64,000 nucleotides of DNA from contig NZ_SADE01000004.1 of NCBI RefSeq assembly GCF_004005845.1, positions 62,001 to 126,000 of the forward strand, in the 5' to 3' direction. Under the pieces are notes generated by a model. It was not told the DNA's origin and did not search any database. It worked only from the letters and a program-made list of their open reading frames with translations. This DNA is from Hwanghaeella grinnelliae. Lineage in GTDB: Bacteria; Pseudomonadota; Alphaproteobacteria; UBA8366; Aestuariispiraceae. How positions within the stretch are numbered: the stretch's first letter is position 1; every line of letters begins with the position of its first letter. The position numbers were made by a program, and so were the translations under genes. Positions 1 to 64,000 of the stretch are shown one piece after another.

Positions 1-1
1 G

Positions 2-712
2 ATTACTTGGCAACCGGAAGAATATCAGGTTTACCTGAATCTGTTTTGGCGCACGCTCGTCATGAGCGGAATAATCACAATCCTGACAATCATATTGGGA
101 TATCCGGTCGCTTATCTTCTGGCGACCTTGCCGTTGCGGACAAGTAACCTTTTGATGATCCTGGTGCTGTTACCGTTTTGGACATCGCTGCTCGTTCGGA
201 CAACGTCGTGGATCGCGCTCTTACAGACACAAGGCATCTTGAATGACTTGTTTGTGCTCGTCGGCTTGGTCGATGACGACGACCGTTTGCAGATGATCCA
301 CAACCAGTTCGGTACGATTGTGGCCATGACCCACATTCTGCTGCCGTTTATGATTTTGCCGCTCTATTCGGTCATGAAGACCATTCCACCGTCTTACATG
401 CGGGCGGCGCGCTCCATGGGTGCCAATCCTGCGCTGGCCTTCGTGCGGGTCTACATGCCGAATACCGTGTCCGGCGTTGGCGCGGGGTCGATCTTGGTCT
501 TCATTTTGGCGATTGGGTATTACATCACGCCGGCGCTGGTCGGTGGTCGAACCGGTACGTTCATCTCGAACTATATTGCGACCTATATCAGTGGGGCCGC
601 CCAGAACTGGGGACTGGCCGCGGCCTTGGGGATCATTTTGCTCGCCTTGGTTCTCGTACTCTATCTGCTCTACGACAAGATCGTAGGCATCGATAACATG
701 AAGCTGGGTTAA
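2..712 (+). CDS. ABC transporter permease, PotB-like (5' end outside window)
   Basis: Inner-membrane permease of a spermidine/putrescine-type ABC importer. The frame is open from base 2, so the start lies upstream; an internal ATG at 62 is unlikely to be the true start because conserved-looking sequence (FWRTL) precedes it. Several hydrophobic segments are visible. The cytoplasmic EAA loop that contacts the ATPase is seen as YMRAARSMGAN followed by FVRVYMP, about 125-145 residues into the visible part. The next gene, 13 bp downstream, is the partner permease, so the two form a heterodimer. The ATPase and binding protein are presumably upstream, outside the window. Polyamine is the family default; other organic cations or opines are possible. 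Confidence 0.9.
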   Translation: MTWQPEEYQVYLNLFWRTLVMSGIITILTIILGYPVAYLLATLPLRTSNLLMILVLLPFWTSLLVRTTSWIALLQTQGILNDLFVLVGLVDDDDRLQMIHNQFGTIVAMTHILLPFMILPLYSVMKTIPPSYMRAARSMGANPALAFVRVYMPNTVSGVGAGSILVFILAIGYYITPALVGGRTGTFISNYIATYISGAAQNWGLAAALGIILLALVLVLYLLYDKIVGIDNMKLG

Positions 713-725
713 GGGGGGTAGATCA

Positions 726-1577
726 ATGTCGTTACCGGCTTATGCAGGCCCCGGAGAAACCGCTTGGTACTACACTTACCGTGCGATCTGCGGCCTCATC
801 TTCACATTCCTGATCGTACCGATCTTCGTGATCATACCGCTTAGCTTCAATGCGGAGCCTTACTTCACGTTCACTCCGGAAATGCTGGCTTTCGATCCGG
901 AAGGATATAGCCTGAAATGGTATGCGGAGTTTTTCACAGACACCTCTTGGCGCAATGCAGTCATTAACAGTTTCATCATCGCGATTTGCGCAACGCTGAT
1001 TTCGACGACGCTGGGTACTGTGGCCGCATTGGGGTTGTCCCAGTCGGCGATGCCGTATCGTACCGCTATGATGGCCATGATGATCTCGCCGATGATCGTG
1101 CCGCTGATCATTTCGGCTGCGGGAATGTATTTTTTCTACACGCGCATCGGCCTGGGTTCGACGCATTTGGGCGTCATTCTGGCCCATGCTGCTTTGGGAA
1201 CCCCCTTTGTCGTCATCACCACAACGGCAACCATGGTCGGGTTCGACAGGTCCCTTATCCGTGCTTCCAATAATTTGGGCGCGGATGGCATAACGACCTT
1301 CTTCAAGGTCATCGTGCCCCTGATCTTGCCGGGCGTTATTTCCGGTGCGCTGTTTGCCTTTATCACCTCGTTCGATGAAGTCGTTGTGGTGCTTTTCGTG
1401 GGCTCTGTCGAGCAACGGACAATTCCTTGGAAGATGTTCTCCGGCATTCGGGAAGAAATCAGGCCGACGATCCTGGCGGTCGCGACTCTACTGGTTTGTA
1501 TCTCGATTTGCCTACTGACGACGCTGGAACTGCTGCGCCGTCGTAACGAACGCATGCGGGGTTTGTCTCCGGGCTAG
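726..1577 (+). CDS. ABC transporter permease, PotC-like
   Basis: Second permease of the spermidine/putrescine-type importer, 283 residues, the usual length for PotC. About six hydrophobic helices are visible, beginning near residue 20. The EAA-type coupling loop is LIRASNNLGADG followed by FFKVIVPLILPG, near residues 178-205. The start is an ATG preceded by a strong purine run (GGGGGTAG). It follows the first permease after 13 bp and must be cotranscribed with it. The substrate cannot be decided from the permeases alone. Confidence 0.92.
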   Translation: MSLPAYAGPGETAWYYTYRAICGLIFTFLIVPIFVIIPLSFNAEPYFTFTPEMLAFDPEGYSLKWYAEFFTDTSWRNAVINSFIIAICATLISTTLGTVAALGLSQSAMPYRTAMMAMMISPMIVPLIISAAGMYFFYTRIGLGSTHLGVILAHAALGTPFVVITTTATMVGFDRSLIRASNNLGADGITTFFKVIVPLILPGVISGALFAFITSFDEVVVVLFVGSVEQRTIPWKMFSGIREEIRPTILAVATLLVCISICLLTTLELLRRRNERMRGLSPG

Positions 1578-1630
1578 GAAGTCTTAAAGTCGCGTTGTCG
1601 GTTGAAACAGTAGTTGCGAGTCGTTCGCAT

Positions 1631-1658
1631 AAACACTATGTCACTCATAGTCATGTTT
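1631..1658. promoter_or_regulatory. Candidate operator: inverted repeat upstream of the PadR-like gene
   Basis: ACTATG and CATAGT are perfect 6-bp inverted arms separated by 5 bp (1635-1651). They are flanked by AAACA on the left and TGTTT on the right, which are also inverted copies although offset. The element lies 28 bp before the start of a winged-helix regulator gene, where an autoregulatory operator would be expected. PadR family operators are typically AT-rich dyads of this size. Binding is inference only. Confidence 0.35.
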
Positions 1659-1686
1659 CGACCTCTCCTGTGATTGGAACAACGCA

Positions 1687-2229
1687 ATGTACGGTGACAA
1701 GTCTCTTACTCCTGCGGAAACCATGCGCCTTGCGGTGTTGGGCGCGCTGACGGAAGGCGATGTCTCTTACGCGGATCTGGCCACCAGCGTGCGGCATTTC
1801 GTCGAACGCATGGTTGGCCCCTCTTTGGAGCTCCTAGGGTCTTCTCTGGAAGTGTTGCGCCTTGAAGGCTTGATCGAAGCCGCCGACGGTCGCAGCGGCG
1901 ATCAGGTGCCGATGCGTTTGACCCCAGCAGGTCGGGACACTTTCGAAAAATTGATGTTGTCCAGCCTCCGTGCACCATTAAACGATATACAACGCCTCGT
2001 TTTGGCGCTGAAACTGCGTTTTATCGACCAACTTTCGTCTGAAGACAGGGCCGATCAGATCGATTTGCTCCTTGAGTTGACCGAAACTGAACTGGCCCGC
2101 CTCGAAGATCTTCGCCGGACAGGCGCCGGTGGAATGTTTGCCGATTGGCTCGATCAGGAAGTCGATCATACCGGCAAGCGCCGGGCTTGGCTGAAGTCCT
2201 GCCTGGAGCGGGCCGAGGCCGACGTTTAG
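1687..2229 (+). CDS. PadR-like winged-helix transcriptional regulator
   Basis: Predicted cytoplasmic DNA-binding regulator of 180 residues. The N-terminal half (about 10-90) has a winged-helix layout: RLAVLGALTEGDVSYADL, a second helix, LEVLRLEGLIEA, then LTPAGRDTFEKL, which is the PadR/MarR-style wing ending. The C-terminal half is helical and acidic (LLELTETELARLEDL), like the PadR dimerisation domain. It stands alone, 110 bp after the permease pair and 70 bp before an enoyl-CoA hydratase gene. A dyad at 1631-1658 could be its operator. Its ligand is unknown. Confidence 0.65.
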   Translation: MYGDKSLTPAETMRLAVLGALTEGDVSYADLATSVRHFVERMVGPSLELLGSSLEVLRLEGLIEAADGRSGDQVPMRLTPAGRDTFEKLMLSSLRAPLNDIQRLVLALKLRFIDQLSSEDRADQIDLLLELTETELARLEDLRRTGAGGMFADWLDQEVDHTGKRRAWLKSCLERAEADV

Positions 2230-2298
2230 CGCTTGTCTCCCCTGATGCTCTGGTGAAAATCCGGGTAACCGATTGAGAGCAAAATCAGGGAGGCTGCC

Positions 2299-3093
2299 AT
2301 GTCCTACGAAACCATTACCCTTGATGTCGGCGACAACGGTGTCGCACGACTTGTCTTGAACCGCCCAGCCGCGGCCAACGCGCTCGACCTTCAGATGACG
2401 TTGGACTTGATGGATGCGTCGATTGAATTGGACCACGATCCCAAAGCGCGTTGCATCGTAATGGAAGGCGCTGGCGGGCGTTTCTTCTGTGCCGGTGGAG
2501 ATCTTTCCGCTTTCGAAAAGGCGGGGGAAAAGTCACCTCACCTGGTAAAGGCGATGACGACTAACCTACATGCGGCAATGTCGCGCCTAGCGCGTGGGGA
2601 TGCGCCGGTTATTGCGAAGGTTGCCGGTACGGCTGCCGGCGGCGGGCTTAGCGTCGCGCTTGGCTGTGACCTTATCGTCGCGTCGGATGAAGCCAAGTTT
2701 ACCATGGCCTATACGCGGGCGGGGCTCTCCCCCGACGGCAGTTCGTCTTTCTATCTGCCGCGTCTGGTCGGTTTGCGGCGGGCCTATGATTTGGCGCTTA
2801 CCAACCGGGTTCTTTCTGCTGAGGAGGCGGAAGATTGGGGTTTGATCAACCGTGTCGTCCCCGCCGCTGATTTGGACGCTTTTGTCGACGATTTGGCGGC
2901 GCAATTGGCCGCAGGTCCGACCGCTGCCTTTGGGCGAACCAAACGATTGCTGCTCGAAGGGTCATACAGTTCCTTTGAGACGCAGATGGAAAGGGAAAGC
3001 CGTGCAATCGCGGAAAGCGTTGGCAGCGACGACGGCAAGGAAGGCCTGAACGCCTTCCTGAACAAGCGGAAGCCGGGTTTCAAGGGGCATTGA
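2299..3093 (+). CDS. Enoyl-CoA hydratase/isomerase family protein (PaaG-like)
   Basis: Crotonase-fold enzyme of 264 residues acting on acyl-CoA thioesters. Oxyanion-hole segments are visible: GRFFCAGGDL near residue 60 and GTAAGGGLSVALGCDL near 110-125. At the catalytic position the sequence reads GLSPDGSSS, with Asp rather than the Glu pair of classical hydratases. That pattern is typical of PaaG-type isomerases, so isomerisation of an enoyl- or epoxy-CoA is more likely than simple hydration. The C-terminal helix ends RKPGFKGH, usual for the family. A GGGAGG ribosome site precedes the ATG. No other phenylacetate genes are nearby, so the substrate is open. Confidence 0.88.
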   Translation: MSYETITLDVGDNGVARLVLNRPAAANALDLQMTLDLMDASIELDHDPKARCIVMEGAGGRFFCAGGDLSAFEKAGEKSPHLVKAMTTNLHAAMSRLARGDAPVIAKVAGTAAGGGLSVALGCDLIVASDEAKFTMAYTRAGLSPDGSSSFYLPRLVGLRRAYDLALTNRVLSAEEAEDWGLINRVVPAADLDAFVDDLAAQLAAGPTAAFGRTKRLLLEGSYSSFETQMERESRAIAESVGSDDGKEGLNAFLNKRKPGFKGH

Positions 3094-3177
3094 CCGGGGC
3101 ACGCCTTGGTCCCTGGCGAAAACTTCCCATATTGATAGTGTAAGGGAAGGGTATGGTTGCGGGATGGCGTCTAAGTA

Positions 3178-4149
3178 ATGACTGATCAGATAGTCCACAT
3201 TCGGTGTGGGTCGGATATTCGGGAAAGCCTCAGAACCGCTGGGTTCGAGGGTGATTTTCTTGAATGGGGCGACCCCGTATGCCGCGGACCTGTTCCTGCA
3301 GGGATGCAGGATGATGACTACCGGCGCATGCGGGCCCGGTTTATTTCCAATTGGGATATCTTGTCGGAAACCAGGGCGATGGATCGCCTTCAGTCTGAAT
3401 CGAAAGCACTCGATACGCTGGAGAAATACGACCGTATCATCCTATGGTTCGAGCACGACCTGTATGACCAAGCCGTCCTGATCGACTTGCTGTCGCGATT
3501 GAGTGAAAAGATCGACTTGCTGGACCGAATGCGGTTGATGACGGTCGATCGATTTTCAGGCGAAGAAAGGTTTGTAGGCTTCGGCCAATTGTCGCCTGAT
3601 CAATTGCGTAGTTTGCAAGGCCTGGATGTGCCGGTCTCCGAGGACATGATCCGTCAGGCGCAGCGGGCTTGGGCAGCGTTCCGCGCTGATACGCCGGAAG
3701 CGCTGCATACTTTCACGGTGGAAGAAGGGGACGCCCTGCCGTTCCTGCGGTCGGCGATGCGACGGCATTTGATGGAATTGCCGTCGACGCGGAATGGATT
3801 AAGCATGACCGAACGGCTGATGCTGGACGCCGTGGCCGATGGTGCAAAGACCGGTGTCGATACTTTTCGCAAGATGTACCGCGAAACGGAACCCGCACCC
3901 TTTCTGGGGGATGTAATGTTCTTCCACGATATGGCGGGCTTGATCGACGCGACCCAACCGGCGCTGACCGCGACCGAAGATTGGCGGGATGAATTCGATC
4001 TCACCGATTTTGGCAGGCAACTGCTGGCCGAAGAAGCCGATTGGGTTCGGACCAACGGAATTGATCAATGGCGGGGCGGTGTCCACTTGACCGGCAATGG
4101 GCCGGTCTGGCGATGGTCCCCGGACGAAGATCGTCCCGTCTTGGCATAG
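3178..4149 (+). CDS. DUF1835 domain-containing protein
   Basis: Soluble protein of 323 residues. The N-terminal ~120 residues match the DUF1835 pattern: VHIRCGSDIRESL at the start, FLEWGDPVCRGPVP near 30, and IILWFEHDLYDQAVLI near 90. The C-terminal part (about 190-310) has a winged-helix-like layout with LTDFGRQLLAEEADW near the end, a pattern also seen in relatives. The biochemical role of the family is not established. It is convergent with the kinase gene downstream, with a 42-bp gap. Confidence 0.75.
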   Translation: MTDQIVHIRCGSDIRESLRTAGFEGDFLEWGDPVCRGPVPAGMQDDDYRRMRARFISNWDILSETRAMDRLQSESKALDTLEKYDRIILWFEHDLYDQAVLIDLLSRLSEKIDLLDRMRLMTVDRFSGEERFVGFGQLSPDQLRSLQGLDVPVSEDMIRQAQRAWAAFRADTPEALHTFTVEEGDALPFLRSAMRRHLMELPSTRNGLSMTERLMLDAVADGAKTGVDTFRKMYRETEPAPFLGDVMFFHDMAGLIDATQPALTATEDWRDEFDLTDFGRQLLAEEADWVRTNGIDQWRGGVHLTGNGPVWRWSPDEDRPVLA

Positions 4150-4191
4150 TTCTGTCTTGGCATATTTCCGTCTGGGCATCGCGGGCATTCC

Positions 4192-5772
4192 CTATCTCGG
4201 CAGGCTGAGTTCGGCGCGCAGGCCTCCTTCGGGGCGGTTCCGGAGGCGGACATCACCGCCATGGCTGCGCGCGATGGAACGACAGATCGACAGGCCAAGA
4301 CCGACACCGCCGGTATCTCTTCCGCGGGCCGGGTCCAGCCGGACGAAAGGATCGAATGCGCGGTCCAAATCGTCTTCCTTCATACCGGGGCCGTCGTCCA
4401 GGATAACGAGTACGACGTTCTCTCCGGGTGTTTCGATATGAACCTCCACCGAGGTGCCGAAGCGAACGGCGTTGTCGACCAGATTGCGCAAGGCCCGTTT
4501 TATGGCGATTGGACGGCAGCGGATTGCGGGTGGGTCGTCCGCCGGCACGAAGGTAACGGTGGTGTCCGCGCCGGCTTTTTCATCGACGATCGCCTCAGCA
4601 AGGGCATTCAGGTCAGAAGGCACCGCTGCTTCGGTTTCAGCTTCCGATCGGATGAAGGCCAGGACTTCCTCGGTCATCGCTTGCAGCTCGTCCAGGGTGG
4701 CGATGAACCGCTCACGGTCTTCCTCGTCTTCCAACATTTCGGCACGCAGGCGCAGTGTTGTAAGCGGGGTGCGCAAGTCGTGCGACAGCGCCGCAAGCAT
4801 GTGCATGCGGTCGTTCACGAAGCGATCGACTCGATCGCGCATGGTGTTGAAGGCGGCGATCAGATTGCGGATATCCCGTGGCCCTGTTTCCTCTACTGGC
4901 TGTGGCCGGTCGCCGCGCCCAACGGCGGTTGCCGCTGCGGTTAGATCGCGCAGCGGCCGCATCGTGCGCCGAACCAGCCATGTAACGATGACGATAATGG
5001 CAATGGCGGATACCAGGAAGGAGATCATCCCCGGGCCGCCCCAGTTTCGGGGTGGAGGACGTAGAATGCTGGCAACGTTCAACCAATTTCCGTCGTGAAG
5101 CCGGATGCTGGCCCGCAACCCAATTCCGGGGCCGCCGCGATTGCGGTTCCAGCCGTGGTGGTCCCAATCTTTATGGTCCCAATCATCATCGTCCCAATGA
5201 TCGTCATCGTCATCGCCATGGTCGTCGTCTTTTTCATCTGAATCGCGTTGCTCCCCCTGGTCGTCTCGATCCAAACCGGGATCAAAAAACCGGCGGTCCT
5301 TGCCCCAATCAGCCCGGAACGCGAAACGGATATTCTCACTTGGACGATCCAAATACTCAGCCAACCGACCCTGGATGATCCGCTCGATATGACCTTCAGA
5401 TTCTTGCAAAGACACGGCGGCCTGGCTGTCTATTCGGAATAGAAGGTCCCGCGTTGTCGCCGCCGCAAGAACGTTGTCATGCAGGTTCGGTGACGTGGAT
5501 TCCACCAGGCGTGTTACCGCGGTGATCCGATCGGCGACCAAATTCCGGACGGTTTCGCGCGCGGCAAGCCTGCGTTCGTCCCACAGTATAGCGAAACTGA
5601 TTGCGTGTGAGACGATCAAGGCCAGCAGGATAAGTACGATCAGCCGTGCGGCTAGGCTGTGGGACCAAAAACCACCCCGTAGTGCCCTATGGCCGCCATC
5701 GCGGTGACGGGCCCGGCCCAACCAGGAAAACCTTGGCGGCTGTTTCCGGTTTTTTTTCGCGGGGCCGGTCAT
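4192..5772 (-). CDS. Sensor histidine kinase with Asp/His/Trp-rich periplasmic loop
   Basis: Inner-membrane two-component kinase of 526 residues from this start. TM1 is at about 41-64 and TM2 at about 250-267, enclosing a periplasmic sensor. HAMP follows, then the H-box SHDLRTP (His331), an N-box (NLVDNAVRFG) and the G boxes DDGPGM and GVGLGLSI. The sensor carries an extremely acidic stretch at about 169-208 in which Trp recurs every five residues among Asp and His. The chosen ATG overlaps the regulator stop as ATGA, so the pair is translationally coupled; an upstream in-frame start at 5814 would overlap the regulator by 46 bp and is less likely. The EF-hand gene across the divergent promoter suggests a cation signal such as Ca2+ or Mg2+. 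The cation is inference. Confidence 0.9.
   Translation of the reverse strand: MTGPAKKNRKQPPRFSWLGRARHRDGGHRALRGGFWSHSLAARLIVLILLALIVSHAISFAILWDERRLAARETVRNLVADRITAVTRLVESTSPNLHDNVLAAATTRDLLFRIDSQAAVSLQESEGHIERIIQGRLAEYLDRPSENIRFAFRADWGKDRRFFDPGLDRDDQGEQRDSDEKDDDHGDDDDDHWDDDDWDHKDWDHHGWNRNRGGPGIGLRASIRLHDGNWLNVASILRPPPRNWGGPGMISFLVSAIAIIVIVTWLVRRTMRPLRDLTAAATAVGRGDRPQPVEETGPRDIRNLIAAFNTMRDRVDRFVNDRMHMLAALSHDLRTPLTTLRLRAEMLEDEEDRERFIATLDELQAMTEEVLAFIRSEAETEAAVPSDLNALAEAIVDEKAGADTTVTFVPADDPPAIRCRPIAIKRALRNLVDNAVRFGTSVEVHIETPGENVVLVILDDGPGMKEDDLDRAFDPFVRLDPARGRDTGGVGLGLSICRSIARSHGGDVRLRNRPEGGLRAELSLPR
5149..5268 (-). repeat. Low-complexity Asp/His/Trp repeat inside the kinase sensor domain
   Basis: On the plus strand GTCCCAAT occurs at 5161, 5176 and 5191, an exact 15-base period. 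It encodes a five-residue periodicity in which Trp residues at 193, 198, 203 and 208 of the kinase are spaced by Asp and His (for example WDHKDWDHHGW). The preceding ~24 residues are almost all Asp, Glu, His or Lys. Because the period is a multiple of three, copy-number change would lengthen or shorten the loop without a frameshift. Confidence 0.8.
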
Positions 5773-6575
5773 TGCGCTTCCACCGTGCAAGACAGGACAT
5801 ATCCGCCGCCCCAAACCGTCTTGATGATTTCAGGGTTCTTCGGGTCCCGCTCCAGCTTCTTCCGAAGACGGCTGACTTGGTTGTCCATACTCCGGTCGAA
5901 CGGGGTGGAATCCCGGCCACGCGTAAGGTCGAGCAGCCGGTCGCGGGTCATCACGATGCCGGGATGACTTAGCAGGACGGAGAGCAACCGGAATTCTCCT
6001 GTGCTCAGGTTGAGGAGTGTTCCGTCTTCGCCCCGCACTTCGCGACGTTCCGGGTCGAAGACCCAGTGATCGAAACGAATTGCCTGACTGTCCGACAGTG
6101 CGGTTTCCGCCTGTGGCAGGTTGTTTGACCGTCGTGTCACCGCCTTGATGCGGGCGAGCAGTTCCCTGGGGTTGAAGGGTTTGGTCAAATAGTCATCGGC
6201 ACCGATTTCCAAGCCCACGATACGATCGGTATCTTCCGCCATCGCGCTTAGGAAGATGACCGGTTTCTCGGATGTCTCCTGGATATGCCGGCACAGGCTC
6301 AATCCGTCTTCACCCGGCATCATGATGTCGAGGACGATCAAGTCGATCGCCTTTTCCTTCAGGGCGCGGCGGGCTTCGGCCGCGTTCGCCGAATGACTGA
6401 CCCGCATGCCGTTCTTCGCCAGGTACTTGGCCAGCAATTCGCGGATTTCCCGATTGTCGTCGACAATCAGGATATGCGGTCCTTCGATCCTCTGATCCGG
6501 GCTCTGCACGGTTTGCCTCACATCGGTATCACATACGCCCTGCCATCCGGTTGCAGGAAACGGGCAGTCGGACAT
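5769..6575 (-). CDS. OmpR/PhoB-family response regulator
   Basis: Cytoplasmic response regulator of 268 residues. The receiver domain (about 33-150) has the acidic pair VDD at 38-40, the phosphoacceptor Asp83 in VLDIMMP and the conserved Lys in LTKPF. The C-terminal winged helix (about 170-265) shows LSTGEFRLLSVLLSHPG and the typical ending RLRKKLERDP then WGGGYVL. The first ~30 residues look non-conserved, so translation may begin further in. It is the first gene of a two-gene operon with the kinase. A tandem heptamer at 6607-6623, just upstream, has the 10-bp phasing used by OmpR-type regulators. Confidence 0.93.
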   Translation of the reverse strand: MSDCPFPATGWQGVCDTDVRQTVQSPDQRIEGPHILIVDDNREIRELLAKYLAKNGMRVSHSANAAEARRALKEKAIDLIVLDIMMPGEDGLSLCRHIQETSEKPVIFLSAMAEDTDRIVGLEIGADDYLTKPFNPRELLARIKAVTRRSNNLPQAETALSDSQAIRFDHWVFDPERREVRGEDGTLLNLSTGEFRLLSVLLSHPGIVMTRDRLLDLTRGRDSTPFDRSMDNQVSRLRKKLERDPKNPEIIKTVWGGGYVLSCTVEAQ

Positions 6576-6606
6576 TACCCGACCCTTCGCTGCAAGCGTT
6601 CAGGAA

Positions 6607-6623
6607 AACTGTAACAAACTGTA
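6607..6623. promoter_or_regulatory. Candidate OmpR-type operator: tandem AACTGTA repeat
   Basis: AACTGTA occurs at 6607-6613 and again at 6617-6623, so the period is 10 bp, one helical turn. OmpR/PhoB regulators bind such head-to-tail half-sites. The site lies in the 177-bp divergent region between the response regulator gene and the EF-hand gene and could control both. No binding data are available from sequence alone. Confidence 0.45.
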
Positions 6624-6752
6624 TCAGAATCCCCTTCCGACAGATCTTGCGACCATTATCCCACCCGATCGGCATAGTTCTGCGACAATTGGGGTGTTTT
6701 TTATGCTCACTGATTTCAACCGCACTACGGAAGCGAATGAAAGGATAGTGCC

Positions 6753-7337
6753 ATGGAAAACAACGAGAACACTGGAAGCACCGATAACAACGATAAATCC
6801 TCTGCACGGCGCCACAAGGGCCGGGGCGCAATGTGGATGGTCGTCCTGGCCGGCACCGCAGCCGCCCTTGGCACGGCGGCCTTTGTCGGTCATGCGGTCG
6901 CGTCCGGCAACGGATATCAAGGTTGTCACCGCGGTGGTCATGAGCGCGGCTTTGGCGGCCATCATGGCGGCCCACGCGGTGAAATGATCTTCCGTACTTT
7001 CGACACCGACAAGGACGGCACGGTCACCGCGGCGGAAATCAACGCCGAGACCGAACGCCGGATGAGCGGCAACGATGCCAATGGTGACGGTGCACTGTCC
7101 CTGGAAGAGTTCCAAGGGGTTTGGATGGAGATGCTGCGCAACCGCATGGTCGATGCTTTCCAACGCTTCGACGATGACGGCGACGGCGTCATCACCAAAG
7201 CGGAAGTCGACGAAAAGACATCCTGGATGATGTCGCGCATGGATCGCGACGGTGACGGCAAGATCACGCGCGAAGAACAGCGTCCGCGATTCCGTCGTGA
7301 CGACGATCGGTTCGAAGGGCCCGAAGACGACGACTAA
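6753..7337 (+). CDS. Membrane-anchored EF-hand Ca2+-binding protein
   Basis: Protein of 194 residues with four EF-hand loops: DTDKDGTVTAAE (84-95), DANGDGALSLEE (108-119), DDDGDGVITKAE (140-151) and DRDGDGKITREE (164-175). All four keep Asp at position 1, Gly at 6 and Glu at 12, so all look able to bind Ca2+. One hydrophobic segment at about 27-50, after a basic N-terminus, should anchor the protein with the EF-hands in the periplasm. A Gly/His-rich linker (CHRGGHERGFGGHHGG, about 58-73) joins the two parts and could bind transition metals. It is divergent from the kinase/regulator operon, which suggests it is a target or an accessory sensor. Confidence 0.85.
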   Translation: MENNENTGSTDNNDKSSARRHKGRGAMWMVVLAGTAAALGTAAFVGHAVASGNGYQGCHRGGHERGFGGHHGGPRGEMIFRTFDTDKDGTVTAAEINAETERRMSGNDANGDGALSLEEFQGVWMEMLRNRMVDAFQRFDDDGDGVITKAEVDEKTSWMMSRMDRDGDGKITREEQRPRFRRDDDRFEGPEDDD

Positions 7338-7351
7338 ATTCTGATCCGTCC

Positions 7352-7408
7352 CGGCGACATTCCCCGATCGCCGGAACAGGACGCGGCCCGGCCCCGTGCC
7401 GGGCCGCT
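7352..7408. terminator. Double hairpin between convergent genes
   Basis: Two perfect inverted repeats lie between the EF-hand gene and the LysR gene: CCGGCGA/TCGCCGG (7352-7375) and the stronger GCGGCCCGGC/GCCGGGCCGC with a 5-base loop (7384-7408). Only a short TT follows, so the T-run expected of a classical intrinsic terminator is weak. The position between convergent genes favours bidirectional termination. Confidence 0.6.
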
Positions 7409-7420
7409 TCTGACTCCGCA

Positions 7421-8308
7421 TTACTTCCGCGGAACCGATGCGTCCGCCATTTCTACCGCTAAATCGAGGAAGGCGCGGATCGCGCTTAAACGCCTGCGTC
7501 CCCGCAGGCAGACCGCATATTCCGTAACCTCAATTGTGCTGGGCCCCAAGGGCAGGGTAACAAGACCGGGATGGGGTTCGTGTTCGCTGGCAATAACGAT
7601 GCCGGCACCCAATCCGGCAGCGACGGCGGCGCGAACGGCTTCCCGCGATTCCACTTCCAACACGTCGTTCAGGGCCAACCCGGTTTTCACGGCCGCCCGT
7701 TCGAACAGATCTCGCGTGACCGACTGCCGCTCTCGCAGGACCAAGGCGTGGCCGGAGAGTTCCTTTAGATTGACCAACTTCTTTTTCGCTAGGGGATGAT
7801 CCCGGTGTGCGACGAGTACCAGCGGCGCCCGCCGGAACGGTACCGCATGCAGATGGTTGTCGATCGGCACGTTCGAGAGCAGCGCAGCGTCGACTCGATA
7901 GTCCCGTAAGTCCGCCAATACCGATTCCATGTTACCCATGGTGATCTTCAGCCCCAAGCCGGGAAAACGGGCGCGAAGCCCGGCCAGCAGGTCCATTGCG
8001 TCGCCGGGGCTGTCCGCGCCGACTGCAAGTGTTCCGTGGGCTAGGTTTTCCGTACCGCTCAACAGAGCTTCGGCCTCTTCCTGCAGGGAGGTCAGCCGGT
8101 TCGTTACCTCGGCGAGCGACCGACCCAAATCCGTCAATTGAACGCCGCGGCCACGCCGGTCGAACAATCGAACGCCATATCCTGCCTCCAAGGCTTTTAC
8201 CTGAGATGACAGCGTCGGTTGTCCAACATTCAACGCGCGGGCCGCTTTGGAAAAACTGCCCTCGGTCGCGACTGCATGGAACGCCCTTAGATGGGTAACA
8301 TTAATCAT
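7421..8308 (-). CDS. LysR-family transcriptional regulator, likely of phnWX
   Basis: Typical LysR protein of 295 residues. The N-terminal helix-turn-helix is visible as LRAFHAVATEGSFSKAARAL then QPTLSSQVKALE (about 6-40), followed by a linker helix and the effector-binding domain (about 92-290). It is divergent from phnW with about 145 bp between the starts, the usual arrangement for a LysR activator and its target operon. 2-Aminoethylphosphonate or a downstream product is a plausible inducer, by analogy with other phnWX-linked LysR proteins. This is inference. Confidence 0.92.
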   Translation of the reverse strand: MINVTHLRAFHAVATEGSFSKAARALNVGQPTLSSQVKALEAGYGVRLFDRRGRGVQLTDLGRSLAEVTNRLTSLQEEAEALLSGTENLAHGTLAVGADSPGDAMDLLAGLRARFPGLGLKITMGNMESVLADLRDYRVDAALLSNVPIDNHLHAVPFRRAPLVLVAHRDHPLAKKKLVNLKELSGHALVLRERQSVTRDLFERAAVKTGLALNDVLEVESREAVRAAVAAGLGAGIVIASEHEPHPGLVTLPLGPSTIEVTEYAVCLRGRRRLSAIRAFLDLAVEMADASVPRK

Positions 8309-8313
8309 GTAAC

Positions 8314-8332
8314 CTATTTATCATACCAATAG
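8314..8332. promoter_or_regulatory. Candidate LysR box between regulator and phnW
   Basis: CTATT (8314-8318) and AATAG (8328-8332) form an inverted repeat with a 9-bp spacer in an AT-rich stretch of the divergent promoter. This contains the T-N11-A geometry common to LysR sites. The element lies right next to the lysR start and could serve autoregulation and phnW activation. Weak evidence on its own. Confidence 0.35.
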
Positions 8333-8452
8333 ATAAGATCAATAATATGCATTGGACGGATGAATGGGCGACTGGCATATCCCTGCTTACCGATTGATAG
8401 AGGGTGCCCGATCCTTTCACCTCGCGCCCTGTTAGAAACGAATGGCGGAACC

Positions 8453-9625
8453 ATGACCAAGACACTGAAAAAGGCTGCTGAAACCTACACGATGGGGCGA
8501 AAGCCAACAGCCGACGAGCCGCTGCTGCTGACACCCGGTCCCCTGACGACGACCGCAAGCGTGAAACGCGCCATGCTGAAGGATTGGGGGTCCTGGGATG
8601 AGCCGTTTCGGGACCTGAACGCCGACCTGCGCCGACGCTTGGTGGATATCTCAGGCGGTGGCGACGACTACACCGCCGTGCCCCTTCAAGGCAGCGGGAC
8701 TTTCGTTGTCGAGGCCATGCTGGGCACTTTCATTCCCCGGGGGGGAAAGGTCCTAATGCTCGCCAATGGCGCCTATGGCGAACGGGCGATCAAGGTATGT
8801 GAGCGGATGGGCCGTGAAACGGTCGCCTATCGCACGGCGGAGGACGAAGCGCCGTCGGCCGAGAAGGTCGCGGAATTCCTGCAGGATGAGACCATCGACT
8901 ATGTGTTCATGGTCCATTGCGAAACCACGAGCGGCATTCGCAACCCGGTCGAGGCGGTAGCTGCCGTCGTCGCCGAAAAGGGGCGCCGCCTTTTGGTCGA
9001 CGCGATGAGTGCTTATGGCGCGCTGCAACTAGACGCGAAAGTCGTCCAATACGATGCGATTGCCGCAAGCGCCAACAAATGCCTGGAGAGTGTGCCTGGC
9101 ATGGGTTTCGTCATCTGTAACAAATCCGTCTTGGCCGAGCGCGAAGGAAACGCACATTCGGTCAGCCTCGATCTGTTCGATCAGTGGTCTTATATGGAAA
9201 AGACGCGGCAGTGGCGATTCACACCGCCGACTCATGTCATTGCGGCCTTCCACCAGGCAATGCTGGAATACGAGGCCGAAGGCGGCGCCCCGGCGCGGGG
9301 GGCGCGATACGAGGTGAATTGCGAACGCCTCGTCAACGGGATGCGGGCCTTGGGTTTCCGAACTTTCCTGGACGATGCCAATCAGGCGCCGATTATCGTC
9401 TGCTTTCATGCCCCTGAAGATCCCAATTATGACTTTGCCGATTTCTACGGCCGCTTGGCGAAACGTGGCTATGTCATCTATCCGGGCAAGCTGACAGCGG
9501 TTGAGACCTTCCGGGTTGGCTGCATCGGGTCGATGGGGCCAAGCGACGTGGAGGGCGTCGTCGCGACGGTGGCTGAAGTATTGGCTGAGATGGGTGTGGC
9601 CGATGGACGATCGCACGCCGCCTGA
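8453..9625 (+). CDS. phnW: 2-aminoethylphosphonate--pyruvate transaminase
   Basis: PLP enzyme of 390 residues that transfers the amino group of 2-aminoethylphosphonate to pyruvate, giving phosphonoacetaldehyde and alanine. The N-terminus has PLLLTPGPLTTTASVKRAM and DWGSWDEPF, hallmarks of PhnW. Lys209 in SANKCLESVPG is the predicted PLP Schiff-base lysine, and VDAMSAYGA holds the cofactor-binding Asp. I chose the ATG at 8453 because the upstream in-frame extension to 8360 has no conserved sequence. phnX follows after 85 bp, so the two give the complete route from aminoethylphosphonate to acetaldehyde and phosphate. Confidence 0.95.
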   Translation: MTKTLKKAAETYTMGRKPTADEPLLLTPGPLTTTASVKRAMLKDWGSWDEPFRDLNADLRRRLVDISGGGDDYTAVPLQGSGTFVVEAMLGTFIPRGGKVLMLANGAYGERAIKVCERMGRETVAYRTAEDEAPSAEKVAEFLQDETIDYVFMVHCETTSGIRNPVEAVAAVVAEKGRRLLVDAMSAYGALQLDAKVVQYDAIAASANKCLESVPGMGFVICNKSVLAEREGNAHSVSLDLFDQWSYMEKTRQWRFTPPTHVIAAFHQAMLEYEAEGGAPARGARYEVNCERLVNGMRALGFRTFLDDANQAPIIVCFHAPEDPNYDFADFYGRLAKRGYVIYPGKLTAVETFRVGCIGSMGPSDVEGVVATVAEVLAEMGVADGRSHAA

Positions 9626-9710
9626 TCGGTTTCACATAGGGAACAGGGTAAAGTATCGCGGTTGAAAGGCCCATTGGCCTGCCGCCTGTCTGATTGAAAG
9701 GGTATATCAA

Positions 9711-10541
9711 ATGTCCAACGGGACCGCTGGCAACTTCACTGGACCTGTCGAAGCAATCATCTTCGACAATGCCGGTACCATCGTCGACTTCGGCTGTATC
9801 GCGCCGGTCATGGCCTTCGTCGAAATATTCAAACGGCGCGACGTCGATATCACGGTCGCGGAGGCGCGCGAACCAATGGGGGCGGCCAAGCGCGACCACA
9901 TTGTGCAACTGGTTGCCATGCCGCGCGTGGCTGAGGCCTGGAAACAGGCACATGGCGATGCGCCGACGGAAGCGGATGTCGATGCGATGTATGCCGACTT
10001 CCTGCCTTTGCAGGTTCAGTGTCTGACGGACTACTCAACGGTCATTCCTGGGACGCCGGACTTGTTTGCCAATTTGCGCAAGGAGGGTGTCGGCATCGCG
10101 ACTACCACGGGGTATCCATCCGAAGTGATGGATGTGTTGTCGGCGAAACTCGCGGAACAAGGTATCGTGCCCGATGCCATGGTATGCGCAAGCGACGTCG
10201 CGCATGGCCGGCCTTATCCGGACATGTGTTTGACCGCCGCGATGAAGGCCGGGGTGAAGAATGTGAAGGCCTGCGTTAACGTCGATGACAGCGCGCCTGG
10301 CTTGGAAGCGGGGCTTGCCGCCGGCATGTGGACCGTGGGGCTCGCCTGCTCGGGAAATGAAGTCGGTTTGTCCTACGATGAATGGACGGCGCTGTCGGAT
10401 GGGGAGCGGGACACGCATTTCGCACGCGCCCGCAAAGGTCTCGACGCGACCGGTGCACATTACGTTGTGCCGACGATCGGCGACCTTGCCCCTGTATTGG
10501 CGGACATCAATCGCCGCCTTGCCGCAGGGGAAAAGCCCTAA
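9711..10541 (+). CDS. phnX: Phosphonoacetaldehyde hydrolase (phosphonatase)
   Basis: HAD-superfamily enzyme of 276 residues that cleaves the C-P bond of phosphonoacetaldehyde to acetaldehyde and phosphate. The nucleophile Asp19 sits in IFDNAGTIVDFG; phosphonatases have Ala at the +2 position as seen here. Lys60 in REPMGAAKRDHI is the Schiff-base lysine that defines the phosphonatase cap. Later motifs include TTGYPSEVMD and NVDDSAPGLEAGLAAGMWTVG. It pairs with phnW upstream and ends just before a strong intrinsic terminator. Confidence 0.95.
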   Translation: MSNGTAGNFTGPVEAIIFDNAGTIVDFGCIAPVMAFVEIFKRRDVDITVAEAREPMGAAKRDHIVQLVAMPRVAEAWKQAHGDAPTEADVDAMYADFLPLQVQCLTDYSTVIPGTPDLFANLRKEGVGIATTTGYPSEVMDVLSAKLAEQGIVPDAMVCASDVAHGRPYPDMCLTAAMKAGVKNVKACVNVDDSAPGLEAGLAAGMWTVGLACSGNEVGLSYDEWTALSDGERDTHFARARKGLDATGAHYVVPTIGDLAPVLADINRRLAAGEKP

Positions 10542-10566
10542 CCCAAGACCATTTGCCGATGACAAG

Positions 10567-10597
10567 AAAAAACCCCGCCGAAACCGGCGGGGTTTTT
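10567..10597 (+). terminator. Intrinsic terminator after phnX
   Basis: AACCCCGCCG pairs with CGGCGGGGTT around the loop AAAC, and the right arm runs into a five-T tail. The left arm also begins with A residues, so it can work on both strands. It ends the phnWX operon 25 bp after the phnX stop. Confidence 0.92.
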
Positions 10598-10674
10598 CAC
10601 AAGGGGTGCGCTTTCGCGCTGGGGTAAACTAAAAAATCTGAGTACTTCCGGTAAGCCTCTACCAGCCTGAGCTG

Positions 10675-10827
10675 TTAGGCGACCGCTTTCGCGCGCTTGT
10701 TACCGGCCGGCGTAATGCGGCTGGCAAGGCGGAAGGAAACGGACCGGATCATCTTGCCCAGGTCGGCCGATGCCGGGACCATGGACTGAGCAACGATCAG
10801 TTCCGGGTGAGTGTGGTTAAATTTCAT
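10675..10827 (-). CDS. Small protein, 50 residues, unknown function
   Basis: Short gene supported by an excellent ribosome site (GGAGGATAG, 8 bases before the ATG). A longer in-frame extension to 10983 is open but lacks such a site and looks non-coding. The product is basic at its C-terminus (SFRLASRITPAGNKRAKAVA) and begins MKFNHTHPELIVAQSM. It has no transmembrane segment or recognisable domain. It is isolated between the phnX terminator and the glycerophosphodiesterase gene. I do not recognise the family. Confidence 0.55.
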   Translation of the reverse strand: MKFNHTHPELIVAQSMVPASADLGKMIRSVSFRLASRITPAGNKRAKAVA

Positions 10828-11125
10828 CGCACTATCCTCCAAAGAGTATGAATTTCGGAGGCGGCGCGTCACTCCCACCCATTGGGATCCTGGACGTTGG
10901 CCGCTGTCTCTGAGGCGGAAATAGGCCTTATTTTGACGGTTTAGAAATACCAAATTTGCATCCCCTCCATGCAGTAAGCGCATGGCGACGATCTTTGTGA
11001 AAATGCGACTAAAAGCGACTTGTTCAGGTCGCTATGCGTCCAAAAGCCAGCGGGGGTGGCCAGTTAGTCACCATCTAGAGACAAAAGGCCTCCGGAAAGA
11101 TATCTAAAATGCTAACTATCTCACT
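10828..11125. other. Intergenic region, about 300 bp
   Basis: Lies between the stop of the glycerophosphodiesterase gene and the start of the 50-residue gene. It holds the leader and presumed promoter of the latter, plus a hairpin AGCGAC/GTCGCT with an 8-base loop (11014-11033). I see no tRNA fold and no further gene. Confidence 0.5.
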
Positions 11126-11857
11126 TTAAAGGAACATATCAGGGTAGTCGGTGATGATGCAATTCACTCCCCAGCCGAAAAGTTTCTCGGCCAAAGGCGC
11201 TTCGTTTACCGTGTAGCACCGCAACGGAGTGCCGCTTGCGGCGATCTGACCCGCGATTTCCTTTTCAAGCCGGAAGGCATTGCAGTGAACCGCCGTGGCG
11301 CCGAGTTCGGCAAGTTCCTGACGCCATTCTGCCGGAACGCGGCCCCAAAGTTGCGCAACTTCCACTTCGGGCCCCAGTAGGGGAATCGCAGCGATAAGGG
11401 ACTCTTTGGAGAAACTGGATACGACGGGTGGCGGAATGTCGGCCGGCCAATGGGAATCGATCTCTTTGGCGACGGCGGCACCGGTTGCCTTTTCAAATCC
11501 TTTGCAGGGTTTGATTTCGACGTTGGCGCCCATGCCAAGTTCAGAAAGCAAGCTCATGACGTTGCGGAAAGACGGTATCGTTTCACCCGCATAGTCCGCA
11601 TTGAACCAGGAACCGACATCCAGATGCATCAAGTCCGCAAGTTCAAGGTCGCAGGCCTTGTGACTGACGCCGGCTGTCCTCTCCAAAGTCTCGTCGTGGT
11701 TCAGAAAGACGCGCCCATCCTTGCTGAGCATACAGTCGAATTCGACCCAGGTTGCGCCAAGTTCATGCGCTTTACGGATGGCCGCTGCCGTATTTTCCGG
11801 TGCGTGGCCGCTGGCGCCGCGATGGGCGATGATACGAGGAACGTCGATTATGCTCAT
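11126..11857 (-). CDS. Glycerophosphodiester phosphodiesterase family protein (UgpQ-like)
   Basis: TIM-barrel phosphodiesterase of 243 residues. The catalytic and metal-binding signature is intact: His12-Arg13 in AHRGASG, Glu21-Asn22 in APENTAAA, Glu39 and Asp41 in VEFDCMLSKDG, His54 in LNHDETLERT, and Glu in NVEIKPC. No signal peptide is seen, so it is cytosolic, like UgpQ. It hydrolyses glycerophosphodiesters to glycerol-3-phosphate and an alcohol. Downstream of the sulfatase/PMH-like gene on the same strand (68 bp gap), it may act with it on headgroups of lipids, including phosphonolipids. Confidence 0.9.
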   Translation of the reverse strand: MSIIDVPRIIAHRGASGHAPENTAAAIRKAHELGATWVEFDCMLSKDGRVFLNHDETLERTAGVSHKACDLELADLMHLDVGSWFNADYAGETIPSFRNVMSLLSELGMGANVEIKPCKGFEKATGAAVAKEIDSHWPADIPPPVVSSFSKESLIAAIPLLGPEVEVAQLWGRVPAEWRQELAELGATAVHCNAFRLEKEIAGQIAASGTPLRCYTVNEAPLAEKLFGWGVNCIITDYPDMFL

Positions 11858-11925
11858 GCCTAACTCTTGTTCGAAGGGCGCTCTTTTACGGGAAGTGCCA
11901 TTGTTTTGGGGGCTGCTGAGGGCGG

Positions 11926-13503
11926 CTATAGGTGGTCGTGTCGGTCGTCGGGCTGTTCGTAGAGCCCTTCATGAATATGGGCATAAGTCAGCACACGTTC
12001 GTCATTCATCATGCGCCAGCTCAACATTTTTTGAGCATATTCCGCGACCACATACGCATAGGCCGGGTCCTGCGCGACATTCGTCAACTGGTCGGGATCC
12101 TTGGCCAGGTCATAGAGAAGGGGCGGCAGCGCAGCGAAATGAACATATTTGAACTTGTCGTCCCGTATGGCGCTCAGCGCGCATTCGTCTGACCGCAGAT
12201 TCAGGCGCCCCTCTGCCTTGCGCACGACATTGTCGCGGAAATCGTATTCGTGATGCACTTCCTGGCGCCAGCCGCCCGGTGTCCTGCCCTCCAGCCATGC
12301 CGTCAAGGGCGCGCCGTCGCATTGGCGCGGAATGGCCGCGCCGAACAGGTCCAGGATGGTCGGCATGACGTCGACGGATTCGGTGAACGCGTCGACCACG
12401 CGGCCGCGCGAGGCGTCGGCTTGTGGGCGTGGATCCCGAATGATCAACGGAATATGGACGGCCTGGTCGTAGAAGCCCGACTTCCCAAGCATCCAGTGAT
12501 CGCCCAGCATTTCACCATGATCGGATGTCAGTACGATCAGCGTGTCGTCATAGGCGCCGATTTCTTTCAGATGCTCCAACACCCGTTGGAAACTGTCTTC
12601 GACCTGATTGATCATGCCGTAATAGGTGGCGCGGATCTGGTCCAACTCCTTGCCGGTCAAATCCTGACAGGCAATCTTCTGGCCCTCGTAACAGGCGATG
12701 GCTTCCTCGGTACCAAGGCCCATCGCTTCCAACTGGTGCTGCATATAGGGGTGGATCGACACTTCCTCATTCGCTGAGGCAGCGCGCTTTGCCGGCGGAA
12801 CGTGTTTCGCGTCATAGCGCTTGTTGTAGGGCTCTGGCGCGATGAAGGGCGGGTGGGGCGAGATATAGGAAAGATGCGCGAACCAAGGGCGGCCTCGCTG
12901 GGCATCGATATAGGTGATCGCCGAATCGGACAGGAAAGCAGCATTACTGTCTTCCGATGTAAAGACAGGGGGGGAATAGCTGTAGCCCTTGTCTTCCGCG
13001 CCGGGATAGTTTTTCACGGGCAGGAAAATGTCGAAGGGGCGTTCCGGCAGGGTGTAGCCTTTACGCTTCAGGTCCGCGAACCAGAACCCCATATCCTCGT
13101 CCAGCCGGCAGACAAGGGACATGCCGGGCAACACGCCCTCATAAGTGTTGAAGACCGGGTCACGGGTGTTCATGCCGCGCGGATCAGGCGAGATGTCGGT
13201 ATAGCCGAACAATGCGGGGTCATAGCCCAGCTTGCGCATTTCCAGCGCCACATTGGTGAAACGCGCATCTAGCGGCGTTCCGTTGCGGATAGAGCGGTGA
13301 TTGTGCTGATACGTGCCGGTCAGCAGACTGGCACGGGACGGCCCGCAAGGCGCTGTCACGGTATAGTGCTGTTTGAAATAGACGCCATCCGCGGCAAGCG
13401 CATCCACATGCGGCGTTTTCAATAGCGGATGACCCGCCGCCGACAGACTATCCCCGCGCCACTGATCGAAAGTGACCAACAAAATGTTCTTAAGCGACCC
13501 CAT
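11926..13503 (-). CDS. Sulfatase-superfamily hydrolase, phosphonate monoester hydrolase-like
   Basis: Alkaline-phosphatase-fold hydrolase of 525 residues. Cys53 in PCGPSRASLLTG is the CxPxR site converted to formylglycine. Metal ligands are visible in TFDQWRGD (near 13) and TSDHGEMLGDH (near 320). The C-terminal part with HYEYDFRD-like HHEYDFRDNVV, KYVHFAALPPLLYDL and AQKMLSWRM closely resembles rhizobial and Burkholderia phosphonate monoester hydrolases, promiscuous enzymes acting on phosphonate monoesters, phosphodiesters and sulfates. I chose the ATG at 13503; one at 13557 lacks a ribosome site. A sulfatase-maturing enzyme (FGE or anSME) is not in the window. Confidence 0.85.
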   Translation of the reverse strand: MGSLKNILLVTFDQWRGDSLSAAGHPLLKTPHVDALAADGVYFKQHYTVTAPCGPSRASLLTGTYQHNHRSIRNGTPLDARFTNVALEMRKLGYDPALFGYTDISPDPRGMNTRDPVFNTYEGVLPGMSLVCRLDEDMGFWFADLKRKGYTLPERPFDIFLPVKNYPGAEDKGYSYSPPVFTSEDSNAAFLSDSAITYIDAQRGRPWFAHLSYISPHPPFIAPEPYNKRYDAKHVPPAKRAASANEEVSIHPYMQHQLEAMGLGTEEAIACYEGQKIACQDLTGKELDQIRATYYGMINQVEDSFQRVLEHLKEIGAYDDTLIVLTSDHGEMLGDHWMLGKSGFYDQAVHIPLIIRDPRPQADASRGRVVDAFTESVDVMPTILDLFGAAIPRQCDGAPLTAWLEGRTPGGWRQEVHHEYDFRDNVVRKAEGRLNLRSDECALSAIRDDKFKYVHFAALPPLLYDLAKDPDQLTNVAQDPAYAYVVAEYAQKMLSWRMMNDERVLTYAHIHEGLYEQPDDRHDHL

Positions 13504-13634
13504 GACTTCCCCGTCGACCAAAAGACTTCCGAATTTCTCCACTTGGGAAGAAACCATGATTTTGTGACTGTTTAGCGACCGATCGTCCAGTGCTTCCAGG
13601 ATACCCGATGATCAACTGGGAAAAATCCTGCCGA

Positions 13635-14600
13635 TCACACGACACCCAGGCGATAGCCTATGAATCCCATATAGACTACGTAGCCGGCCAGAAGCAGGGA
13701 AGCTTCGACTTTGGCGATGCGCTTGTCACGCCACAGCATGGGAATGACCACGCCCGCCGCCGCCAACATCACCCACATATCGATGGACTGGATATCGGGC
13801 GATATCGCCAATGGTTTGATCATCGCGGTGATGCCCAGGATAGACAGGACATTGAAAAGGCAACTGCCCAGGACGTTGGCAATGGCGACATCTGAATGTC
13901 CGCGTATCGCGGCGACAACGGTCGCGGCGAGTTCCGGCAGGGAGGTGCCGAGCGCCACAAGTGTCAGCCCAATGATTGATTCCGGCACGCCGAAAGCGCG
14001 GGCGATCGACGTTGCGCCCTCGACCAACAGATGGGCGCCGCCGACAAGTCCCGCCAAGCCGACCAGAAGGAACGCGGCGATGACCAGGGCATTCTCCGGG
14101 ACGTTTTCGGTTTCTTCGACTTCCCGTTCGTGGAGTGCCGCCGAGGCGACGTCGCGTTTGTCCATGAAATAGGACCAGGTCATATAGGCGAGCAGTAGCG
14201 ACACCATGATGGCGCCGTGCCAAGCCTCAATAACGCCGTGCCACCCCAAGACCGTCAGCAAAACGATAGACAGGAACATGGCCGTTGCGTCGCGGCGAAC
14301 GACGCCCGCGCTGCAGGTCAAGGTCGTGATAACGCCACCAACGCCCAGAATGAGCAGAATGTTTGCTATATTGCTGCCGACGACATTGCCGATCGCCAAA
14401 TCCGGCTGGTCTGCCAGCGCTGCCTGCACCGTGACCATCAGTTCCGGTGCCGATGTGCCAAAGCCGACAACGGTCAGACCGATCATGGCGGGTGAGACCC
14501 CGATCTTCATTGCCAGGCCAACGGCGCCGCGCAATGCCAATTCCCCACCCAAGGTCAAGACCACAAGGCCCGCGACAACTAACCCAATATCGATATGCAT
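13635..14600 (-). CDS. Calcium/sodium antiporter (YrbG-like, CaCA family)
   Basis: Integral membrane exchanger of 321 residues with about ten helices. Two inverted-repeat alpha motifs are clear: GFGTSAPELMVTVQ with IGNVVGSNIANILLILG in the first half, and ALGTSLPELAATVVA with IANVLGSCLFNVLSILG in the second. These acidic-plus-Asn motifs bind Ca2+ and Na+. The ATG at 14600 gives the family length; the in-frame extension to 15113 is antisense to the alcohol dehydrogenase gene and is not real. Transcribed toward the divergent hydrolase cluster end, it stands alone. Confidence 0.93.
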   Translation of the reverse strand: MHIDIGLVVAGLVVLTLGGELALRGAVGLAMKIGVSPAMIGLTVVGFGTSAPELMVTVQAALADQPDLAIGNVVGSNIANILLILGVGGVITTLTCSAGVVRRDATAMFLSIVLLTVLGWHGVIEAWHGAIMVSLLLAYMTWSYFMDKRDVASAALHEREVEETENVPENALVIAAFLLVGLAGLVGGAHLLVEGATSIARAFGVPESIIGLTLVALGTSLPELAATVVAAIRGHSDVAIANVLGSCLFNVLSILGITAMIKPLAISPDIQSIDMWVMLAAAGVVIPMLWRDKRIAKVEASLLLAGYVVYMGFIGYRLGVV

Positions 14601-14877
14601 ACAGCAATCCGTGCCCTTGTTCGGGCTTAGAAACTTCGTCGTGCCGCACCGGTCATGCCCATATGAACCAATGCGTCCCCCCGCGACAATTCTGTGTCTG
14701 AAGTAAGGGTGCCACGTGCCGCTTGCAAGGTCTGCAACAAAATCATTGGTTTGGGATGCACCTGCGCTACGTGGGAAAGCACTACACCGGGCTTGCAGGT
14801 TGGCGGAGGTCGATGCAGGTTTTAACAGGGCCACACTGCAGGAACGGTATGGCTGAAACCCGGGAGAGGACGAGGGA

Positions 14878-16044
14878 ATGACGATAGCGCTGCAGGGTAA
14901 TTGGAGCTTTCCGACACGGATTCTGTTCGGGGCTGGACGCATCGGTGAATTGCCAAAGGCCTTGAAAGGCGCGCGTGTCGAACGCCCCTTGATCGTTACC
15001 GATTCGGGTCTGCGGAACCTGCCGGCCTTCACCGCGATGGAACAGATGCTGAAAGATGCCGGTGTCGAAGCGACCGTGTTCAGCGATGTAAAAGGCAACC
15101 CCATTGGCGGCAACGTCCATGATGGCGTTGCAGTTTACCGGGAAAACGATTGCGACGGCGTCATCGCCGTCGGTGGCGGCAGTGGGCTGGACGCCGGCAA
15201 GGTAATCGCCTTGATGGCGGGGCAAGACTGCCCGATTTGGGATTTCGATGAGACGCCCGGCGCCTGGAAAAAAGCGGATGCCAGCAAGATCCCGCCGATC
15301 ATAGCCATCCCGACGACCGCCGGTACGGGGTCGGAGGTCGGCTGTGCCGGCGTCATCGTCAACGAAGAAACCAAGGTGAAGGTCATCATCTTCCATCCGA
15401 AGATGATGCCTGCAACGGTAATCGCGGACCCGGAACTGACTGTCGGTCTGCCGTCCAAGATAACCGCCGCCACCGGGATGGATGCGCTGACCCATTGTAT
15501 CGAGGCTTATTCGGTACCGATTTTCCACCCAATGGCCGACGGGATCGCGTTGAACGGCATGTATCTCATTGAGCAGGCGCTACCGATCGCCTGCAGGAAT
15601 GGCGCTGACATCGATGCGCGCTCCAAGATGCTGGCCGCGGCGAGCATGGGGGCGGTTGCCTTCCAAAAGGGCTTGGGCGGCGTACACGCGATCGCGCATG
15701 CGGTGGGCGGCATATACGACACGCATCACGGCCTGACCAATGCAGTGTTGCTGCCCTATGTCCTGGCGTTCAACCGCGAGGCCATTGCCGACAAGATCCC
15801 GTTGTTGGCGCAGACGCTCAACCTGCCGCGTCACAATTTTTCCGGTGTCCTGGATTGGGTGCAGGGGTTCAGCGCCAGTTTGGGTATTCCAGCCACATTG
15901 GCCGAAATCGGGGTGGATACCGACCATGCCGACGAAGTGGGGCAGACCGCGTCGAAAGATTCTTGCGCGCGCGGCAATCCACGGCGGGTCTCGGCCGACG
16001 ACCTGCGAGGGTTGTTCGTCAATGCGGTCGAAGGGCGTCTCTAG
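14878..16044 (+). CDS. Iron-containing (group III) alcohol dehydrogenase
   Basis: Metal-dependent NAD(P) alcohol dehydrogenase of 388 residues. The nucleotide-binding segment is AVGGGSGLDAGK (about 98-110). Metal ligands lie in MDALTHCIEAY and GGVHAIAHAVGG with the following DTHHGL, as in the Fe-ADH family. PTTAGTGSEVG is the usual phosphate-contact loop. The natural substrate is uncertain: acetaldehyde from phnX, phosphonoacetaldehyde, or a 4-hydroxybutyrate-type substrate are all possible. It ends 9 bp from the convergent P450 gene. Confidence 0.9.
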   Translation: MTIALQGNWSFPTRILFGAGRIGELPKALKGARVERPLIVTDSGLRNLPAFTAMEQMLKDAGVEATVFSDVKGNPIGGNVHDGVAVYRENDCDGVIAVGGGSGLDAGKVIALMAGQDCPIWDFDETPGAWKKADASKIPPIIAIPTTAGTGSEVGCAGVIVNEETKVKVIIFHPKMMPATVIADPELTVGLPSKITAATGMDALTHCIEAYSVPIFHPMADGIALNGMYLIEQALPIACRNGADIDARSKMLAAASMGAVAFQKGLGGVHAIAHAVGGIYDTHHGLTNAVLLPYVLAFNREAIADKIPLLAQTLNLPRHNFSGVLDWVQGFSASLGIPATLAEIGVDTDHADEVGQTASKDSCARGNPRRVSADDLRGLFVNAVEGRL

Positions 16045-16053
16045 GTCGGCCCA

Positions 16054-17304
16054 TCAGGAAAATTCGACCGGATAGCTTAGGTAGCCCCTGAATCGGGCGC
16101 GTCCGCCGCGCACCGCGGTCCCGGATGGCCGCATACCGGGGAAGCGGTCGAACAATCGTCTGAGCGCGACCGCCCCTTCCATCCGCGCCAGAGAATTACC
16201 GGCGCAGATATGGATGCCGCCGCCGAAGGCGAGGTGGCGGTTTGGCGACCGCTGAATATCAAGGCGATCCGGGTTCGGGAATATGGCCGGGTCCCGGTTC
16301 GCAGCACCGATACAGGTGTGGATATAGGTGCCCGCCGGCATTTCCACACCGCCCAAAGTCACCGGGACAGAGGTCTTGCGGTTCCCCAACTGATTGGAAC
16401 TTTCATATCGTAGGAACTCTTCGACCGCCGTTTTGGTCGTGCCCGAGTCGTCCAGGAAAAGCTGTTTCTGGTCCGGGTTTTCAAGCAAAGCGGCGGCCCC
16501 GTTCCCGATAAGGTTGGTCGTTGTCTCGTGACCGGCATTCAGCAGGAAAATACAGTTCTGGATGAGTTCCTGCGCTGTCAGTCGATCCAGCGTGCCGGTT
16601 TCGTCGCTGACCTCGCCCATGATCAGGGTTGTCAGAACATCGTTCTCGTCGCCCGGATTTTTCCGTCGGTCCTCAATCAAAGCTTCCAGATAATCCGAGA
16701 ATTCCGCGACAGCGTCGTTCCCCGCCTTTTCCTGCTCTTTCGTGATTACCGGTTCCAACGCACCGAGAATGGCCAGGGACCAGCCCCGCAGCGGGCCGCG
16801 TTCCGAGCGTGGAACGTTCAATAGGTCGCCGATGATCCAAACCGGCAAGGCCGAGGCGAAATCCGCGATCAGGTCGAAACCGCCCTGGGCGGCCCCTTTG
16901 TCGAGCAAGTCCTCCACCATCTCGACGAATATCGGTTCCAGCCGCGTGACGGCGCGCGGCGTGAAGGCTGGGGCCAATAGCTTTCGGACGCGCGTGTGTA
17001 GCGGCGGATCGTTGAAGACCAAGCTCGTCGTGTGATGTTTGAACAGCGGGCTGTCGCCGTACTTCTTTCCGAATTCGACCTTCTTGTCCGATATAAAGGT
17101 CTGTGGGTCGCGATAGACCGCCATGCAGTCTTCGTATCGTGTCAGAAAGAAACTATCGTCGGGCAGCCGGTGTATCGGGTCGAATTGCCTCAAAGCGCGA
17201 TAGGTAGGGTAAGGATCCTCCAGGAATCCGGGATCCAGATCGTAAAGATTGAACGACGTGGCGAGTGCTTCGTTGGTGTCCCGCTCTGCGACAGCGTGTG
17301 GCAT
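16054..17304 (-). CDS. Cytochrome P450
   Basis: Soluble bacterial P450 of 416 residues. The haem-thiolate loop is HLAFGGGIHICAG (Cys near 367). The I-helix oxygen-binding motif is LLNAGHETTTN near 240 and the K-helix ExxR lies in EEFLRYE. The N-terminus (LYDLDPGFLEDPYPTYRALR) is typical of class I P450s that use ferredoxin. No ferredoxin or reductase gene is adjacent, so redox partners are encoded elsewhere. The substrate is not predictable. The start region overlaps the open frame upstream of the divergent AraC gene but not its likely coding part. Confidence 0.95.
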   Translation of the reverse strand: MPHAVAERDTNEALATSFNLYDLDPGFLEDPYPTYRALRQFDPIHRLPDDSFFLTRYEDCMAVYRDPQTFISDKKVEFGKKYGDSPLFKHHTTSLVFNDPPLHTRVRKLLAPAFTPRAVTRLEPIFVEMVEDLLDKGAAQGGFDLIADFASALPVWIIGDLLNVPRSERGPLRGWSLAILGALEPVITKEQEKAGNDAVAEFSDYLEALIEDRRKNPGDENDVLTTLIMGEVSDETGTLDRLTAQELIQNCIFLLNAGHETTTNLIGNGAAALLENPDQKQLFLDDSGTTKTAVEEFLRYESSNQLGNRKTSVPVTLGGVEMPAGTYIHTCIGAANRDPAIFPNPDRLDIQRSPNRHLAFGGGIHICAGNSLARMEGAVALRRLFDRFPGMRPSGTAVRGGRARFRGYLSYPVEFS

Positions 17305-17452
17305 GGTTTTTGTTTCCTTCCCTTACCCTGTCATAGCCTTCTCGCTTCGAGATCGGATTTCAAGCCTGCCGTGGTCTCGCCCCGTCTGCTGCGGCGCGGT
17401 TCCGCACATTTTTACAAGCGAAAAGCTTTGGATGCGCATATATTGGCTCGTT

Positions 17453-18328
17453 ATGTCGATCACCCAGGAACAAGCGATCCGGTTGAACTCCATGGAGGGG
17501 TTCGATCCGGACAAGGACCGCGCCAAGATATGGCGCGAGGCGCAGCATGACGGGCTGGAATGCCTGCATGCGCGCTTCACGCGTCATGCCTATGCGCCGC
17601 ATGTCCATGACACCTATGTCGTCGGCGTGATTTTGGATGGGGCCGAGCTGTTTCGCGCCTATGGCACGACGAATGTGGGCTTGCCCGGGCATGTGACCGC
17701 GTTGAACCCGGATGTGCTGCACGACGGCGCACCGGGCGAGGCCGGCTATCGCTATCGAACCGCCTATCCCTCCGCAGACCTTATGCAGGCCATTTCGGAA
17801 GAGATCCGTGGCCGTCCGGCGGGGTTGCCGTTCTTCAGCCAGCCTTTGTACCAGGATCCCGAACTGGCGCTGATGATAGAGCATACGCATAAGCTGTTCG
17901 AGACCGGAGCGCCGCGATTGCAAGCGGATGCCGCCTTGGTGCGGACCTTAAGCCTGTTGATCGCGCGTCATGCGGATGACAAGCCGTTCATACGCCCCGT
18001 GGGGCGGGAGCGCGGGTTGGTGGCCAAGGTCTGCCGCCTACTGGAAGAGCGATTGGATGAGGATATCGGGTTGCAGGACCTGGCGCAGGATTTGAACGTC
18101 AGCCGGTTTCACCTGATCCGCGCCTTCAAGTCGGAATTGGGCGTGACGCCCCATGCCTTCCGCACAAGCGTTCGGGTTCAGCGTGCCCGCGGATTGTTGC
18201 GGGGCGGGGCGGATCTGGCCGATACGGCGATTGCCTGCGGCTTTTACGATCAAAGCCACTTCAACAAGGCGTTCAAGGGGGTCGTCGGCGTCACGCCCGG
18301 CAATTACCGCGCGGCGCTCGCAGCCTGA
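17453..18328 (+). CDS. AraC-family transcriptional regulator of the azlCD operon
   Basis: Regulator of 291 residues. The N-terminal cupin-like AraC binding domain (about 20-150) shows RHAYAPHVHDTYVVGVI and ALNPDVLHDG, with His residues typical of this fold. The C-terminal double helix-turn-helix (about 195-290) has LQDLAQDLNVSRFHLIRAFKSE and ending FYDQSHFNKAFKG then TPGNYR. I chose ATG 17453; ATG 17432 and an internal Met at 17492 are alternatives, and none has a strong ribosome site. It sits 68 bp upstream of azlC in the same direction, a common arrangement, so it probably controls amino acid export. Confidence 0.88.
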   Translation: MSITQEQAIRLNSMEGFDPDKDRAKIWREAQHDGLECLHARFTRHAYAPHVHDTYVVGVILDGAELFRAYGTTNVGLPGHVTALNPDVLHDGAPGEAGYRYRTAYPSADLMQAISEEIRGRPAGLPFFSQPLYQDPELALMIEHTHKLFETGAPRLQADAALVRTLSLLIARHADDKPFIRPVGRERGLVAKVCRLLEERLDEDIGLQDLAQDLNVSRFHLIRAFKSELGVTPHAFRTSVRVQRARGLLRGGADLADTAIACGFYDQSHFNKAFKGVVGVTPGNYRAALAA

Positions 18329-18396
18329 CGGCATTGGGCAGCCTTAGCCGCACAATTTTCCAATACGGGGTCGCTGCGCTGCCTTAGACCGGGCGC

Positions 18397-19143
18397 ATGA
18401 TGACAGAAACCGACAGACAAGCCCCCAATACCATCCGTTCAGGATTCTGGGCCGATGCGATCCGTGGGTTGATCGATATTTCGCCCTTGATGGCCGGTGC
18501 GGCGCCCTTCGCCTTGTTGCTGGGCTCCCTTGCCGTGCAGAAGGGCCTTTCCCCCGCCGAGGTCACATTGATGAGCTTCACTGTCTATGCAGGCAGCGCG
18601 CAGTTCATCGCCATCGACATTTGGCAGACACCAGTACCGATCCTGGCAATCGTGGGCACAACCCTGCTGGTCAATCTGCGCCACCTGCTGATGGGCGCCG
18701 CTTTGGCGCCGCATCTGGGCGGGTTGAGCCCCATGGGACGGTTTCTGACTGTATCGATCCATTCGGACGAGACATGGGCAATGGCGCTGCGGCGGGCCCA
18801 GACCCATGGCAGTCCGGGTGTAACGCCGGGGTACATCTTCGGTGTCTTTGTACTGTTTTACCTGCAATGGCCGTTCTGGACCTGCGTCGGCGCGATCAGC
18901 GGGGGCGTCGTGGACGATCCCGCCGCCTTTGGCTTCGATTTCGTCTTTCCGGCCGTCTTCATCACGCTGGTGATTGGGTTTTGGCGCGCAAGCAGGCAAA
19001 CACTGGTCGTTCTGGTCAGCTTGGGAACGGCCCTGCTGGCTTACCATTTGATTGAAGGCGTCTGGTACATCTTTCTGGCCGGCCTGGCGGGAACAGTGAC
19101 GGGTGGCTTGCTCTTTAAGGGGGAGGGGGTGTCCCATGGATAA
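18397..19143 (+). CDS. azlC: AzlC family branched-chain amino acid exporter, large subunit
   Basis: Membrane protein of 248 residues with about six hydrophobic helices. ISPLMAGAAPFALLLGSLA near the N-terminus, SFTVYAGSAQFIAID near 58 and LLVNLRHLLMGAALAP near 93 are the AzlC signature segments. With AzlD it exports branched-chain amino acids or their analogues; the YgaZH pair is the E. coli equivalent. Its stop overlaps the azlD start by 8 bp (ATGGATAA), so the two are translationally coupled. Confidence 0.93.
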   Translation: MMTETDRQAPNTIRSGFWADAIRGLIDISPLMAGAAPFALLLGSLAVQKGLSPAEVTLMSFTVYAGSAQFIAIDIWQTPVPILAIVGTTLLVNLRHLLMGAALAPHLGGLSPMGRFLTVSIHSDETWAMALRRAQTHGSPGVTPGYIFGVFVLFYLQWPFWTCVGAISGGVVDDPAAFGFDFVFPAVFITLVIGFWRASRQTLVVLVSLGTALLAYHLIEGVWYIFLAGLAGTVTGGLLFKGEGVSHG

Positions 19144-19450
19144 CCTGTTCTCCCTTCAAGGCGCGACCGTCATCACCATATTGGGGATGGCGACGGTTAC
19201 TTGGCTGTGCCGTATGACCGGTTATGCGCTGGCCCGCCGGATTGCCATAACGGGCCGGGCAAAAGCGGCATTGGAAGCGATGCCGCCGGCGATTTTGACC
19301 GCGATCATCGCGCCGATGGCTTTCAGCGAAGGGATCCCCGAAGCGACCGCCGCGGCGGTGACCGTGTTCGCCGCCTTGCGGTTGCCGACGCTGGTTGCGG
19401 TTGCCGCAGGAGTCGCTACCGTCGTTCTGATGCGTCAGATTCCATTCTAA
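19136..19450 (+). CDS. azlD: AzlD family branched-chain amino acid exporter, small subunit
   Basis: Small membrane protein of 104 residues with three to four hydrophobic helices. It shows the family features TWLCRMTGYALARR near 20 and LEAMPPAILTAIIAP near 45. The ATG inside the azlC end gives the expected length of about 100 residues; a longer frame from 19103 would run within azlC. It is the obligate partner of AzlC. Confidence 0.92.
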   Translation: MDNLFSLQGATVITILGMATVTWLCRMTGYALARRIAITGRAKAALEAMPPAILTAIIAPMAFSEGIPEATAAAVTVFAALRLPTLVAVAAGVATVVLMRQIPF

Positions 19451-19480
19451 CCACCGTCTTGACTCTTTCCATCCCGGATA

Positions 19481-19509
19481 AGACTTCTAGGTAACGCGCT
19501 AAGAAGTCT
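19481..19509. repeat. Perfect 8-bp inverted repeat upstream of 5-oxoprolinase
   Basis: AGACTTCT (19481-19488) and AGAAGTCT (19502-19509) are perfect inverted arms separated by 13 bp, with arm centres 21 bp apart, two helical turns. No T-run follows. It could be a dimer operator for the oxoprolinase gene, whose start is 32 bp further on, or a weak hairpin at the end of azlD. I favour an operator because of the spacing. Confidence 0.4.
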
Positions 19510-19540
19510 CCTCGCGGCGACATTTGATCTGGGGGTTTGG

Positions 19541-22500
19541 ATGACGACGGATACCACGGACACGAAGGCTTTGCCCAAGGAAGGGTGGCAATTCTGGGTC
19601 GACCGGGGCGGCACGTTCACCGATATCGTTGCCCGAAAGCCCGATGGAGAGGTTCTCACCCACAAGCTTTTGTCGGAAAACCCGGAAGCCTATCCGGACG
19701 CCGCCGTCCAAGGTATCCGTGATTTGCTCGGCATCACGCAGCAGGACCCAATTCCTGCGGACCGTATCGATGCCGTAAAGATGGGGACCACGGTTGCAAC
19801 CAACGCGCTGTTGGAACGCAAGGGCGATCGCACCCTGCTTGCCATCACCAAAGGGTTCAGGGATGCGCTGCGCATCGGGTACCAGGCGCGGCCCAATCTG
19901 TTCGACCGGCATATCGTTCTGCCGGAAATGCTTTACGAATCTGTCGCTGAAATCGTCGAACGCGTCGATGCACAGGGCAATGTCCTGACGCCGCTGGATG
20001 AGGGCGATGCCCGAACCAAGATGCAAGCCGCCTATGACGACGGTATCCGCGCCGTCGCTATTGTCTGCATGCATGGCTATAAATTTTCCGACCATGAGGC
20101 CGCCCTGGCCCAGATCGCCCGGGAAATCGGCTTTACCCAGATTTCCACCAGCCATCAGACAAGCCCGTTGATGCGGCTTGTAGGGCGGGGGGATACGACG
20201 GTTGTCGATGCCTACCTGTCACCGATCCTGCGCCGGTATGTGGAGCAGGTGGCCGACGAGTTGGGCGAAGTGCGCCTTCAATTCATGCAGTCTAACGGCG
20301 GCTTGACCGACGCGCAGTTGTTCCAGGGCAAGGACGCAATTCTGTCCGGCCCGGCGGGCGGGATTGTCGGGGCGGTTCAAACGAGCGACCGGGCCGGTTT
20401 TGACAAAATCATCACCTTCGACATGGGCGGCACGTCGACCGATGTGGCCCATTACGACGGCGAATACGAACGTGCCTTCGAAACACAGGTCGCGGGCGTG
20501 CGCATGCGGGCCCCGATGATGCTGATCCACACCGTGGCTGCAGGCGGCGGATCGATCTGTTTCTTCGACGGGTCGCGTTATCGCGTCGGCCCGGAAAGCG
20601 CCGGGGCCAATCCGGGCCCGGCCGCTTATCGGCGCGGCGGCCCGCTTTGCGTGACCGATTGCAACGTCATGCTGGGTAAATTGAACCCGGACTTCTTCCC
20701 GCCGGTTTTTGGCCCGAACCAGGACCAGCCGCTGGATCAAGACGCCGTGGTGGAAAAGTTCAACGCTATGGCTGCAGAGATCAAAGAGGCGACCGGCGAT
20801 GACCGCAGCCCGGTCGAGGTCGCAGACGGGTTCCTGAAAATCGCGGTCGAGAACATGGCGAACGCGATCAAGAAGATATCCGTTCAGCGTGGCTATGACG
20901 TCACCGAATACACGCTTGTCAGCTTCGGCGGCGCGGGCGGGCAGCATGCCTGCCTGATCGCAGATACGCTGGGTATGAAGTCGGTCCTGCTGCATCCCTT
21001 TGCCGGCGTTCTTTCCGCCTACGGCATGGGGCTGGCCGACGTCCGCGCCCTGCGCGAACAGTCGATAGAACTGGAGCTAAGCGAAGAGTCAGTTGGGGAG
21101 GTATCCCGCACTTTGGACGCCTTGGCGACGGAAGTGCATGATGAACTGTCCGGCCAGGATGTTTCCGAAGACCGCATCACCGTCCTGCGGCGCGTCCATC
21201 TGCGCTACCAGGGTTCAGACAATCCGCTGGAGGTTCCCTTCGGCACAGTCGATGAAATGCAAAAAGCTTTTGAGGAAGCCTATAGAAGCCGTTTCGGTTT
21301 CTTGATGCAGGGCAAGGCCTTGATCTTCGAAGCCGCCGCGGTCGAAGCGATCGGCATCCAGGCAAAAAGCGGTGAACCTTCCGGTGGCGGTGCCGGGGAC
21401 TTGCCGGATCCTTTGGCGACGGTCCAAGCCTTCATGGCCGGCGACCATCACGATACGCCGGTCTATGACCGCGAGGCGCTGCATCCGGGTAATCAGATCC
21501 ATGGCCCGGCAATCATTCGGGAACCGGTTGCGACAACGGTCATCGAACCGGGCTGGCGGGCGACCTATACGGATACCGGCAATCTTGTGCTTGAACGCGT
21601 GGTTCCGTTGAAGCGGAGCATGGCCATCGGGACCGACAGCGACCCCGTCATGCTAGAGGTCTTCAACAACCTGTTCATGTCGATTGCCGAACAGATGGGC
21701 TTCCGGCTGCAGAACACGTCCTATTCGGTCAACATCAAGGAACGTTTGGACTTCTCCTGCGCCATTTTCGACGTGGACGGAAACCTGATCGCGAATGCAC
21801 CGCATATGCCGGTTCATCTGGGATCCATGGGCGAAAGTATCCGCGCGGTTCTGCGGAACAACGACGTAATACGCCGTGGTGACAGCTATGTCCTGAACAA
21901 TCCCTATAACGGCGGTACGCATTTGCCCGACGTTACCGTGGTGACCCCGGTCTTTGACGAGAAGGAGGACGTGATCCGCTTCTTCGTCGCCAGCCGTGGC
22001 CATCATGAGGATATCGGCGGACGGACACCTGGATCGGCGCCGCCGGACGCCACGCATATCGATGAAGAGGGCGTCCTGATCGACAATTTCAAAATGGTCG
22101 ACCAGGGAAATTTCCTGGACAAGGAAATGCGTGAGGTCTTGAGCAGCGGAAAATATCCTTGCCGCGTACCGGACAAGAACATGGCCGATCTGATCGCCCA
22201 ACAGGCAGCGAACGAGAAAGGCATTCAGGAACTTCACAAGATGATCGCCAATTTCGGTTGGGACGTTGTGAAGGCCTATACCAAGCATGTTCAGGACAAC
22301 GCGGAGGAATCGGTCCGTCGTGTGATCGGCGCTCTTAAGGATGGGGAATTCACCTATCCGATGGACAATGGCGGGCAGATCAAAGTCAAGATTTCGGTTG
22401 ACCAAAAGAACCGTTCAGCGGTTCTTGATTTCGCCGGAACGTCGGGCGCAATGCCGAACAACTTTAACGCCCCTGCGGCGGTATGTCGTGCCGCGGTACT

Positions 22501-23182
22501 GTATGTCTTCCGTACCCTGGTGGATGACAACATCCCGATGAACGAGGGGTGCCTGAAACCAATTGAGATTATCCTGCCGGAGAACTGTTTGCTGAAGGCA
22601 CAATACCCTTCGGCTGTTTTGGCGGGGAATGTGGAAACGTCCCAAGCGGTAACCGACTCACTCTATGGGGCCTTGGGTGTCATGGGCGCGGCGCAGGGAA
22701 CGATGAACAATTTCATCTTCGGTAATGCTCGGTATCAGTATTACGAAACGATCTGCGGTGGGTCCGGGGCCGGTCCTGATTTCGACGGGACGGACGCAGT
22801 TCATACCCATATGACGAATGCGCGCCTGACGGATCCCGAGGTTTTGGAATTCCGGTATCCGGTGATCCTGGAAGCCTTTGAGATACGGAAAGGCTCAGGC
22901 GGTCGTGGCAAGCATCATGGCGGCGACGGCACGGTCCGGCGAATTCGGTTCCTGGAGGATATGGACCTGACGATCGTCTCCAACCATCGGATTATCCCGC
23001 CTTACGGCATGGCGGGCGGGGAACCCGGCGCGCTTGGCAAGACCTGGATAGAAAGAAGCGATGGGACTGTCGTGGAAATGAAGCATGCCGATGTCAAGCC
23101 GGTGAAGGCCGGTGATGTCGGCTGTGTGGAAACGCCCGGTGGCGGCGGCTTCGGCACGCCGGCGGCTATGGCGGCGGAGTAG
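19541..23182 (+). CDS. 5-oxoprolinase / hydantoinase A-B fusion, ATP-dependent
   Basis: Cytosolic fusion enzyme of 1213 residues. The HyuA half (about 15-690) shows the actin-like phosphate loops [11 protein letters not shown] and [16 protein letters not shown] plus [11 protein letters not shown]. The HyuB half (about 700-1205) starts [20 protein letters not shown] and contains [22 protein letters not shown] and GGGSGAGP-like [19 protein letters not shown]. The length fits single-chain 5-oxoprolinases, which open 5-oxoproline to glutamate with ATP; separate-subunit relatives act on hydantoins or acetone. A link to the preceding azlCD genes in amino acid handling is possible but unproven. The stop overlaps the next convergent gene by 17 bp. 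Confidence 0.93.
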
Positions 23183-23600
23183 TTCCGCCGCCGATTGGCG
23201 CGGTCACCGTTGTTTGGGGTGTTTTGAGGCCGCGCAGCCAGGATTTTGCCTTGTCCATACTGCGGAAGATGGCTTCGCGGCGCTGAACACCGACCGAAAC
23301 GGCGATCATGAGGCGGATCATGCGCTCTTCCTGCGGTCCCAGCACGACATAGGCCGAGGCGCAGTCTGCGCGATATGTATTGAGCTTTTTTCGACGCTTC
23401 ACGATGTCGCGCAGCCGCTCGATGCTAAGCGCGGTGAAGTCCATCGCCCGCATGTCCCAAATTATGTCGGCGTCGACGGGAATTGTTCCCGCAGCCCGAA
23501 CCAGTTCAAAGGATGCGATGATTTCATCTGGCGCAGGGTCACCGATGACCCGGCCAAATAGGGTGTTCGAACCTGGATCGTAGTGAACTTCGATAGGCAT
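23166..23600 (-). CDS. Hypothetical protein, SpoIIAA/STAS-like fold suspected
   Basis: Soluble protein of 144 residues. The first ~115 residues alternate strands and helices: [17 protein letters not shown], then [25 protein letters not shown], then [21 protein letters not shown]. That resembles the SpoIIAA-like/STAS fold seen in many short alphaproteobacterial proteins, where a central Asp-Met-Arg strand ends a beta sheet. The tail is Pro/Thr/Gly-rich and probably disordered. It is convergent with the 5-oxoprolinase gene and overlaps it by 17 bp. Function unknown. Confidence 0.6.
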
Positions 23601-23643
23601 GGGGCGGCGTCTTTAATGGATGCCGCCCCAGCATGTCGAACGG

Positions 23644-24975
23644 TTACTTCCGCCGCAAGCCTTGCGAACCATCCGGACCGGCTTTGGCTGCCGGCGCAGC
23701 AGGCGCTGCCGGTGCGGCAGGACCACGGCGCTGTTGCGGCTTGTTGTTCCGGTTGCGATTGCGGTTCTTCGGATTCGGCTTGCCGCCGAAACCGCCACGG
23801 TTGCCGCGCGGCTTGCCTCTCGGTCCCTGGGAACGGTCGTCCTCAATCGGGGCAGACCCATCCGGATCGCCGATACGGCGGCCGATCAGTCGCTCGATAT
23901 CCCGCAGCAATCCCTTTTCAGTGTGATCGCAGAGCGATATTGCCACACCGCTCTTTCCAGCCCGGCCGGTTCGGCCGATCCGGTGGACATAGGCTTCGGG
24001 AACGTTCGGCAGTTCAAAGTTCACCACGTGGGTAACGCCATCGATGTCAATGCCGCGCGCGGCAATATCGGTAGCAACCAGGGTGGCGACTTTACCCTTC
24101 TTGAATGCCTGCAAGGCGCGTTCGCGCTGACCCTGGCTCTTGTCGCCATGGATCGCCGCTGCCGCCAAGCCTGCTTTTTCAAGGTGTTCACAAACCTTGT
24201 CGGCGCCGCGTTTGGTGCGTGTGAAAACAACGGTCCGTTCAACTTCCGCACCGCGCAGAATTCCGACCAATGCGTCACGCTTTCCAGTCTTCTGGACATG
24301 CATGATGCGCTGCTCGATCTGTTCGATCGGGCGTGACGACGGGGAAACGGAGATTTCCTGCGGATCGATCAGAATATCCTGGGCCAGGGCGCGGATCGGT
24401 TTCGGCATGGTTGCGGAAAGCAACACCGTCTGACGGTCGCGCGGCAGTGCCGCGACGATTTTCCGGATCGCCGGCATGAAGCCCATGTCGAGCATCTGGT
24501 CGGCTTCGTCCAGGACGAAACTTTCGACGAAGTCCAAACGGACCTTGCCAGCCGCCATATGGTCCATCAAACGGCCGGGCGTGGCGACGATGATATCGAC
24601 ACCGCGGGCAATTGCCTGAATCTGCGGGCCGGGGCGGGCCCCGCCAACGACGAGGGCCGTCGAACATTGCATGAAGCGTGAATAGGTCCGAATGCTTTCA
24701 TTGATCTGTGCAGCCAGTTCGCGTGTCGGCGCCAGGATCAGCGCGGAACAACCGCGCTTGACGGGGCGATCCTTGCTTTCGCGAATCCAATGCAGCAGCG
24801 GCAGCACGAAGGCCGCCGTCTTTCCGGTGCCGGTCTGGGCGATCCCCAATACATCCTTCCCTTCCATAAGCGCGGGAATGACATCCGCCTGGATCGGGGT
24901 GGGATTTTCGTAACCTTCTTTCTCGACGGCACGAAGAATGGGTTCGGCCAGGCCGAGGTCTTTGAACGTTTTCAA
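23644..24975 (-). CDS. DEAD-box ATP-dependent RNA helicase (RhlE-like)
   Basis: RNA helicase of 443 residues. All core motifs are present: Q-motif region with Phe upstream and PTPIQADVIP, AQTGTGKTAAF (Walker A), PTRELAAQ, VLDEADQML (DEAD), LSATMPK, and HRIGRTGRAG near the C-terminal core. The tail beyond ~375 is basic and repetitive in Gly, Asn, Arg and Ala-Pro, typical of RhlE tails that bind RNA. No ATG fits. I chose TTG 24975, giving (M)KTFKDLGL, because an AAGGA ribosome site lies 9 bases before it. Likely roles are rRNA maturation, mRNA turnover or cold adaptation. Confidence 0.92.
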   Translation of the reverse strand: MKTFKDLGLAEPILRAVEKEGYENPTPIQADVIPALMEGKDVLGIAQTGTGKTAAFVLPLLHWIRESKDRPVKRGCSALILAPTRELAAQINESIRTYSRFMQCSTALVVGGARPGPQIQAIARGVDIIVATPGRLMDHMAAGKVRLDFVESFVLDEADQMLDMGFMPAIRKIVAALPRDRQTVLLSATMPKPIRALAQDILIDPQEISVSPSSRPIEQIEQRIMHVQKTGKRDALVGILRGAEVERTVVFTRTKRGADKVCEHLEKAGLAAAAIHGDKSQGQRERALQAFKKGKVATLVATDIAARGIDIDGVTHVVNFELPNVPEAYVHRIGRTGRAGKSGVAISLCDHTEKGLLRDIERLIGRRIGDPDGSAPIEDDRSQGPRGKPRGNRGGFGGKPNPKNRNRNRNNKPQQRRGPAAPAAPAAPAAKAGPDGSQGLRRK

Positions 24976-25377
24976 CAAAATAATCCTTATCTGCGGGCAT
25001 GCGAACGGCGTCGCCATGCCAGCGAGAGTACTGTTCAATTTGGGAAGCTTGCGTAGATCAGCTGCCGGGGTTCTGGCGCTATCTGGCGCAGGTGCGCTGA
25101 GAGCGGAGATGCAGGGCAACGATCCATCGAATGAAAACAAGATCGGATACTTGCATCAAAAGCGCCGCCAACGATTAAACGTTTTCCACGCGCGGCGCGA
25201 AGTGGCCCCTGTAGAACACTATTCTCATTGCAGCGCAACAAAATTCGTATGCGGTTAAATTCGCATCCTATTGCCGCAAAAGGAAAGGCGTCCCCCAAAG
25301 GTCCTCGAGGCCCCAAGGACAAGGGGGACGCCATCCATGCCCCATCCTGAAGGACAGGGGTAAACACTGGCACGCGG
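24976..25377. other. Intergenic region between phoX-like and helicase genes
   Basis: About 400 bp without a gene. It holds the terminator hairpin of the phosphatase gene at 25287-25332 and the leader and promoter of the helicase on the minus strand. Open frames here run on from antisense frames and lack ribosome sites. A long 5' leader would suit the autoregulation known for DEAD-box genes, but I see no specific fold. Confidence 0.5.
25287..25332 (-). terminator. Nested hairpin terminator after the PhoX-like gene
   Basis: GGCGTCCCCC (25287-25296) pairs perfectly with GGGGGACGCC (25323-25332). Inside, GTCCT and AGGAC form a second stem. Reading on the minus strand the hairpin is followed by CCTTTCCTTTT, a T-rich tail. 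The position is 45 bp after the phosphatase stop. Confidence 0.75.
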
Positions 25378-27276
25378 TTAGCCGATCAATTCATTGTCGT
25401 CGCGGGTAATCGCGATAACGGTCGACCGGGGCACGGAAGAACCGCCGGCCGGGTAATGGCTGCCGCCCTTTTCACCGGGATGCTGTATGCCGACAAACAG
25501 TGTTTTGCGGTCCGCGCTCCAGGTGATGCCGGTGATCTCACACTCTTTCGGGCCGACCAGGAATCGCTTGATCTCGCCCGTATCCGGATCACCGACCAGC
25601 ATCTGGTTGTTCCCTTGTCCGGCAAAGCCGTCCTTGTTCTTGTAGTTTCCGTCGGTCTGGATCCACAGCAGGCCGGTGGTGTCGAAACCGAGTCCGTCCG
25701 GCGAATTGAACATGTTGTCCGCATTGACGTTCGACGACCCGGCTTCGGGTCCGGTATGGACGACAGGGTTGCCAGCAGTAACGAACAGGTCCCATTCGAA
25801 GTTATCAGACGCGTGGTCACCACCGGCCGGGAGCCACCGGACAACCTGTCCAAACAGGTTCTTTTCGCGCGGGTTCGGTCCATTGACCGGGGTCGCGTCG
25901 CCACCGGCATTCGGTTTGACGCCGCGGTTCTTATTGTTGGTCAGTGAACAATAGGCCTCCACCCGATTGGGGTTGCAGGCGACCCATTCAGGCCGGTCCA
26001 TGGTCGTCGCACCGACCGCGGATGCCGCAATGCGCGTGTGGATGCAAATTTCGGCTTGCGACGCCATGCCGGTGCTGGCCGGTGTGAGGGCGACCCATTC
26101 GCCTTTGCCGTCGTCGCTGAATTTGGCAACATAGAGCGTTCCCGCTTCAAGCAGGTCGCTATTATTGCCGCCGGCGGCGTATTTCCCTTCGGAAATGAAT
26201 TTGTAGAGAAATTCACCGCGTTCATCGTCGCCCAGATAAACGACGACCCGCCCGTCGGCCGCCAGGGCAACCGCGGCATTCTCGTGCTTGAAACGGCCCA
26301 AAGCGGTCCGCTTCTTCGGCGTGGAGGTTGGGTTCATCGGGTCGATTTCAACGATATAGCCGTGCCTGTTGGGCTCGTTCGGTGTTTTGCTAATGTCGAA
26401 CCGGTCGTCATATTTCCACCAGTTGTAGCCCCAGTCCTCATTGCCGACACCATACCGCGACAAGGCGTCACTCGGTTTGTTGTCCGGGTCTGAGCTGGCG
26501 TAGTAACCGTTGAAATTCTCTTCGCAGGTGAGGTAGGTGCCCCAAGGCGTCTTGCCGTTACCGCAGTTGTTATAGGTCCCCAGCACAGTCGTACCCGACG
26601 GGTCGGCAGCGGTTTTCAACAAATCGTGCCCGCGCGCCGGGCCGGTGATTTCCATCGGCGTGTCTGCCGTTATTCGGCGGTTATAGGGCGAATCGACAAC
26701 GATACTCCAACGGCCGTCCTTCTGCTCGACCTCGATGATCGAAACGCCGTGTGCAGCCTTGCTTTTGCGGACATCGTCTGCGTTTTCAGCAAGGCCGGAT
26801 TCCCGATTGCCATGGATGATGCTGCGGTTGGTATATTCGTTATTCACCGCCAGGATGTTGCGGTCACCGTCGGCGAACATTGCCATACCGTCGTTGTTGT
26901 CGCCGAAAGACAGTTCCTGGCTGATGCCGGTGCCCCGGGTTTCTTCGTCGAAGGGGATGCTGTTGGACCACATCGGGTCGCCCCATTTCGCGGCAATGTG
27001 CCAGCTGTATCCTTCCGGTACGGTGACGGTGTCCAGCGTATTGGTCGCCACTTGTTTGAAGGCCAACCGGCTGGGCGCAGCGGAAGCCGGCGCCGGCCTC
27101 AGTGCCGTCGTGCCCATGACGAATGCAGAGGCGCCGAAGGCGACCGAGGCGCCAAGAAAACTGCGACGCGAAACGACGCGATCGACGATTTGGCTGAAAT
27201 CTGTCTCCGCGGGCGGTGGGTTGCGGCACTCGTCGAACTCGTCGAATGACATAAGCTCTTTTTCGGTTTTCGGCAT
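25378..27276 (-). CDS. PhoX family phosphatase (DUF839), Tat-exported
   Basis: Periplasmic protein of 632 residues. A twin-arginine signal is visible: SRRSFLGASVAFGAS near 37-51 with a cleavage-like APASAAPS region near 64. Beta-propeller blades typical of PhoX/DUF839 follow, including GTYLTCEENFNGYY near 245, ALGRFKHENAAVAL near 325, VVYLGDDERGEFLYKF near 350 and LWIQTDGNYKNK near 545. Characterised PhoX enzymes bind Ca2+ and Fe3+ and release phosphate from monoesters. AAGGA precedes the ATG by about 8 bases. I saw no clear PHO box upstream. It fits the phosphorus-scavenging genes nearby (phnWX, phosphodiesterase). Confidence 0.88.
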   Translation of the reverse strand: MPKTEKELMSFDEFDECRNPPPAETDFSQIVDRVVSRRSFLGASVAFGASAFVMGTTALRPAPASAAPSRLAFKQVATNTLDTVTVPEGYSWHIAAKWGDPMWSNSIPFDEETRGTGISQELSFGDNNDGMAMFADGDRNILAVNNEYTNRSIIHGNRESGLAENADDVRKSKAAHGVSIIEVEQKDGRWSIVVDSPYNRRITADTPMEITGPARGHDLLKTAADPSGTTVLGTYNNCGNGKTPWGTYLTCEENFNGYYASSDPDNKPSDALSRYGVGNEDWGYNWWKYDDRFDISKTPNEPNRHGYIVEIDPMNPTSTPKKRTALGRFKHENAAVALAADGRVVVYLGDDERGEFLYKFISEGKYAAGGNNSDLLEAGTLYVAKFSDDGKGEWVALTPASTGMASQAEICIHTRIAASAVGATTMDRPEWVACNPNRVEAYCSLTNNKNRGVKPNAGGDATPVNGPNPREKNLFGQVVRWLPAGGDHASDNFEWDLFVTAGNPVVHTGPEAGSSNVNADNMFNSPDGLGFDTTGLLWIQTDGNYKNKDGFAGQGNNQMLVGDPDTGEIKRFLVGPKECEITGITWSADRKTLFVGIQHPGEKGGSHYPAGGSSVPRSTVIAITRDDNELIG

Positions 27277-27659
27277 CGGATGGTTCCTTCGCTACATAAG
27301 CCTTATCACGGGCTGGTCGTTGGTTGGATCAAATCTGCGGCGAACGGCAGGAACCTAATGTATCGGATCGCACGTTCAGTCTATTGCCTGGTTCACCGGC
27401 CGACGTAACGCTCTCCCGGTCTGCGATTTTGGTGCGGCAATACAGTACTACGCGCGGAATACACATTGACCATGAATAACCATGGCGCTGGCCCGACCCG
27501 TCCGCCAAGCCCGGGCGCACGTTAGCTTTTTGATGTTACGATGTGGTGACGGTTCGGTTTCGGAACGCTCATTCCTCCGCCGAATTTCCGTGTTCCTGTG
27601 TTTCAAAAACGATCCAAACGACTGTTCTCTTCGTAGTGCTTTAGGAAACTCCAACAACG
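27277..27659. other. Divergent intergenic region, about 380 bp
   Basis: Separates the PhoX-like gene (minus) from the DUF6134 gene (plus) and must contain both promoters. An ECF-like promoter candidate is noted at 27610-27638. I looked for a PHO box (two CTGTCAT-type half-sites) on both strands and did not find a convincing one. No RNA gene is evident. Confidence 0.5.
27610..27638 (+). promoter_or_regulatory. Weak ECF-type promoter candidate for the DUF6134-SDR operon
   Basis: CGATCC at 27610-27615 resembles the TGATCC -35 element used by the RpoE/ChrR singlet-oxygen sigma factor of alphaproteobacteria. After 16 bp, CGTAGTG (27632-27638) resembles its CGTA-type -10 element. The downstream genes belong to the family set controlled by that system elsewhere. 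Two mismatches and lack of a second copy upstream of the photolyase operon keep confidence low. Confidence 0.3.
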
Positions 27660-28376
27660 ATGTCGTTCGGATCCATGCGGAAAGCAACTTTGCAAAAAAC
27701 AATTGGTTTCCTTGCCGCGATGCTAGTGACCGCCCCGGCGGTCGGGGTGGCTTCAGAGCCCGCCAATTCGCGCCCGGCGACTCTTCTCGCAGCGCTGCCA
27801 CCCCAAGCTCAGGCAAGCGAGAAACTTGTGTTCGACGTGCTCATGGACGGATCTAAGATCGGTCAGCATGTGGTCACCTTGTGGGACAAGGATGACAAGA
27901 CCTTTGTCGATATCGATATCTCTCTGAAAGTCGGTCTGGGGCCGATCGTTTTCTACCGGTACGAACAGCGAAATCGGGCCTTGTGGGAGAATGGCGCACT
28001 GCTCTCCTTCGTCAGCCGTACCGATGATGACGGCGATGAGTTCGCGGTCCAGGCAAGCCGCGATGGCGATGCCCTGTCGGTCGCGGTGAATGGAACGGAC
28101 GGCGTTGCCGTCTCCGATTGGTTCCCGACCACGTATTGGAACAAGCGTACGGTCGTCCAAGACCGTTTGCTAGCGACACGGGACGGCGAAGTGTTGGACG
28201 TCGATACGAAATTCATCGGTGTCGAGACGATTGAAGCAAGGGGAGAGCGCGTTGAAGCCGAGAAGTTCGAAATGCGGGGCGATTTGAACATCGACCTCTG
28301 GTACGACGAGAATGATCGCTGGGTGAAACTGGCTTTCGACTATCGCGGCAATCGGTTCGACTATGTCCTTCGATAA
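27660..28376 (+). CDS. DUF6134 family protein, exported
   Basis: Protein of 238 residues with an N-terminal signal segment (TIGFLAAMLVTAPAVGVAS) starting near residue 14 and a mature beta-rich domain. Characteristic stretches are LVFDVLMDGSKIGQHVV near 56, FYRYEQRN near 98 and the ending WVKLAFDYRGNRFDYVLR. Relatives often sit in proteobacterial photooxidative-stress lipid clusters, as here. ATG 27675 is an alternative start. The role is unknown; periplasmic lipid handling is a guess. It lies 31 bp upstream of the SDR gene and should be cotranscribed. Confidence 0.7.
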   Translation: MSFGSMRKATLQKTIGFLAAMLVTAPAVGVASEPANSRPATLLAALPPQAQASEKLVFDVLMDGSKIGQHVVTLWDKDDKTFVDIDISLKVGLGPIVFYRYEQRNRALWENGALLSFVSRTDDDGDEFAVQASRDGDALSVAVNGTDGVAVSDWFPTTYWNKRTVVQDRLLATRDGEVLDVDTKFIGVETIEARGERVEAEKFEMRGDLNIDLWYDENDRWVKLAFDYRGNRFDYVLR

Positions 28377-28407
28377 CATATATTCAAGCCCAGTAAGGCG
28401 CTAATCG

Positions 28408-29157
28408 GTGGGACGGAAGGTACTTATAACCGGGGCGAGTTCCGGCATCGGCGCGGAACTGTCGCGCCTATTCGTGGAGTGGGGCGACACCGTTATCGCC
28501 TGTGCGCGGAGCTTCGACAAATTGGACGCCACGGCCGAGCGTCTGGACAGTGAGCGTTTCGTTCCCTTCTCTCTGGACGTGACCGATATCACGGCGGTGG
28601 AGAAGACTGTCGCTGAGATCGAAGATCTTCACGGGCCAATCGATTTGGCGCTTCTCAACGCCGGGACTTATTCGCCAACCCCCGCGGAGTCTTTCGGCGC
28701 CTCTGCCGTTCACACAATGATGGACGTCAATGTGGTTGGCATATCCAATATGTTGTCCGTATTGATGCCGGAGATGATGGAGAGGGGACGCGGGCAGTTG
28801 GCCCTGATGTCCTCAGTGGCAGCGTATCGCGGATTGCCGATGGCGGCCGGTTATTCCGCCAGTAAGGCGGCCGTTATCGCCATGGGTGAAAGCTTGAAAG
28901 CCGAGTTGGACGGCCATGGCGTTAAACTTCAGGTCATTTGCCCCGGTTTCGTGAAAACGCCGCTTACCGAACAGAATACTTTCCCAATGCCCTACCTCAT
29001 GGACGTGGATGATGCGGCCCGTCGGATCATGAAAGGCTTGGAGTCTTCACGCTTTCAGATAGCATTCCCACGTCGTTTCGTATTTCAACTGAAGCTTTTG
29101 CAGATGATGCCCGATGCGCTCTATTTTCCGCTAATCAAGAAGGCGATCGGGCTTTGA
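28408..29157 (+). CDS. Short-chain dehydrogenase/reductase (SDR)
   Basis: NAD(P)-dependent oxidoreductase of 249 residues starting at GTG. The cofactor loop ITGASSGIGAEL is at the N-terminus; NAG is seen in LALLNAGTYS, and the catalytic Ser with YSASK (Tyr and Lys) lies in LMSSVAAYRGLPMAAGYSASKAA (split here around residues 133-155). The C-terminus is longer and basic (FPRRFVFQLKLLQ), possibly membrane-associated. SDRs of this type recur in the photooxidative/furan fatty acid gene set. The stop overlaps the next start as TTGA. Confidence 0.9.
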   Translation: MGRKVLITGASSGIGAELSRLFVEWGDTVIACARSFDKLDATAERLDSERFVPFSLDVTDITAVEKTVAEIEDLHGPIDLALLNAGTYSPTPAESFGASAVHTMMDVNVVGISNMLSVLMPEMMERGRGQLALMSSVAAYRGLPMAAGYSASKAAVIAMGESLKAELDGHGVKLQVICPGFVKTPLTEQNTFPMPYLMDVDDAARRIMKGLESSRFQIAFPRRFVFQLKLLQMMPDALYFPLIKKAIGL

Positions 29158-29606
29158 CGGCGGAGGCATCCGGTGCTCTTGCCGCCGCGGCGCGCCGTTG
29201 GGCAGATTTCTTCGAGTCCTTGTCACCGGCCACACTCGACGACATCACCCGGCATTGCCGGCCCGATGTGCGGTTCAAGGATCCCTTTAACGACATAACC
29301 GGCATCGACAATCTGCGGCGGGTTTTCGAGCATATGTTCGAGACACTTGACGAACCTGTGTTCAAGGTCACCGACATTGCCGTTTCGGAACAGGCCGCAT
29401 ATCTGCGTTGGGATTTTTTCTTCACGCCCAAAGGGCAGGCGAACAAATCATGGACCATCACAGGCATGAGCGAGGTTCGCTTTGATGATGACTTCAGGGT
29501 CCTTTCCCATGTCGACCACTGGGACGCGGGCGAACAATTCTATGCGCGTCTACCCGTGTTGGGCCATATTATCCATTGGGTGCGGTCGAAAGTAAGCAGC
29601 GCCTAG
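29154..29606 (+). CDS. SnoaL/NTF2-like protein
   Basis: Small protein of 150 residues with the cone-shaped NTF2 pattern: WADFFESLSPATLDDITRHCRPDVRFKDPFNDITG near the N-terminus, FKVTDIAVSEQAAYLRWDFFF in the middle and the ending HVDHWDAGEQFY. The start is a TTG overlapping the stop of the SDR gene, so translation is coupled. Such proteins can be isomerases, hydratases or simple binders. Its constant pairing with the SDR in this gene set suggests a shared lipid substrate. This is inference. Confidence 0.75.
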   Translation: MTAEASGALAAAARRWADFFESLSPATLDDITRHCRPDVRFKDPFNDITGIDNLRRVFEHMFETLDEPVFKVTDIAVSEQAAYLRWDFFFTPKGQANKSWTITGMSEVRFDDDFRVLSHVDHWDAGEQFYARLPVLGHIIHWVRSKVSSA

Positions 29607-29607
29607 G

Positions 29608-30216
29608 TTATTCAGCCGCGCTGATTATCGTGTCGCGAAGATTGTCGTTGCCCGCGCGAAGATCACCCGGTTTGTGGAAGGACAGCGTAACCTCGCCGAT
29701 CGTAATGCCCCATTTGCTGACGGTCGCCTTGTTGATCAACACGCCGCCGGGCTGCAAGAACATCCAATCGTCGAAATCGACGCGCCATGTACCGTCGCCG
29801 ACTTTCAAGTCGAAGGTGTAGACCCAATTGAAGGCATTGCCGTAAGCGGCGCCGCTGGCTGTGCCGATGACCCCTTCCGCGGTTCCTTCATAGCGATGAG
29901 CATCCAGTTTCTTCAACGTCCAAACACGTCGTTCCGTTTCACCGTCGCTGTAGTCGAAGTCTTCGACCAGCGTTAGCGTCTCGCCGTCCCAACTACCGTC
30001 GATTTCGACCGTGAACTGCCGACGCACGGTGCCAAACCGGTCCTGGAACAATCCGGCAGCCAGTGTCTTGCCGTCGAAATACTCCTCGAGAACCAGTGTG
30101 GGTTCTCCATTCTTGAAATCAGTGACGTCCATGTTCGAGCAACCAGCCAGAATGAGAATCGTTGCACCAAGTGTTATCCTTGATACGGCATGAAACGCCC
30201 GCAGGATCAGATTCAT
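29608..30216 (-). CDS. DUF3833 family lipoprotein
   Basis: Protein of 202 residues with a lipobox: the signal segment ITLGATILILAGCSNMD places Cys near residue 26, so it is lipid-anchored at the outer or inner membrane. The mature part is a beta-barrel-like domain with LEEYFDGKTLAAGLFQDRFG, LVEDFDYSDGETERRVW and DWMFLQPGGVLINKATVSKWG, all DUF3833 features. It is the last gene of a minus-strand operon that begins with the photolyase, 3 bp after the transporter gene. A lipid-binding role is plausible but unproven. Confidence 0.85.
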   Translation of the reverse strand: MNLILRAFHAVSRITLGATILILAGCSNMDVTDFKNGEPTLVLEEYFDGKTLAAGLFQDRFGTVRRQFTVEIDGSWDGETLTLVEDFDYSDGETERRVWTLKKLDAHRYEGTAEGVIGTASGAAYGNAFNWVYTFDLKVGDGTWRVDFDDWMFLQPGGVLINKATVSKWGITIGEVTLSFHKPGDLRAGNDNLRDTIISAAE

Positions 30217-30219
30217 TCG

Positions 30220-31560
30220 TCATTCCTTCCGTGTTATCTGGCTTGAGAGTTCAGCATGTTCCGCCGCTGTGATTGGGTGCCCCCAGATTACGGACATCGC
30301 GGCGGCCTTTAGCGCGATCGGCAACCCGGCATAGAGGAACGCCAGGACCCAGGGGGAAGCGTTTTCCGCGACATGCGCGCCGGTCCCCGCCATCGGGTCC
30401 GCCGGCAGGCCGGCCCATTCCAAGATTGGAAAAGCCAGTCCGACGGCCAACGCCAAGGCCATTTTCTGAGCCATGCTCCATAAGGCGAAATAGGCCCCGG
30501 TGTTGCGTTCCCGCCCTGCTGCCCGGTCCAGGTCGATGACGTCTGCCTGCAAGGACGGGGGAAGCGCCAGATCGGCGCCTAAAGCGAGGCCGGTCGCCAC
30601 GCATATGACGAAAAAGACGGCGACATCGCCAGGTCCTAGGAACAAGGCCCCGGCAAACCAAGCGCAGGCCCATGCCATGGCCAGGCACCAGCTGCGATGC
30701 TTCCCGAATTTGCGGGAGAATGCGAGCCAAAGCGGTAGGCCGGCAACCGCCGATAGGAAGTAGGTGAAAAGAAGCGCGCCGGAATAGTCGGGGGCATCAA
30801 GCACCGTGCTGATGAACAGCAGAAACAATGTTGCCGGCAGCCCGTTTGCGACGCCGTTCAGGAACCAAGCCGCCAATAGGCGCCGGAACGGGCGGTTGCG
30901 TGCGATGATCCCAACGACTTGTTTCACCGTCGGCTTCATCTGCCGCGAGGTTCCGTCGGTATGAGGAACCCATGTAACGGCGGCTGCGGTTGCCAGCGGC
31001 AACAATATCAGCAGAACCAAGCCGAGGCTTGCGAGGCCGTCGGCAGGGTCGTTCCCAATGGCAAAGGGCAGGGCGACTGCCAACAATGTCCCGGCTAGAA
31101 CCGCGCCTTCCCGCCAAGCCGTGATTGTTGATCGATGATGGTAGTCATCCGAAAGCTCAGCGCCCCAGGCATTGTAGGGCAAGACGGCCATGGTCCATCC
31201 CATATAGAGCAAGACAGTGACTGTCAGCAGGAAGGGCCATTGGACCCCGTCAGGCGGAGAGAAAAGAAGATAAGCCATCATTGCAGTCAGGACCGCACCG
31301 GCGACAATCCATGGCTTGCGCTTGCCGAACCGTCCGGTTGTCCGGTCGGACAAAAACCCGATCAAGGGATCGCTCACGGCGTCCCAGATCCGTGCCGACA
31401 ACAGAATGGCCCCGACGGTGGCGAACCCCAACCCCAGGTCGACCGCATAGAAGGTCGGGACATGGACATATACGGGTAGCGTCACGGCGGCCAGCGGCAG
31501 GCCCGGCAGGCCGTAAACGGCGAGCCGCCAGGACGAGAGCGTGCTGGGGTTATTGCTCAT
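30220..31560 (-). CDS. MFS transporter of the GPH/MelB type
   Basis: Inner-membrane transporter of 446 residues with about twelve helices. DAVSDPLIGFLSDRTTGRFGKRKPW is the GPH-family signature (here near 57-85) and PYNAWGAELSDDYHHRS near 130 the second. Known GPH members move sugars with cations, but this subgroup, found in photooxidative-stress clusters next to CFA-like methyltransferases, has no assigned substrate. Lipid or lysolipid transport is conceivable. It lies 32 bp after the methyltransferase gene. Confidence 0.88.
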   Translation of the reverse strand: MSNNPSTLSSWRLAVYGLPGLPLAAVTLPVYVHVPTFYAVDLGLGFATVGAILLSARIWDAVSDPLIGFLSDRTTGRFGKRKPWIVAGAVLTAMMAYLLFSPPDGVQWPFLLTVTVLLYMGWTMAVLPYNAWGAELSDDYHHRSTITAWREGAVLAGTLLAVALPFAIGNDPADGLASLGLVLLILLPLATAAAVTWVPHTDGTSRQMKPTVKQVVGIIARNRPFRRLLAAWFLNGVANGLPATLFLLFISTVLDAPDYSGALLFTYFLSAVAGLPLWLAFSRKFGKHRSWCLAMAWACAWFAGALFLGPGDVAVFFVICVATGLALGADLALPPSLQADVIDLDRAAGRERNTGAYFALWSMAQKMALALAVGLAFPILEWAGLPADPMAGTGAHVAENASPWVLAFLYAGLPIALKAAAMSVIWGHPITAAEHAELSSQITRKE

Positions 31561-31592
31561 GGGAAGGGGCGGTTCTGCGCTTTACCTGATGC

Positions 31593-32858
31593 TCAGGTCT
31601 TGCTCAACGCCACACGGCAGACGTCGATCACGCCGGCGCGGAAGCCAGCTTCGCAATAGGCGAGGTAATATTCCCACATGCGTTTGAAACGTATGTCGAA
31701 GGCGCGCCTGCCTGCATTCAACGCCGCAATATCCGGCCAGGATGCCTGGAACCGGTCGTTCCATTCGGCCAGCGTGCGGGCATAGCTTTGGCCGAAGGTT
31801 TCATAGGTGTCGACCGTCAGGCCGGCCCCGGCCACTTGTTCACGAAGCTTGGACGGGGAAGGCAACATGCCGCCCGGGAAGATGTAGCGCTGGATGAAAT
31901 CGGGCCGGCTTTTGTAGCTGTCGAAATGTTCGTCGTCGATGGTGATGATCTGAAGCGCCGCGCGTCCCGCGTCGCTCAACCTATCGCGCATCTTGCCGAA
32001 GAAGACCGGCCAATAATCTTCGCCGACAGCTTCAAACATCTCGATGGACGCGATCCGGTCGTAGCTGCCATCCTCGTGGCGGTAGTCGCGTTTGACGATA
32101 TTCACCTTCTCGCCCAAGCCCTCGCGTTGGATGCGTTGGGCCGCGAAATTGTACTGTTCGTCCGAAATGGTCAGGGCCGTAACACGTGCGCCGCGGGATT
32201 TTGCAACATGCTCCGCAAAACCGCCCCAACCGCACCCGATCTCAAGAACGTGGTGGTCGCTGTCTATTTCAAGCCGTTCGGCCAAGCGTTCGTATTTGTT
32301 GTCCTGCGCCTGTCCCAGATTTTCGGACGGCGACAGGAATTCCGCCGATGAGTAAGTCATGCTTGGGTCAAGCCAGCGTTCGTAGAAGCTGTTTCCCAAA
32401 TCGTAGTGATAATGGATATTGCGCTTGCTGCCGGTCTCGGTATTGCGGTTGAACCAATGGACAAGGCGCGATGCGTTGCGGAACCACCACTGCCCCTGAA
32501 GCGTCGCTTCCAGGACCGCAATGTTGGTTGCGCAGATGGTTAGGAAACTGGGCAGGTCGTCGACATCATAATCGCCATCCATATAGGCTTCTGCGATGCC
32601 GATATTCCCACCGGTGAGGAGCTTTCGGGCTACATTGTCGTTGTGGAGATGGACTGTAACGATTTTGTTGAAGTCGCTATCGTCCGCATTCTTGCCGGTA
32701 ACCCGCGTCGTGCTGTCGGGAAGAACCCAGCGGATCCTACCGGTTTCGAACTTGTCGGCCAAACCGAGCATTAGCCGGGTCGCCGCACCAATACGTATGG
32801 TATGCGCTTTCGGCGCTGTCGCTTTCGTTCCACCCTGCATGACATTTTCACCGTTCAT
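31593..32858 (-). CDS. Cyclopropane-fatty-acyl-phospholipid synthase family methyltransferase
   Basis: SAM-dependent methyltransferase of 421 residues acting on unsaturated fatty acyl chains of phospholipids. The SAM site is VLEIGCGWGGFAEHVA near 190. NIHYHYDLGNSFYERWLD near 130 and TYSSAEF are CFA-synthase signatures, and MLPSPSKLREQV lies near 335. In Rhodobacter sphaeroides a similar enzyme in an RpoE/ChrR-controlled operon contributes to furan fatty acids, so methylation without ring closure is as likely as cyclopropanation. I chose ATG 32858, preceded by GGGGGTAGG, over the upstream ATG 32891. Confidence 0.9.
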   Translation of the reverse strand: MNGENVMQGGTKATAPKAHTIRIGAATRLMLGLADKFETGRIRWVLPDSTTRVTGKNADDSDFNKIVTVHLHNDNVARKLLTGGNIGIAEAYMDGDYDVDDLPSFLTICATNIAVLEATLQGQWWFRNASRLVHWFNRNTETGSKRNIHYHYDLGNSFYERWLDPSMTYSSAEFLSPSENLGQAQDNKYERLAERLEIDSDHHVLEIGCGWGGFAEHVAKSRGARVTALTISDEQYNFAAQRIQREGLGEKVNIVKRDYRHEDGSYDRIASIEMFEAVGEDYWPVFFGKMRDRLSDAGRAALQIITIDDEHFDSYKSRPDFIQRYIFPGGMLPSPSKLREQVAGAGLTVDTYETFGQSYARTLAEWNDRFQASWPDIAALNAGRRAFDIRFKRMWEYYLAYCEAGFRAGVIDVCRVALSKT

Positions 32859-32912
32859 GCCTACCCCCAATTGTCTATCGAAACCGATCAAGGTCCAAGG
32901 AAAAAAACTTCC

Positions 32913-33740
32913 TCAACCTGTAATATGGTTACGCGGTAAATCGGGTTTCGGATGAAATTTTGCACCCTTTTTCCAAAGTTTCAGGGCTTCCCAGTGAATG
33001 CCGGCTATTACCTTGAACGTCATCATCGGATGTTTCGACAAGGCGCTTGCCAAGCCTGCAGCCGTCAAATCCGAACGGCGGGCCGTATGCTTTGCAATCA
33101 TACGATCCTCACCCTGTTCCCCCTTGTATCGGATTAGAACTGACAGTTTCTCGCCCGGCGGCGTGAGGGTGAATTCATAGGTTCCGTCGACCGGCATGAA
33201 GGGTGATACGTGGAATTCTTTCGTCGTTTTCTGTGAAACGGGTCCTGAAGCTTCCCGCGTCACCGGCAGAAGATATCCATGCCACTGCCCGAACGTGTTG
33301 CTGACTTCGTACAGGACCACTTTCAAATGGCCGCCTCGATCGTAGCAGTAATAGATGCTTAGCGGATTGAAGACATATCCCCACAAACGGGGGAAAGTGA
33401 GCAGGCGTACAGGGCAATCCCGTAATTCGTATCCATGCTCGCTCAAAATGTTGTTCAGCCATGGCCGCAAGGGCGATCCGTCCCGAGGGCCATGATCCTT
33501 GTCGTGAAAGGAGACGACGCCCGTACGGTTATAGACGAACATCCGCGTGTCCGACGCTGTCTCCCGTAGCTTGTCGATATCCAACAGCAGCGAGAAAACC
33601 TTGTAGTCCAGCGCATGGACAAAGGGCGTCAGTCGTTTATGTGAGACCTGTCCAATGTAGATCGACGGCTCAGGAATACCGCCGGGCTCGTCCGCGGGCG
33701 ACGGGTGCGCGTCTGTGGTAAATGTCAGGGGGCCATCCAT
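32913..33740 (-). CDS. DUF1365 family protein
   Basis: Protein of 275 residues with the DUF1365 layout: YIGQVSHKRLTPFVHALDYKVF near 28, FNPLSIYYCYD near 150, VSNTFGQWHGYLLP near 172 and FHVSPFMPVDGTYEF near 200. The family almost always lies between an FAD-dependent oxidoreductase gene and a CFA-like methyltransferase gene, as here. This implies a shared step in acyl-chain modification. No catalytic mechanism is established. It begins 8 bp after the oxidoreductase stop. Confidence 0.92.
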   Translation of the reverse strand: MDGPLTFTTDAHPSPADEPGGIPEPSIYIGQVSHKRLTPFVHALDYKVFSLLLDIDKLRETASDTRMFVYNRTGVVSFHDKDHGPRDGSPLRPWLNNILSEHGYELRDCPVRLLTFPRLWGYVFNPLSIYYCYDRGGHLKVVLYEVSNTFGQWHGYLLPVTREASGPVSQKTTKEFHVSPFMPVDGTYEFTLTPPGEKLSVLIRYKGEQGEDRMIAKHTARRSDLTAAGLASALSKHPMMTFKVIAGIHWEALKLWKKGAKFHPKPDLPRNHITG

Positions 33741-33748
33741 ATCGGGTC

Positions 33749-35089
33749 CTAGGCCGCAACCGCGGGCGCCGGTTCGGCGCGGGCATCGACGGCGGCCATG
33801 GCGTTATGCGGGCGATGTCCCCAGGGAATGTCTGCACCGAGGCGCCGGGCAACTGCGGTCGCGGAAGCCAGGGCGTCTTCATGAAATCCGTATCCGCAAT
33901 AGCTGCCGCAATACCAGATGCCGCCATTGCCTTGAATTGAAGGCAGTTCTTTTTGGGCGGCAACGGCGCCGGCATCGAACATTGGATGCTCATAGGCGAA
34001 CTGGTCGATAATCTGCTCCGCCGGGATCGTCTCTATCGGGTTGAGCGTCACGAAGATTGGGTGCGCCGGGTCCAAATGTTGCAAACGGTTCATCCAGTAG
34101 GTCACGGCCACTTGCCGATGCCCGTTGGTCTCGTTTCCGGCCAGATAGTTCCAACTGGACCAAGCCAGCTTCCTCTTCGGCATTTGGGATGGGTCGAGAT
34201 GCAGGACGGCTTCGTTTTTTTGATACTGAAATCGGCCCAGAATGCTCGATTCCGTATCGCTTTTATCTTCCAACAGGCAGAATGCTTCATCCCCGTGACA
34301 GGCCATGACGACCTGATCGTAGATCTGTTCCGTCCCACCGTCGTCGCGGACGACGACGCCGCCGGGCACTCGTTTGACTGCGCGCGCCGGTCGCCCGATG
34401 TTCACATCCGACGAGAGGCGATCGCGGATGCGGGTCACATATTCGCGACTGCCACCATCGACCGTCCACCATTGCGGACGCTCTTTCAATTCCAGCAAAC
34501 CGTGATTGACGAAAAACCGGATAAACGAATTCACCGGAAATTCGCGCATGCTGTCGGTGGAACAGGACCAGATCGCCGCACCCATCGGCAGCAGATGGTC
34601 GCGCGCGAAAGCTTCGCCATATCCGGCGAAATCGAGGTAGTCGCCTAGCGTAATGCGGTCCGCGTTCGGGTGATCCAATAGTTCCGGTGCATGGCGATAG
34701 AAGCGCAGCAGGTCGCGCAGCATGCGGTGGAACCGGGGAGAGAAAAGGTTTCGGGGTTGGGCGAACAGGGATGCCAGATTGCTGCCGCCATATTCTATCC
34801 GGCCCTTGTCGATGGAGACGGCAAAAGACATGTCCGTCTTCTTGATTGGCACGTCCAGATGATCGAACAGACCAAGCAGGTTGGGATAAGTCCGTTCGTT
34901 GAAAACGATGAACCCTGTATCGACGGGGATCGTCCTGCCACTCCCGGTCTTGCCCACCGGCACATCGACCGTATTGGAATGGCCGCCGACATAGGTGTTC
35001 CGCTCATAGACGGTCACCTGATGTTTTTCGTTCAGCAGAAGGGCTGTGCCCAATCCGGCAATACCGGAACCGATAACCGCAATGCGCAT
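33749..35089 (-). CDS. FAD-dependent amine oxidase-like oxidoreductase
   Basis: Flavoprotein of 446 residues. The dinucleotide site IGSGIAGLGTALLL is at the very N-terminus, followed by VYERNTYVGGHSNTV, where Glu binds the FAD ribose. Near the C-terminus, IWYCGSYCGYGFHEDALASATAVA is the second FAD contact. It belongs to the phytoene desaturase/amine oxidase-like group paired with DUF1365 and CFA-like genes. In that context it would desaturate a methylated acyl chain, as proposed for furan fatty acid synthesis. It starts 3 bp after the photolyase stop. Confidence 0.9.
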   Translation of the reverse strand: MRIAVIGSGIAGLGTALLLNEKHQVTVYERNTYVGGHSNTVDVPVGKTGSGRTIPVDTGFIVFNERTYPNLLGLFDHLDVPIKKTDMSFAVSIDKGRIEYGGSNLASLFAQPRNLFSPRFHRMLRDLLRFYRHAPELLDHPNADRITLGDYLDFAGYGEAFARDHLLPMGAAIWSCSTDSMREFPVNSFIRFFVNHGLLELKERPQWWTVDGGSREYVTRIRDRLSSDVNIGRPARAVKRVPGGVVVRDDGGTEQIYDQVVMACHGDEAFCLLEDKSDTESSILGRFQYQKNEAVLHLDPSQMPKRKLAWSSWNYLAGNETNGHRQVAVTYWMNRLQHLDPAHPIFVTLNPIETIPAEQIIDQFAYEHPMFDAGAVAAQKELPSIQGNGGIWYCGSYCGYGFHEDALASATAVARRLGADIPWGHRPHNAMAAVDARAEPAPAVAA

Positions 35090-35092
35090 GGT

Positions 35093-36565
35093 TTAGGCTG
35101 CTCCACTCAACAGGGGTTCATTTTCTTCTGAGTTCTTTATCGCACCGAAGGCGGCCAGGGCCCGTTTTCGAGCGGCGGGATGGTCGACGATTGGGGCTGG
35201 ATAGGTTTTGCCCAGGGCAACGCCCGCGTCGGCCCGAACGTCGTCTGGCGCTTCCCACGGCTTGTGCAGGAACTTGTTCGGCAATGCGCCTAACTCGGGC
35301 ACCCATTTGCGGACATACTCACCTTTGGGATCGAAGCGCTCGCCCTGAGCGACCGGGTTGAATATTCGGAAATAGGGAGCGGCATCCGCCCCGCAGCCGG
35401 CAGTCCATTGCCACCCGCCGACATTGTTGGCCAAATCCGCATCGACAAGCGTGTCGCGGAACCAGGCCTCGCCCTGCCGCCAGTCGATCATCAGGTGTTT
35501 TACCAGGAAGGAGGCGACGACCATCCGAACCCGGTTATGCATGATGCCGGTGCGCCAAAGCTCACGCATCCCGGCATCGACCAGCGGATAGCCGGTCTCT
35601 CCCTTTGTCCAGGCGGTGAAGGCTCTTTCATCGTCGCGCCAGGGGAAAGCGTCGAAGTTGTCGCGGAAGTTTTCGGTGACCGTATCGGGGTTGTAGAACA
35701 ACAGATGGCGATTGAAATCGCGCCATCCCAATTCCCTCAGAAAAGCCCATCCGGCAGCGTCGTTTACGCTGCCCGATTCCATGGCGGATCGTGTGGCATG
35801 CCAAAGCTGCCGCGGACCCACCTCACCGAAATGCAGATGGGCGGACATACAGGACGTCGCCCCCATCGCTGGGAAGTTTCGTCCGTCCTTATAGTCGTTG
35901 GCCGGACCGGACAGAAATTCCGCCATGCGCTGAGCCGCGCCAGTTGCCCCCGGCGTCCATTCTGCCGCGATTTCAGCCGCCCAATTCGGTTTTGTCGGTT
36001 GAAGCCCCCAATCGTCGAGGAGATCCGAAGGGATATCGCCGTCGTGAAAGGTTACCTTTTCCGGGACGGGCAAGGGTGGGGACGGATCGCCCTGCGCCTG
36101 AACGACGCGCCAATAGGGTGAGAAGACGGAGAAGGGCTTTCCGGCCTTTGTCTCAACTTCCCAGGGTTCCCGGATCATGTCGGCTGCGAAACTCTCTGCC
36201 GCTATCCCGTCGTCGTTCAATGCGGCCTTCAGCTCTTTATCCCGTTTTACCGACCAGGGTTCGTAGAGCCGGTTCCAGACGACACGCCCGGCACCCGTCT
36301 CGGCAGTGACGCCCGAAATAGCTTCAGCTGCCTTACCGCGACGCAGGATGAGCTTTCCGCCAAGCTCTTCCAGGTCCTTGATAAGTGCGACTAGACTTTG
36401 ATGCAGCCACCATCGGCTGGCCGCGCCTGTCGCGTTGCTGCCGGCGTCTTCATCGTCCAGCACGAACAGGCAGACCAGAGGCCCTTGGGCGGCCGCGTCG
36501 GTCAATGCGGGATTGTCCCGCAAACGCAGGTCACGCCTGAACCAATGAATTGTCGTCGTTGTCAT
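35093..36565 (-). CDS. phrB: Deoxyribodipyrimidine photo-lyase
   Basis: Light-driven repair enzyme of 490 residues. The N-terminal antenna domain starts TIHWFRRDLRLRDNPAL. The FAD domain shows RDFNRHLLF near 285, PLVDAGMRELWRTG near 335, and NNVGGWQWTAGCGADAAPYFRIFNP near 395-420, where the Trp chain and Asn contact FAD. It is class I CPD photolyase-like; a cryptochrome cannot be excluded. It heads the six-gene minus-strand operon. Photolyase and lipid-modifying genes together form the classical photooxidative stress set. Confidence 0.93.
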   Translation of the reverse strand: MTTTTIHWFRRDLRLRDNPALTDAAAQGPLVCLFVLDDEDAGSNATGAASRWWLHQSLVALIKDLEELGGKLILRRGKAAEAISGVTAETGAGRVVWNRLYEPWSVKRDKELKAALNDDGIAAESFAADMIREPWEVETKAGKPFSVFSPYWRVVQAQGDPSPPLPVPEKVTFHDGDIPSDLLDDWGLQPTKPNWAAEIAAEWTPGATGAAQRMAEFLSGPANDYKDGRNFPAMGATSCMSAHLHFGEVGPRQLWHATRSAMESGSVNDAAGWAFLRELGWRDFNRHLLFYNPDTVTENFRDNFDAFPWRDDERAFTAWTKGETGYPLVDAGMRELWRTGIMHNRVRMVVASFLVKHLMIDWRQGEAWFRDTLVDADLANNVGGWQWTAGCGADAAPYFRIFNPVAQGERFDPKGEYVRKWVPELGALPNKFLHKPWEAPDDVRADAGVALGKTYPAPIVDHPAARKRALAAFGAIKNSEENEPLLSGAA

Positions 36566-36662
36566 AGGCGCCGGGAACCTGCCAAAGGTGAAAGGATCGT
36601 ATTGTGGTTATCTAAAGTTACGCAGCCGGCCGTCGCTTGGATTACCCCTTGTCGGAATAATG

Positions 36663-37370
36663 TTATCCCTTTGTTGACCGCCCCAGGGTTGCGGATTTCG
36701 GGAACCGATGGATCCCCGACCGGCCTAGTAGCCAGATATTGAAACCCTGCGGGAAATGCTGCTCGATCGCCGGGTCACGCACGTTCAGGCCACCGGTGAA
36801 AGCCCCGAATGACGGCAGAATCAATCGTCGCCCATCGCTGACGAAACAACGTGCGGAAACCCGGCTCATCCGGGTCTTCACTGTCGCCTTGGGATGGAAA
36901 TGGCCGGATACTTCGCCGGCAGAGGGCCGATTGGATGCTTCATGCCGGAACAGCAAGGGGCCATCCGTGAATTCCTCCACGATGGTGCCGCCCAGATCCG
37001 GCGGGGGCTCGGGATCGTGGTTGCCGGCCACCCAGATCCATTCGACACGGTTCGTTAAGTCGATCAAGGCCGCCCGGTCCTCGTTGGGCAGGCGCGCCCC
37101 GGCATCGCCGTCGTGAAAACTGTCGCCCAAGGATATGACGCGGGCCGCTTCCGTACGATGCAAGGCCTCATTAAGCTTCTTCAGGGTCGATCGTGTGTCG
37201 TAGGGTGGTAGCAGTTGCCCGCGAGAGGCGAGGGCGCTGCCCTTTTCGAAATGCAAATCCGCAACGATAAGCGTGTTCCGGGCACGCCAGAACAGCGCCC
37301 CGGACAGGTCCGGTTCTAGGTCGGCCCCGTTCAGCCTTATCGTTGTCCGATGTGCTGCTTCAACCATCAT
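36663..37370 (-). CDS. pdeM: Ligase-associated DNA damage response endonuclease PdeM
   Basis: Metallophosphatase-type nuclease of 235 residues. Metal-binding motifs are visible: VADLHFEKGSAL near 36, LGDSFHDGDAG near 75 and VAGNHDPEPP near 112, then SGHFHPKATV near 155. The family is defined by linkage to an ATP-dependent DNA ligase and a large helicase; here only the helicase is present. Its ATG overlaps the helicase stop (ATGA), so the two are coupled. The pair probably acts in DNA repair. Confidence 0.92.
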   Translation of the reverse strand: MMVEAAHRTTIRLNGADLEPDLSGALFWRARNTLIVADLHFEKGSALASRGQLLPPYDTRSTLKKLNEALHRTEAARVISLGDSFHDGDAGARLPNEDRAALIDLTNRVEWIWVAGNHDPEPPPDLGGTIVEEFTDGPLLFRHEASNRPSAGEVSGHFHPKATVKTRMSRVSARCFVSDGRRLILPSFGAFTGGLNVRDPAIEQHFPQGFNIWLLGRSGIHRFPKSATLGRSTKG

Positions 37371-39832
37371 GACAACGGCAATTCGCCGTGAACAATACCG
37401 CCCATTGCCTCTTCGATGAGGTCGTCGGAGGCTTCTATCAACAAATCGTCCATGCCGCTGCCGTAGACGGATTCCTTGCCGATCTCCAGCAGGATCGGCA
37501 CGGCAAGCGGCGAGACGCGGTCCAGGCGGCGGTGGGTTATCCTACCTTGGGCCTTGTGCAGCATCTCAGCCAGCCGCGCCACGTCGGTCAGGCCCGATGC
37601 AGCATCCATCCGGGTCGCCCGCAACAAAATATGGTCAGGATCGTGCTCGCGCAGCACATCGTAGATCAGGTCGGCTGAGAAGGTGACTTGCCGCCCTGTC
37701 TTTTCCTGTCCCGGCAACCGCCGCTCAATCAGGCCTGCGATTATCGCCGCATTGCGGAACGTCCGCTTCATCAGCGAGCTTTCGTCCATCCAGGCTTCCA
37801 GGTCGTCTCCCATCATGTCTTCGTCGAAAAGTGCCGCCACATCGGTGACGGGACGCACGCTCCAAACGGCGATGACGTAGTCGCTGGCGACGAATCCCAG
37901 CGGGCCATAGCCTGCACGTTCCATGCGCCGCGTCAGCAGCATGCCCAGCGTCTGGTGCGCGTTCCGGCCCGCGAAGCAATACGCGACCAGGTAGTTCTTA
38001 CCATGCCTAGGAAAGCTCTCGATTAACAATTGGTCCGGCCCCGGCATGACCGACCGCCATTGCTGCAGGCGCAACCATTCAGAAACCTGTTCCGGCAAGC
38101 GGTTCCACCGGGACGGGTCGGCCAGCATTTCACGCACCTGGTCCGACAGGAAGGTGGTGAAAGGCAGCCGCCCGCCCATATAGGCCGGAATTTTTGGTGC
38201 GTCGCCCTTGGCTTCCGACACCAGCGCCGTGGTCTCGCGGAAACCGTCAAACCGCAGCAACCTGCCGCCGAATACGAAGGTATCGCCGGGCTCCAGGCCG
38301 TTGATGAAGTATTCTTCCACCTCACCCAGAACCGGGCCACGGCGCAGGCGCACCTTGACGGTCGGTTCCTGGATGATTGTCCCGATATTCATCCGGTGGC
38401 GCTGGATCACTTTGGGGCCCGCGACCTCGTAGCTTCCGTTCGCTTTGCGGAACAGGCGCTTGAACTTTTCATAGGCGCGCAGCGCATAACCGCCGTCCTC
38501 GACGTAGCGCAGGACGTCGTCGAAATCCTGCCGGTCGAGGTCCGCATAGGGGCCGGCGCTTGTGATTTCGTCGTACAGGTCGTTCGGATTGAACGGGGCG
38601 GAACAGGCGAGGCCGAGGATGTGCTGCGCCAAGACGTCCAAGGTGCCCGGTCGGGGCGGGTCGCCATCTAACCGCATCGCGTCGACGCCTTCGATCGCGG
38701 CGAGGCATTCGAGCACCTCGAACCGATTGCCGGGGGCAAGAATAGCGCGGCTGGGCGTGTCCAGCCGGTGGCCCGCCCGGCCGATGCGCTGCAACAGGCG
38801 GCTGACTCCCTTCGGGGCCCCCATCTGGATCACCAAATCCACGGCCGCCCAATCAATGCCCAAATCCAGCGACGAGGTCGCGACAACGCCGCGCAGCGCC
38901 CCCCGCGACATCGCGGCTTCCACTTTGCGGCGCTGTTCAACCGCCAAGCTACCGTGGTGCAGGGCGATCGGCAGGTTGTCGTCGTTAATCTTCCAAATGG
39001 TTTGGAACAGGACTTCCGCCTGGGCGCGCGTGTTCACGAAGACGATGGTCACGCCGGATTTCCCGATTTCCTGGTAGACCCGCTCCGCAGCGTGCAGGGC
39101 ATAATGGCCGGACCACGGCAGGTCCATGCCATCCATGATGGAAACCTCCGCCCGTACGCCGCCACCGCCGCGAATGATGTCGACCCCGTCCGGCTTTCCA
39201 TTCGGTGCAAGCCAGCCCCGCAAGGCGTCTTCATGGGCAACCGTGGCGGAGAGGCCGACGCGCCGGCATTCCGGTGCGATCCGGTTGAGCCGCGCCATGC
39301 AAAGGGCCAATTGATCGCCGCGTTTCGTGCCCGCCAGCGCATGGGCCTCGTCGACGACGACCCGTTTCAGCCCAGCGAAAAGCGTCCAGGCTTCTTCGTA
39401 GGAAATCATAAGGGCAAGAGATTCAGGGGTGGTCAGCAGGATATGCGGCGGGTCTTCCTTCTGCCGCGCGCGTTTGGATTGCGGTGTGTCCCCTGTCCGG
39501 GTTTCAACCCGAATCGGCAAACCCATTTCGGAAATCGGTGTCTCCAGGTTGCGGTGTATGTCTACCGCAAGGGCTTTCAATGGAGAGATATATAGCGTGT
39601 GCAGACCGGCAGGCGCGTTGTCTGCCAATTCGACCATGGATGCCAGGAATCCGGACAGGGTCTTTCCCCCACCGGTTGGCGCGATTACAAGGGAATCCAA
39701 GCCTTTCCGGGCAGCGCGAACCATTTCCAACTGATGCGGATGCGGCACCCAGCCACGGGCGGCAAACCATTCCTTGAATACCGCGGGTAGCGGAATGTCC
39801 GAGTTATCCGGGCTTGTGTCGCGTGAAATCAT
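37367..39832 (-). CDS. Ligase-associated DNA damage response DEXH-box helicase (Lhr-like)
   Basis: Superfamily 2 helicase of 821 residues. Motif I is APTGGGKTLSGF near 56, motif II VVVDEAHAL near 157, motif III LSATVA near 198 and motif VI QRIGRAGHR near 360. The remaining half carries the Lhr core-type winged-helix and C-terminal domains, including GDTFVFGGRLLRFDGF near 530. The length agrees with the ~820-residue subfamily, shorter than full Lhr. It precedes pdeM in a coupled two-gene operon. The ligase and exonuclease partners are outside this window or absent. Confidence 0.93.
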   Translation of the reverse strand: MISRDTSPDNSDIPLPAVFKEWFAARGWVPHPHQLEMVRAARKGLDSLVIAPTGGGKTLSGFLASMVELADNAPAGLHTLYISPLKALAVDIHRNLETPISEMGLPIRVETRTGDTPQSKRARQKEDPPHILLTTPESLALMISYEEAWTLFAGLKRVVVDEAHALAGTKRGDQLALCMARLNRIAPECRRVGLSATVAHEDALRGWLAPNGKPDGVDIIRGGGGVRAEVSIMDGMDLPWSGHYALHAAERVYQEIGKSGVTIVFVNTRAQAEVLFQTIWKINDDNLPIALHHGSLAVEQRRKVEAAMSRGALRGVVATSSLDLGIDWAAVDLVIQMGAPKGVSRLLQRIGRAGHRLDTPSRAILAPGNRFEVLECLAAIEGVDAMRLDGDPPRPGTLDVLAQHILGLACSAPFNPNDLYDEITSAGPYADLDRQDFDDVLRYVEDGGYALRAYEKFKRLFRKANGSYEVAGPKVIQRHRMNIGTIIQEPTVKVRLRRGPVLGEVEEYFINGLEPGDTFVFGGRLLRFDGFRETTALVSEAKGDAPKIPAYMGGRLPFTTFLSDQVREMLADPSRWNRLPEQVSEWLRLQQWRSVMPGPDQLLIESFPRHGKNYLVAYCFAGRNAHQTLGMLLTRRMERAGYGPLGFVASDYVIAVWSVRPVTDVAALFDEDMMGDDLEAWMDESSLMKRTFRNAAIIAGLIERRLPGQEKTGRQVTFSADLIYDVLREHDPDHILLRATRMDAASGLTDVARLAEMLHKAQGRITHRRLDRVSPLAVPILLEIGKESVYGSGMDDLLIEASDDLIEEAMGGIVHGELPLS

Positions 39833-39896
39833 GTGATTCCAGTTTCGGTATTCATTTTGGCTCGCCTGATCCGGGCGATGGGGGAGTACTGTTAGA

Positions 39897-40976
39897 ATGT
39901 CCGTTACAGAGTATTTCTCAAGCGACTATGCGGAAGCCCGCGAAAAGTTCACCGACGCGGCCCGTGCTGCCGGTGCGGAACTTGCCCGTTTCATCAATCC
40001 TGAAAAAGGGCCGAAGGGTGAGGAACTGAGCACCGATATCGCCTGGCTTGGGCCACGCGATGCCGCGAATGTCTTGGTCACGATTTCCGCCACACATGGC
40101 GCTGAAGGTTTTTGCGGTTCCGGTGTCCAGGTCGGTTGGTTCCGGTCGGGCCGGGCAGCCCGCCTGCCGGCCAACACTGCTCTTCTGCAGATCCACGCCA
40201 TCAACCCCTATGGCTTTGCCTGGCTCCGCCGTACCAATGAAGACAATGTCGATCTGAACCGGAATTTCGTCGATTTCGATCAGCCCCTTCCAGTCAACGA
40301 TGGGTACGTGACGTATCAGGATATCATCTGCCCGAAGGAATGGTCGGACGAGATCGCCGCTAAGACGAGTGCCGAGATCGACCGCCTTATCGACGACTTG
40401 CCGCCGCTTGTCATGCAGGGGGCGGTTTCCTCCGGCCAGTATGTCGACTCGAAAGGTGTCTTTTATGGCGGGACGCGGCCGACATGGTCCCGAAAGACGC
40501 TTGAGGCGATCATCGACACATATCTGTCCGTCGCGAAACGTGTGGCCATCATCGATTACCACACCGGCCTTGGTCCGCGGGGTTATGGCGAGCGGATCGG
40601 CGATGGCGGGGCGGGCAATCCGTCTTGGGAGCGGGCCCAGGACTGGTGGGGTGACCTGACGTCCTCGGATGACGGATCGTCAACCTCCGCACCCCTTCAT
40701 GGCACCAACCTGAACGCGATGGCGGACCGGATGCCCGAGGCTGAAGTGACCTCCATCGCGCTGGAATACGGAACCCGGCCGTTGCATGACGTGTTGCTGG
40801 CCGTGCGTTCCGACGCTTGGCTGCATGCCTATGGCGACTTGGATTCGGAGCAGGGGCGCGCGATCAAGGCCTTTGTGCGCGATGCCTTCTATCAGGATGC
40901 GGACGACTGGAAACAGATGATCTGGTCGCGCGGTATCGACACCCAGGAAATTGCCCTTGCTCGCTTGGCCGGCTAG
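39897..40976 (+). CDS. DUF2817 family M14-like metallopeptidase
   Basis: Cytosolic protein of 359 residues, predicted zinc carboxypeptidase fold. SATHGAEGFCGSGVQ near 65 supplies His and Glu for zinc, NEDNVDLNRNF near 118 is the M14-style Asn-Arg segment, and VAIIDYHTGLGPRG near 220 gives the third zinc ligand. SIALEYGTRP near 285 contains the candidate catalytic Glu. These match the DUF2817 subgroup, whose substrate is not established. A GGGGGAG ribosome site lies 10 bases before the ATG. It stands alone. Confidence 0.88.
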   Translation: MSVTEYFSSDYAEAREKFTDAARAAGAELARFINPEKGPKGEELSTDIAWLGPRDAANVLVTISATHGAEGFCGSGVQVGWFRSGRAARLPANTALLQIHAINPYGFAWLRRTNEDNVDLNRNFVDFDQPLPVNDGYVTYQDIICPKEWSDEIAAKTSAEIDRLIDDLPPLVMQGAVSSGQYVDSKGVFYGGTRPTWSRKTLEAIIDTYLSVAKRVAIIDYHTGLGPRGYGERIGDGGAGNPSWERAQDWWGDLTSSDDGSSTSAPLHGTNLNAMADRMPEAEVTSIALEYGTRPLHDVLLAVRSDAWLHAYGDLDSEQGRAIKAFVRDAFYQDADDWKQMIWSRGIDTQEIALARLAG

Positions 40977-41000
40977 ACAGCCAGCGGCCCAGGCGGGGCG

Positions 41001-41846
41001 TCAGCCGGTCTGCCCGGGCGTTTTCGCCGCCATTATCTGATCTTCAAGCATTGTCGGCAGGAATATCCAACTATCGGCAACGGAGATGGGCGTGATCGAC
41101 CAACGGTCTTCCAATATCGATGCCCAAACCCGCAGGCAGAGGGCGATTGCAACGTAAAGAACGACCGGCAGAAACGCCATCCAATCGCCGAACGTGATCA
41201 GCACCGCATTCGCTTTGAAGATCCCGACCAAATCACCGGGCCATGATCCCCGAAGCCAAAACAAGAACCCGATTGCGGCAACCAGCATGTGCAGGGCTGC
41301 CCAGCGCCTGATCGCGAAAGCAAAGACAGCCCTGCGGTTGGTTTTGGCGTTGTCATCTTTCGGTGCCAGCGTGGCATGCAATTGGATTGCAAACGGGAAC
41401 GCGAAGAACGCAAGCATGACGACAAGCATCGGCTGTTCCGCCTGAAAATACAGCTCGGTGCTCCACAACAGCATCAGAACCGGAAAAATGAAGAATGCAC
41501 ATGATATGCGCACGGCCAGCAGCCCCGCCAACCTTGCGAATGACGCCTTGCTCTTGACCAAATGCCAGACAGGAATGGACATTAACAGGGATACCACCGT
41601 CGCCGCCGCACAGGTCCAGATGTTGAACCATGTTGCGGAGACAAGATCACTCAGAACGTCGGATCCCCTCTGGCTCGCCCCCAGGTAGAGTGTTTTCCCC
41701 TCCACCACGAAACCAGGTTCGGCAAACTGTTCATCTGTGACCGGTTGGCCCGCAGGAAAAGCGGAAAGCAAGCTGCCGACGATCAGGAAAAGAACAAGTG
41801 CCGTGGTCAAAAATGCGGCGATGCCGGTCTTTGCCGTACTGAACAT
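41001..41846 (-). CDS. Orphan membrane protein resembling a DppC/OppC-type permease
   Basis: Protein of 281 residues with about six hydrophobic helices. The segment TLYLGASQRGSDVLSDLV near 53-70 resembles the conserved periplasmic entry of dipeptide permeases (LGTDxxGRDVLSRxIYG), followed by a long helix. The C-terminal GDWMAFLPVVLYVAIALCLR resembles the DppC ending that precedes GDxLRDxLDPR. The cytoplasmic EAA coupling loop is not recognisable, and no ATPase, partner or binding-protein gene is nearby. It could be a diverged permease with a new role, or the resemblance could be chance. Function unknown. Confidence 0.5.
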   Translation of the reverse strand: MFSTAKTGIAAFLTTALVLFLIVGSLLSAFPAGQPVTDEQFAEPGFVVEGKTLYLGASQRGSDVLSDLVSATWFNIWTCAAATVVSLLMSIPVWHLVKSKASFARLAGLLAVRISCAFFIFPVLMLLWSTELYFQAEQPMLVVMLAFFAFPFAIQLHATLAPKDDNAKTNRRAVFAFAIRRWAALHMLVAAIGFLFWLRGSWPGDLVGIFKANAVLITFGDWMAFLPVVLYVAIALCLRVWASILEDRWSITPISVADSWIFLPTMLEDQIMAAKTPGQTG

Positions 41847-41965
41847 CTACCTAGACCGCCTCGCTGTTGTGGGGTTTTTGCCTTCACAACATATAATAGA
41901 ATTCTGCTTCGGCAGGTAAACAAATTGCGTACCTCATCCGCACTGCCCTGTGCCGCGCTGATCGC

Positions 41966-42403
41966 TCAACTTGGTGGGCTGCTCTTGATTGCCTCAATAG
42001 CGGCGCGGAAGCGCTCTGCCGTCGCGGCGAAGGCCGCTTCCGTGTAGGGCTCTGGATCGCCGACACCCCAGACCGGCCCGGCCCAGGCGGGATCACTTTC
42101 GAATCGCGCAATGACGTGCACGTGGAGTTGCGGGACCTGGTTGCCCAGTGCCGCGACATTCATCTTGAAGGCATCGACCTCTCGCTCCAGTGCGGCCGAA
42201 CATCCGGCGACTTCCTCCATCAACTGAAACCGGTCTGTCGCATCCAGGCCGTGGATCTCCCGCACATCGGGGCGGCGCGGGACCAGGATCAGCCAGGGAT
42301 AGCGGCAGTCGTTCATCAGCAGAACCCGGCACAGTGGCAAATCCAGGACTTGCTTTGTGTCGCCTTCCAGTTTCGGATGAAGGTCGAAATTCGATTGGGG
42401 CAC
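41966..42403 (-). CDS. HIT domain-containing protein
   Basis: Nucleotide-binding histidine triad protein of 145 residues starting at GTG with GGGAGAG ahead. The signature QVPQLHVHVIAR holds His94 and His96; the third His of the classical HxHxH motif is missing and replaced by Ile-Ala, as in a known subgroup of proteobacterial HIT proteins. Because the middle His is the nucleophile, activity could persist. PWLILVPRRPDVREIHGL near 36 is the substrate-binding strand. It is divergent from the glycerate kinase gene. Confidence 0.9.
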   Translation of the reverse strand: MPQSNFDLHPKLEGDTKQVLDLPLCRVLLMNDCRYPWLILVPRRPDVREIHGLDATDRFQLMEEVAGCSAALEREVDAFKMNVAALGNQVPQLHVHVIARFESDPAWAGPVWGVGDPEPYTEAAFAATAERFRAAIEAIKSSPPS

Positions 42404-42480
42404 GTTTCTCTCCCAGGCCGGTTCTCGTTTCAGCAGGATCAGGCCGGAAACAAGTCCCCTCTGTCAAATGGATGGTCAGG

Positions 42481-43770
42481 ATGGCGGAAACCCGCGATTT
42501 GCTTTTGGAAATGTTTCATGCAGCGGTGCGCGCCGCCGATCCGATGCTTTGCGTACCCCCGTGTCTGCCCGAACCGGCGAAGGATGGGCGGACGATCGTC
42601 GTCGGGGCGGGCAAGGCGTCCGCCGTCATGGCCCAAGCGACCGAAGCGCATTGGGGAAAAAATTATCCCGGTCATGAACTGGAAGGCGTCGTTGTCACGC
42701 GGTACGGCTATGCCGTTCCCTGTTCAAAGATCAAGATACTTGAAGCGTCGCATCCCGTTCCCGATGAAAAAGGCATGGCCGCCGCCCAGGAAATCCTGGA
42801 AGCCGTCAGCGGCCTTACCGAAAAAGACCTCGTCATCTGCCTGATATCCGGCGGGGGATCCGCGCTGCTGACCGTGCCGGCGGGGGATATGACCTTGGCG
42901 GACAAGCAGGCGGTCAACAAGGCGCTGCTGGCATCGGGCGCAACGATCGACGAGATGAATTGCATCCGTAAGCATCTGTCCAAGATCAAGGGTGGACAGT
43001 TAGCTGCCGCCTGCGCACCGGCGAAGGTGATCAGCATCCTGATTTCCGATGTGCCGGGTGACGATCCGCAGGTAATCGCATCCGGGCCTACGGTCCCCGA
43101 TGATACGACCTTCGCGGAGGCGATGAGGCTGGTGCGGCACTACGACATGGACCTGCCCGCCGCCGCGATGGCAATTCTGGACGCAGGCGTGCAGGAAACC
43201 CCGAAGCCTGGCGATCCGATCTTCGAGAATACCGAAATTCGTATGGCGGCGGCGCCGCGCCTATCCCTGAACGCTGCGGCGGATGTCGCCCGGAAGGCCG
43301 GCATCGCTCCGCTCATTCTGGGGGACAGCCTTGAAGGAGAAAGCCGGGAGGTCGGGACGGTTCTGGCAGGGATTGCCCAATCCGCGCGGGCCCATGGCAC
43401 ACCGGTCGCAGCCCCTGCAGTCTTGCTGTCCGGTGGCGAGACAACAGTCACTTTGCGGGGCAAAGGCCGTGGCGGGCCGAATGCGGAATGTGTGTTGGGG
43501 ATGGCGCTTGCCTTGGATGGGCAAGCGGGCCTGTCGGCCCTGTGTTGCGATACGGACGGCATTGACGGGTCGGAGGACAATGCGGGGGCGATGATCGATC
43601 CCGGCACCCTGGACCGGGCCAGGGACAAAGGGGTCGATGCGGCTGCGTATCTGCGCAACAACGACGCCTATGGGTTCTTCCAGGCAGTCGACGGGTTGGT
43701 CATCACCGGACCGACAAAGACCAATGTAAACGATTTTCGCGCAATTTTGATTGAGCCCTCAAAAGGGTGA
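42481..43770 (+). CDS. Glycerate 2-kinase, MOFRL type
   Basis: Kinase of 429 residues that phosphorylates glycerate to 2-phosphoglycerate, or hydroxypyruvate reductase-type relatives (TtuD). VVGAGKASAVMA near 42 and LISGGGSALLTVPAG near 120 are nucleotide and substrate contacts. The C-terminal MOFRL domain has SGGETTVTLRGKGRGGPNAEC and CDTDGIDGSEDNAGAMID. An ATG at 42472 is an alternative start; the long upstream frame is antisense to the HIT gene. Glycerate from the glyoxylate or tartrate route would enter glycolysis here. Confidence 0.9.
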   Translation: MAETRDLLLEMFHAAVRAADPMLCVPPCLPEPAKDGRTIVVGAGKASAVMAQATEAHWGKNYPGHELEGVVVTRYGYAVPCSKIKILEASHPVPDEKGMAAAQEILEAVSGLTEKDLVICLISGGGSALLTVPAGDMTLADKQAVNKALLASGATIDEMNCIRKHLSKIKGGQLAAACAPAKVISILISDVPGDDPQVIASGPTVPDDTTFAEAMRLVRHYDMDLPAAAMAILDAGVQETPKPGDPIFENTEIRMAAAPRLSLNAAADVARKAGIAPLILGDSLEGESREVGTVLAGIAQSARAHGTPVAAPAVLLSGGETTVTLRGKGRGGPNAECVLGMALALDGQAGLSALCCDTDGIDGSEDNAGAMIDPGTLDRARDKGVDAAAYLRNNDAYGFFQAVDGLVITGPTKTNVNDFRAILIEPSKG

Positions 43771-43777
43771 TGAAGGC

Positions 43778-44539
43778 CTAGCCGAGTTTCCTGAATACCC
43801 AGTTGGCGGCGAAACCGGCGGCCATCGCGACAATGATGGCTAATATTCCGTGCAGGGCCGGAAAGGTGTTCGCTATGCGGAAAATCTGCGCGCCCGCGCC
43901 AACCTTGCTGACGAAAAGCGGTGTCGTCTGCCCGCTTTGAATCTCGCCGTTCCGCGCCAGTAATGTCTCAATAACATAAGTGCCGATCGGGACATTCGCC
44001 GGAAAATATACCGAGGTTCGGAACAGACGTTGGCCGCGTTTCTGGATTGTGCCGGGCACAGCGCTGTACAGGCCGTGCGCCTGTTGGTTTCGTATCAGGG
44101 AAGATCGGAAATTCTCGATTTCGACCGGGTCCTCACCCTGCGGCGCGATCATGCGTATGTTCTGCGCGCCGATCTGATGGCGATGAAGAACCGGTAGAGG
44201 CAAGCCTTCCGTCGCCCCTTGCGTCATTGCGACATGATAAAAGGACGGGGTTTCCTCGAAGGTCATCGAGTCCCGGTTCATCCAGATGCCGGCAATGCGC
44301 TCTTTTCGACGAACGGTCACGTCCGTCGGTGGACCGTGAACGACGACGATGACGTCGCCATCCTCCTCGATCGATCCGAACAGCAGCAATTCTGTTCCGG
44401 TGAACCCTGTCGTGATCGCCACCAGATGATCGGACAGATCCGCAATCAGCGGTTCGGCCTGCGCATTGCGGGGGGCAATGATACCTAGGAAAATTGCGGT
44501 TGTTAGAACCAGCGGAGAGAGGCGGGAAATAGAGATCAT
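43778..44539 (-). CDS. TIGR02186 family membrane-anchored protein
   Basis: Protein of 253 residues with an N-terminal signal (about 5-28), a periplasmic beta-rich domain and one C-terminal helix (about 222-245, FPALHGILAIIVAMAAGFAANW). FTGTELLLFGSIEEDGDVIVVVHGP near 44 and RTSVYFPANVPIGTYVIETLL near 175 are TIGR02186 features. In many alphaproteobacteria it follows a TSUP permease, as here (8 bp after its stop). It is probably an accessory of that permease. A GTG at 44563 is possible but would overlap the permease gene. Confidence 0.85.
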   Translation of the reverse strand: MISISRLSPLVLTTAIFLGIIAPRNAQAEPLIADLSDHLVAITTGFTGTELLLFGSIEEDGDVIVVVHGPPTDVTVRRKERIAGIWMNRDSMTFEETPSFYHVAMTQGATEGLPLPVLHRHQIGAQNIRMIAPQGEDPVEIENFRSSLIRNQQAHGLYSAVPGTIQKRGQRLFRTSVYFPANVPIGTYVIETLLARNGEIQSGQTTPLFVSKVGAGAQIFRIANTFPALHGILAIIVAMAAGFAANWVFRKLG

Positions 44540-44546
44540 CGACCCG

Positions 44547-45476
44547 TCAGTGCCCGACGCCACTGGAAAAACTCAGCGAATAAATGTCGCTGGGTGGAAT
44601 GATAAGGTCCAGCATGATTTTGATGCCAACCGCCAGCACCATTGCGGCGAGCAGACCGCGCAGATGCTCGCCACGCAGCTTCGCTCCCAGGCGAGTTCCG
44701 AATTGTGCACCGATCACGGATCCGATCAGCAGCAGCAAGGCGAGAACAATATCCACGGTCTGGTTCAAATAGGACTGTAGGAAGGTCGCATTCGCGGCAA
44801 CGAAGATGATCTGGAACAATGACGTTCCGACGACGACGGAAGTCGGCATGCCCAAAAGGTAGATCATGGCAGGCACCATGACGAAGCCGCCGCCCACGCC
44901 CATGATCGCGGACAAAACACCGACAAGGAAGCCGATGGCGAGCGGCAGGAAAGCGCTGATATAGAGCTGCGAACGACGGAACCGCATTTTGAAAGGTAGG
45001 CCATGCAGCCAATTGTGTTCGTGCAGCTTCCGCCCGGTTCCCGCTTTGCCGGACTTCGTCCGCATCATCGCCTTGATGCTTTCAATCAGCATCAACGCGC
45101 CGATGACGCCCAGGAAAATGACGTAGGAGAGTTTGATGACCAGGTCGATCTGCCCCAATGTGCGCAGCAAGGCGAAAAGCCAGACGCCGAATGTGGACCC
45201 GACGATGCCGCCAATCAGCAGAACGGTGCCCATCTTGAAGTCGACATTGCCGCGCCGCCAATGCGCCATGACGCCGGAAACCGATGTCGCCACGATTTGT
45301 CCGGCCTGGGTTCCCACCGCGACGGGTGAGGGAACGCCGATGAAGAACAGCAGAGGTGTCAGCAGGAAGCCGCCGCCGACGCCGAAAATTCCGGAAAGAA
45401 CGCCTACGCCCACACCCATCCCCAGAATGAGGAAGATGTTCACCGACATCTCCGCGATGGGTAAGTAGACGTGCAT
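44547..45476 (-). CDS. TSUP family (TauE/SafE) permease
   Basis: Inner-membrane permease of 309 residues with eight hydrophobic helices in two halves. Each half begins with the TSUP glycine motif: GIFGVGGGFLLTPLL near 29 and AIMGVGGGFVMVPAM near 188. Between them is a basic cytosolic loop (RTKSGKAGTGRKLHEHNW). Substrates in the family are sulfite, sulfoacetate, thiosulfate or taurine. The downstream TIGR02186 gene and the TusA gene on the other side make a sulfur compound plausible. Confidence 0.9.
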   Translation of the reverse strand: MHVYLPIAEMSVNIFLILGMGVGVGVLSGIFGVGGGFLLTPLLFFIGVPSPVAVGTQAGQIVATSVSGVMAHWRRGNVDFKMGTVLLIGGIVGSTFGVWLFALLRTLGQIDLVIKLSYVIFLGVIGALMLIESIKAMMRTKSGKAGTGRKLHEHNWLHGLPFKMRFRRSQLYISAFLPLAIGFLVGVLSAIMGVGGGFVMVPAMIYLLGMPTSVVVGTSLFQIIFVAANATFLQSYLNQTVDIVLALLLLIGSVIGAQFGTRLGAKLRGEHLRGLLAAMVLAVGIKIMLDLIIPPSDIYSLSFSSGVGH

Positions 45477-45722
45477 CGGTTAGCCAGGCATGACTCTAAT
45501 CGGCCAGGTCGTTCACCGAAGGCAGGACCACTTCAGACAGTGGTGCAGGAACCCCAATGACGCTGACGTGAAAAATTGAAACTAGGAGATATAAATCAGA
45601 TTCGACAAGGCGTTGCACCTGTTCTTACAGGTATTGCGACCATATATTCGTGATTTCCGCCTCTGCGTTGCTGCGATGCATCAATTTGGCGGCTTATCGG
45701 CAATTATGTTAGGCGGGTTGCG
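45477..45722. other. Divergent promoter region, about 250 bp
   Basis: Separates the TSUP permease (minus) from the TusA gene (plus). It is AT-richer than its surroundings (for example 45570-45660) and should contain both promoters. No hairpin terminator, RNA gene or clear operator is visible to me. Confidence 0.4.
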
Positions 45723-45962
45723 ATGCGGGAACCGGGTGCAGACGAACATTTGCTGGATGCGACGGGCCTGCTGTGTCCCTTGCCGGTCCTCAAGGCGCGA
45801 AAGGCCTTGAAGCCGATGACCAGCGGCGGGCGGCTGGTCATCCTGGCCACCGATCCAGGCGCTGTCGCCGATTTTCAGTCCTTCTGCGAGGCCCAGGGCC
45901 ACAGGCTGATCGATTGGTCGGAAAAGGACGGTGAATACCGGTTCGAAATCCAGAAAGCGTGA
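45723..45962 (+). CDS. TusA family sulfurtransferase
   Basis: Small protein of 79 residues. Cys18 in LDATGLLCPLPVLKARKAL is the persulfide-carrying residue followed by the CPxP helix cap. The TusA fold is completed by GGRLVILATDPGA and the ending EYRFEIQKA. TusA proteins pass sulfur for tRNA thiolation or molybdenum cofactor-related steps, including formate dehydrogenase sulfuration. It is 104 bp upstream of an unknown 87-residue gene. Confidence 0.92.
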   Translation: MREPGADEHLLDATGLLCPLPVLKARKALKPMTSGGRLVILATDPGAVADFQSFCEAQGHRLIDWSEKDGEYRFEIQKA

Positions 45963-46065
45963 TCGTCAGGATTTCTTAACCAGTTCCGAATTAGCGTTCT
46001 TTGCACTAACATCGTTTGAAACACCGGTGATTTGCCGGCTGAACGAAAGGGGCGAGGACGCAACC

Positions 46066-46329
46066 ATGACCCATTTTCTGATATCGGACGTCAAACCGGA
46101 CGGGATGAAGCTGGAGGAAATTCTTTCAGTCCTCCGCAGGGACGTACTCTACCGCTGCACCAAGATCATGGAAGACACGCGGCCGGAAGCGAAACATGTT
46201 CTGGAGAACAATATCGCGATCCTGTCGTTGTTGTCCGAGGCGATCGGTCTGGCGGAAGACTCGACCCATACCCTCGACAAGGCATTTGGTGTACGCAACA
46301 CGGACGGCCCGCGGATCGGCGAAGAATAA
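46066..46329 (+). CDS. Small conserved-looking protein, 87 residues, unknown
   Basis: Starts at ATG 46066 with AGGA eight bases upstream; a longer frame to 45931 would overlap tusA and lacks support. The product is helical and soluble: KLEEILSVLRRDVLYRCTKIMEDTRPEAKHVLEN followed by NIAILSLLSEAIGLAEDSTHTLDKAFG (given here as positions ~15-77). No domain is recognised. The composition is balanced, unlike random frames. It may form an operon with tusA. Function unknown. Confidence 0.65.
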   Translation: MTHFLISDVKPDGMKLEEILSVLRRDVLYRCTKIMEDTRPEAKHVLENNIAILSLLSEAIGLAEDSTHTLDKAFGVRNTDGPRIGEE

Positions 46330-46355
46330 GCGAGAAAAGCGGAAGTTAGGCGTGG

Positions 46356-46904
46356 TTAGGTCTTTTTGACGAGATCGGTAATCGAGACGGCCAGGTGATC
46401 TTCCACCACAACGACCTCACCCCGGGCGATCGCTTGCCCGCTGACACGAATATCCACCGTATCACCGACGCGTCGATCCAGTTCGATGACGGCACCGCGG
46501 CCGATTTTCAGCAGATTGCTGACTTTCATCTCAGCGGTACCGAGCACAGCGGTTAAATCCACGCCGATGTCCTGAACCGCACCCGGATGCTGGCTCAATT
46601 TAGCGGCCCAGGCACCGCCCAGCGTTTCCGGTTCGTCACTGCCGGCACCGCCACCGCCACCACCACCGGCATTTTGGTCGGCCGCCATGGCCGCGGCCAT
46701 GTCCATATCGTCCAACTCGACGTCAGGCTCACCACCACCACCGCCACGTTCCGCCTGTTCGGCGGCAATGGCGGCGGCCATGTCGTCTTCGCCGAATTCC
46801 TCGTCGTCGTCACCGGCGCCGGCGGCGCGTTCTGCCTGTTCGGCGGCGATGGCGGCTGCCATGTCGTCTTCGCCCATCAGGTCGTCGTCGTTTTCGTCGG
46901 ACAT
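46356..46904 (-). CDS. fliN: Flagellar motor switch protein FliN with repeat-rich N-terminus
   Basis: Protein of 182 residues. The C-terminal SpoA domain (about 105-180) is clearly FliN: VDLTAVLGTAEMKVSNLLKIGRG, VIELDRRVGDTVDIRVSG and IARGEVVVVEDHLAVSITDL. It forms the base of the flagellar C-ring with FliM and FliG. The first ~95 residues are unusual, with three copies of a 27-residue acidic/alanine repeat and poly-Gly linkers. Ordinary FliN N-termini are shorter. It stands alone here, next to an MscS gene, not within a flagellar operon. Confidence 0.9.
   Translation of the reverse strand: MSDENDDDLMGEDDMAAAIAAEQAERAAGAGDDDEEFGEDDMAAAIAAEQAERGGGGGEPDVELDDMDMAAAMAADQNAGGGGGGGAGSDEPETLGGAWAAKLSQHPGAVQDIGVDLTAVLGTAEMKVSNLLKIGRGAVIELDRRVGDTVDIRVSGQAIARGEVVVVEDHLAVSITDLVKKT
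46671..46871 (-). repeat. Three-copy 81-bp repeat within fliN
   Basis: Met15, Met42 and Met69 of FliN each begin a copy of MAAAIAAEQAER-like sequence (third copy MAAAMAADQNAG), so the period is exactly 27 residues or 81 bp. Each helical alanine block is followed by an acidic and glycine-rich linker (AAGAGDDDEEFG, GGGGGEPDVELD, GGGGGGGAGSDEP). The copies are recent enough to share most codons. Confidence 0.85.
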
Positions 46905-47105
46905 GATCCGTCCTCATCGGGTTGAAAGCGGTCGGCAAATGCCGTCACGCTACCATGCAAACAGTGTACCGCTGATTCCGGTTTGGGTCTAACCTGTGCT
47001 GAATTCCGGGCTGTGAAATCAGTTCGAAGAGCATAAGAGGTTGATCGGTGGGGTGGCCATGGGCGAGGTTCCTCCCCCAACGGCTCAACGCAAACAAGTT
47101 TCTGG

Positions 47106-47993
47106 ATGTGGGAAAAGGACGACGTTGTGGAAGAGAATCTCGAGACAGTTACCGCCTTGATCGATACCGCCATCGCTTTCTCCGTGCAGTACGGGTTCCA
47201 GATCCTCGGCGCGCTGGTCGTCCTGCTGATCGGCCTAAAATTGGCTGGTTTCTGCGGCAGAAAAGTGTCGGCCTTGTGCGAATTGCGAGGTATCGACGTC
47301 ACGCTTTCCCGTTTCATCGGCAATGTGGTGAAAATCCTGCTGGTGGGCGTGGTGATCATCGTGACGCTCGGAAATTTCGGCATCACCATCGCCCCACTGA
47401 TCGCGTTGGCCGGGGCTTCCGCTTTCGGCGCGACCATGGCGTTGCAGGGGCCGCTGTCGAACTATGGCGCCGGGCTTTCGATTATTTTGACGCGACCCTT
47501 CGTGGTTGGGAACACGATCAACGTCCAGGGTGTCAGCGGCGTGGTGGAAGAAATTACCTTGGCGCAAACCGTCTTGCTCGGTGAAGACGGTGAAAGCATT
47601 ACCGTTCCGAACAAGGAAGTGGTTGGGCAGGTCATCGTCAATTCGCGGGAAAAACGCGTGGTTCAGACGAAGATTCAGGTTTCGGCGGATCAGGACCCGA
47701 AACGGGTGATCGCGCTGATCAAGGATGCCGTGAAGACCATCCCCGACCTGGAAGGCGACCCAGGCCCGTTGGTCGGGATTCACGATTTCGCCTATGGCGG
47801 CATTGTGATCGGAATCCGCTTCTGGGTGCCGAGCGAGAAGTATTTTGCGACGCGCTACGCGGTCAATCAGGTGATCTATGGGGCCTTGGATGAGGCAGGC
47901 ATCAAATTGACCTTGCCGCAGGGCGGTTCGGTCGCCCTGTCATCCCTTTCAGCGGATGATGACACGCCCGGACACCAAGAGCCCATCGCCTAG
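47106..47993 (+). CDS. Small-conductance mechanosensitive channel (MscS family)
   Basis: Inner-membrane channel of 295 residues. Three helices are at about 20-45, 70-88 and 95-125. The pore-lining helix has the MscS pattern of small residues (ALAGASAFGATMALQGPLSNYGAG). The beta domain follows with RPFVVGNTINVQGVSGVVEEITL, then PNKEVVGQVIVNSREKR. It opens under membrane tension to release solutes. A GTG at 47127 with AAGGA seven bases before it may be the true start, shortening the protein by seven residues. Confidence 0.93.
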   Translation: MWEKDDVVEENLETVTALIDTAIAFSVQYGFQILGALVVLLIGLKLAGFCGRKVSALCELRGIDVTLSRFIGNVVKILLVGVVIIVTLGNFGITIAPLIALAGASAFGATMALQGPLSNYGAGLSIILTRPFVVGNTINVQGVSGVVEEITLAQTVLLGEDGESITVPNKEVVGQVIVNSREKRVVQTKIQVSADQDPKRVIALIKDAVKTIPDLEGDPGPLVGIHDFAYGGIVIGIRFWVPSEKYFATRYAVNQVIYGALDEAGIKLTLPQGGSVALSSLSADDDTPGHQEPIA

Positions 47994-48006
47994 CCGGAAG
48001 GCGCGC

Positions 48007-49425
48007 TTATCCGTAAATGCCCGACAGTTGAACCAGGACCAGGATCGCCGCGAGCAGCAGGGTGACGCTGAGCGAGAAGGGCGCATTCCATCGCCAGGCA
48101 ATCCGCCAGTTCGAATCCCCGGTGATGCGCGAAATGAACAAAACTGTGGCCGAGAAGGGGGACGCGTTGGTGCCTTGGCCCCAAAGGCACATCATCGCCA
48201 TTGCCGCGATCGGCGGTGCCACGCCAAGCGCTTCCGGTGGCAGGATTGAGGTCACCAAAACCACGAAGACGACCGGGTGCAAACCGATGATGCTCGTGAA
48301 CATCATCGCCGCCATCAGGGCGGGTATGGTGACGATGGGATTCGGCGTCACATTTGTTACCCACTGCGCGACGACATCGGGGTCCAATGCGGAGGCGATC
48401 CCGACGCCAAGAATGTTTGCGCCCGCGAACAGCATGGTTTCGCCGCGCAGATCCGGGATCTTGGCAAATACCTGACCGAACAGGGCGGACCCGCCTCGGT
48501 CGGTCGTTTTCAGTTCCGCCACATCGGGGGCAGCCGATGGCAAATGCTTCCCGGCCAAGGCGATGGCCCAGGCAAGCGCGAAGGGCGGCGCCACGATGGC
48601 CAATGAAACGGGGATAGACAGCCTTAACCCTTCGACAAGAAGGATGGTGATTCCGAACAAAGTGCCCAGCAAGAGCGCGATACTGATGGCGTGCCGGCGC
48701 GTGAAGGGCGGCGCGGGGCCGCGTTCCTTCGGTTCCTCGTTCATCTCCCTCTGCGCCGCGGCGCGCAGGAAAATGCGGTCGAAGACCCAACTGCATCCGA
48801 CGATTGAGAGAGATAAGGCAATCCCCAGGGGCGCCACTTCAAGCCAGCGGACGCCGGGTACCGCGCTTAGGATAACCGCGGTGCCGACATAGAAGGGCGA
48901 CCAAGCCGTGCCCGCTGCAAAGCCCTGAACCATTGCCCGGCCCAGACGCTCGCGCAGCGGTTTCGGCGTGTCGCCGCCGACCATCGGCGTCAGAAGCGAT
49001 AGGCCGGCCAGGTTGAAGGCGACGCCCAGGAAATGGGCCGCAAGCGCAATCACAGCGAAACGACGGCCGGATGGTTGCCGGATCGCAATTTCCCGAACCG
49101 TCAGAAGGGAAGGGCTCCGGCTCGCCGGGCCTTGCAGCCAGGTGACCGACCCGAAGAGCAGCAGGAACGGGAGCGTTCGGCGCAACCCGCCGAGCAGGGT
49201 TTCCAGCGCCTCGCCTTCCAAACCTCCCGCCAATATGCCGATGCCGGCAAGCGCTAGACTGACCGCTTGTTGCAAGCGCGCGGCGCGGCGGAATTCGATC
49301 AGGATGAAAGCCGCCATGAAGGCGATGGCGATCCAGACGGCGATTTCGACCGTGAAAAGGGCATCGACAATCGTCAGCACGCATAGTGACAAATAGAGCG
49401 TGGCTGAAATCGACCGTGTCGGCAT
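48007..49425 (-). CDS. Multi-pass membrane protein, ion transporter-like, function unknown
   Basis: Protein of 472 residues with about twelve hydrophobic segments, ending in LLLAAILVLVQLSGIYG. Two halves are suggested by LAGLSLLTPMVGG (near 160) and ILPPEALGVAPPIAAMAMM (near 405), and by paired Gly-rich turns such as MVQGFAAGTAWSPFYVG and CLWGQGTNASPFSATVLF (near 185 and 425). Those repeated S-P-F loops resemble the ion-transporter superfamily of anion or dicarboxylate carriers. I cannot name a substrate. It is convergent with the MscS gene. Confidence 0.6.
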   Translation of the reverse strand: MPTRSISATLYLSLCVLTIVDALFTVEIAVWIAIAFMAAFILIEFRRAARLQQAVSLALAGIGILAGGLEGEALETLLGGLRRTLPFLLLFGSVTWLQGPASRSPSLLTVREIAIRQPSGRRFAVIALAAHFLGVAFNLAGLSLLTPMVGGDTPKPLRERLGRAMVQGFAAGTAWSPFYVGTAVILSAVPGVRWLEVAPLGIALSLSIVGCSWVFDRIFLRAAAQREMNEEPKERGPAPPFTRRHAISIALLLGTLFGITILLVEGLRLSIPVSLAIVAPPFALAWAIALAGKHLPSAAPDVAELKTTDRGGSALFGQVFAKIPDLRGETMLFAGANILGVGIASALDPDVVAQWVTNVTPNPIVTIPALMAAMMFTSIIGLHPVVFVVLVTSILPPEALGVAPPIAAMAMMCLWGQGTNASPFSATVLFISRITGDSNWRIAWRWNAPFSLSVTLLLAAILVLVQLSGIYG

Positions 49426-49605
49426 GCGTGGTGGACCCCAAGGGACTTTCAAGGACAGCAGGGAGTTTCATAAAACGCCCAATCCTATTGTCGCGGCAAG
49501 GGTCAAGGTGCTGATTCAAGGTCTTTCACGGGTGTATCGACGCAGGTTCGGGAATCGTGAAACCATTCGTTTAGCAAAACTGAACCCATTTCGTGGCCTG
49601 GCTTC

Positions 49606-51504
49606 GTGACATCGTCTTCCGCCGATCCCAAGACCCTGTACGAGCGCAATCTGATTGCGTTGGCGGAGCATGTGTCCTTCGACTTTGCCCATGGCTTGGC
49701 GACCTTCCAGAGCGACTTGGAACTGGTGAAGGAAGACGCTTCCGGTCTGCTTAACATCAAGGTCGGGGACAGGTTCTTGTATCCGACCGGTGCGGAGCCC
49801 TTTGCCGCCCGGCAGGTTGCCGAATATGTTGAAAAACCTCAGCGGTTGTCCCTGCGACCGTCGCCTCCGGCGCCCGGTTCCGCTTTGATCAGCGATCATG
49901 CGGTCGCATCTCTACACAACCGTTTCGGTTCGAAACTCGTCACCACGCAGCGCGACCCGGATCTCATCGCCGGATATCTGACGATCTTCGGCTTGGGGTT
50001 GGGGTTGCAGATCTCCCCGCTGCTGGAACGCTTGAATGTGCGGAACCTTGTTATTGCCGATGGCACGCCCGCGTTCCTCACGCTCAGCATGCAGGCGATT
50101 GAATGGGCCGATATAATCGCGACCGTCAGCGAACGCGGCGGGCGCGTAACGTTCATTTTCGATGGCGATCCCGTGGCCCTCTCTAACAAGGTCTACGAAG
50201 CAATGCGTGGACCGGACCGGGGCCTGTTGGACGGTTCCTACATCTATGGGCATTACCGGTTGCCGGTCTTGGAACGGGCCTTGGCGCTGTTCATGGAAAG
50301 CCTGCCGGTCATCGGTGACTCGGATGGGTTCTTCGAAGATGAATGCCTCATGCTGCGGAATGCTGCGGCAAATATCGCGGACAAGAACGTTCCCGTGTTG
50401 GCGCCGGGCGTCGCGGCTGCGCAGCCCTTCCCTGCTATCGTCGTCGGCAGTGGCCCGTCGATCGATGGGGAAATTGAAAACCTGCGCCGGTTGCGTGACC
50501 GCTGTCTATTGATATCCGGCGGGACGGGCTTGGGCGTTTTGCTGGAAGCCGGTCTGAAACCGGATTTCCATTGCGAGATCGAAAATGTCCCGGACATTCT
50601 GACCGTCAATCAGACGGCCGCGGCGAAACATGACCTTGCCGGTATACGGCTGGTCGCGGCATCGACAGTCGACCCGCTATTGCCGCCATTGTTCGAGGAA
50701 ACAATCTTCGTCCTGCGCGAGAATCTCAGTCCCACGCGGCTTTTCGGGAATCCGGACCTGGTCTTGCCCATGGCGGGACCAACCGTAACCCACTTGGCCT
50801 GCCGAGCGGCCATGGCAATGGGGTGCAGGGATATCTATCTGTTCGGCGTCGACCTCGGTTCGGTCGAGGCGGAGCGCCACCATTCCGGGGCGTCGATCTA
50901 TAACCTCAGCGACGATCCTTATTGGCGTGGTGGGGCGGCGATGGAAAAGCTTACTATTCCCGCCACCGGGAACTTCCGGGAACAGGTCTTTACCAGCCGG
51001 GAGTTTGCTTTCGCGCGGCTCTATTTCTCGACCCTGGCAAGTCTCAATCCCGATTTCCGTATCTATAATTGCAGTGACGGGGTGCGGATCGAAGGGGCGC
51101 CGGCACAACCCGGCTCGGCATTGAGCCTGGCGCCGGTGACCGTCGATGTGGCGGCATTGATCGATGGGTTGCCGATCCTTTCCGTGCCGCATGACAGGGT
51201 TGATCGCGCGATGCAGGGGCTTGGCGATGCCATGTCGGCATTGGCGCCCAAGATCGCGGGCATAGCCGGGCGGACCACGGTCGATATGCTAGCCGTCAAC
51301 GACGGTTTGAAATCCGTATTGGTGAACAGCGACGGTGATACGGCCGAGCCGACCGCGACGTTCATGATGGCGGGAACTCTGCAGATGGTCCTACAAACCG
51401 GAAATAGTTTGTATGGACGTGTGTCCCCTGGGCGTCGGGCGGATGTGGCGGCGGAAACCGCCAAGGCCTTGGCACGCGCCGCCTGGGAAATGGCCGAGGT
51501 TTGA
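49606..51504 (+). CDS. DUF115/Maf-like protein (motility accessory factor type)
   Basis: Protein of 632 residues starting at GTG. The central DUF115/MptE-like domain (about 255-450) shows AIVVGSGPSIDGEIENLRRL, CLLISGGTGLGVLLEAGLKPDF and ASTVDPLLPPLFEETIF, followed by GCRDIYLFGVDLGS. Flanking regions match Maf proteins that transfer nonulosonic acids such as pseudaminic acid to flagellins. No sugar biosynthesis or flagellin genes are adjacent, so the link to motility is inference supported by fliN, chpT and cheA in the same window. Confidence 0.75.
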   Translation: MTSSSADPKTLYERNLIALAEHVSFDFAHGLATFQSDLELVKEDASGLLNIKVGDRFLYPTGAEPFAARQVAEYVEKPQRLSLRPSPPAPGSALISDHAVASLHNRFGSKLVTTQRDPDLIAGYLTIFGLGLGLQISPLLERLNVRNLVIADGTPAFLTLSMQAIEWADIIATVSERGGRVTFIFDGDPVALSNKVYEAMRGPDRGLLDGSYIYGHYRLPVLERALALFMESLPVIGDSDGFFEDECLMLRNAAANIADKNVPVLAPGVAAAQPFPAIVVGSGPSIDGEIENLRRLRDRCLLISGGTGLGVLLEAGLKPDFHCEIENVPDILTVNQTAAAKHDLAGIRLVAASTVDPLLPPLFEETIFVLRENLSPTRLFGNPDLVLPMAGPTVTHLACRAAMAMGCRDIYLFGVDLGSVEAERHHSGASIYNLSDDPYWRGGAAMEKLTIPATGNFREQVFTSREFAFARLYFSTLASLNPDFRIYNCSDGVRIEGAPAQPGSALSLAPVTVDVAALIDGLPILSVPHDRVDRAMQGLGDAMSALAPKIAGIAGRTTVDMLAVNDGLKSVLVNSDGDTAEPTATFMMAGTLQMVLQTGNSLYGRVSPGRRADVAAETAKALARAAWEMAEV

Positions 51505-51515
51505 GGCAGGCCAGC

Positions 51516-52256
51516 TTAAAGAGAGCGCAGGGCGATATAGCCACCCAGGATCAGGATTGCGACAAAAAAGGCTTTCCGGAACTGAGCTTCGGACAAGGTA
51601 TGCCGGATTTTTCGCCCCAGAAACATACCGGCAAGCGCCGGAACCAATGCCGCTGCGGACTGAATACCGAGATCGGCGGTTAGAAATCCCCCGCCCCCTA
51701 ACGCCACGGCGAGTCCCAGCGTGGATACCAGGAACAGCATTCCCATCGCCTGTACCAGCATGTCACGCGGCAACCCGATCGCTTGAAGATACATCACGCC
51801 CGGCACGACGAAAGAACCGGTCATCCCGGTCAGCACCCCATTGACGGCGCCGAAGACCGGCCCGGCCCAGACCTCATGCTCGGCCCGGACAGACAACCGG
51901 ATGCCCGCTAGGGAGATGGCGGCATATGTAAGCAGGACGATGCCCAGAAGGGTGGAAAGCAGGGAGAGGTCGAGCTGAGTGAGCGCGGCCGCGCCGACCC
52001 AGATCGTGATGGCTGCCGACAGCAGGAAAGACCATAACCTTCGGAACAATTCCCGTGCATTGCCGCCGGACGATGCCTGCAGAATATTGGTCATCAGCGA
52101 GGGGATAAGCAGCAGTGCCATGGCCGTGGGTAGATCGATGAGGGCGGTTAACAGGCCGAGGCTAATAGTAGGTAGCCCAACGCCGATCACCCCCTTCACG
52201 GTCCCGGCGATCAGGAAGGTCGCGGCAATGGCAAGGGCGGCGTGTGGATCCATCAT
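51516..52256 (-). CDS. TSUP family (TauE/SafE) permease, second copy
   Basis: Inner-membrane permease of 246 residues with eight hydrophobic helices. The first TSUP half begins LIAGTVKGVIGVGLPTISLGLL near 14 and the second has GAVNGVLTGMTGSFVVPGVMYL near 140. It is shorter than the other TSUP permease in the window and is not a close copy. The ATG at 52256 begins MMDPHAALAIA; an in-frame extension to 52340 has no support. Substrate unknown, sulfur or organic anion likely. Convergent with the Maf-like gene (11 bp gap). Confidence 0.85.
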   Translation of the reverse strand: MMDPHAALAIAATFLIAGTVKGVIGVGLPTISLGLLTALIDLPTAMALLLIPSLMTNILQASSGGNARELFRRLWSFLLSAAITIWVGAAALTQLDLSLLSTLLGIVLLTYAAISLAGIRLSVRAEHEVWAGPVFGAVNGVLTGMTGSFVVPGVMYLQAIGLPRDMLVQAMGMLFLVSTLGLAVALGGGGFLTADLGIQSAAALVPALAGMFLGRKIRHTLSEAQFRKAFFVAILILGGYIALRSL

Positions 52257-52431
52257 ACGGGGATAGTAGCCGCGCCACGGCTTTTCGGACAAGGCAGGTG
52301 GCAGCACAACCTTTCGCCTGTTCGCGGCGCATCCCGGCATGGTTTTTCAATTGGTGCTGGTCAGCATTAGTAATATAAGGATAATCTAATTGAAATTCCG
52401 GCAGCATGGCGGAAAGGGAACGTGTGCAGGA

Positions 52432-53061
52432 ATGGATCAGGGACGGGAAAAGGACAGGAAGGTTCTTCTCGGTGCTCTGCGCATTGCGACCGCCCAAAAA
52501 GAAGTCGTTACAAACGCACAAGCGATATCTCTTGAGGCGATGAACGCGAAGTCCCTCGTGTCCCGCGCGGGCGAAACGGCGCGGGCCATTCGGCCACTCA
52601 CCGATCAAATAGACGAATTTGCGCGCAAGATCATCGCCCTGATCGAACAAATCCGGGCTGCCGTGATCGAGGTCAGCCGCAACACCTTGGCCACGTTCAC
52701 TGAACGGGTTGTGGCTGAACACATGAAGCATGCGTCGGATCTTGGCCGGAATTCCAAGTTCATCGGCAGTGTCGGTGGCAAATTGCAGGCAGTGACGTCT
52801 GGCCAGAATGAAATCCGACAAAAAGCCTTGGCCAGTTACGACCGGCTGTCTCGACTGTTGGACGATATTGGGATGAATCTGCTGGCGGCTTCGGTCGTTG
52901 TTTCGAAGTTTCGTCTAGAGGTCGGGGCGAGCGATGGTCCTTACACGACAAACTTTGAATCGCTGGTCGACAAGCTGAATGAGTCCGTGGTGCAAAGCCG
53001 CAATTCGATCAGCGAAAGTGAAATAATCCTACAGGATTGTATTCGGGTGTTAAGGCGATGA
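52432..53061 (+). CDS. Coiled-coil protein coupled to a di-iron oxygen-binding protein
   Basis: Predicted all-helical soluble protein of 209 residues with no membrane segment. Hydrophobic heptads run through ARAIRPLTDQIDEFARKIIALIEQ and AVIEVSRNTLATFTERVVAEHM (about 55-110) and again at 150-205. The pattern looks like signalling helices such as those of soluble chemoreceptors, but no conserved receptor tip is recognised. A TTG at 52390 with AAGG nine bases before it is an alternative start. The stop overlaps the next gene as ATGA, which strongly suggests a working pair with that oxygen-binding protein. Confidence 0.6.
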   Translation: MDQGREKDRKVLLGALRIATAQKEVVTNAQAISLEAMNAKSLVSRAGETARAIRPLTDQIDEFARKIIALIEQIRAAVIEVSRNTLATFTERVVAEHMKHASDLGRNSKFIGSVGGKLQAVTSGQNEIRQKALASYDRLSRLLDDIGMNLLAASVVVSKFRLEVGASDGPYTTNFESLVDKLNESVVQSRNSISESEIILQDCIRVLRR

Positions 53062-53798
53062 TGAAGGCAACGGTTCTCTATGAGGGCAAGTCGCATCAAT
53101 GGATCGTGTTCGGGCGAGACCCTGAAAAGTCCCCCAGCATCATCGACACCAACCAGTTCATGGTGATGGATGACAATAACGCGGTTCTGCTTGATCCCGG
53201 CGGCATCGAATTGTTTGCGCCGATGCTGGCGGCGGTCACGGACTGGGTGGATATCGACAACATCAGGACGCTCTTCGCGTCACATCAGGACCCGGATATC
53301 ATTTCCTCCCTCGGCCTATGGGACCGAACACTGACGGATGCGACATTGTACGCACCCTGGGTCTGGGAGAGCTTCCTCAAGCATTTTGGCTGTTCGACGA
53401 TCACCTATTCGCCGCTTCCGGACGAAGGGGATACGATTACCGTCGGTAATATGGAACTGACTTTCGTGCCCGCGCATTACCTGCATTCCTCGGGCAATTT
53501 CAATGTCTATGATGCGACGTCGAAGATTTTGATGAGCGGCGATATCGGCGCCGCTCTGCTGCCGCCGGACGCGCCTTTGTTCGTGGAGGATTTCGACGCG
53601 CATATATCCAAGATGAAACTGTTTCATCAAAGATGGATGCCGTCGAACAAGGCGAAGAACGATTGGGTTCAAAGGGTGCGCAAACTGGACATCGAATATA
53701 TGGCCCCCCAACACGGGGCGATATTCGCCGGTGACCTCGTGCCACGGTTCCTGGACTGGTTCGAAGCCTTGGAAGTCGGTATCGCCGTTGAAGGATAG
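53058..53798 (+). CDS. Oxygen-binding di-iron protein (ODP), metallo-beta-lactamase fold
   Basis: Cytosolic protein of 246 residues related to the N-terminal domain of flavodiiron proteins. Candidate iron ligands are His76, Asp78 and Asp80 in SHQDPDIISS, His140 in PAHYLHSSGNF, Asp162 in LMSGDIGAAL and His219 in PQHGAIF. Compared with flavodiiron enzymes, one ligand in the first motif (HxExDH) is Ile here, which is the change seen in ODP sensors that bind O2 stably. Known ODPs act with chemotaxis proteins. No flavodoxin domain is present. Translational coupling to the coiled-coil gene suggests an O2 sensory pair. Confidence 0.85.
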   Translation: MMKATVLYEGKSHQWIVFGRDPEKSPSIIDTNQFMVMDDNNAVLLDPGGIELFAPMLAAVTDWVDIDNIRTLFASHQDPDIISSLGLWDRTLTDATLYAPWVWESFLKHFGCSTITYSPLPDEGDTITVGNMELTFVPAHYLHSSGNFNVYDATSKILMSGDIGAALLPPDAPLFVEDFDAHISKMKLFHQRWMPSNKAKNDWVQRVRKLDIEYMAPQHGAIFAGDLVPRFLDWFEALEVGIAVEG

Positions 53799-53803
53799 GT
53801 CGG

Positions 53804-56593
53804 CTATTCCGCAGCCGCAGCATCCGTCTTCAGCTTTTCCACCTTTGCCGCGCAGAACTTGAACTCGGGAATTTTTCCGAATGGGTCCAGTTGCGGGTTC
53901 GTCAGGAAGTTAGCCGGGCCTTCCGCGAAGCAGAAGGGAATAAAGATCATACCGGGCGTTACATCCCGGTCGGCCCGTGCCTTCAATTGCACCGCGCCGC
54001 GGCGCGTGCTGACGGCGACCATCTCGCCCGGCGAGATATCTTTTTCATCCATCCATTTCGGGTGCATGTGGACCTGGCCTTCCGGTTCGATCGTATCCAG
54101 GACACTGGCGCGCCTGGTCATTGCGCCCGTATGCCAATGTTCCAACAACCGACCGGTCGTAAGCACCATCGGGAATTGTTCATCCGGCAGTTCCGCCGGC
54201 GGCAGCAGGTCGGTCGGAACCAGCTTCACGCGGCCGTTTGCGGTCGGGAAACCTTCGCCGAAAATCACGGCGTGGCCGGGTTCGTCTTCGGAATCACAGG
54301 GATAGGTCACGGCGTCTTCGCGTTCCAACCGGTCCCAGGAAATGCCCTTGATCGACGCCATGACCGTGCGGAACTCTTCATAAACGTCCTTGGGTCCCGA
54401 ATAGGTCCAGTTCAGGCCCATCCGATTGGCCAGTTCCTGGATGATCCACCAGTCTTGCTTGGCGTCGCCCGGCAGATTCAATGCCGGACGTGCCATCTGC
54501 ACTTGCCGATTGGTATTGGTGAACGTGCCGCTCTTTTCGGGGAAGGCGCTAGCGGGGAGAACCACATCCGCATGGAAGGCGGTTTCCGTCAGGAAAATTT
54601 CCTGGACCACCAGATGATCGAGCTTCGCCAGCGCTTCGCGGGCATGTTTGGCATCCGGGTCGGACATGGCCGGGTTCTCGCCCATGACATACATGCCGTT
54701 GATTTCATCGGCGATGATCGCATTAATGATTTCGACGACGGTCAGGCCGCGCTCGGGATCCAGTTCCATTCCCCACAGGTCCTGGAAGATGTTGCGCGTT
54801 TCCACATCCGAAACCGATTTGTAGTCGGGATAGACCATCGGAATCAGCCCAACATCGGACGCGCCCTGCACGTTGTTCTGCCCGCGCAGCGGATGCAGGC
54901 CCGTGCCTTCGCGCCCGATTTGGCCGGTGATCGCGGCAAGCGAGATCAAGGATCGGACATTATCGGTCCCGTGAACATGCTGGGATACACCCATGCCCCA
55001 GAAAATGATCGACCGTTCGGCGGTTGCATAGGCGCGGGCAACCTCGCGGATGGTTTCCGCGTCGATGCCGCACAATTCTTCCATCGCCTCGGGCGAGAAG
55101 CCTTTCGCGTTTTCCGCAACTTCTTCGTACCCGTCGGTATTCGCCTGGATGTACTGCTGATCGATCAGATCTTCATCGATGATGGTGTGAATCATCGCGT
55201 TCAGCAGGGCGACGTCGGCGCCCGGCTTGAACTGCAGATGCTTCCAGGCGTGGCGGGTCAGTTGCTGCTTGCGCGGGTCCATGACCACCAGCTTCGCACC
55301 CTTCTTGGCCGCCTGTTTCAGATAGGTCGCTGCGACCGGGTGGTTCTGGCCGGGCCGGCACCCGATGATGATGATCAGATCGGATTTCAGTGCGTCCGTG
55401 AAGGGGGCCGTCACCGCGCCGGAATTCATGCCTTCCATCAAAGCCGCAACGGAGGAGGCGTGGCAAAGTCGCGTGCAATGATCGACATTGTTGGACTTGA
55501 ACGCGGTGCGGACCAGTTTCTGGAACAGATAGGCTTCCTCGTTCGATCCCTTCGCGGATCCGAACCCGGCCAGCGCCAAACGACCTTTTGCTTCTCGAAT
55601 TTTCAAAAAGCCTTTGGCGGCTCGATCCAACGCTTCTTCCCAGGTCGCGTCCCGGAAATGGGTATAGGGGTTTGCCGGGTCGACTTCGCAGTCCCAAGAC
55701 TTAGGCGCGTCGTCACGGCGGATTAGCGGTTTGGTCAGGCGGGTGGGGTGGCGAGCATAGTCCATGCCGAACCGGCCCTTCACGCATAGGCGATTTTCGT
55801 TGGCCGGGCCCGTGCGTCCGTCAACCTTAAGAATCTTGTCGTCCTTGACGTGGATCTTGGTCTGACACCCGACGCCGCAATAGGGACAGAGCGAATTAAC
55901 GACTTTTTCCGCTTCGCCCAGATAAACCTCTTTCTCGTCCACCTGGGTGCCGGGCATCAAGGCCCCTGTCGGGCAGGCCTGGACGCATTCGCCGCAGGCG
56001 ACGCAGGTACTGCTGCCCATCGGGTCGTCGAAGTCGAACACGATCTTCGCGCCGTGACCGCGATAGGCCATGCCGATGACGTCGTTCACCTGAACTTCAC
56101 GGCAGGCGCGGACGCAAAGATTACAATGGATGCAGGCATCCAGATTGACCCGCATGGCAGGGTGGCTGCCATCCGTGGCCAGCGCGGCCAAGGAGAAGTC
56201 GGACCGTTCGGGAAAACGGCTGTCCTCGAGGTCGATTTTGTCGGTCCAAGTCCAGAACTTGCTGTCGCTCTTATGCGCGACATCGCGTTCCGGCTGGTCC
56301 GCCATCAACAGTTCAAACACCATCTTGCGTGAAGACCGCGCCCGGTCGCTGGCGGAATTGACCACCATGCCTTCCAGCGGTGTGCGAATGCAGGAAGCGG
56401 CCAGTGTGCGTTCACCTTCGATTTCGACCATGCAAGCGCGGCAGTTGCCGTCGGCCCGGTAGCCGGGTTCCGGCGTGTAGCAGAGATGTGGGATCTCAAC
56501 GCCTTCGCGTTGGGCCACTTGCCAGATGGTTTCATCCGCGGTCGCGGCAACTTGCTTACCGTTCAGCGTAAAGGTGATTTTACCGTCAGCCAT
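53804..56593 (-). CDS. fdsA: NAD-dependent formate dehydrogenase, alpha (Mo/W) subunit
   Basis: Catalytic subunit of 929 residues. The N-terminal 2Fe-2S domain has HLCYTPEPGYRADGNCRAC (35-54) and SCIRTP. Two 4Fe-4S clusters are CIHCNLCVRAC (154-164) and CVACGECVQACP (197-208), and a further cluster is CPYCGVGC (236-243). Cys377 in DHCTRLCHAS is the metal ligand that replaces selenocysteine. The molybdopterin-binding halves follow. I chose ATG 56593; the extension to 56818 is not conserved. Formate is oxidised to CO2 and electrons go to NAD through the FdsGB-type subunit at 60156-61877. fdhD/fdsC and fdsD are not downstream. Confidence 0.94.
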   Translation of the reverse strand: MADGKITFTLNGKQVAATADETIWQVAQREGVEIPHLCYTPEPGYRADGNCRACMVEIEGERTLAASCIRTPLEGMVVNSASDRARSSRKMVFELLMADQPERDVAHKSDSKFWTWTDKIDLEDSRFPERSDFSLAALATDGSHPAMRVNLDACIHCNLCVRACREVQVNDVIGMAYRGHGAKIVFDFDDPMGSSTCVACGECVQACPTGALMPGTQVDEKEVYLGEAEKVVNSLCPYCGVGCQTKIHVKDDKILKVDGRTGPANENRLCVKGRFGMDYARHPTRLTKPLIRRDDAPKSWDCEVDPANPYTHFRDATWEEALDRAAKGFLKIREAKGRLALAGFGSAKGSNEEAYLFQKLVRTAFKSNNVDHCTRLCHASSVAALMEGMNSGAVTAPFTDALKSDLIIIIGCRPGQNHPVAATYLKQAAKKGAKLVVMDPRKQQLTRHAWKHLQFKPGADVALLNAMIHTIIDEDLIDQQYIQANTDGYEEVAENAKGFSPEAMEELCGIDAETIREVARAYATAERSIIFWGMGVSQHVHGTDNVRSLISLAAITGQIGREGTGLHPLRGQNNVQGASDVGLIPMVYPDYKSVSDVETRNIFQDLWGMELDPERGLTVVEIINAIIADEINGMYVMGENPAMSDPDAKHAREALAKLDHLVVQEIFLTETAFHADVVLPASAFPEKSGTFTNTNRQVQMARPALNLPGDAKQDWWIIQELANRMGLNWTYSGPKDVYEEFRTVMASIKGISWDRLEREDAVTYPCDSEDEPGHAVIFGEGFPTANGRVKLVPTDLLPPAELPDEQFPMVLTTGRLLEHWHTGAMTRRASVLDTIEPEGQVHMHPKWMDEKDISPGEMVAVSTRRGAVQLKARADRDVTPGMIFIPFCFAEGPANFLTNPQLDPFGKIPEFKFCAAKVEKLKTDAAAAE

Positions 56594-56884
56594 ATCTGTC
56601 GCCTCGAACCTGATACCCAAATGCGTGGTACGAAATATCCAACCGCCCATGCCGGGTGCAGGGCGATCAGCCGAATTTCGGCGGATACTATCGCGATGCC
56701 GCTTTCGCCGCCATAGCACGTTCGCGTCATACAATGCCCGACCGACGACGGCTACCCGTCGGGGCTTCGGGAAACGGCCGAACTCGCGTCGGATAATCCA
56801 ATCGTGATCGATCGTCATATGCGCGCGACAAAACGCTACGCTACCGTATCAGCTAATAAATTCATGAAGCCGATGGAGGTGACT
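56594..56884. promoter_or_regulatory. Divergent promoter region of fdsA and the exported Cys-protein operon
   Basis: About 290 bp between the fdsA start (minus) and the start of the first exported Cys protein (plus). It must hold both promoters. I could not identify a sigma-54, Fnr or formate-activator site with confidence. Open frames crossing it are run-ons of the flanking genes. Confidence 0.4.
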
Positions 56885-57379
56885 ATGCGACCGGGATCCA
56901 TATTGAGGCAGGTGCTGTTCGGCGCTGTAGCGCTGATCGCTCTGACCGGGCAGGGGCGGGCCGCCGGTGATGGTGAGCGGATCCAGGTCACGGGCGAGAT
57001 CATGGATACCTGGTGCTATCTATCGGGCGTGATGGGCGGTCCGGAAGCGACGCTCGGTACGGCGCATCACACTTGTGCAATGTGGTGCGCGGCGGGCGGG
57101 ATTCCAGTGGGTTTGCGTACGGAGGAAGGCGAAATCTACATGGTTCTCAAGCTGGAAGGCGCGGGAACGGCGGATGGGTCGCCGGCGGTGCTGGAAATAC
57201 AGAGCAACCAGATCACAGCGGATGGCATGGCCTACGCGCGAAACGGCATCAATTACCTGATCGTCGAGCGGATCGTCAGCAACGAGGGGATCACCAACGT
57301 CAGTCACGAAGACTATGGCCTTGTGCCGCCATTCGCCATCCCGAAGGGCGAAAAGAAAAAGATCCTCGGGTCTGAATAG
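56885..57379 (+). CDS. Exported C-x3-C protein 1, unknown family
   Basis: Protein of 164 residues with an N-terminal signal (about 8-26, LRQVLFGAVALIALTGQGRA). The mature part begins with EIMDTWCYLSGVMGG and contains HHTCAMWCAAGGIPVGL, placing Cys44, Cys64 and Cys68. The start has the best ribosome site in the area (GGAGGTG); a longer frame to 56804 is unsupported. The Cys and two adjacent His residues suggest metal or haem binding in the periplasm. The next gene encodes a related protein and the third a SCO protein, so a copper or redox role is likely. Function unknown. Confidence 0.6.
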   Translation: MRPGSILRQVLFGAVALIALTGQGRAAGDGERIQVTGEIMDTWCYLSGVMGGPEATLGTAHHTCAMWCAAGGIPVGLRTEEGEIYMVLKLEGAGTADGSPAVLEIQSNQITADGMAYARNGINYLIVERIVSNEGITNVSHEDYGLVPPFAIPKGEKKKILGSE

Positions 57380-57391
57380 GGGGTGCATATC

Positions 57392-57961
57392 ATGAAAAAC
57401 AATATTCGGTTCGCGGCATTGGCTGCTCTGCTGGTGTTCGCCCTGCCGTTCGCCTCCCAAGCGGCGGAGGATATCAAGGCCAAGCCTTGGAATCTGGCGG
57501 GCGAGGAATTGGCGCGGTTCGATGCGAAGGTGGTCGATATCGTGTGCGAATTGTCCGGGGATTGCCCGGCGGATTGCGGTGGCGGTTCCCGTCAATTGGG
57601 CTTGATTGCGGGTAACGGCGATCTTCTGCTTGCCGGAAAAAATTCTCAGGCGATCTTCACTGGTGCAGTTGTCGATCTTCTGCCCCATTGCGGGACGACC
57701 GTAACTGTCGATGGGCTTTTCACCGGAATCGATGGCGGTCCGAAACTGTTCCAGGTTCAGTTCATTCGCCCCCAAGGGGCCGGCGAAGACATCAAGGCCA
57801 ACGCTTGGGGCAAGACGTGGAACGCGAACCATCCCGATCTGAAAGACAAGAAAGGCCCATGGTTCCGCAAGGACCCACGCGTCAATGCGTTGATCGAGCG
57901 GGACGGGTATCTCGGCCTAAGTCATGCCGCGGATAAGGAGTTCCTGGAGTGGTTCGAATAA
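57392..57961 (+). CDS. Exported C-x3-C protein 2, related to the upstream protein
   Basis: Protein of 189 residues with signal peptide (about 6-24, AALAALLVFALPFASQA). The mature part has VVDIVCELSGDCPADCGGGSRQLGLI, giving Cys52, Cys58 and Cys62, plus a further Cys in LPHCGTT. The pattern D-x-x-C-x-L-S-G followed by C-x3-C and a G-L strand repeats that of the preceding gene, so the two look like diverged paralogues. Its end overlaps the SCO gene by 13 bp. Role unknown; partner of SCO suspected. Confidence 0.6.
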   Translation: MKNNIRFAALAALLVFALPFASQAAEDIKAKPWNLAGEELARFDAKVVDIVCELSGDCPADCGGGSRQLGLIAGNGDLLLAGKNSQAIFTGAVVDLLPHCGTTVTVDGLFTGIDGGPKLFQVQFIRPQGAGEDIKANAWGKTWNANHPDLKDKKGPWFRKDPRVNALIERDGYLGLSHAADKEFLEWFE

Positions 57962-58569
57962 TTCGCTCCCGGCTCTTCGGCGCTGCTTTAGTGCTCGCCC
58001 TGTTCGGTCTTTACCCGACCGTACAAGCCGCCGGCCCGGATCCGTCTGCTCAAAACGCCAAGGCAATGCCGTTTCCCATTCAATTGGGTGGGCCGTTCGA
58101 CCTCGTAGATCATAACGGTGACCGACGGACGGAGAAGGATTTCCTTGGCCGGCATCTGCTGATCTTCTTCGGTTATGCCAATTGCCCTGGGATTTGCAGT
58201 GCAGCCTTGCCTTCGATGGCCGCCGCGGTCGACGCTTTGGGAAAGGGTGCGGACAACGTCCAACCGGTCTTGATCACCGTCGACCCGGAATGGGACACGC
58301 CTGAAGAAATGAAACGGGTTCTGTCCGCGTTGCATCCCCGCCTTTTGGGCCTTACCGGCGACGAGGAATCCTTGGCGGCCGTCCGTGAAGCCTATCAGAT
58401 TGAGTTTTCCAAGGTCGGGGACGACATCTTCGGCAAGCCGATCTACAGCCATGGCGGTTATGTCTATCTGATGGGGCCGGATGGTGAATTGGAAACCGTC
58501 ATTCCGCCAATACTTTCGCCAAGCCAGATGGCCGCAATCATTCGCGACTACATTACCCCCGCAAGCTGA
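57949..58569 (+). CDS. SCO1/SenC family protein
   Basis: Periplasmic thioredoxin-fold protein of 206 residues with an N-terminal signal (about 8-28). Cys79 and Cys83 in FFGYANCPGICSAALPSM form the copper-binding C-x3-C motif, and His168 in YSHGGYVYLM is the third ligand. Start is GTG with AAGGAG eight bases before, inside the previous gene. SCO proteins insert copper into cytochrome oxidase or act as thiol-disulfide oxidoreductases. No oxidase genes are nearby, so a role with the two cysteine proteins just upstream is likely. Confidence 0.9.
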   Translation: MVRIIRSRLFGAALVLALFGLYPTVQAAGPDPSAQNAKAMPFPIQLGGPFDLVDHNGDRRTEKDFLGRHLLIFFGYANCPGICSAALPSMAAAVDALGKGADNVQPVLITVDPEWDTPEEMKRVLSALHPRLLGLTGDEESLAAVREAYQIEFSKVGDDIFGKPIYSHGGYVYLMGPDGELETVIPPILSPSQMAAIIRDYITPAS

Positions 58570-58681
58570 CACTCAGCCTCTTCCGGTCTGAGGACCGTTA
58601 ATTCCTGGCCGTTACGCACGGCAAGCGGATACAATGCCCGTGAATTGACAACGACGGACCATATGGACGGGGAGCAACACC

Positions 58682-59347
58682 ATGAGCAGCGTTAGACGGC
58701 ACAACATTTCCATACCGAAACTGTCGCCCGAAATGCTGGCGGAATGGGCGGAGGTGCCGGCCGCGGTCGCGTCCGACTGCCTCGGACGGGGGCAGGCCAT
58801 GGCGGCGGAAATTTCCCCCCTCCATCCCAGTATGCGGATCGTCGCTCAAGCCCGCACGGTCGATTGCATGGCCGCCGATAACAGCGCCCTTCACGCTGCG
58901 ATTGGCATCTGTGAGCCGGGCGAAGTGCTGATTTGCAACGCGCAGGGCTACACGAACAACGCAATCTTCGGGGGGTTGATGACCCGCGCGGCGACGGATG
59001 CCAAGCTCGCCGGTCTCGTCATCGACGGATCGGTTCGGGATTCGGAAGAGATCGTGGCGGCGGGATTTCCCTGCTACAGCCGGGGCGTTGTGCCGCGCGG
59101 CCCTCACAAAGGGTTTGGCGGCGTGATTGACGGGCCGGTCGCCTGCGGCGGCGTTTCCGTCTCTCCCGGCGATTTGATCATCGGCGATGCGGATGGCGTG
59201 ACAGTCGTGCCCTTTGCCATCGTCGAACAAACGCTCGAAGCCGCCAAGGCGATCCTCGCCAAGGAAGCGCGCGCCTTGGCGAGCCTTGATGAAGGCGGAT
59301 CCCTGGCCGAAGTCTATGGCGTGCCGGAAATCACCTTGATCGACTAA
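58682..59347 (+). CDS. RraA family protein / HMG-type aldolase
   Basis: Soluble protein of 221 residues in the RraA/4-hydroxy-4-methyl-2-oxoglutarate aldolase fold. VASDCLGRGQAMAAEISPLHP near 28 begins the domain. FGGLMTRAATDAKLAGLVIDGSVRDSEEI near 98-125 holds the G-G-x(2)-R-x(6)-A and Gly-Arg-Asp-type substrate site (Arg118, Asp119). Members cleave oxaloacetate or HMG, or inhibit RNase E; the name is not decisive. ATG has GGGGAG upstream. It sits in the plus block within the formate dehydrogenase locus, with 110 bp before it. Confidence 0.85.
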   Translation: MSSVRRHNISIPKLSPEMLAEWAEVPAAVASDCLGRGQAMAAEISPLHPSMRIVAQARTVDCMAADNSALHAAIGICEPGEVLICNAQGYTNNAIFGGLMTRAATDAKLAGLVIDGSVRDSEEIVAAGFPCYSRGVVPRGPHKGFGGVIDGPVACGGVSVSPGDLIIGDADGVTVVPFAIVEQTLEAAKAILAKEARALASLDEGGSLAEVYGVPEITLID

Positions 59348-59381
59348 CCGGTCGGCATTGCGGATCAATCCAACTATCGAC

Positions 59382-59409
59382 TTGTTGCCGCACGGCGTCT
59401 CTCTATACT
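59382..59409 (+). promoter_or_regulatory. Sigma-70-like promoter candidate for the HupE-like gene
   Basis: TTGTTG (59382-59387), a 16-bp spacer and TATACT (59404-59409) form a reasonable promoter 59 bp before the ATG. The hexamers match the consensus at four and five of six positions. Confidence 0.4.
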
Positions 59410-59467
59410 CATCCTGAGGTATGACCCAATCGGGATATCTGGTTGACCAAATGAGGGACCGCAAACC

Positions 59468-60070
59468 ATGAACAAGTTACTCAAGACATCGCTTCTATCA
59501 GTCTTCGCCCTGATCGCCGCTGCTACCCCGGCTTCCGCTCACCTTCCGCCTGGCGCGTACGGCTCAGTCGCAGCGGGCTTTTCTCATCCGTTTTTCGGAT
59601 TGGACCACATTCTCGCCATGGTCGCCGTCGGACTTTGGGCGAGCCAGCTTGGCCGCACCGCCATGTGGGCCGTGCCGACGACGTTCATGGCCGCGATGGC
59701 AATGGGTTTCGGTCTAGCGCTGGCGTCAGTTCCGTTGCCCATGGTGGAACCGATGATCCTTGCATCCATCGTCGTGTTGGGCGCCCTCGTCGCGCTGGCG
59801 GTTAAACTCGATATCCGGTTTTGCGCTGCCGTCGTCGCTTTGTTCGCGTTGTTCCACGGCCATGCCCATGGCGGTGAACTCGGCGCCGCCGGCGCCCTGC
59901 AATTCGGCCTGGGATTTGTCCTGGCAACCGGTTTGCTGCACGGCGCGGGCGTCGCGGTGGGCATCCTGGTCGGCCGCATCGCGGCCACGGCCGGTACGTC
60001 CGGAAACCTCGCCTCGCGGGCCTTGGGTGCTGTCACCGCGTTTGCGGGGATCGCGCTCGCTATTGTCTAG
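59468..60070 (+). CDS. HupE/UreJ family membrane protein
   Basis: Membrane protein of 200 residues with a signal-like N-terminus and about six helices. FSHPFFGLDHILAMVAVGLWASQLG near 39 and FHGHAHGGELGAAG near 125 are the two family signatures, rich in His for metal binding. HupE proteins are linked to nickel or cobalt supply for hydrogenase and urease, neither of which is in the window. A role in metal supply for the flanking formate dehydrogenase genes is unlikely from known chemistry (Mo or W), so another metal enzyme may be served. It is convergent with the FdsGB-type gene. Confidence 0.9.
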   Translation: MNKLLKTSLLSVFALIAAATPASAHLPPGAYGSVAAGFSHPFFGLDHILAMVAVGLWASQLGRTAMWAVPTTFMAAMAMGFGLALASVPLPMVEPMILASIVVLGALVALAVKLDIRFCAAVVALFALFHGHAHGGELGAAGALQFGLGFVLATGLLHGAGVAVGILVGRIAATAGTSGNLASRALGAVTAFAGIALAIV

Positions 60071-60093
60071 GTGTAACGTAAAATTTGATACGA

Positions 60094-60131
60094 AAAAGCC
60101 CGGCCGCTGAGATCGTAGCGGCCGGGCTTTT
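60094..60131. terminator. Bidirectional intrinsic terminator
   Basis: AAAAGCCCGGCCGCT pairs with AGCGGCCGGGCTTTT around an 8-base loop. A and T runs on the two sides let it work for the HupE-like gene (plus) and the formate dehydrogenase gene (minus). Confidence 0.95.
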
Positions 60132-60155
60132 CTTTGACGATCAGTGTCGTTGAAC

Positions 60156-61877
60156 CTAGGACGGCACGTCGTCCGGGAAATATTTCAAAACGCTGAGCAA
60201 CGGGTTCGGCGCCGCTTGTCCGAGGCCGCAGATGGAGGCGTCCATCATTGTTTGGGACAGTTCCTGTAACAGACCCTTATCCCATTTCTCCGCCTGCATC
60301 AGCTTCACCGCTTTCTCGGTACCCACCCGGCAGGGTGTGCATTGGCCGCAGCTTTCGTCCTCGAAAAACTTCATCAGGTTTAGGGCTGCGTCGGCCACGC
60401 TGTCCTTGTCGGACAGGATGACGATGGCGGCGGATCCGATGAAACAGCCATGCGGCTGCAATGTGTCGAAATCCAGCGGTATGTCGTCCATGCTGGCAGG
60501 CAGAATGCCGCCCGAAGCCCCACCCGGCAGATAGGCCTTGAATTCGTGGCCGTCCAGCATGCCGCCGCAATACTCTTCGATCAGTTCACGAATGGTGACG
60601 CCCGCCGGGGTCAGCTTCACGCCCGGTTCCTTCACCCGGCCTGACACCGAATAGCTGCGCAGGCCGGTGCGGCCATTCGCGCCCTGGCCGCTGAACCAAT
60701 CGGCGCCGCGGCTCAGGATTTCCGGGATCCAATAAAGCGTTTCGACGTTGTTTACCAAGGTCGGCTTTCCGAAGATGCCCACCTGCGCAACGAAAGGCGG
60801 TCGATGCCGGGGCAGCCCGCGCTTGCCTTCGATGCTTTCGATCATTGCCGACTCTTCGCCGCAGATATATGCGCCCGCGCCGCGACGCAGATGGATCGTG
60901 GTGTGGGGCGACAAACCGGCATCGCGCAGGGCGTCCATTTCCCGCCGCAGAATATCCAACACGTCGGGATATTCGTCGCGCATGTAGATGTAGACATCGG
61001 TCGCTTCGACGACCCAGGCGGCGATCAGCATGCCTTCCAGGAATTGATGCGGTTTCCGGACCAGATAGTAATAGTCCTTGATGGTTCCGGGTTCGCCTTC
61101 GTCGCCGTTGACCGCCATTACGCGCGGGCCGGCTTCCTTGCGCACCAGTTTCCATTTCAAACCGGTCTTGAACCCGGCGCCGCCCAAGCCCCGTAGGCCC
61201 GACGCCTCAACCTCGGACGCGACAGCTTCCGGGTCCTTGCCGCCGTCCAGACATTCTTGCAGCAGCGCATAGCCGCCGTCGTTCTTATAGGCGTCCAAAC
61301 TCTGATAATCAGGGATGGCGGCATGGGTGTGCCCTTGGTCCACAGCCTCTTTGACGGTGGCGACCGACGCGTTCAGGACGTGGTTATGTCCGACTTCCGC
61401 CACTGGCGCGACATGGCAACGGCCCATACACGGTGCACGGAGAACACGCACATCGTCGCCGACCGCGCTTGGAAGATCCGAGAGCAGGTCCTGCGCGCCG
61501 GCCATTTCACAACTGAGAGAATCGCACACGCGGATCGTCAGCGGGGGCGGCGGCGTTTCATCCTCCATCACCAAATCGAAATGCGCGTAGAAGGACGCCA
61601 CTTCGAAGACTTCCGCCTGGGCCAGCTTAAGTTCGTTGGCAAGGGCAAGGAGGTGGCGGGCGGACAAATGTCCATAATTGTCCTGAATCTTGTGGAGATA
61701 CTCGATCAACAGCTCACGCTTGCGGGGCTCAGAACCCAGAAGCTCCGCAATCTCGCGGGCCGCCGCCATGTCAATCTGACGGCCTTTGGAATGGGGAACC
61801 GCCTGCCTTCGGCCAAATCCGGGGTTCCGGAAACGGCGTGGCGCGCCTTCAGCGCTGTTCGGCGAGTGATCGTTCAT
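60156..61877 (-). CDS. Formate dehydrogenase FdsG-FdsB fusion (NuoE/NuoF-like)
   Basis: Electron-transfer subunit of 573 residues. The NuoE-like N-terminal part carries a 2Fe-2S cluster at Cys118, Cys123, Cys150 and Cys154 (RVCDSLSCEMA and APCMGRCH). The NuoF-like part has the FMN/NADH site GLRGLGGAGFKTGLKW (228-243), NGDEGEPGT, GAGAYICGEESAM and the 4Fe-4S ligands ESCGQCTPCRVG. In most bacteria FdsG and FdsB are separate; here they are one chain. ATG 61877 has GAGG upstream. It pairs with fdsA, but the two genes are 3.5 kb apart on the same strand with a plus-strand block between. Confidence 0.93.
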   Translation of the reverse strand: MNDHSPNSAEGAPRRFRNPGFGRRQAVPHSKGRQIDMAAAREIAELLGSEPRKRELLIEYLHKIQDNYGHLSARHLLALANELKLAQAEVFEVASFYAHFDLVMEDETPPPPLTIRVCDSLSCEMAGAQDLLSDLPSAVGDDVRVLRAPCMGRCHVAPVAEVGHNHVLNASVATVKEAVDQGHTHAAIPDYQSLDAYKNDGGYALLQECLDGGKDPEAVASEVEASGLRGLGGAGFKTGLKWKLVRKEAGPRVMAVNGDEGEPGTIKDYYYLVRKPHQFLEGMLIAAWVVEATDVYIYMRDEYPDVLDILRREMDALRDAGLSPHTTIHLRRGAGAYICGEESAMIESIEGKRGLPRHRPPFVAQVGIFGKPTLVNNVETLYWIPEILSRGADWFSGQGANGRTGLRSYSVSGRVKEPGVKLTPAGVTIRELIEEYCGGMLDGHEFKAYLPGGASGGILPASMDDIPLDFDTLQPHGCFIGSAAIVILSDKDSVADAALNLMKFFEDESCGQCTPCRVGTEKAVKLMQAEKWDKGLLQELSQTMMDASICGLGQAAPNPLLSVLKYFPDDVPS

Positions 61878-62056
61878 GGAATAGCCTCGACACGTGGAAC
61901 GGCTCAAAAACTGAAGCGAGCCGCCGGAAATGACAACAAGCGGCCCTTACGACCGCACCGACATCCTTCTCGCCCGCACGGCACGCGCGGGCTAGGCATG
62001 ATGCGTCATCCTCTGGTTCAGCGGCGACGAGGGCAATTGCAAAATAGTACCGGTTG

Positions 62057-62251
62057 TTATTCCGCCGATACCAAGGTTACGACCGCCGTATTAATGAGCA
62101 GCTTGCCGCGTTCCTCGAAATTAACGGTGACGCGGTGGCCGACCACGGATTGGACTTGTCCCAATCCCCAATCGGGTTCGTCCGGGTTTCTGACAAACGA
62201 GCCGGGAACGAACCCGACGTCATTGCACAACTCGGCCCTTAAATCGTCCAT
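62057..62251 (-). CDS. DUF3553 domain-containing protein
   Basis: Small protein of 64 residues. The domain spans nearly all of it: FVPGSFVRNPDEPDWGLGQVQSV then HRVTVNFEERGKLLINTAVV. DUF3553 resembles the CarD/PcrA-tail Tudor-like fold that binds RNA polymerase or nucleic acid, though this is only from fold similarity. Starts at ATG with AGG three bases before. It lies 179 bp upstream of the formate dehydrogenase fusion gene on the same strand. Confidence 0.85.
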   Translation of the reverse strand: MDDLRAELCNDVGFVPGSFVRNPDEPDWGLGQVQSVVGHRVTVNFEERGKLLINTAVVTLVSAE

Positions 62252-62387
62252 TGCCTGAGATGTCCCAATCTAACCGTTAGACCAATGTTGCCTAGGCCGA
62301 TGCTTGGTCTTTTCCGCCCCTGCCGAGTATGTTCTTGTTCTGTAGTGATACATGATTCATCCGCTGCCATAGGCTGGTTTTTAGCAT

Positions 62388-62999
62388 ATGAACCAAAGAA
62401 TTTCCGAAATGCTGATGTCGCGCATGGCCCACGAACTGGCTGGGCCTGTCGGGGCGATCGCAAATGGCGTCGAATTCATGCAGGAAGTCGAGGAAGGGGC
62501 AGCGGATGCGGTCGACTTGATTGCCGACAGCGCACGCCGCGCGGCCGGGCGCTTGCAATTCTATCGGTTGGCCTATGGCGGCGCGGGCCGGTCGACAGAG
62601 GATGAGACTGTTTTCGTGGATGCGGCGCGGGGCTTTGTAGACGAAGGCGGCGTCACGCTGTCCTGGCCTTCCGGCAGTTCCGCCGACCTGATCGAACGGC
62701 CGGGCGGTGGCAAACTGTTGCTATTGGCAATTGAGATCGCCCGGGGCGCCTTGCTGCGCGGCGGGACCGTGGATATCGATGCCTTGCCGGGAATGGTGCA
62801 GGTCGCGGCGGAAGGGCCAAAACCGACTTTGGCTGACGAAATACGTGCTAATTTCACGAGTACCGAACCGGTCGATGGTGTCGATGTGACGGCCAGATCG
62901 GTGCATTGCCTATATGCGCGCCTCCTTGCGAGTGAGGCGGGAGTTCGTTTGGCGCTCGCTCAAGAAGGTGAGCAAATCCGCCTGTCCATAATACTTTAG
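62388..62999 (+). CDS. chpT: ChpT-like histidine phosphotransferase
   Basis: Protein of 203 residues with the ChpT/DUF2328 layout. The N-terminal helical hairpin has RMAHELAGPVGAIANGVEFM, with the phosphorylatable His near residue 15. Most ChpT proteins read CHDLVGP here; the His-Glu-Leu variant keeps the key His. The C-terminal Bergerat-like domain (about 75-200) has degenerate nucleotide-binding motifs. ChpT relays phosphate from CckA to CtrA and CpdR and so controls cell cycle and motility. It precedes cheA by 243 bp. No CckA or CtrA gene is in the window. Confidence 0.88.
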   Translation: MNQRISEMLMSRMAHELAGPVGAIANGVEFMQEVEEGAADAVDLIADSARRAAGRLQFYRLAYGGAGRSTEDETVFVDAARGFVDEGGVTLSWPSGSSADLIERPGGGKLLLLAIEIARGALLRGGTVDIDALPGMVQVAAEGPKPTLADEIRANFTSTEPVDGVDVTARSVHCLYARLLASEAGVRLALAQEGEQIRLSIIL

Positions 63000-63242
63000 A
63001 TTTATTGCGACTGTCTGCCCACGCGTTCCGCGCTTTTGCGGCCGGTGAACCCGTTCATCCCGGGCCGTCCCGTGAATTAGCTAAGAACAGCTTAGTGGTT
63101 TGTTAAGAACTCGATTGGTATTGTTAGATCACCATTCTGATACCGTTATACGGACACTGGAATTAACTAGTCTGACTTTGACCATAACCAGCATTTAGGC
63201 GCGCCACTCGGCTGCGTCAGGTGGTAGGGGAGTGAAATAGCT
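63000..63242. promoter_or_regulatory. cheA upstream region
   Basis: About 240 bp between chpT and cheA, AT-richer than the coding regions. CTAAG/CTTAG dyad and two AAGAAC copies occur around 63080-63110. TTGGTA, 17 bp, TGATAC (near 63114-63142) could be a weak sigma-70 promoter. A GGGGAG ribosome site ends it, 10 bases before the cheA ATG. No CtrA box (TTAA-N7-TTAA) was found. Confidence 0.35.
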
Positions 63243-64000
63243 ATGGACGATCTCCTTAGCGAGTTTTTGACCGAAACTGCGGAGAGCATGGACACGCTCG
63301 ACGTGGAATTGGTGAAGCTTGAACAAAATCCGAACGATCAAGCTATTCTTTCGAACATTTTCCGCCTGGTGCATACGATCAAAGGGACCTGCGGCTTTCT
63401 TGGCCTGCCGCGGCTTGAATCGGTGGCGCATGCCTCCGAGAATGTGCTCGGACGTATTCGCGACGGCGAATTGGAGATCAGCCAAGGTGCTGTCTCGCTG
63501 GTCTTGGAGTCTCTCGACCAAATCAAAATGATCCTGTCCGACCTGGAAGCGACGGAGGCCGAACCCGCGGGTGACGACTCCGATCTGATCGCGCGTTTGA
63601 ACCATCTCGCGGAAACGGGCGAAGTTCCGGCCGGTGGCGCTGCCGCGCCTGCCGCATCCAGTAATGACGATGCGCCTGCGACGAAGGACGAGGAAGAACT
63701 CGCCGCGACCGAAGCGATGATGGCTGAACTGGAAGACGCTGTTGAGGAAGCCCCGACGCCGGCGGCTCCATCCAGTGGTAGCGCCGCACTAGACGCGCTT
63801 ATGAACAGCGACGAGGTCGCCGCTGATAATGACGAGTTGCAGGCCGCGTTCGATAATGCGGTTTATGAGGGACCCGGCGACCCGTTTGCCGCCTTGAAGG
63901 GCGATCCGGAAGACGAACCCGCCGAGGAACCTGAGGACGAACCGGTGATTGCCGAAGCCTCGGTGCCCGCGACGGTTGAAGAAAAGAAGGCGCCGGCGGC
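63243..64000 (+). CDS. cheA: Chemotaxis histidine kinase CheA (3' end outside window)
   Basis: Starts ATG with GGGGAG upstream and stays open for 252 codons to the window edge. The first ~105 residues are the HPt domain: MDDLLSEFLTETAESMDTLD and LVHTIKGTCGFLGL with the phosphorylated His44. Beyond that a long acidic/alanine-proline linker (about 115-250) leads toward the missing P2 and kinase domains. CheA phosphorylates CheY and CheB in response to chemoreceptors. It follows chpT and is in the same direction. The remainder and other che genes should follow downstream. Confidence 0.93.
   Translation, partial: MDDLLSEFLTETAESMDTLDVELVKLEQNPNDQAILSNIFRLVHTIKGTCGFLGLPRLESVAHASENVLGRIRDGELEISQGAVSLVLESLDQIKMILSDLEATEAEPAGDDSDLIARLNHLAETGEVPAGGAAAPAASSNDDAPATKDEEELAATEAMMAELEDAVEEAPTPAAPSSGSAALDALMNSDEVAADNDELQAAFDNAVYEGPGDPFAALKGDPEDEPAEEPEDEPVIAEASVPATVEEKKAPA

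Follow-up and report, generated by a model that had tools for sequence, protein, structure and literature searches.

Within the 64,000-nucleotide stretch of DNA that was analysed (the window), a sensor histidine kinase, an OmpR-type response regulator and a divergently encoded EF-hand protein form a three-gene unit that makes a good candidate for a sensor of extracellular metal ions. Comparison with relatives at the sequence level shows the unit to be conserved, and it also shows that the gene in the divergent slot is exchangeable and that the composition of its product co-varies with that of a loop in the kinase. Bacterial sensing of extracellular Ca2+ and related ions is poorly understood, and to our knowledge a partner is known for few of the EF-hand proteins of bacteria. 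In this case comparison links one family of EF-hand proteins with one of kinases via an operator that is conserved. The exchangeable slot gene and the linked composition of loop and slot make it directly testable whether a sensor kinase owes its ion specificity to a low-complexity loop. We lean towards reading the unit as an extracytoplasmic sensing module that is self-contained, follows the plan of cpxP/cpxRA and has an EF-hand protein that would close a feedback loop on the kinase. It is probably a CpxP-like module that responds to cations or to the state of the envelope and whose output and feedback partner is the EF-hand protein; the direction of regulation, the identity of the ion (or other ligand) and the feedback are the parts that we infer. 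The kinase would read the periplasm through a PAS/Cache-like domain bearing a disordered, putatively cation-binding acidic/His loop, and the regulator, bound at three sites of the shared promoter, would control the divergent EF-hand gene as well as its own operon. Once exported, the EF-hand protein would bind Ca2+ or a similar ion and feed back on the kinase, whether through buffering of the ion near the loop or through CpxP-like contact with the sensor.

The gene arrangement given in the preliminary description was borne out, with the kinase (positions 4192-5772) and the regulator (5769-6575) on the minus strand and the EF-hand gene (6753-7337) on the plus strand. The kinase has 526 residues and comprises TM1, an extracytoplasmic sensor, TM2, HAMP, HisKA and HATPase (Pfam HAMP, HisKA and HATPase_c; orthologue alignment). 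It most likely starts at ATG 5772 and not at TTG 5814; this ATG overlaps the regulator stop (ATGA), and the same 4-bp overlap is found in several relatives. The regulator consists of a receiver and a winged helix (Pfam Response_reg and Trans_reg_C). The kinase is EnvZ/CpxA-like, with EnvZ as its top NCBIfam match (232.6 bits), and the top match of the regulator is OmpR (257.2 bits); both scores are below the curated cut-offs (415 and 331 bits). The sensor domain was modelled at pLDDT 77; Foldseek returned no match for its fold at E 0.001, and a structure comparison (VIA) gave middling scores, the best being Z 9.3 to an integrative WalK-YycH model, with RisS at 6.4 and TlpB at 5.8.

A search of other genomes for the pairing of kinase and EF-hand gene showed that it is kept. 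Among 32 kinase loci with a sensor score of at least 150 bits, the divergent slot was readable in 30 and held an EF-hand gene in 26 of these, the window included; an EF-hand gene likewise stood in the slot of 14 of the 15 loci outside those that built the sensor profile. The distribution of the module is patchy, as 8 of the 13 other genomes from the same family have no close kinase orthologue. An exchanger-like gene lies 6.3 kb away, and a scan of 76 flanking loci, many of them only 6-9 kb long, found no homologue of it; a conserved link of the unit to a Ca2+ antiporter was therefore rejected.

The direct repeat proposed earlier as the shared operator is supported by phylogenetic footprinting. 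Predicted site 1 (TGTAAC-N4-TGTATC, half-sites 10 bp apart; 6610-6625, plus strand) matches no fewer than 9 of the 10 consensus positions in 28 of the 32 EF-hand loci (shuffled mean 0.19, maximum 2). Predicted element 2 (GACAGATCTTGCGACC; 6639-6654, minus strand) is inverted relative to site 1 and has GCGAC at +39 from it, this pentamer standing at +38 to +44 in 21 of the 32 loci (shuffled mean 0.11, maximum 2). Predicted element 3 (CATAGTTCTGCGACA; 6673-6687, minus strand) has GCGACA at +72 from site 1, with GCGAC at +70 to +77 in 20 of the 32 (shuffled mean 0.21, maximum 2). A simple scan found no sigma-70-like promoter. Site 1 is near-unique in its own genome: TGTAWC-N4-TGTRWC gave 2 matches (reversed control 1), the second inside a coding frame, AANNTGTAWC-N4-TGTNNC gave 1 (control 0), and TGTMKC-N4-TGTMKC, a variant that does not fit the window's own site, gave 2 against 8 in the control. 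A large regulon was rejected on these motif searches, which ran at a stringency that could miss weak sites.

Site 1 was also found in 6 of 7 "PepSY-like" loci (our own label; a Pfam scan of six of the seven such proteins gave no match above cut-off) and in 6 of 6 LTXXQ loci, so control is kept while the slot gene changes. In other relatives the slot is filled, behind the same operator, by LTXXQ (CpxP/Spy family) proteins or by small secreted proteins of other kinds, and Pfam recognised LTXXQ proteins in the slot of five relatives' loci. The earlier statement that known systems do not combine the elements of this unit needs narrowing, because in cpxP/cpxRA and zraP/zraSR, too, the gene for a small periplasmic protein is divergently arranged with respect to the two-component system that it belongs to, and an LTXXQ gene occupies the same slot in relatives. 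The unit resembles CpxRA/CpxP in having a kinase and an OmpR-type regulator with a small periplasmic protein, here the EF-hand protein, and in having the gene of that protein diverge from the two-component operon under an operator common to both, as gene order and footprint indicate; the LTXXQ proteins of its relatives are a likeness to CpxP itself. Written as GTAAC-N5-GTATC, the operator is close to the CpxR site GTAAA-N5-GTAAA as printed in PMC2912261. The CpxP/CpxA/CpxR-like trio of Sinorhizobium meliloti (SMb21560-21562), for which 69-, 14- and 27-fold induction in a tolC mutant is given in PMC2912261, is by its published description a near parallel, and contact of CpxP with CpxA, with displacement of CpxP by salt, is described in PMC4160245. 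The unit differs in that the window slot encodes an EF-hand protein and not an LTXXQ relative (Pfam gave no LTXXQ match in this protein and none in its own genome), and in that the kinase carries a long disordered acidic/His loop. Kinase and regulator are also far below the curated cut-offs for CpxA (158.4 of 486 bits) and CpxR (181.4 of 341 bits).

It is a realistic possibility that the unit is a general, Cpx-like envelope-stress system, whose signal would be misfolding or membrane damage, whose EF-hand protein would be a Ca2+-stabilised chaperone-like output, and whose acidic loop would only tune electrostatics. The LTXXQ genes in the same slot of relatives, the induction described for the S. 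meliloti trio and the place of CpxA as third best NCBIfam match of the kinase point this way, but taken alone this explanation leaves two observations unexplained, namely the tracking of composition between loop and slot and the Met-rich loops that lie next to copper-type genes on a plasmid of Ruegeria.

In a set of 60 loci, the D+E content of the kinase loop co-varies with that of the slot protein (rho 0.67, PGLS p 3.8e-6), as does the Met content (rho 0.45, PGLS p 2.8e-6), and both relations persist with kinase-core, regulator and GC covariates. These 60 come from 78 loci with a sensor score of at least 75, after leaving out loci without a credible slot gene (a signal-like start and a gap below 350 bp, or an EF-hand) or with a loop shorter than 15 residues; one locus present in two collections (L089 and L228) was retained in both. 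Regulator and neighbour-gene controls showed no significant relation to loop composition, loop D+E correlates with kinase-core D+E too (p 0.026), and loop Met correlates with the rest of the sensor too (p 0.012). The two main p-values survive a factor of 30, about the number of correlations and regressions run without multiple-test correction. Among 28 EF-hand loci the acidity of the EF-hand tail also tracks that of the kinase loop, at an uncorrected PGLS p of 0.0065, which does not survive this factor. The EF-hand protein might be merely a target, a periplasmic Ca2+ store that exerts no feedback on the kinase, and co-regulation needs no more than the shared operator; we regard this as possible but somewhat doubtful, as the co-variation of loop and slot, tail acidity included, suggests that the proteins are coupled. 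More tentatively still, the sensing module that we favour may belong, as one branch, to a kinase family that senses cations and follows a two-part ligand code, in which a disordered kinase loop and a divergently encoded secreted binder would have matching chemistry and be retuned together, making the ion predictable from sequence. Such a code, which we put forward with considerable reserve, would pair an Asp/His loop with an EF-hand protein and a Met/His loop with a Met-rich protein, and if it is true, a bacterial histidine kinase would here have a secreted EF-hand protein as its co-sensor.

The acidic/His/Trp loop (about 5125-5286, minus strand) is inserted ahead of the conserved GL.AS..L.DG.WLN strand and is disordered in the model, where most of residues 136-178 of the construct have a pLDDT below 50. 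The Asp/His stretch, described at the outset as extreme, does stand out in the window: its best 30 residues hold 23 D/E/H, the runner-up among 108 window ORFs of at least 150 residues in all frames has 16, and none of 5000 shuffles of the sensor region reached 23. It is not unique within the kinase family, where the window loop ranks 7th of 78 in D+E fraction and the best stretch is denser in two relatives. The acidic/His make-up is a trait of the kinase family, while loop length and sequence vary widely among relatives. Acidic loops occur with LTXXQ slots too, so they are not specific to EF-hand partners, and the difference in loop between EF-hand and other loci is weak (PGLS p 0.029). Trp at every fifth residue, also claimed previously, is present in the window loop but fails as a motif, because the period is encoded by a 15-bp tandem repeat (2.9 copies, 5159-5202) and was not found in aligned relatives; a 6-bp repeat (5.0 copies, 5200-5229) adjoins it within the loop. 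Both the tandem repeats and the wide variation would fit neutral low-complexity growth by DNA slippage, with a sensor that works without the loop. We consider this unlikely, as the acidic/His-rich make-up persists without sequence conservation and loop composition tracks the slot gene, not the neighbour gene.

The four complete EF-hands and the Gly/His-rich linker previously ascribed to the divergent gene product are both present. The 194-residue protein (Pfam EF-hand_1, 1.6e-20) has a single N-terminal hydrophobic helix, the Gly/His-rich linker (6924-6980, plus strand), four complete 12-residue loops (7002-7037, 7074-7109, 7170-7205 and 7242-7277) with linkers of 12, 20 and 12 residues, and an acidic C-terminal tail (7278-7334, plus strand), the Gly/His-rich linker and the tail being delimited by reading the sequence. 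The earlier description of the protein as membrane-anchored may or may not hold: the window protein has this one helix, and in most relatives the N-terminus resembles an ordinary Sec signal, as judged by eye. The sole match to the protein in its own genome is the protein itself. We think it very unlikely that the physiological ion is a lanthanide or other trivalent ion and not Ca2+. The genome does encode a PQQ alcohol dehydrogenase whose D-Y-D motif is typical of lanthanide XoxF enzymes. The protein is also like lanmodulin, whose adjacent EF-hands are given as 12-13 residues apart in PMC10232371, in its four EF-hands, its linkers of 12 within pairs and its length of fewer than 200 residues. 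It differs in its middle linker of 20, in the absence of Pro at position 2 from all four loops (1 of 127 loops in the set has it) and in T or S at position 9 (105 of the 127); LanM membership was rejected at 38.5 bits against a cut-off of 135, and the closest folds of the model are calmodulins, with LanM ranking lower (E 0.49).

In ZraP/ZraSR, likewise, the gene of a periplasmic protein that binds metal diverges from the genes of the sensing system to which it belongs, but the regulator ZraR is of the NtrC type and ZraP is not known to be an EF-hand protein, as opposed to the OmpR-type regulator and EF-hand protein here. In Pseudomonas aeruginosa, CarSR/BqsSR is described as a Ca2+-dependent two-component system required to regulate the EF-hand gene efhP (PA4107), which appears in that account as one among several CarSR-regulated genes and not as a divergent partner (PMC11559002). 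Caulobacter vibrioides CaBP (CCNA_02838), described as a periplasmic EF-hand protein of an alphaproteobacterium (PMC13171946), has three EF-hands and lies beside an ECF sigma factor, against four EF-hands and a two-component system here. UzcRS of Caulobacter was rejected as the same system, as its motif given in PMC8963506 (CATTAC-N6-TTAA) differs. The arrangement is undescribed as far as the literature searched, mostly abstracts and passages, extends, which does not establish its absence from print. As a minor point of annotation, the receiver of the regulator starts near residue 33, and the true start of the regulator may lie inside the annotated frame.

The kinase, its regulator and the divergent EF-hand protein form a real and conserved unit, which is a new version of a two-component system with a periplasmic partner. 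In this alphaproteobacterial 5.3-Mb genome (7 contigs), the sensor histidine kinase (4192-5772, minus strand) follows an OmpR-type regulator (5769-6575, minus strand) with an ATGA overlap, and the gene for the 194-residue EF-hand protein (6753-7337) is divergent from the regulator across an intergenic gap of about 180 bp. The top NCBIfam models were EnvZ, RstB and CpxA for the kinase and OmpR for the regulator, each far under its cut-off, and the EF-hand protein, when searched against its own genome, matched only itself. The kinase identity to a same-genus genome was 54-55%.

The kinase and the EF-hand protein were each searched against 59 genomes, and the top kinase matches led to 20 fetched regions in 19 genomes. 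The EF-hand gene was divergent from the regulator in 13 of the 19, and the gene place concerned (hereafter the slot) was taken in the remaining six by a reduced EF-hand frame (L069), a different small secreted protein (L071, L074, L077) or a protein of the LTXXQ (CpxP/Spy) family (L078), with no evident gene at L080. A scan of named genomes gave 80 kinase loci, with an EF-hand gene in the slot of 7 only; most of the others were more distant kinases. When 386 genomes of the class were searched with the sensor alone, 274 gave a match, many through just the HAMP end, and 40 further regions were fetched. At sensor scores of at least 150 bits there were 32 loci, two of them interrupted by contig ends, and the EF-hand gene was present in 26 of the 30 other, readable slots (exceptions: L069, L071, L074, L085), so the kinase-EF pairing, put forward in the preliminary description as a candidate cation-sensing unit, is conserved in relatives. 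The sensor profile was built from 16 of these 32 loci; among the 16 outside it, 15 were readable and 14 carried the EF-hand gene. At scores of 75-150, the gene was found at 8 of 46 loci. A call as EF-hand gene required at least two loop motifs; L208, missed by the automated call, was identified by eye, and L194, called by its motifs, gave a weak Pfam match. The distribution of the module is patchy, and a close kinase orthologue was absent from 8 of the 13 further genomes in this family. The L069 frame (5200-5436 of that locus, minus strand) is reduced to 78 aa beside an intact operator, reflecting either decay or an assembly error.

All intergenic stretches, except that of the EF locus L097 whose slot gene is too distant, were aligned on their best TGTAWC-N4-TGTNNC, with 200 shuffles as control. 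Element 1 (6610-6625, TGTAAC-N4-TGTATC) matched at least 9 of 10 positions in 28 of 32 EF loci (shuffles: mean 0.19, maximum 2); it equals the direct repeat previously predicted as a shared operator, a role that its conservation supports. GCGAC followed at two distances, in 21 of the 32 loci at +38 to +44 and in 20 at +70 to +77 (shuffle means 0.11 and 0.21). Element 1 also occurred at 6/7 loci whose slot proteins we label 'PepSY-like' and at 6/6 LTXXQ loci, indicating that control is retained while the controlled gene swaps; GCGAC was rarer at these slots (3/7 and 4/7, and 1/6 and 0/6, respectively).

In the AlphaFold model, the sensor has one long helix, a small sheet and an unstructured acidic/His/Trp loop (about 5125-5286, minus strand; pLDDT below 50 over most of construct residues 136-178), and comparison with solved folds gave only a hint of PAS/Cache-type domains. 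The loop was acidic in all 16 aligned orthologues (18 to 38% D+E vs 9 to 14% elsewhere in the sensor), its sequence was not conserved among them, and the window loop ranks 7th among 78 in D+E fraction. The regular Trp spacing, earlier taken as a protein feature, is that of a tandem DNA repeat. Across 60 loci, analysed by PGLS on the kinase-core tree, loop and slot protein co-varied in D+E (rho 0.67, p 3.8e-6; p 1.2e-5 with kinase-core, regulator and GC covariates) and in Met (rho 0.45, p 2.8e-6; p 0.0011 minus the Photobacterium locus, p 0.0067 minus three gammaproteobacteria). Controls were not significant for the regulator (D+E p 0.83, Met p 0.68), the neighbour gene (p 0.58 and 0.60) or rest-of-sensor D+E (p 0.28), whereas two results count against specificity: D+E of the kinase core (p 0.026) and Met in the rest of the sensor (p 0.012). 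At 28 EF loci, the C-tail of the EF-hand protein tracked the loop (p 0.0065) and its body did not (p 0.65). Loop and slot protein contain 24% and 21% Met in Photobacterium (L099) and 14% and 10% in Celerinatantimonas (L101), compositions suggestive of copper-like chemistry. As illustrations rather than tests, kinases with Met/His loops adjoin a multicopper oxidase and cytochromes on a Ruegeria plasmid, and a cation diffusion facilitator in Dinoroseobacter, whose plasmid was typed conjugative; the Roseobacter plasmid-borne family members with such loops (L240, L241) lie within metal-handling islands.

The linker pattern was exactly 12-20-12 in 24 of 33 EF slot proteins. Of 127 loops, one had Pro at position 2 and 105 had T or S at position 9. 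Judged by these residues, the pattern is Ca2+-type, not lanmodulin-type, against the hallmarks given in PMC10232371. LTXXQ was confirmed by Pfam in five slots (L078, L212, L214, L217, L231), and L215 was assigned through resemblance to L212. The gene layout and these LTXXQ members indicate a CpxP-like design, and because our genome has no LTXXQ match, the EF-hand protein may take that role. The loop and sensor domain would read a cation, or an envelope state depending on it; the regulator would then switch the EF-hand gene and its own operon, and the EF-hand protein would close the feedback. We infer both this feedback and the identity of the ion. Contact between CpxP and CpxA, and displacement of CpxP by high salt, are described in PMC4160245. 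A possibly related Sinorhizobium meliloti trio has its CpxP-like, CpxR-like and CpxA-like members up 69-fold, 27-fold and 14-fold, respectively, when tolC is mutated (PMC2912261). The kinase/regulator/divergent EF-hand arrangement itself was not described in the papers that our literature searches listed.

Adjoining the EF-hand gene, 7421-10541 is probably a 2-aminoethylphosphonate catabolism cluster, in which a LysR regulator, scoring 294.6 bits with an aminoethylphosphonate-associated model whose cut-off is 341.1, lies next to frames that we take to be a PhnW-like transaminase and a PhnX-like hydrolase. A frame 6.3 kb from the EF-hand gene (13635-15113, minus strand) presumably resembles a Na+/Ca2+ exchanger; its homologue was absent from the flanks of the relatives scanned. 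Elsewhere in the genome, a PQQ alcohol dehydrogenase (L236, G000:C1:589480-591099; 772 bits) carries the D-Y-D motif typical of lanthanide-dependent XoxF. A DUF1835 protein (3178-4149, plus strand) adjoins the kinase, a position retained in the same-genus genome (L061).
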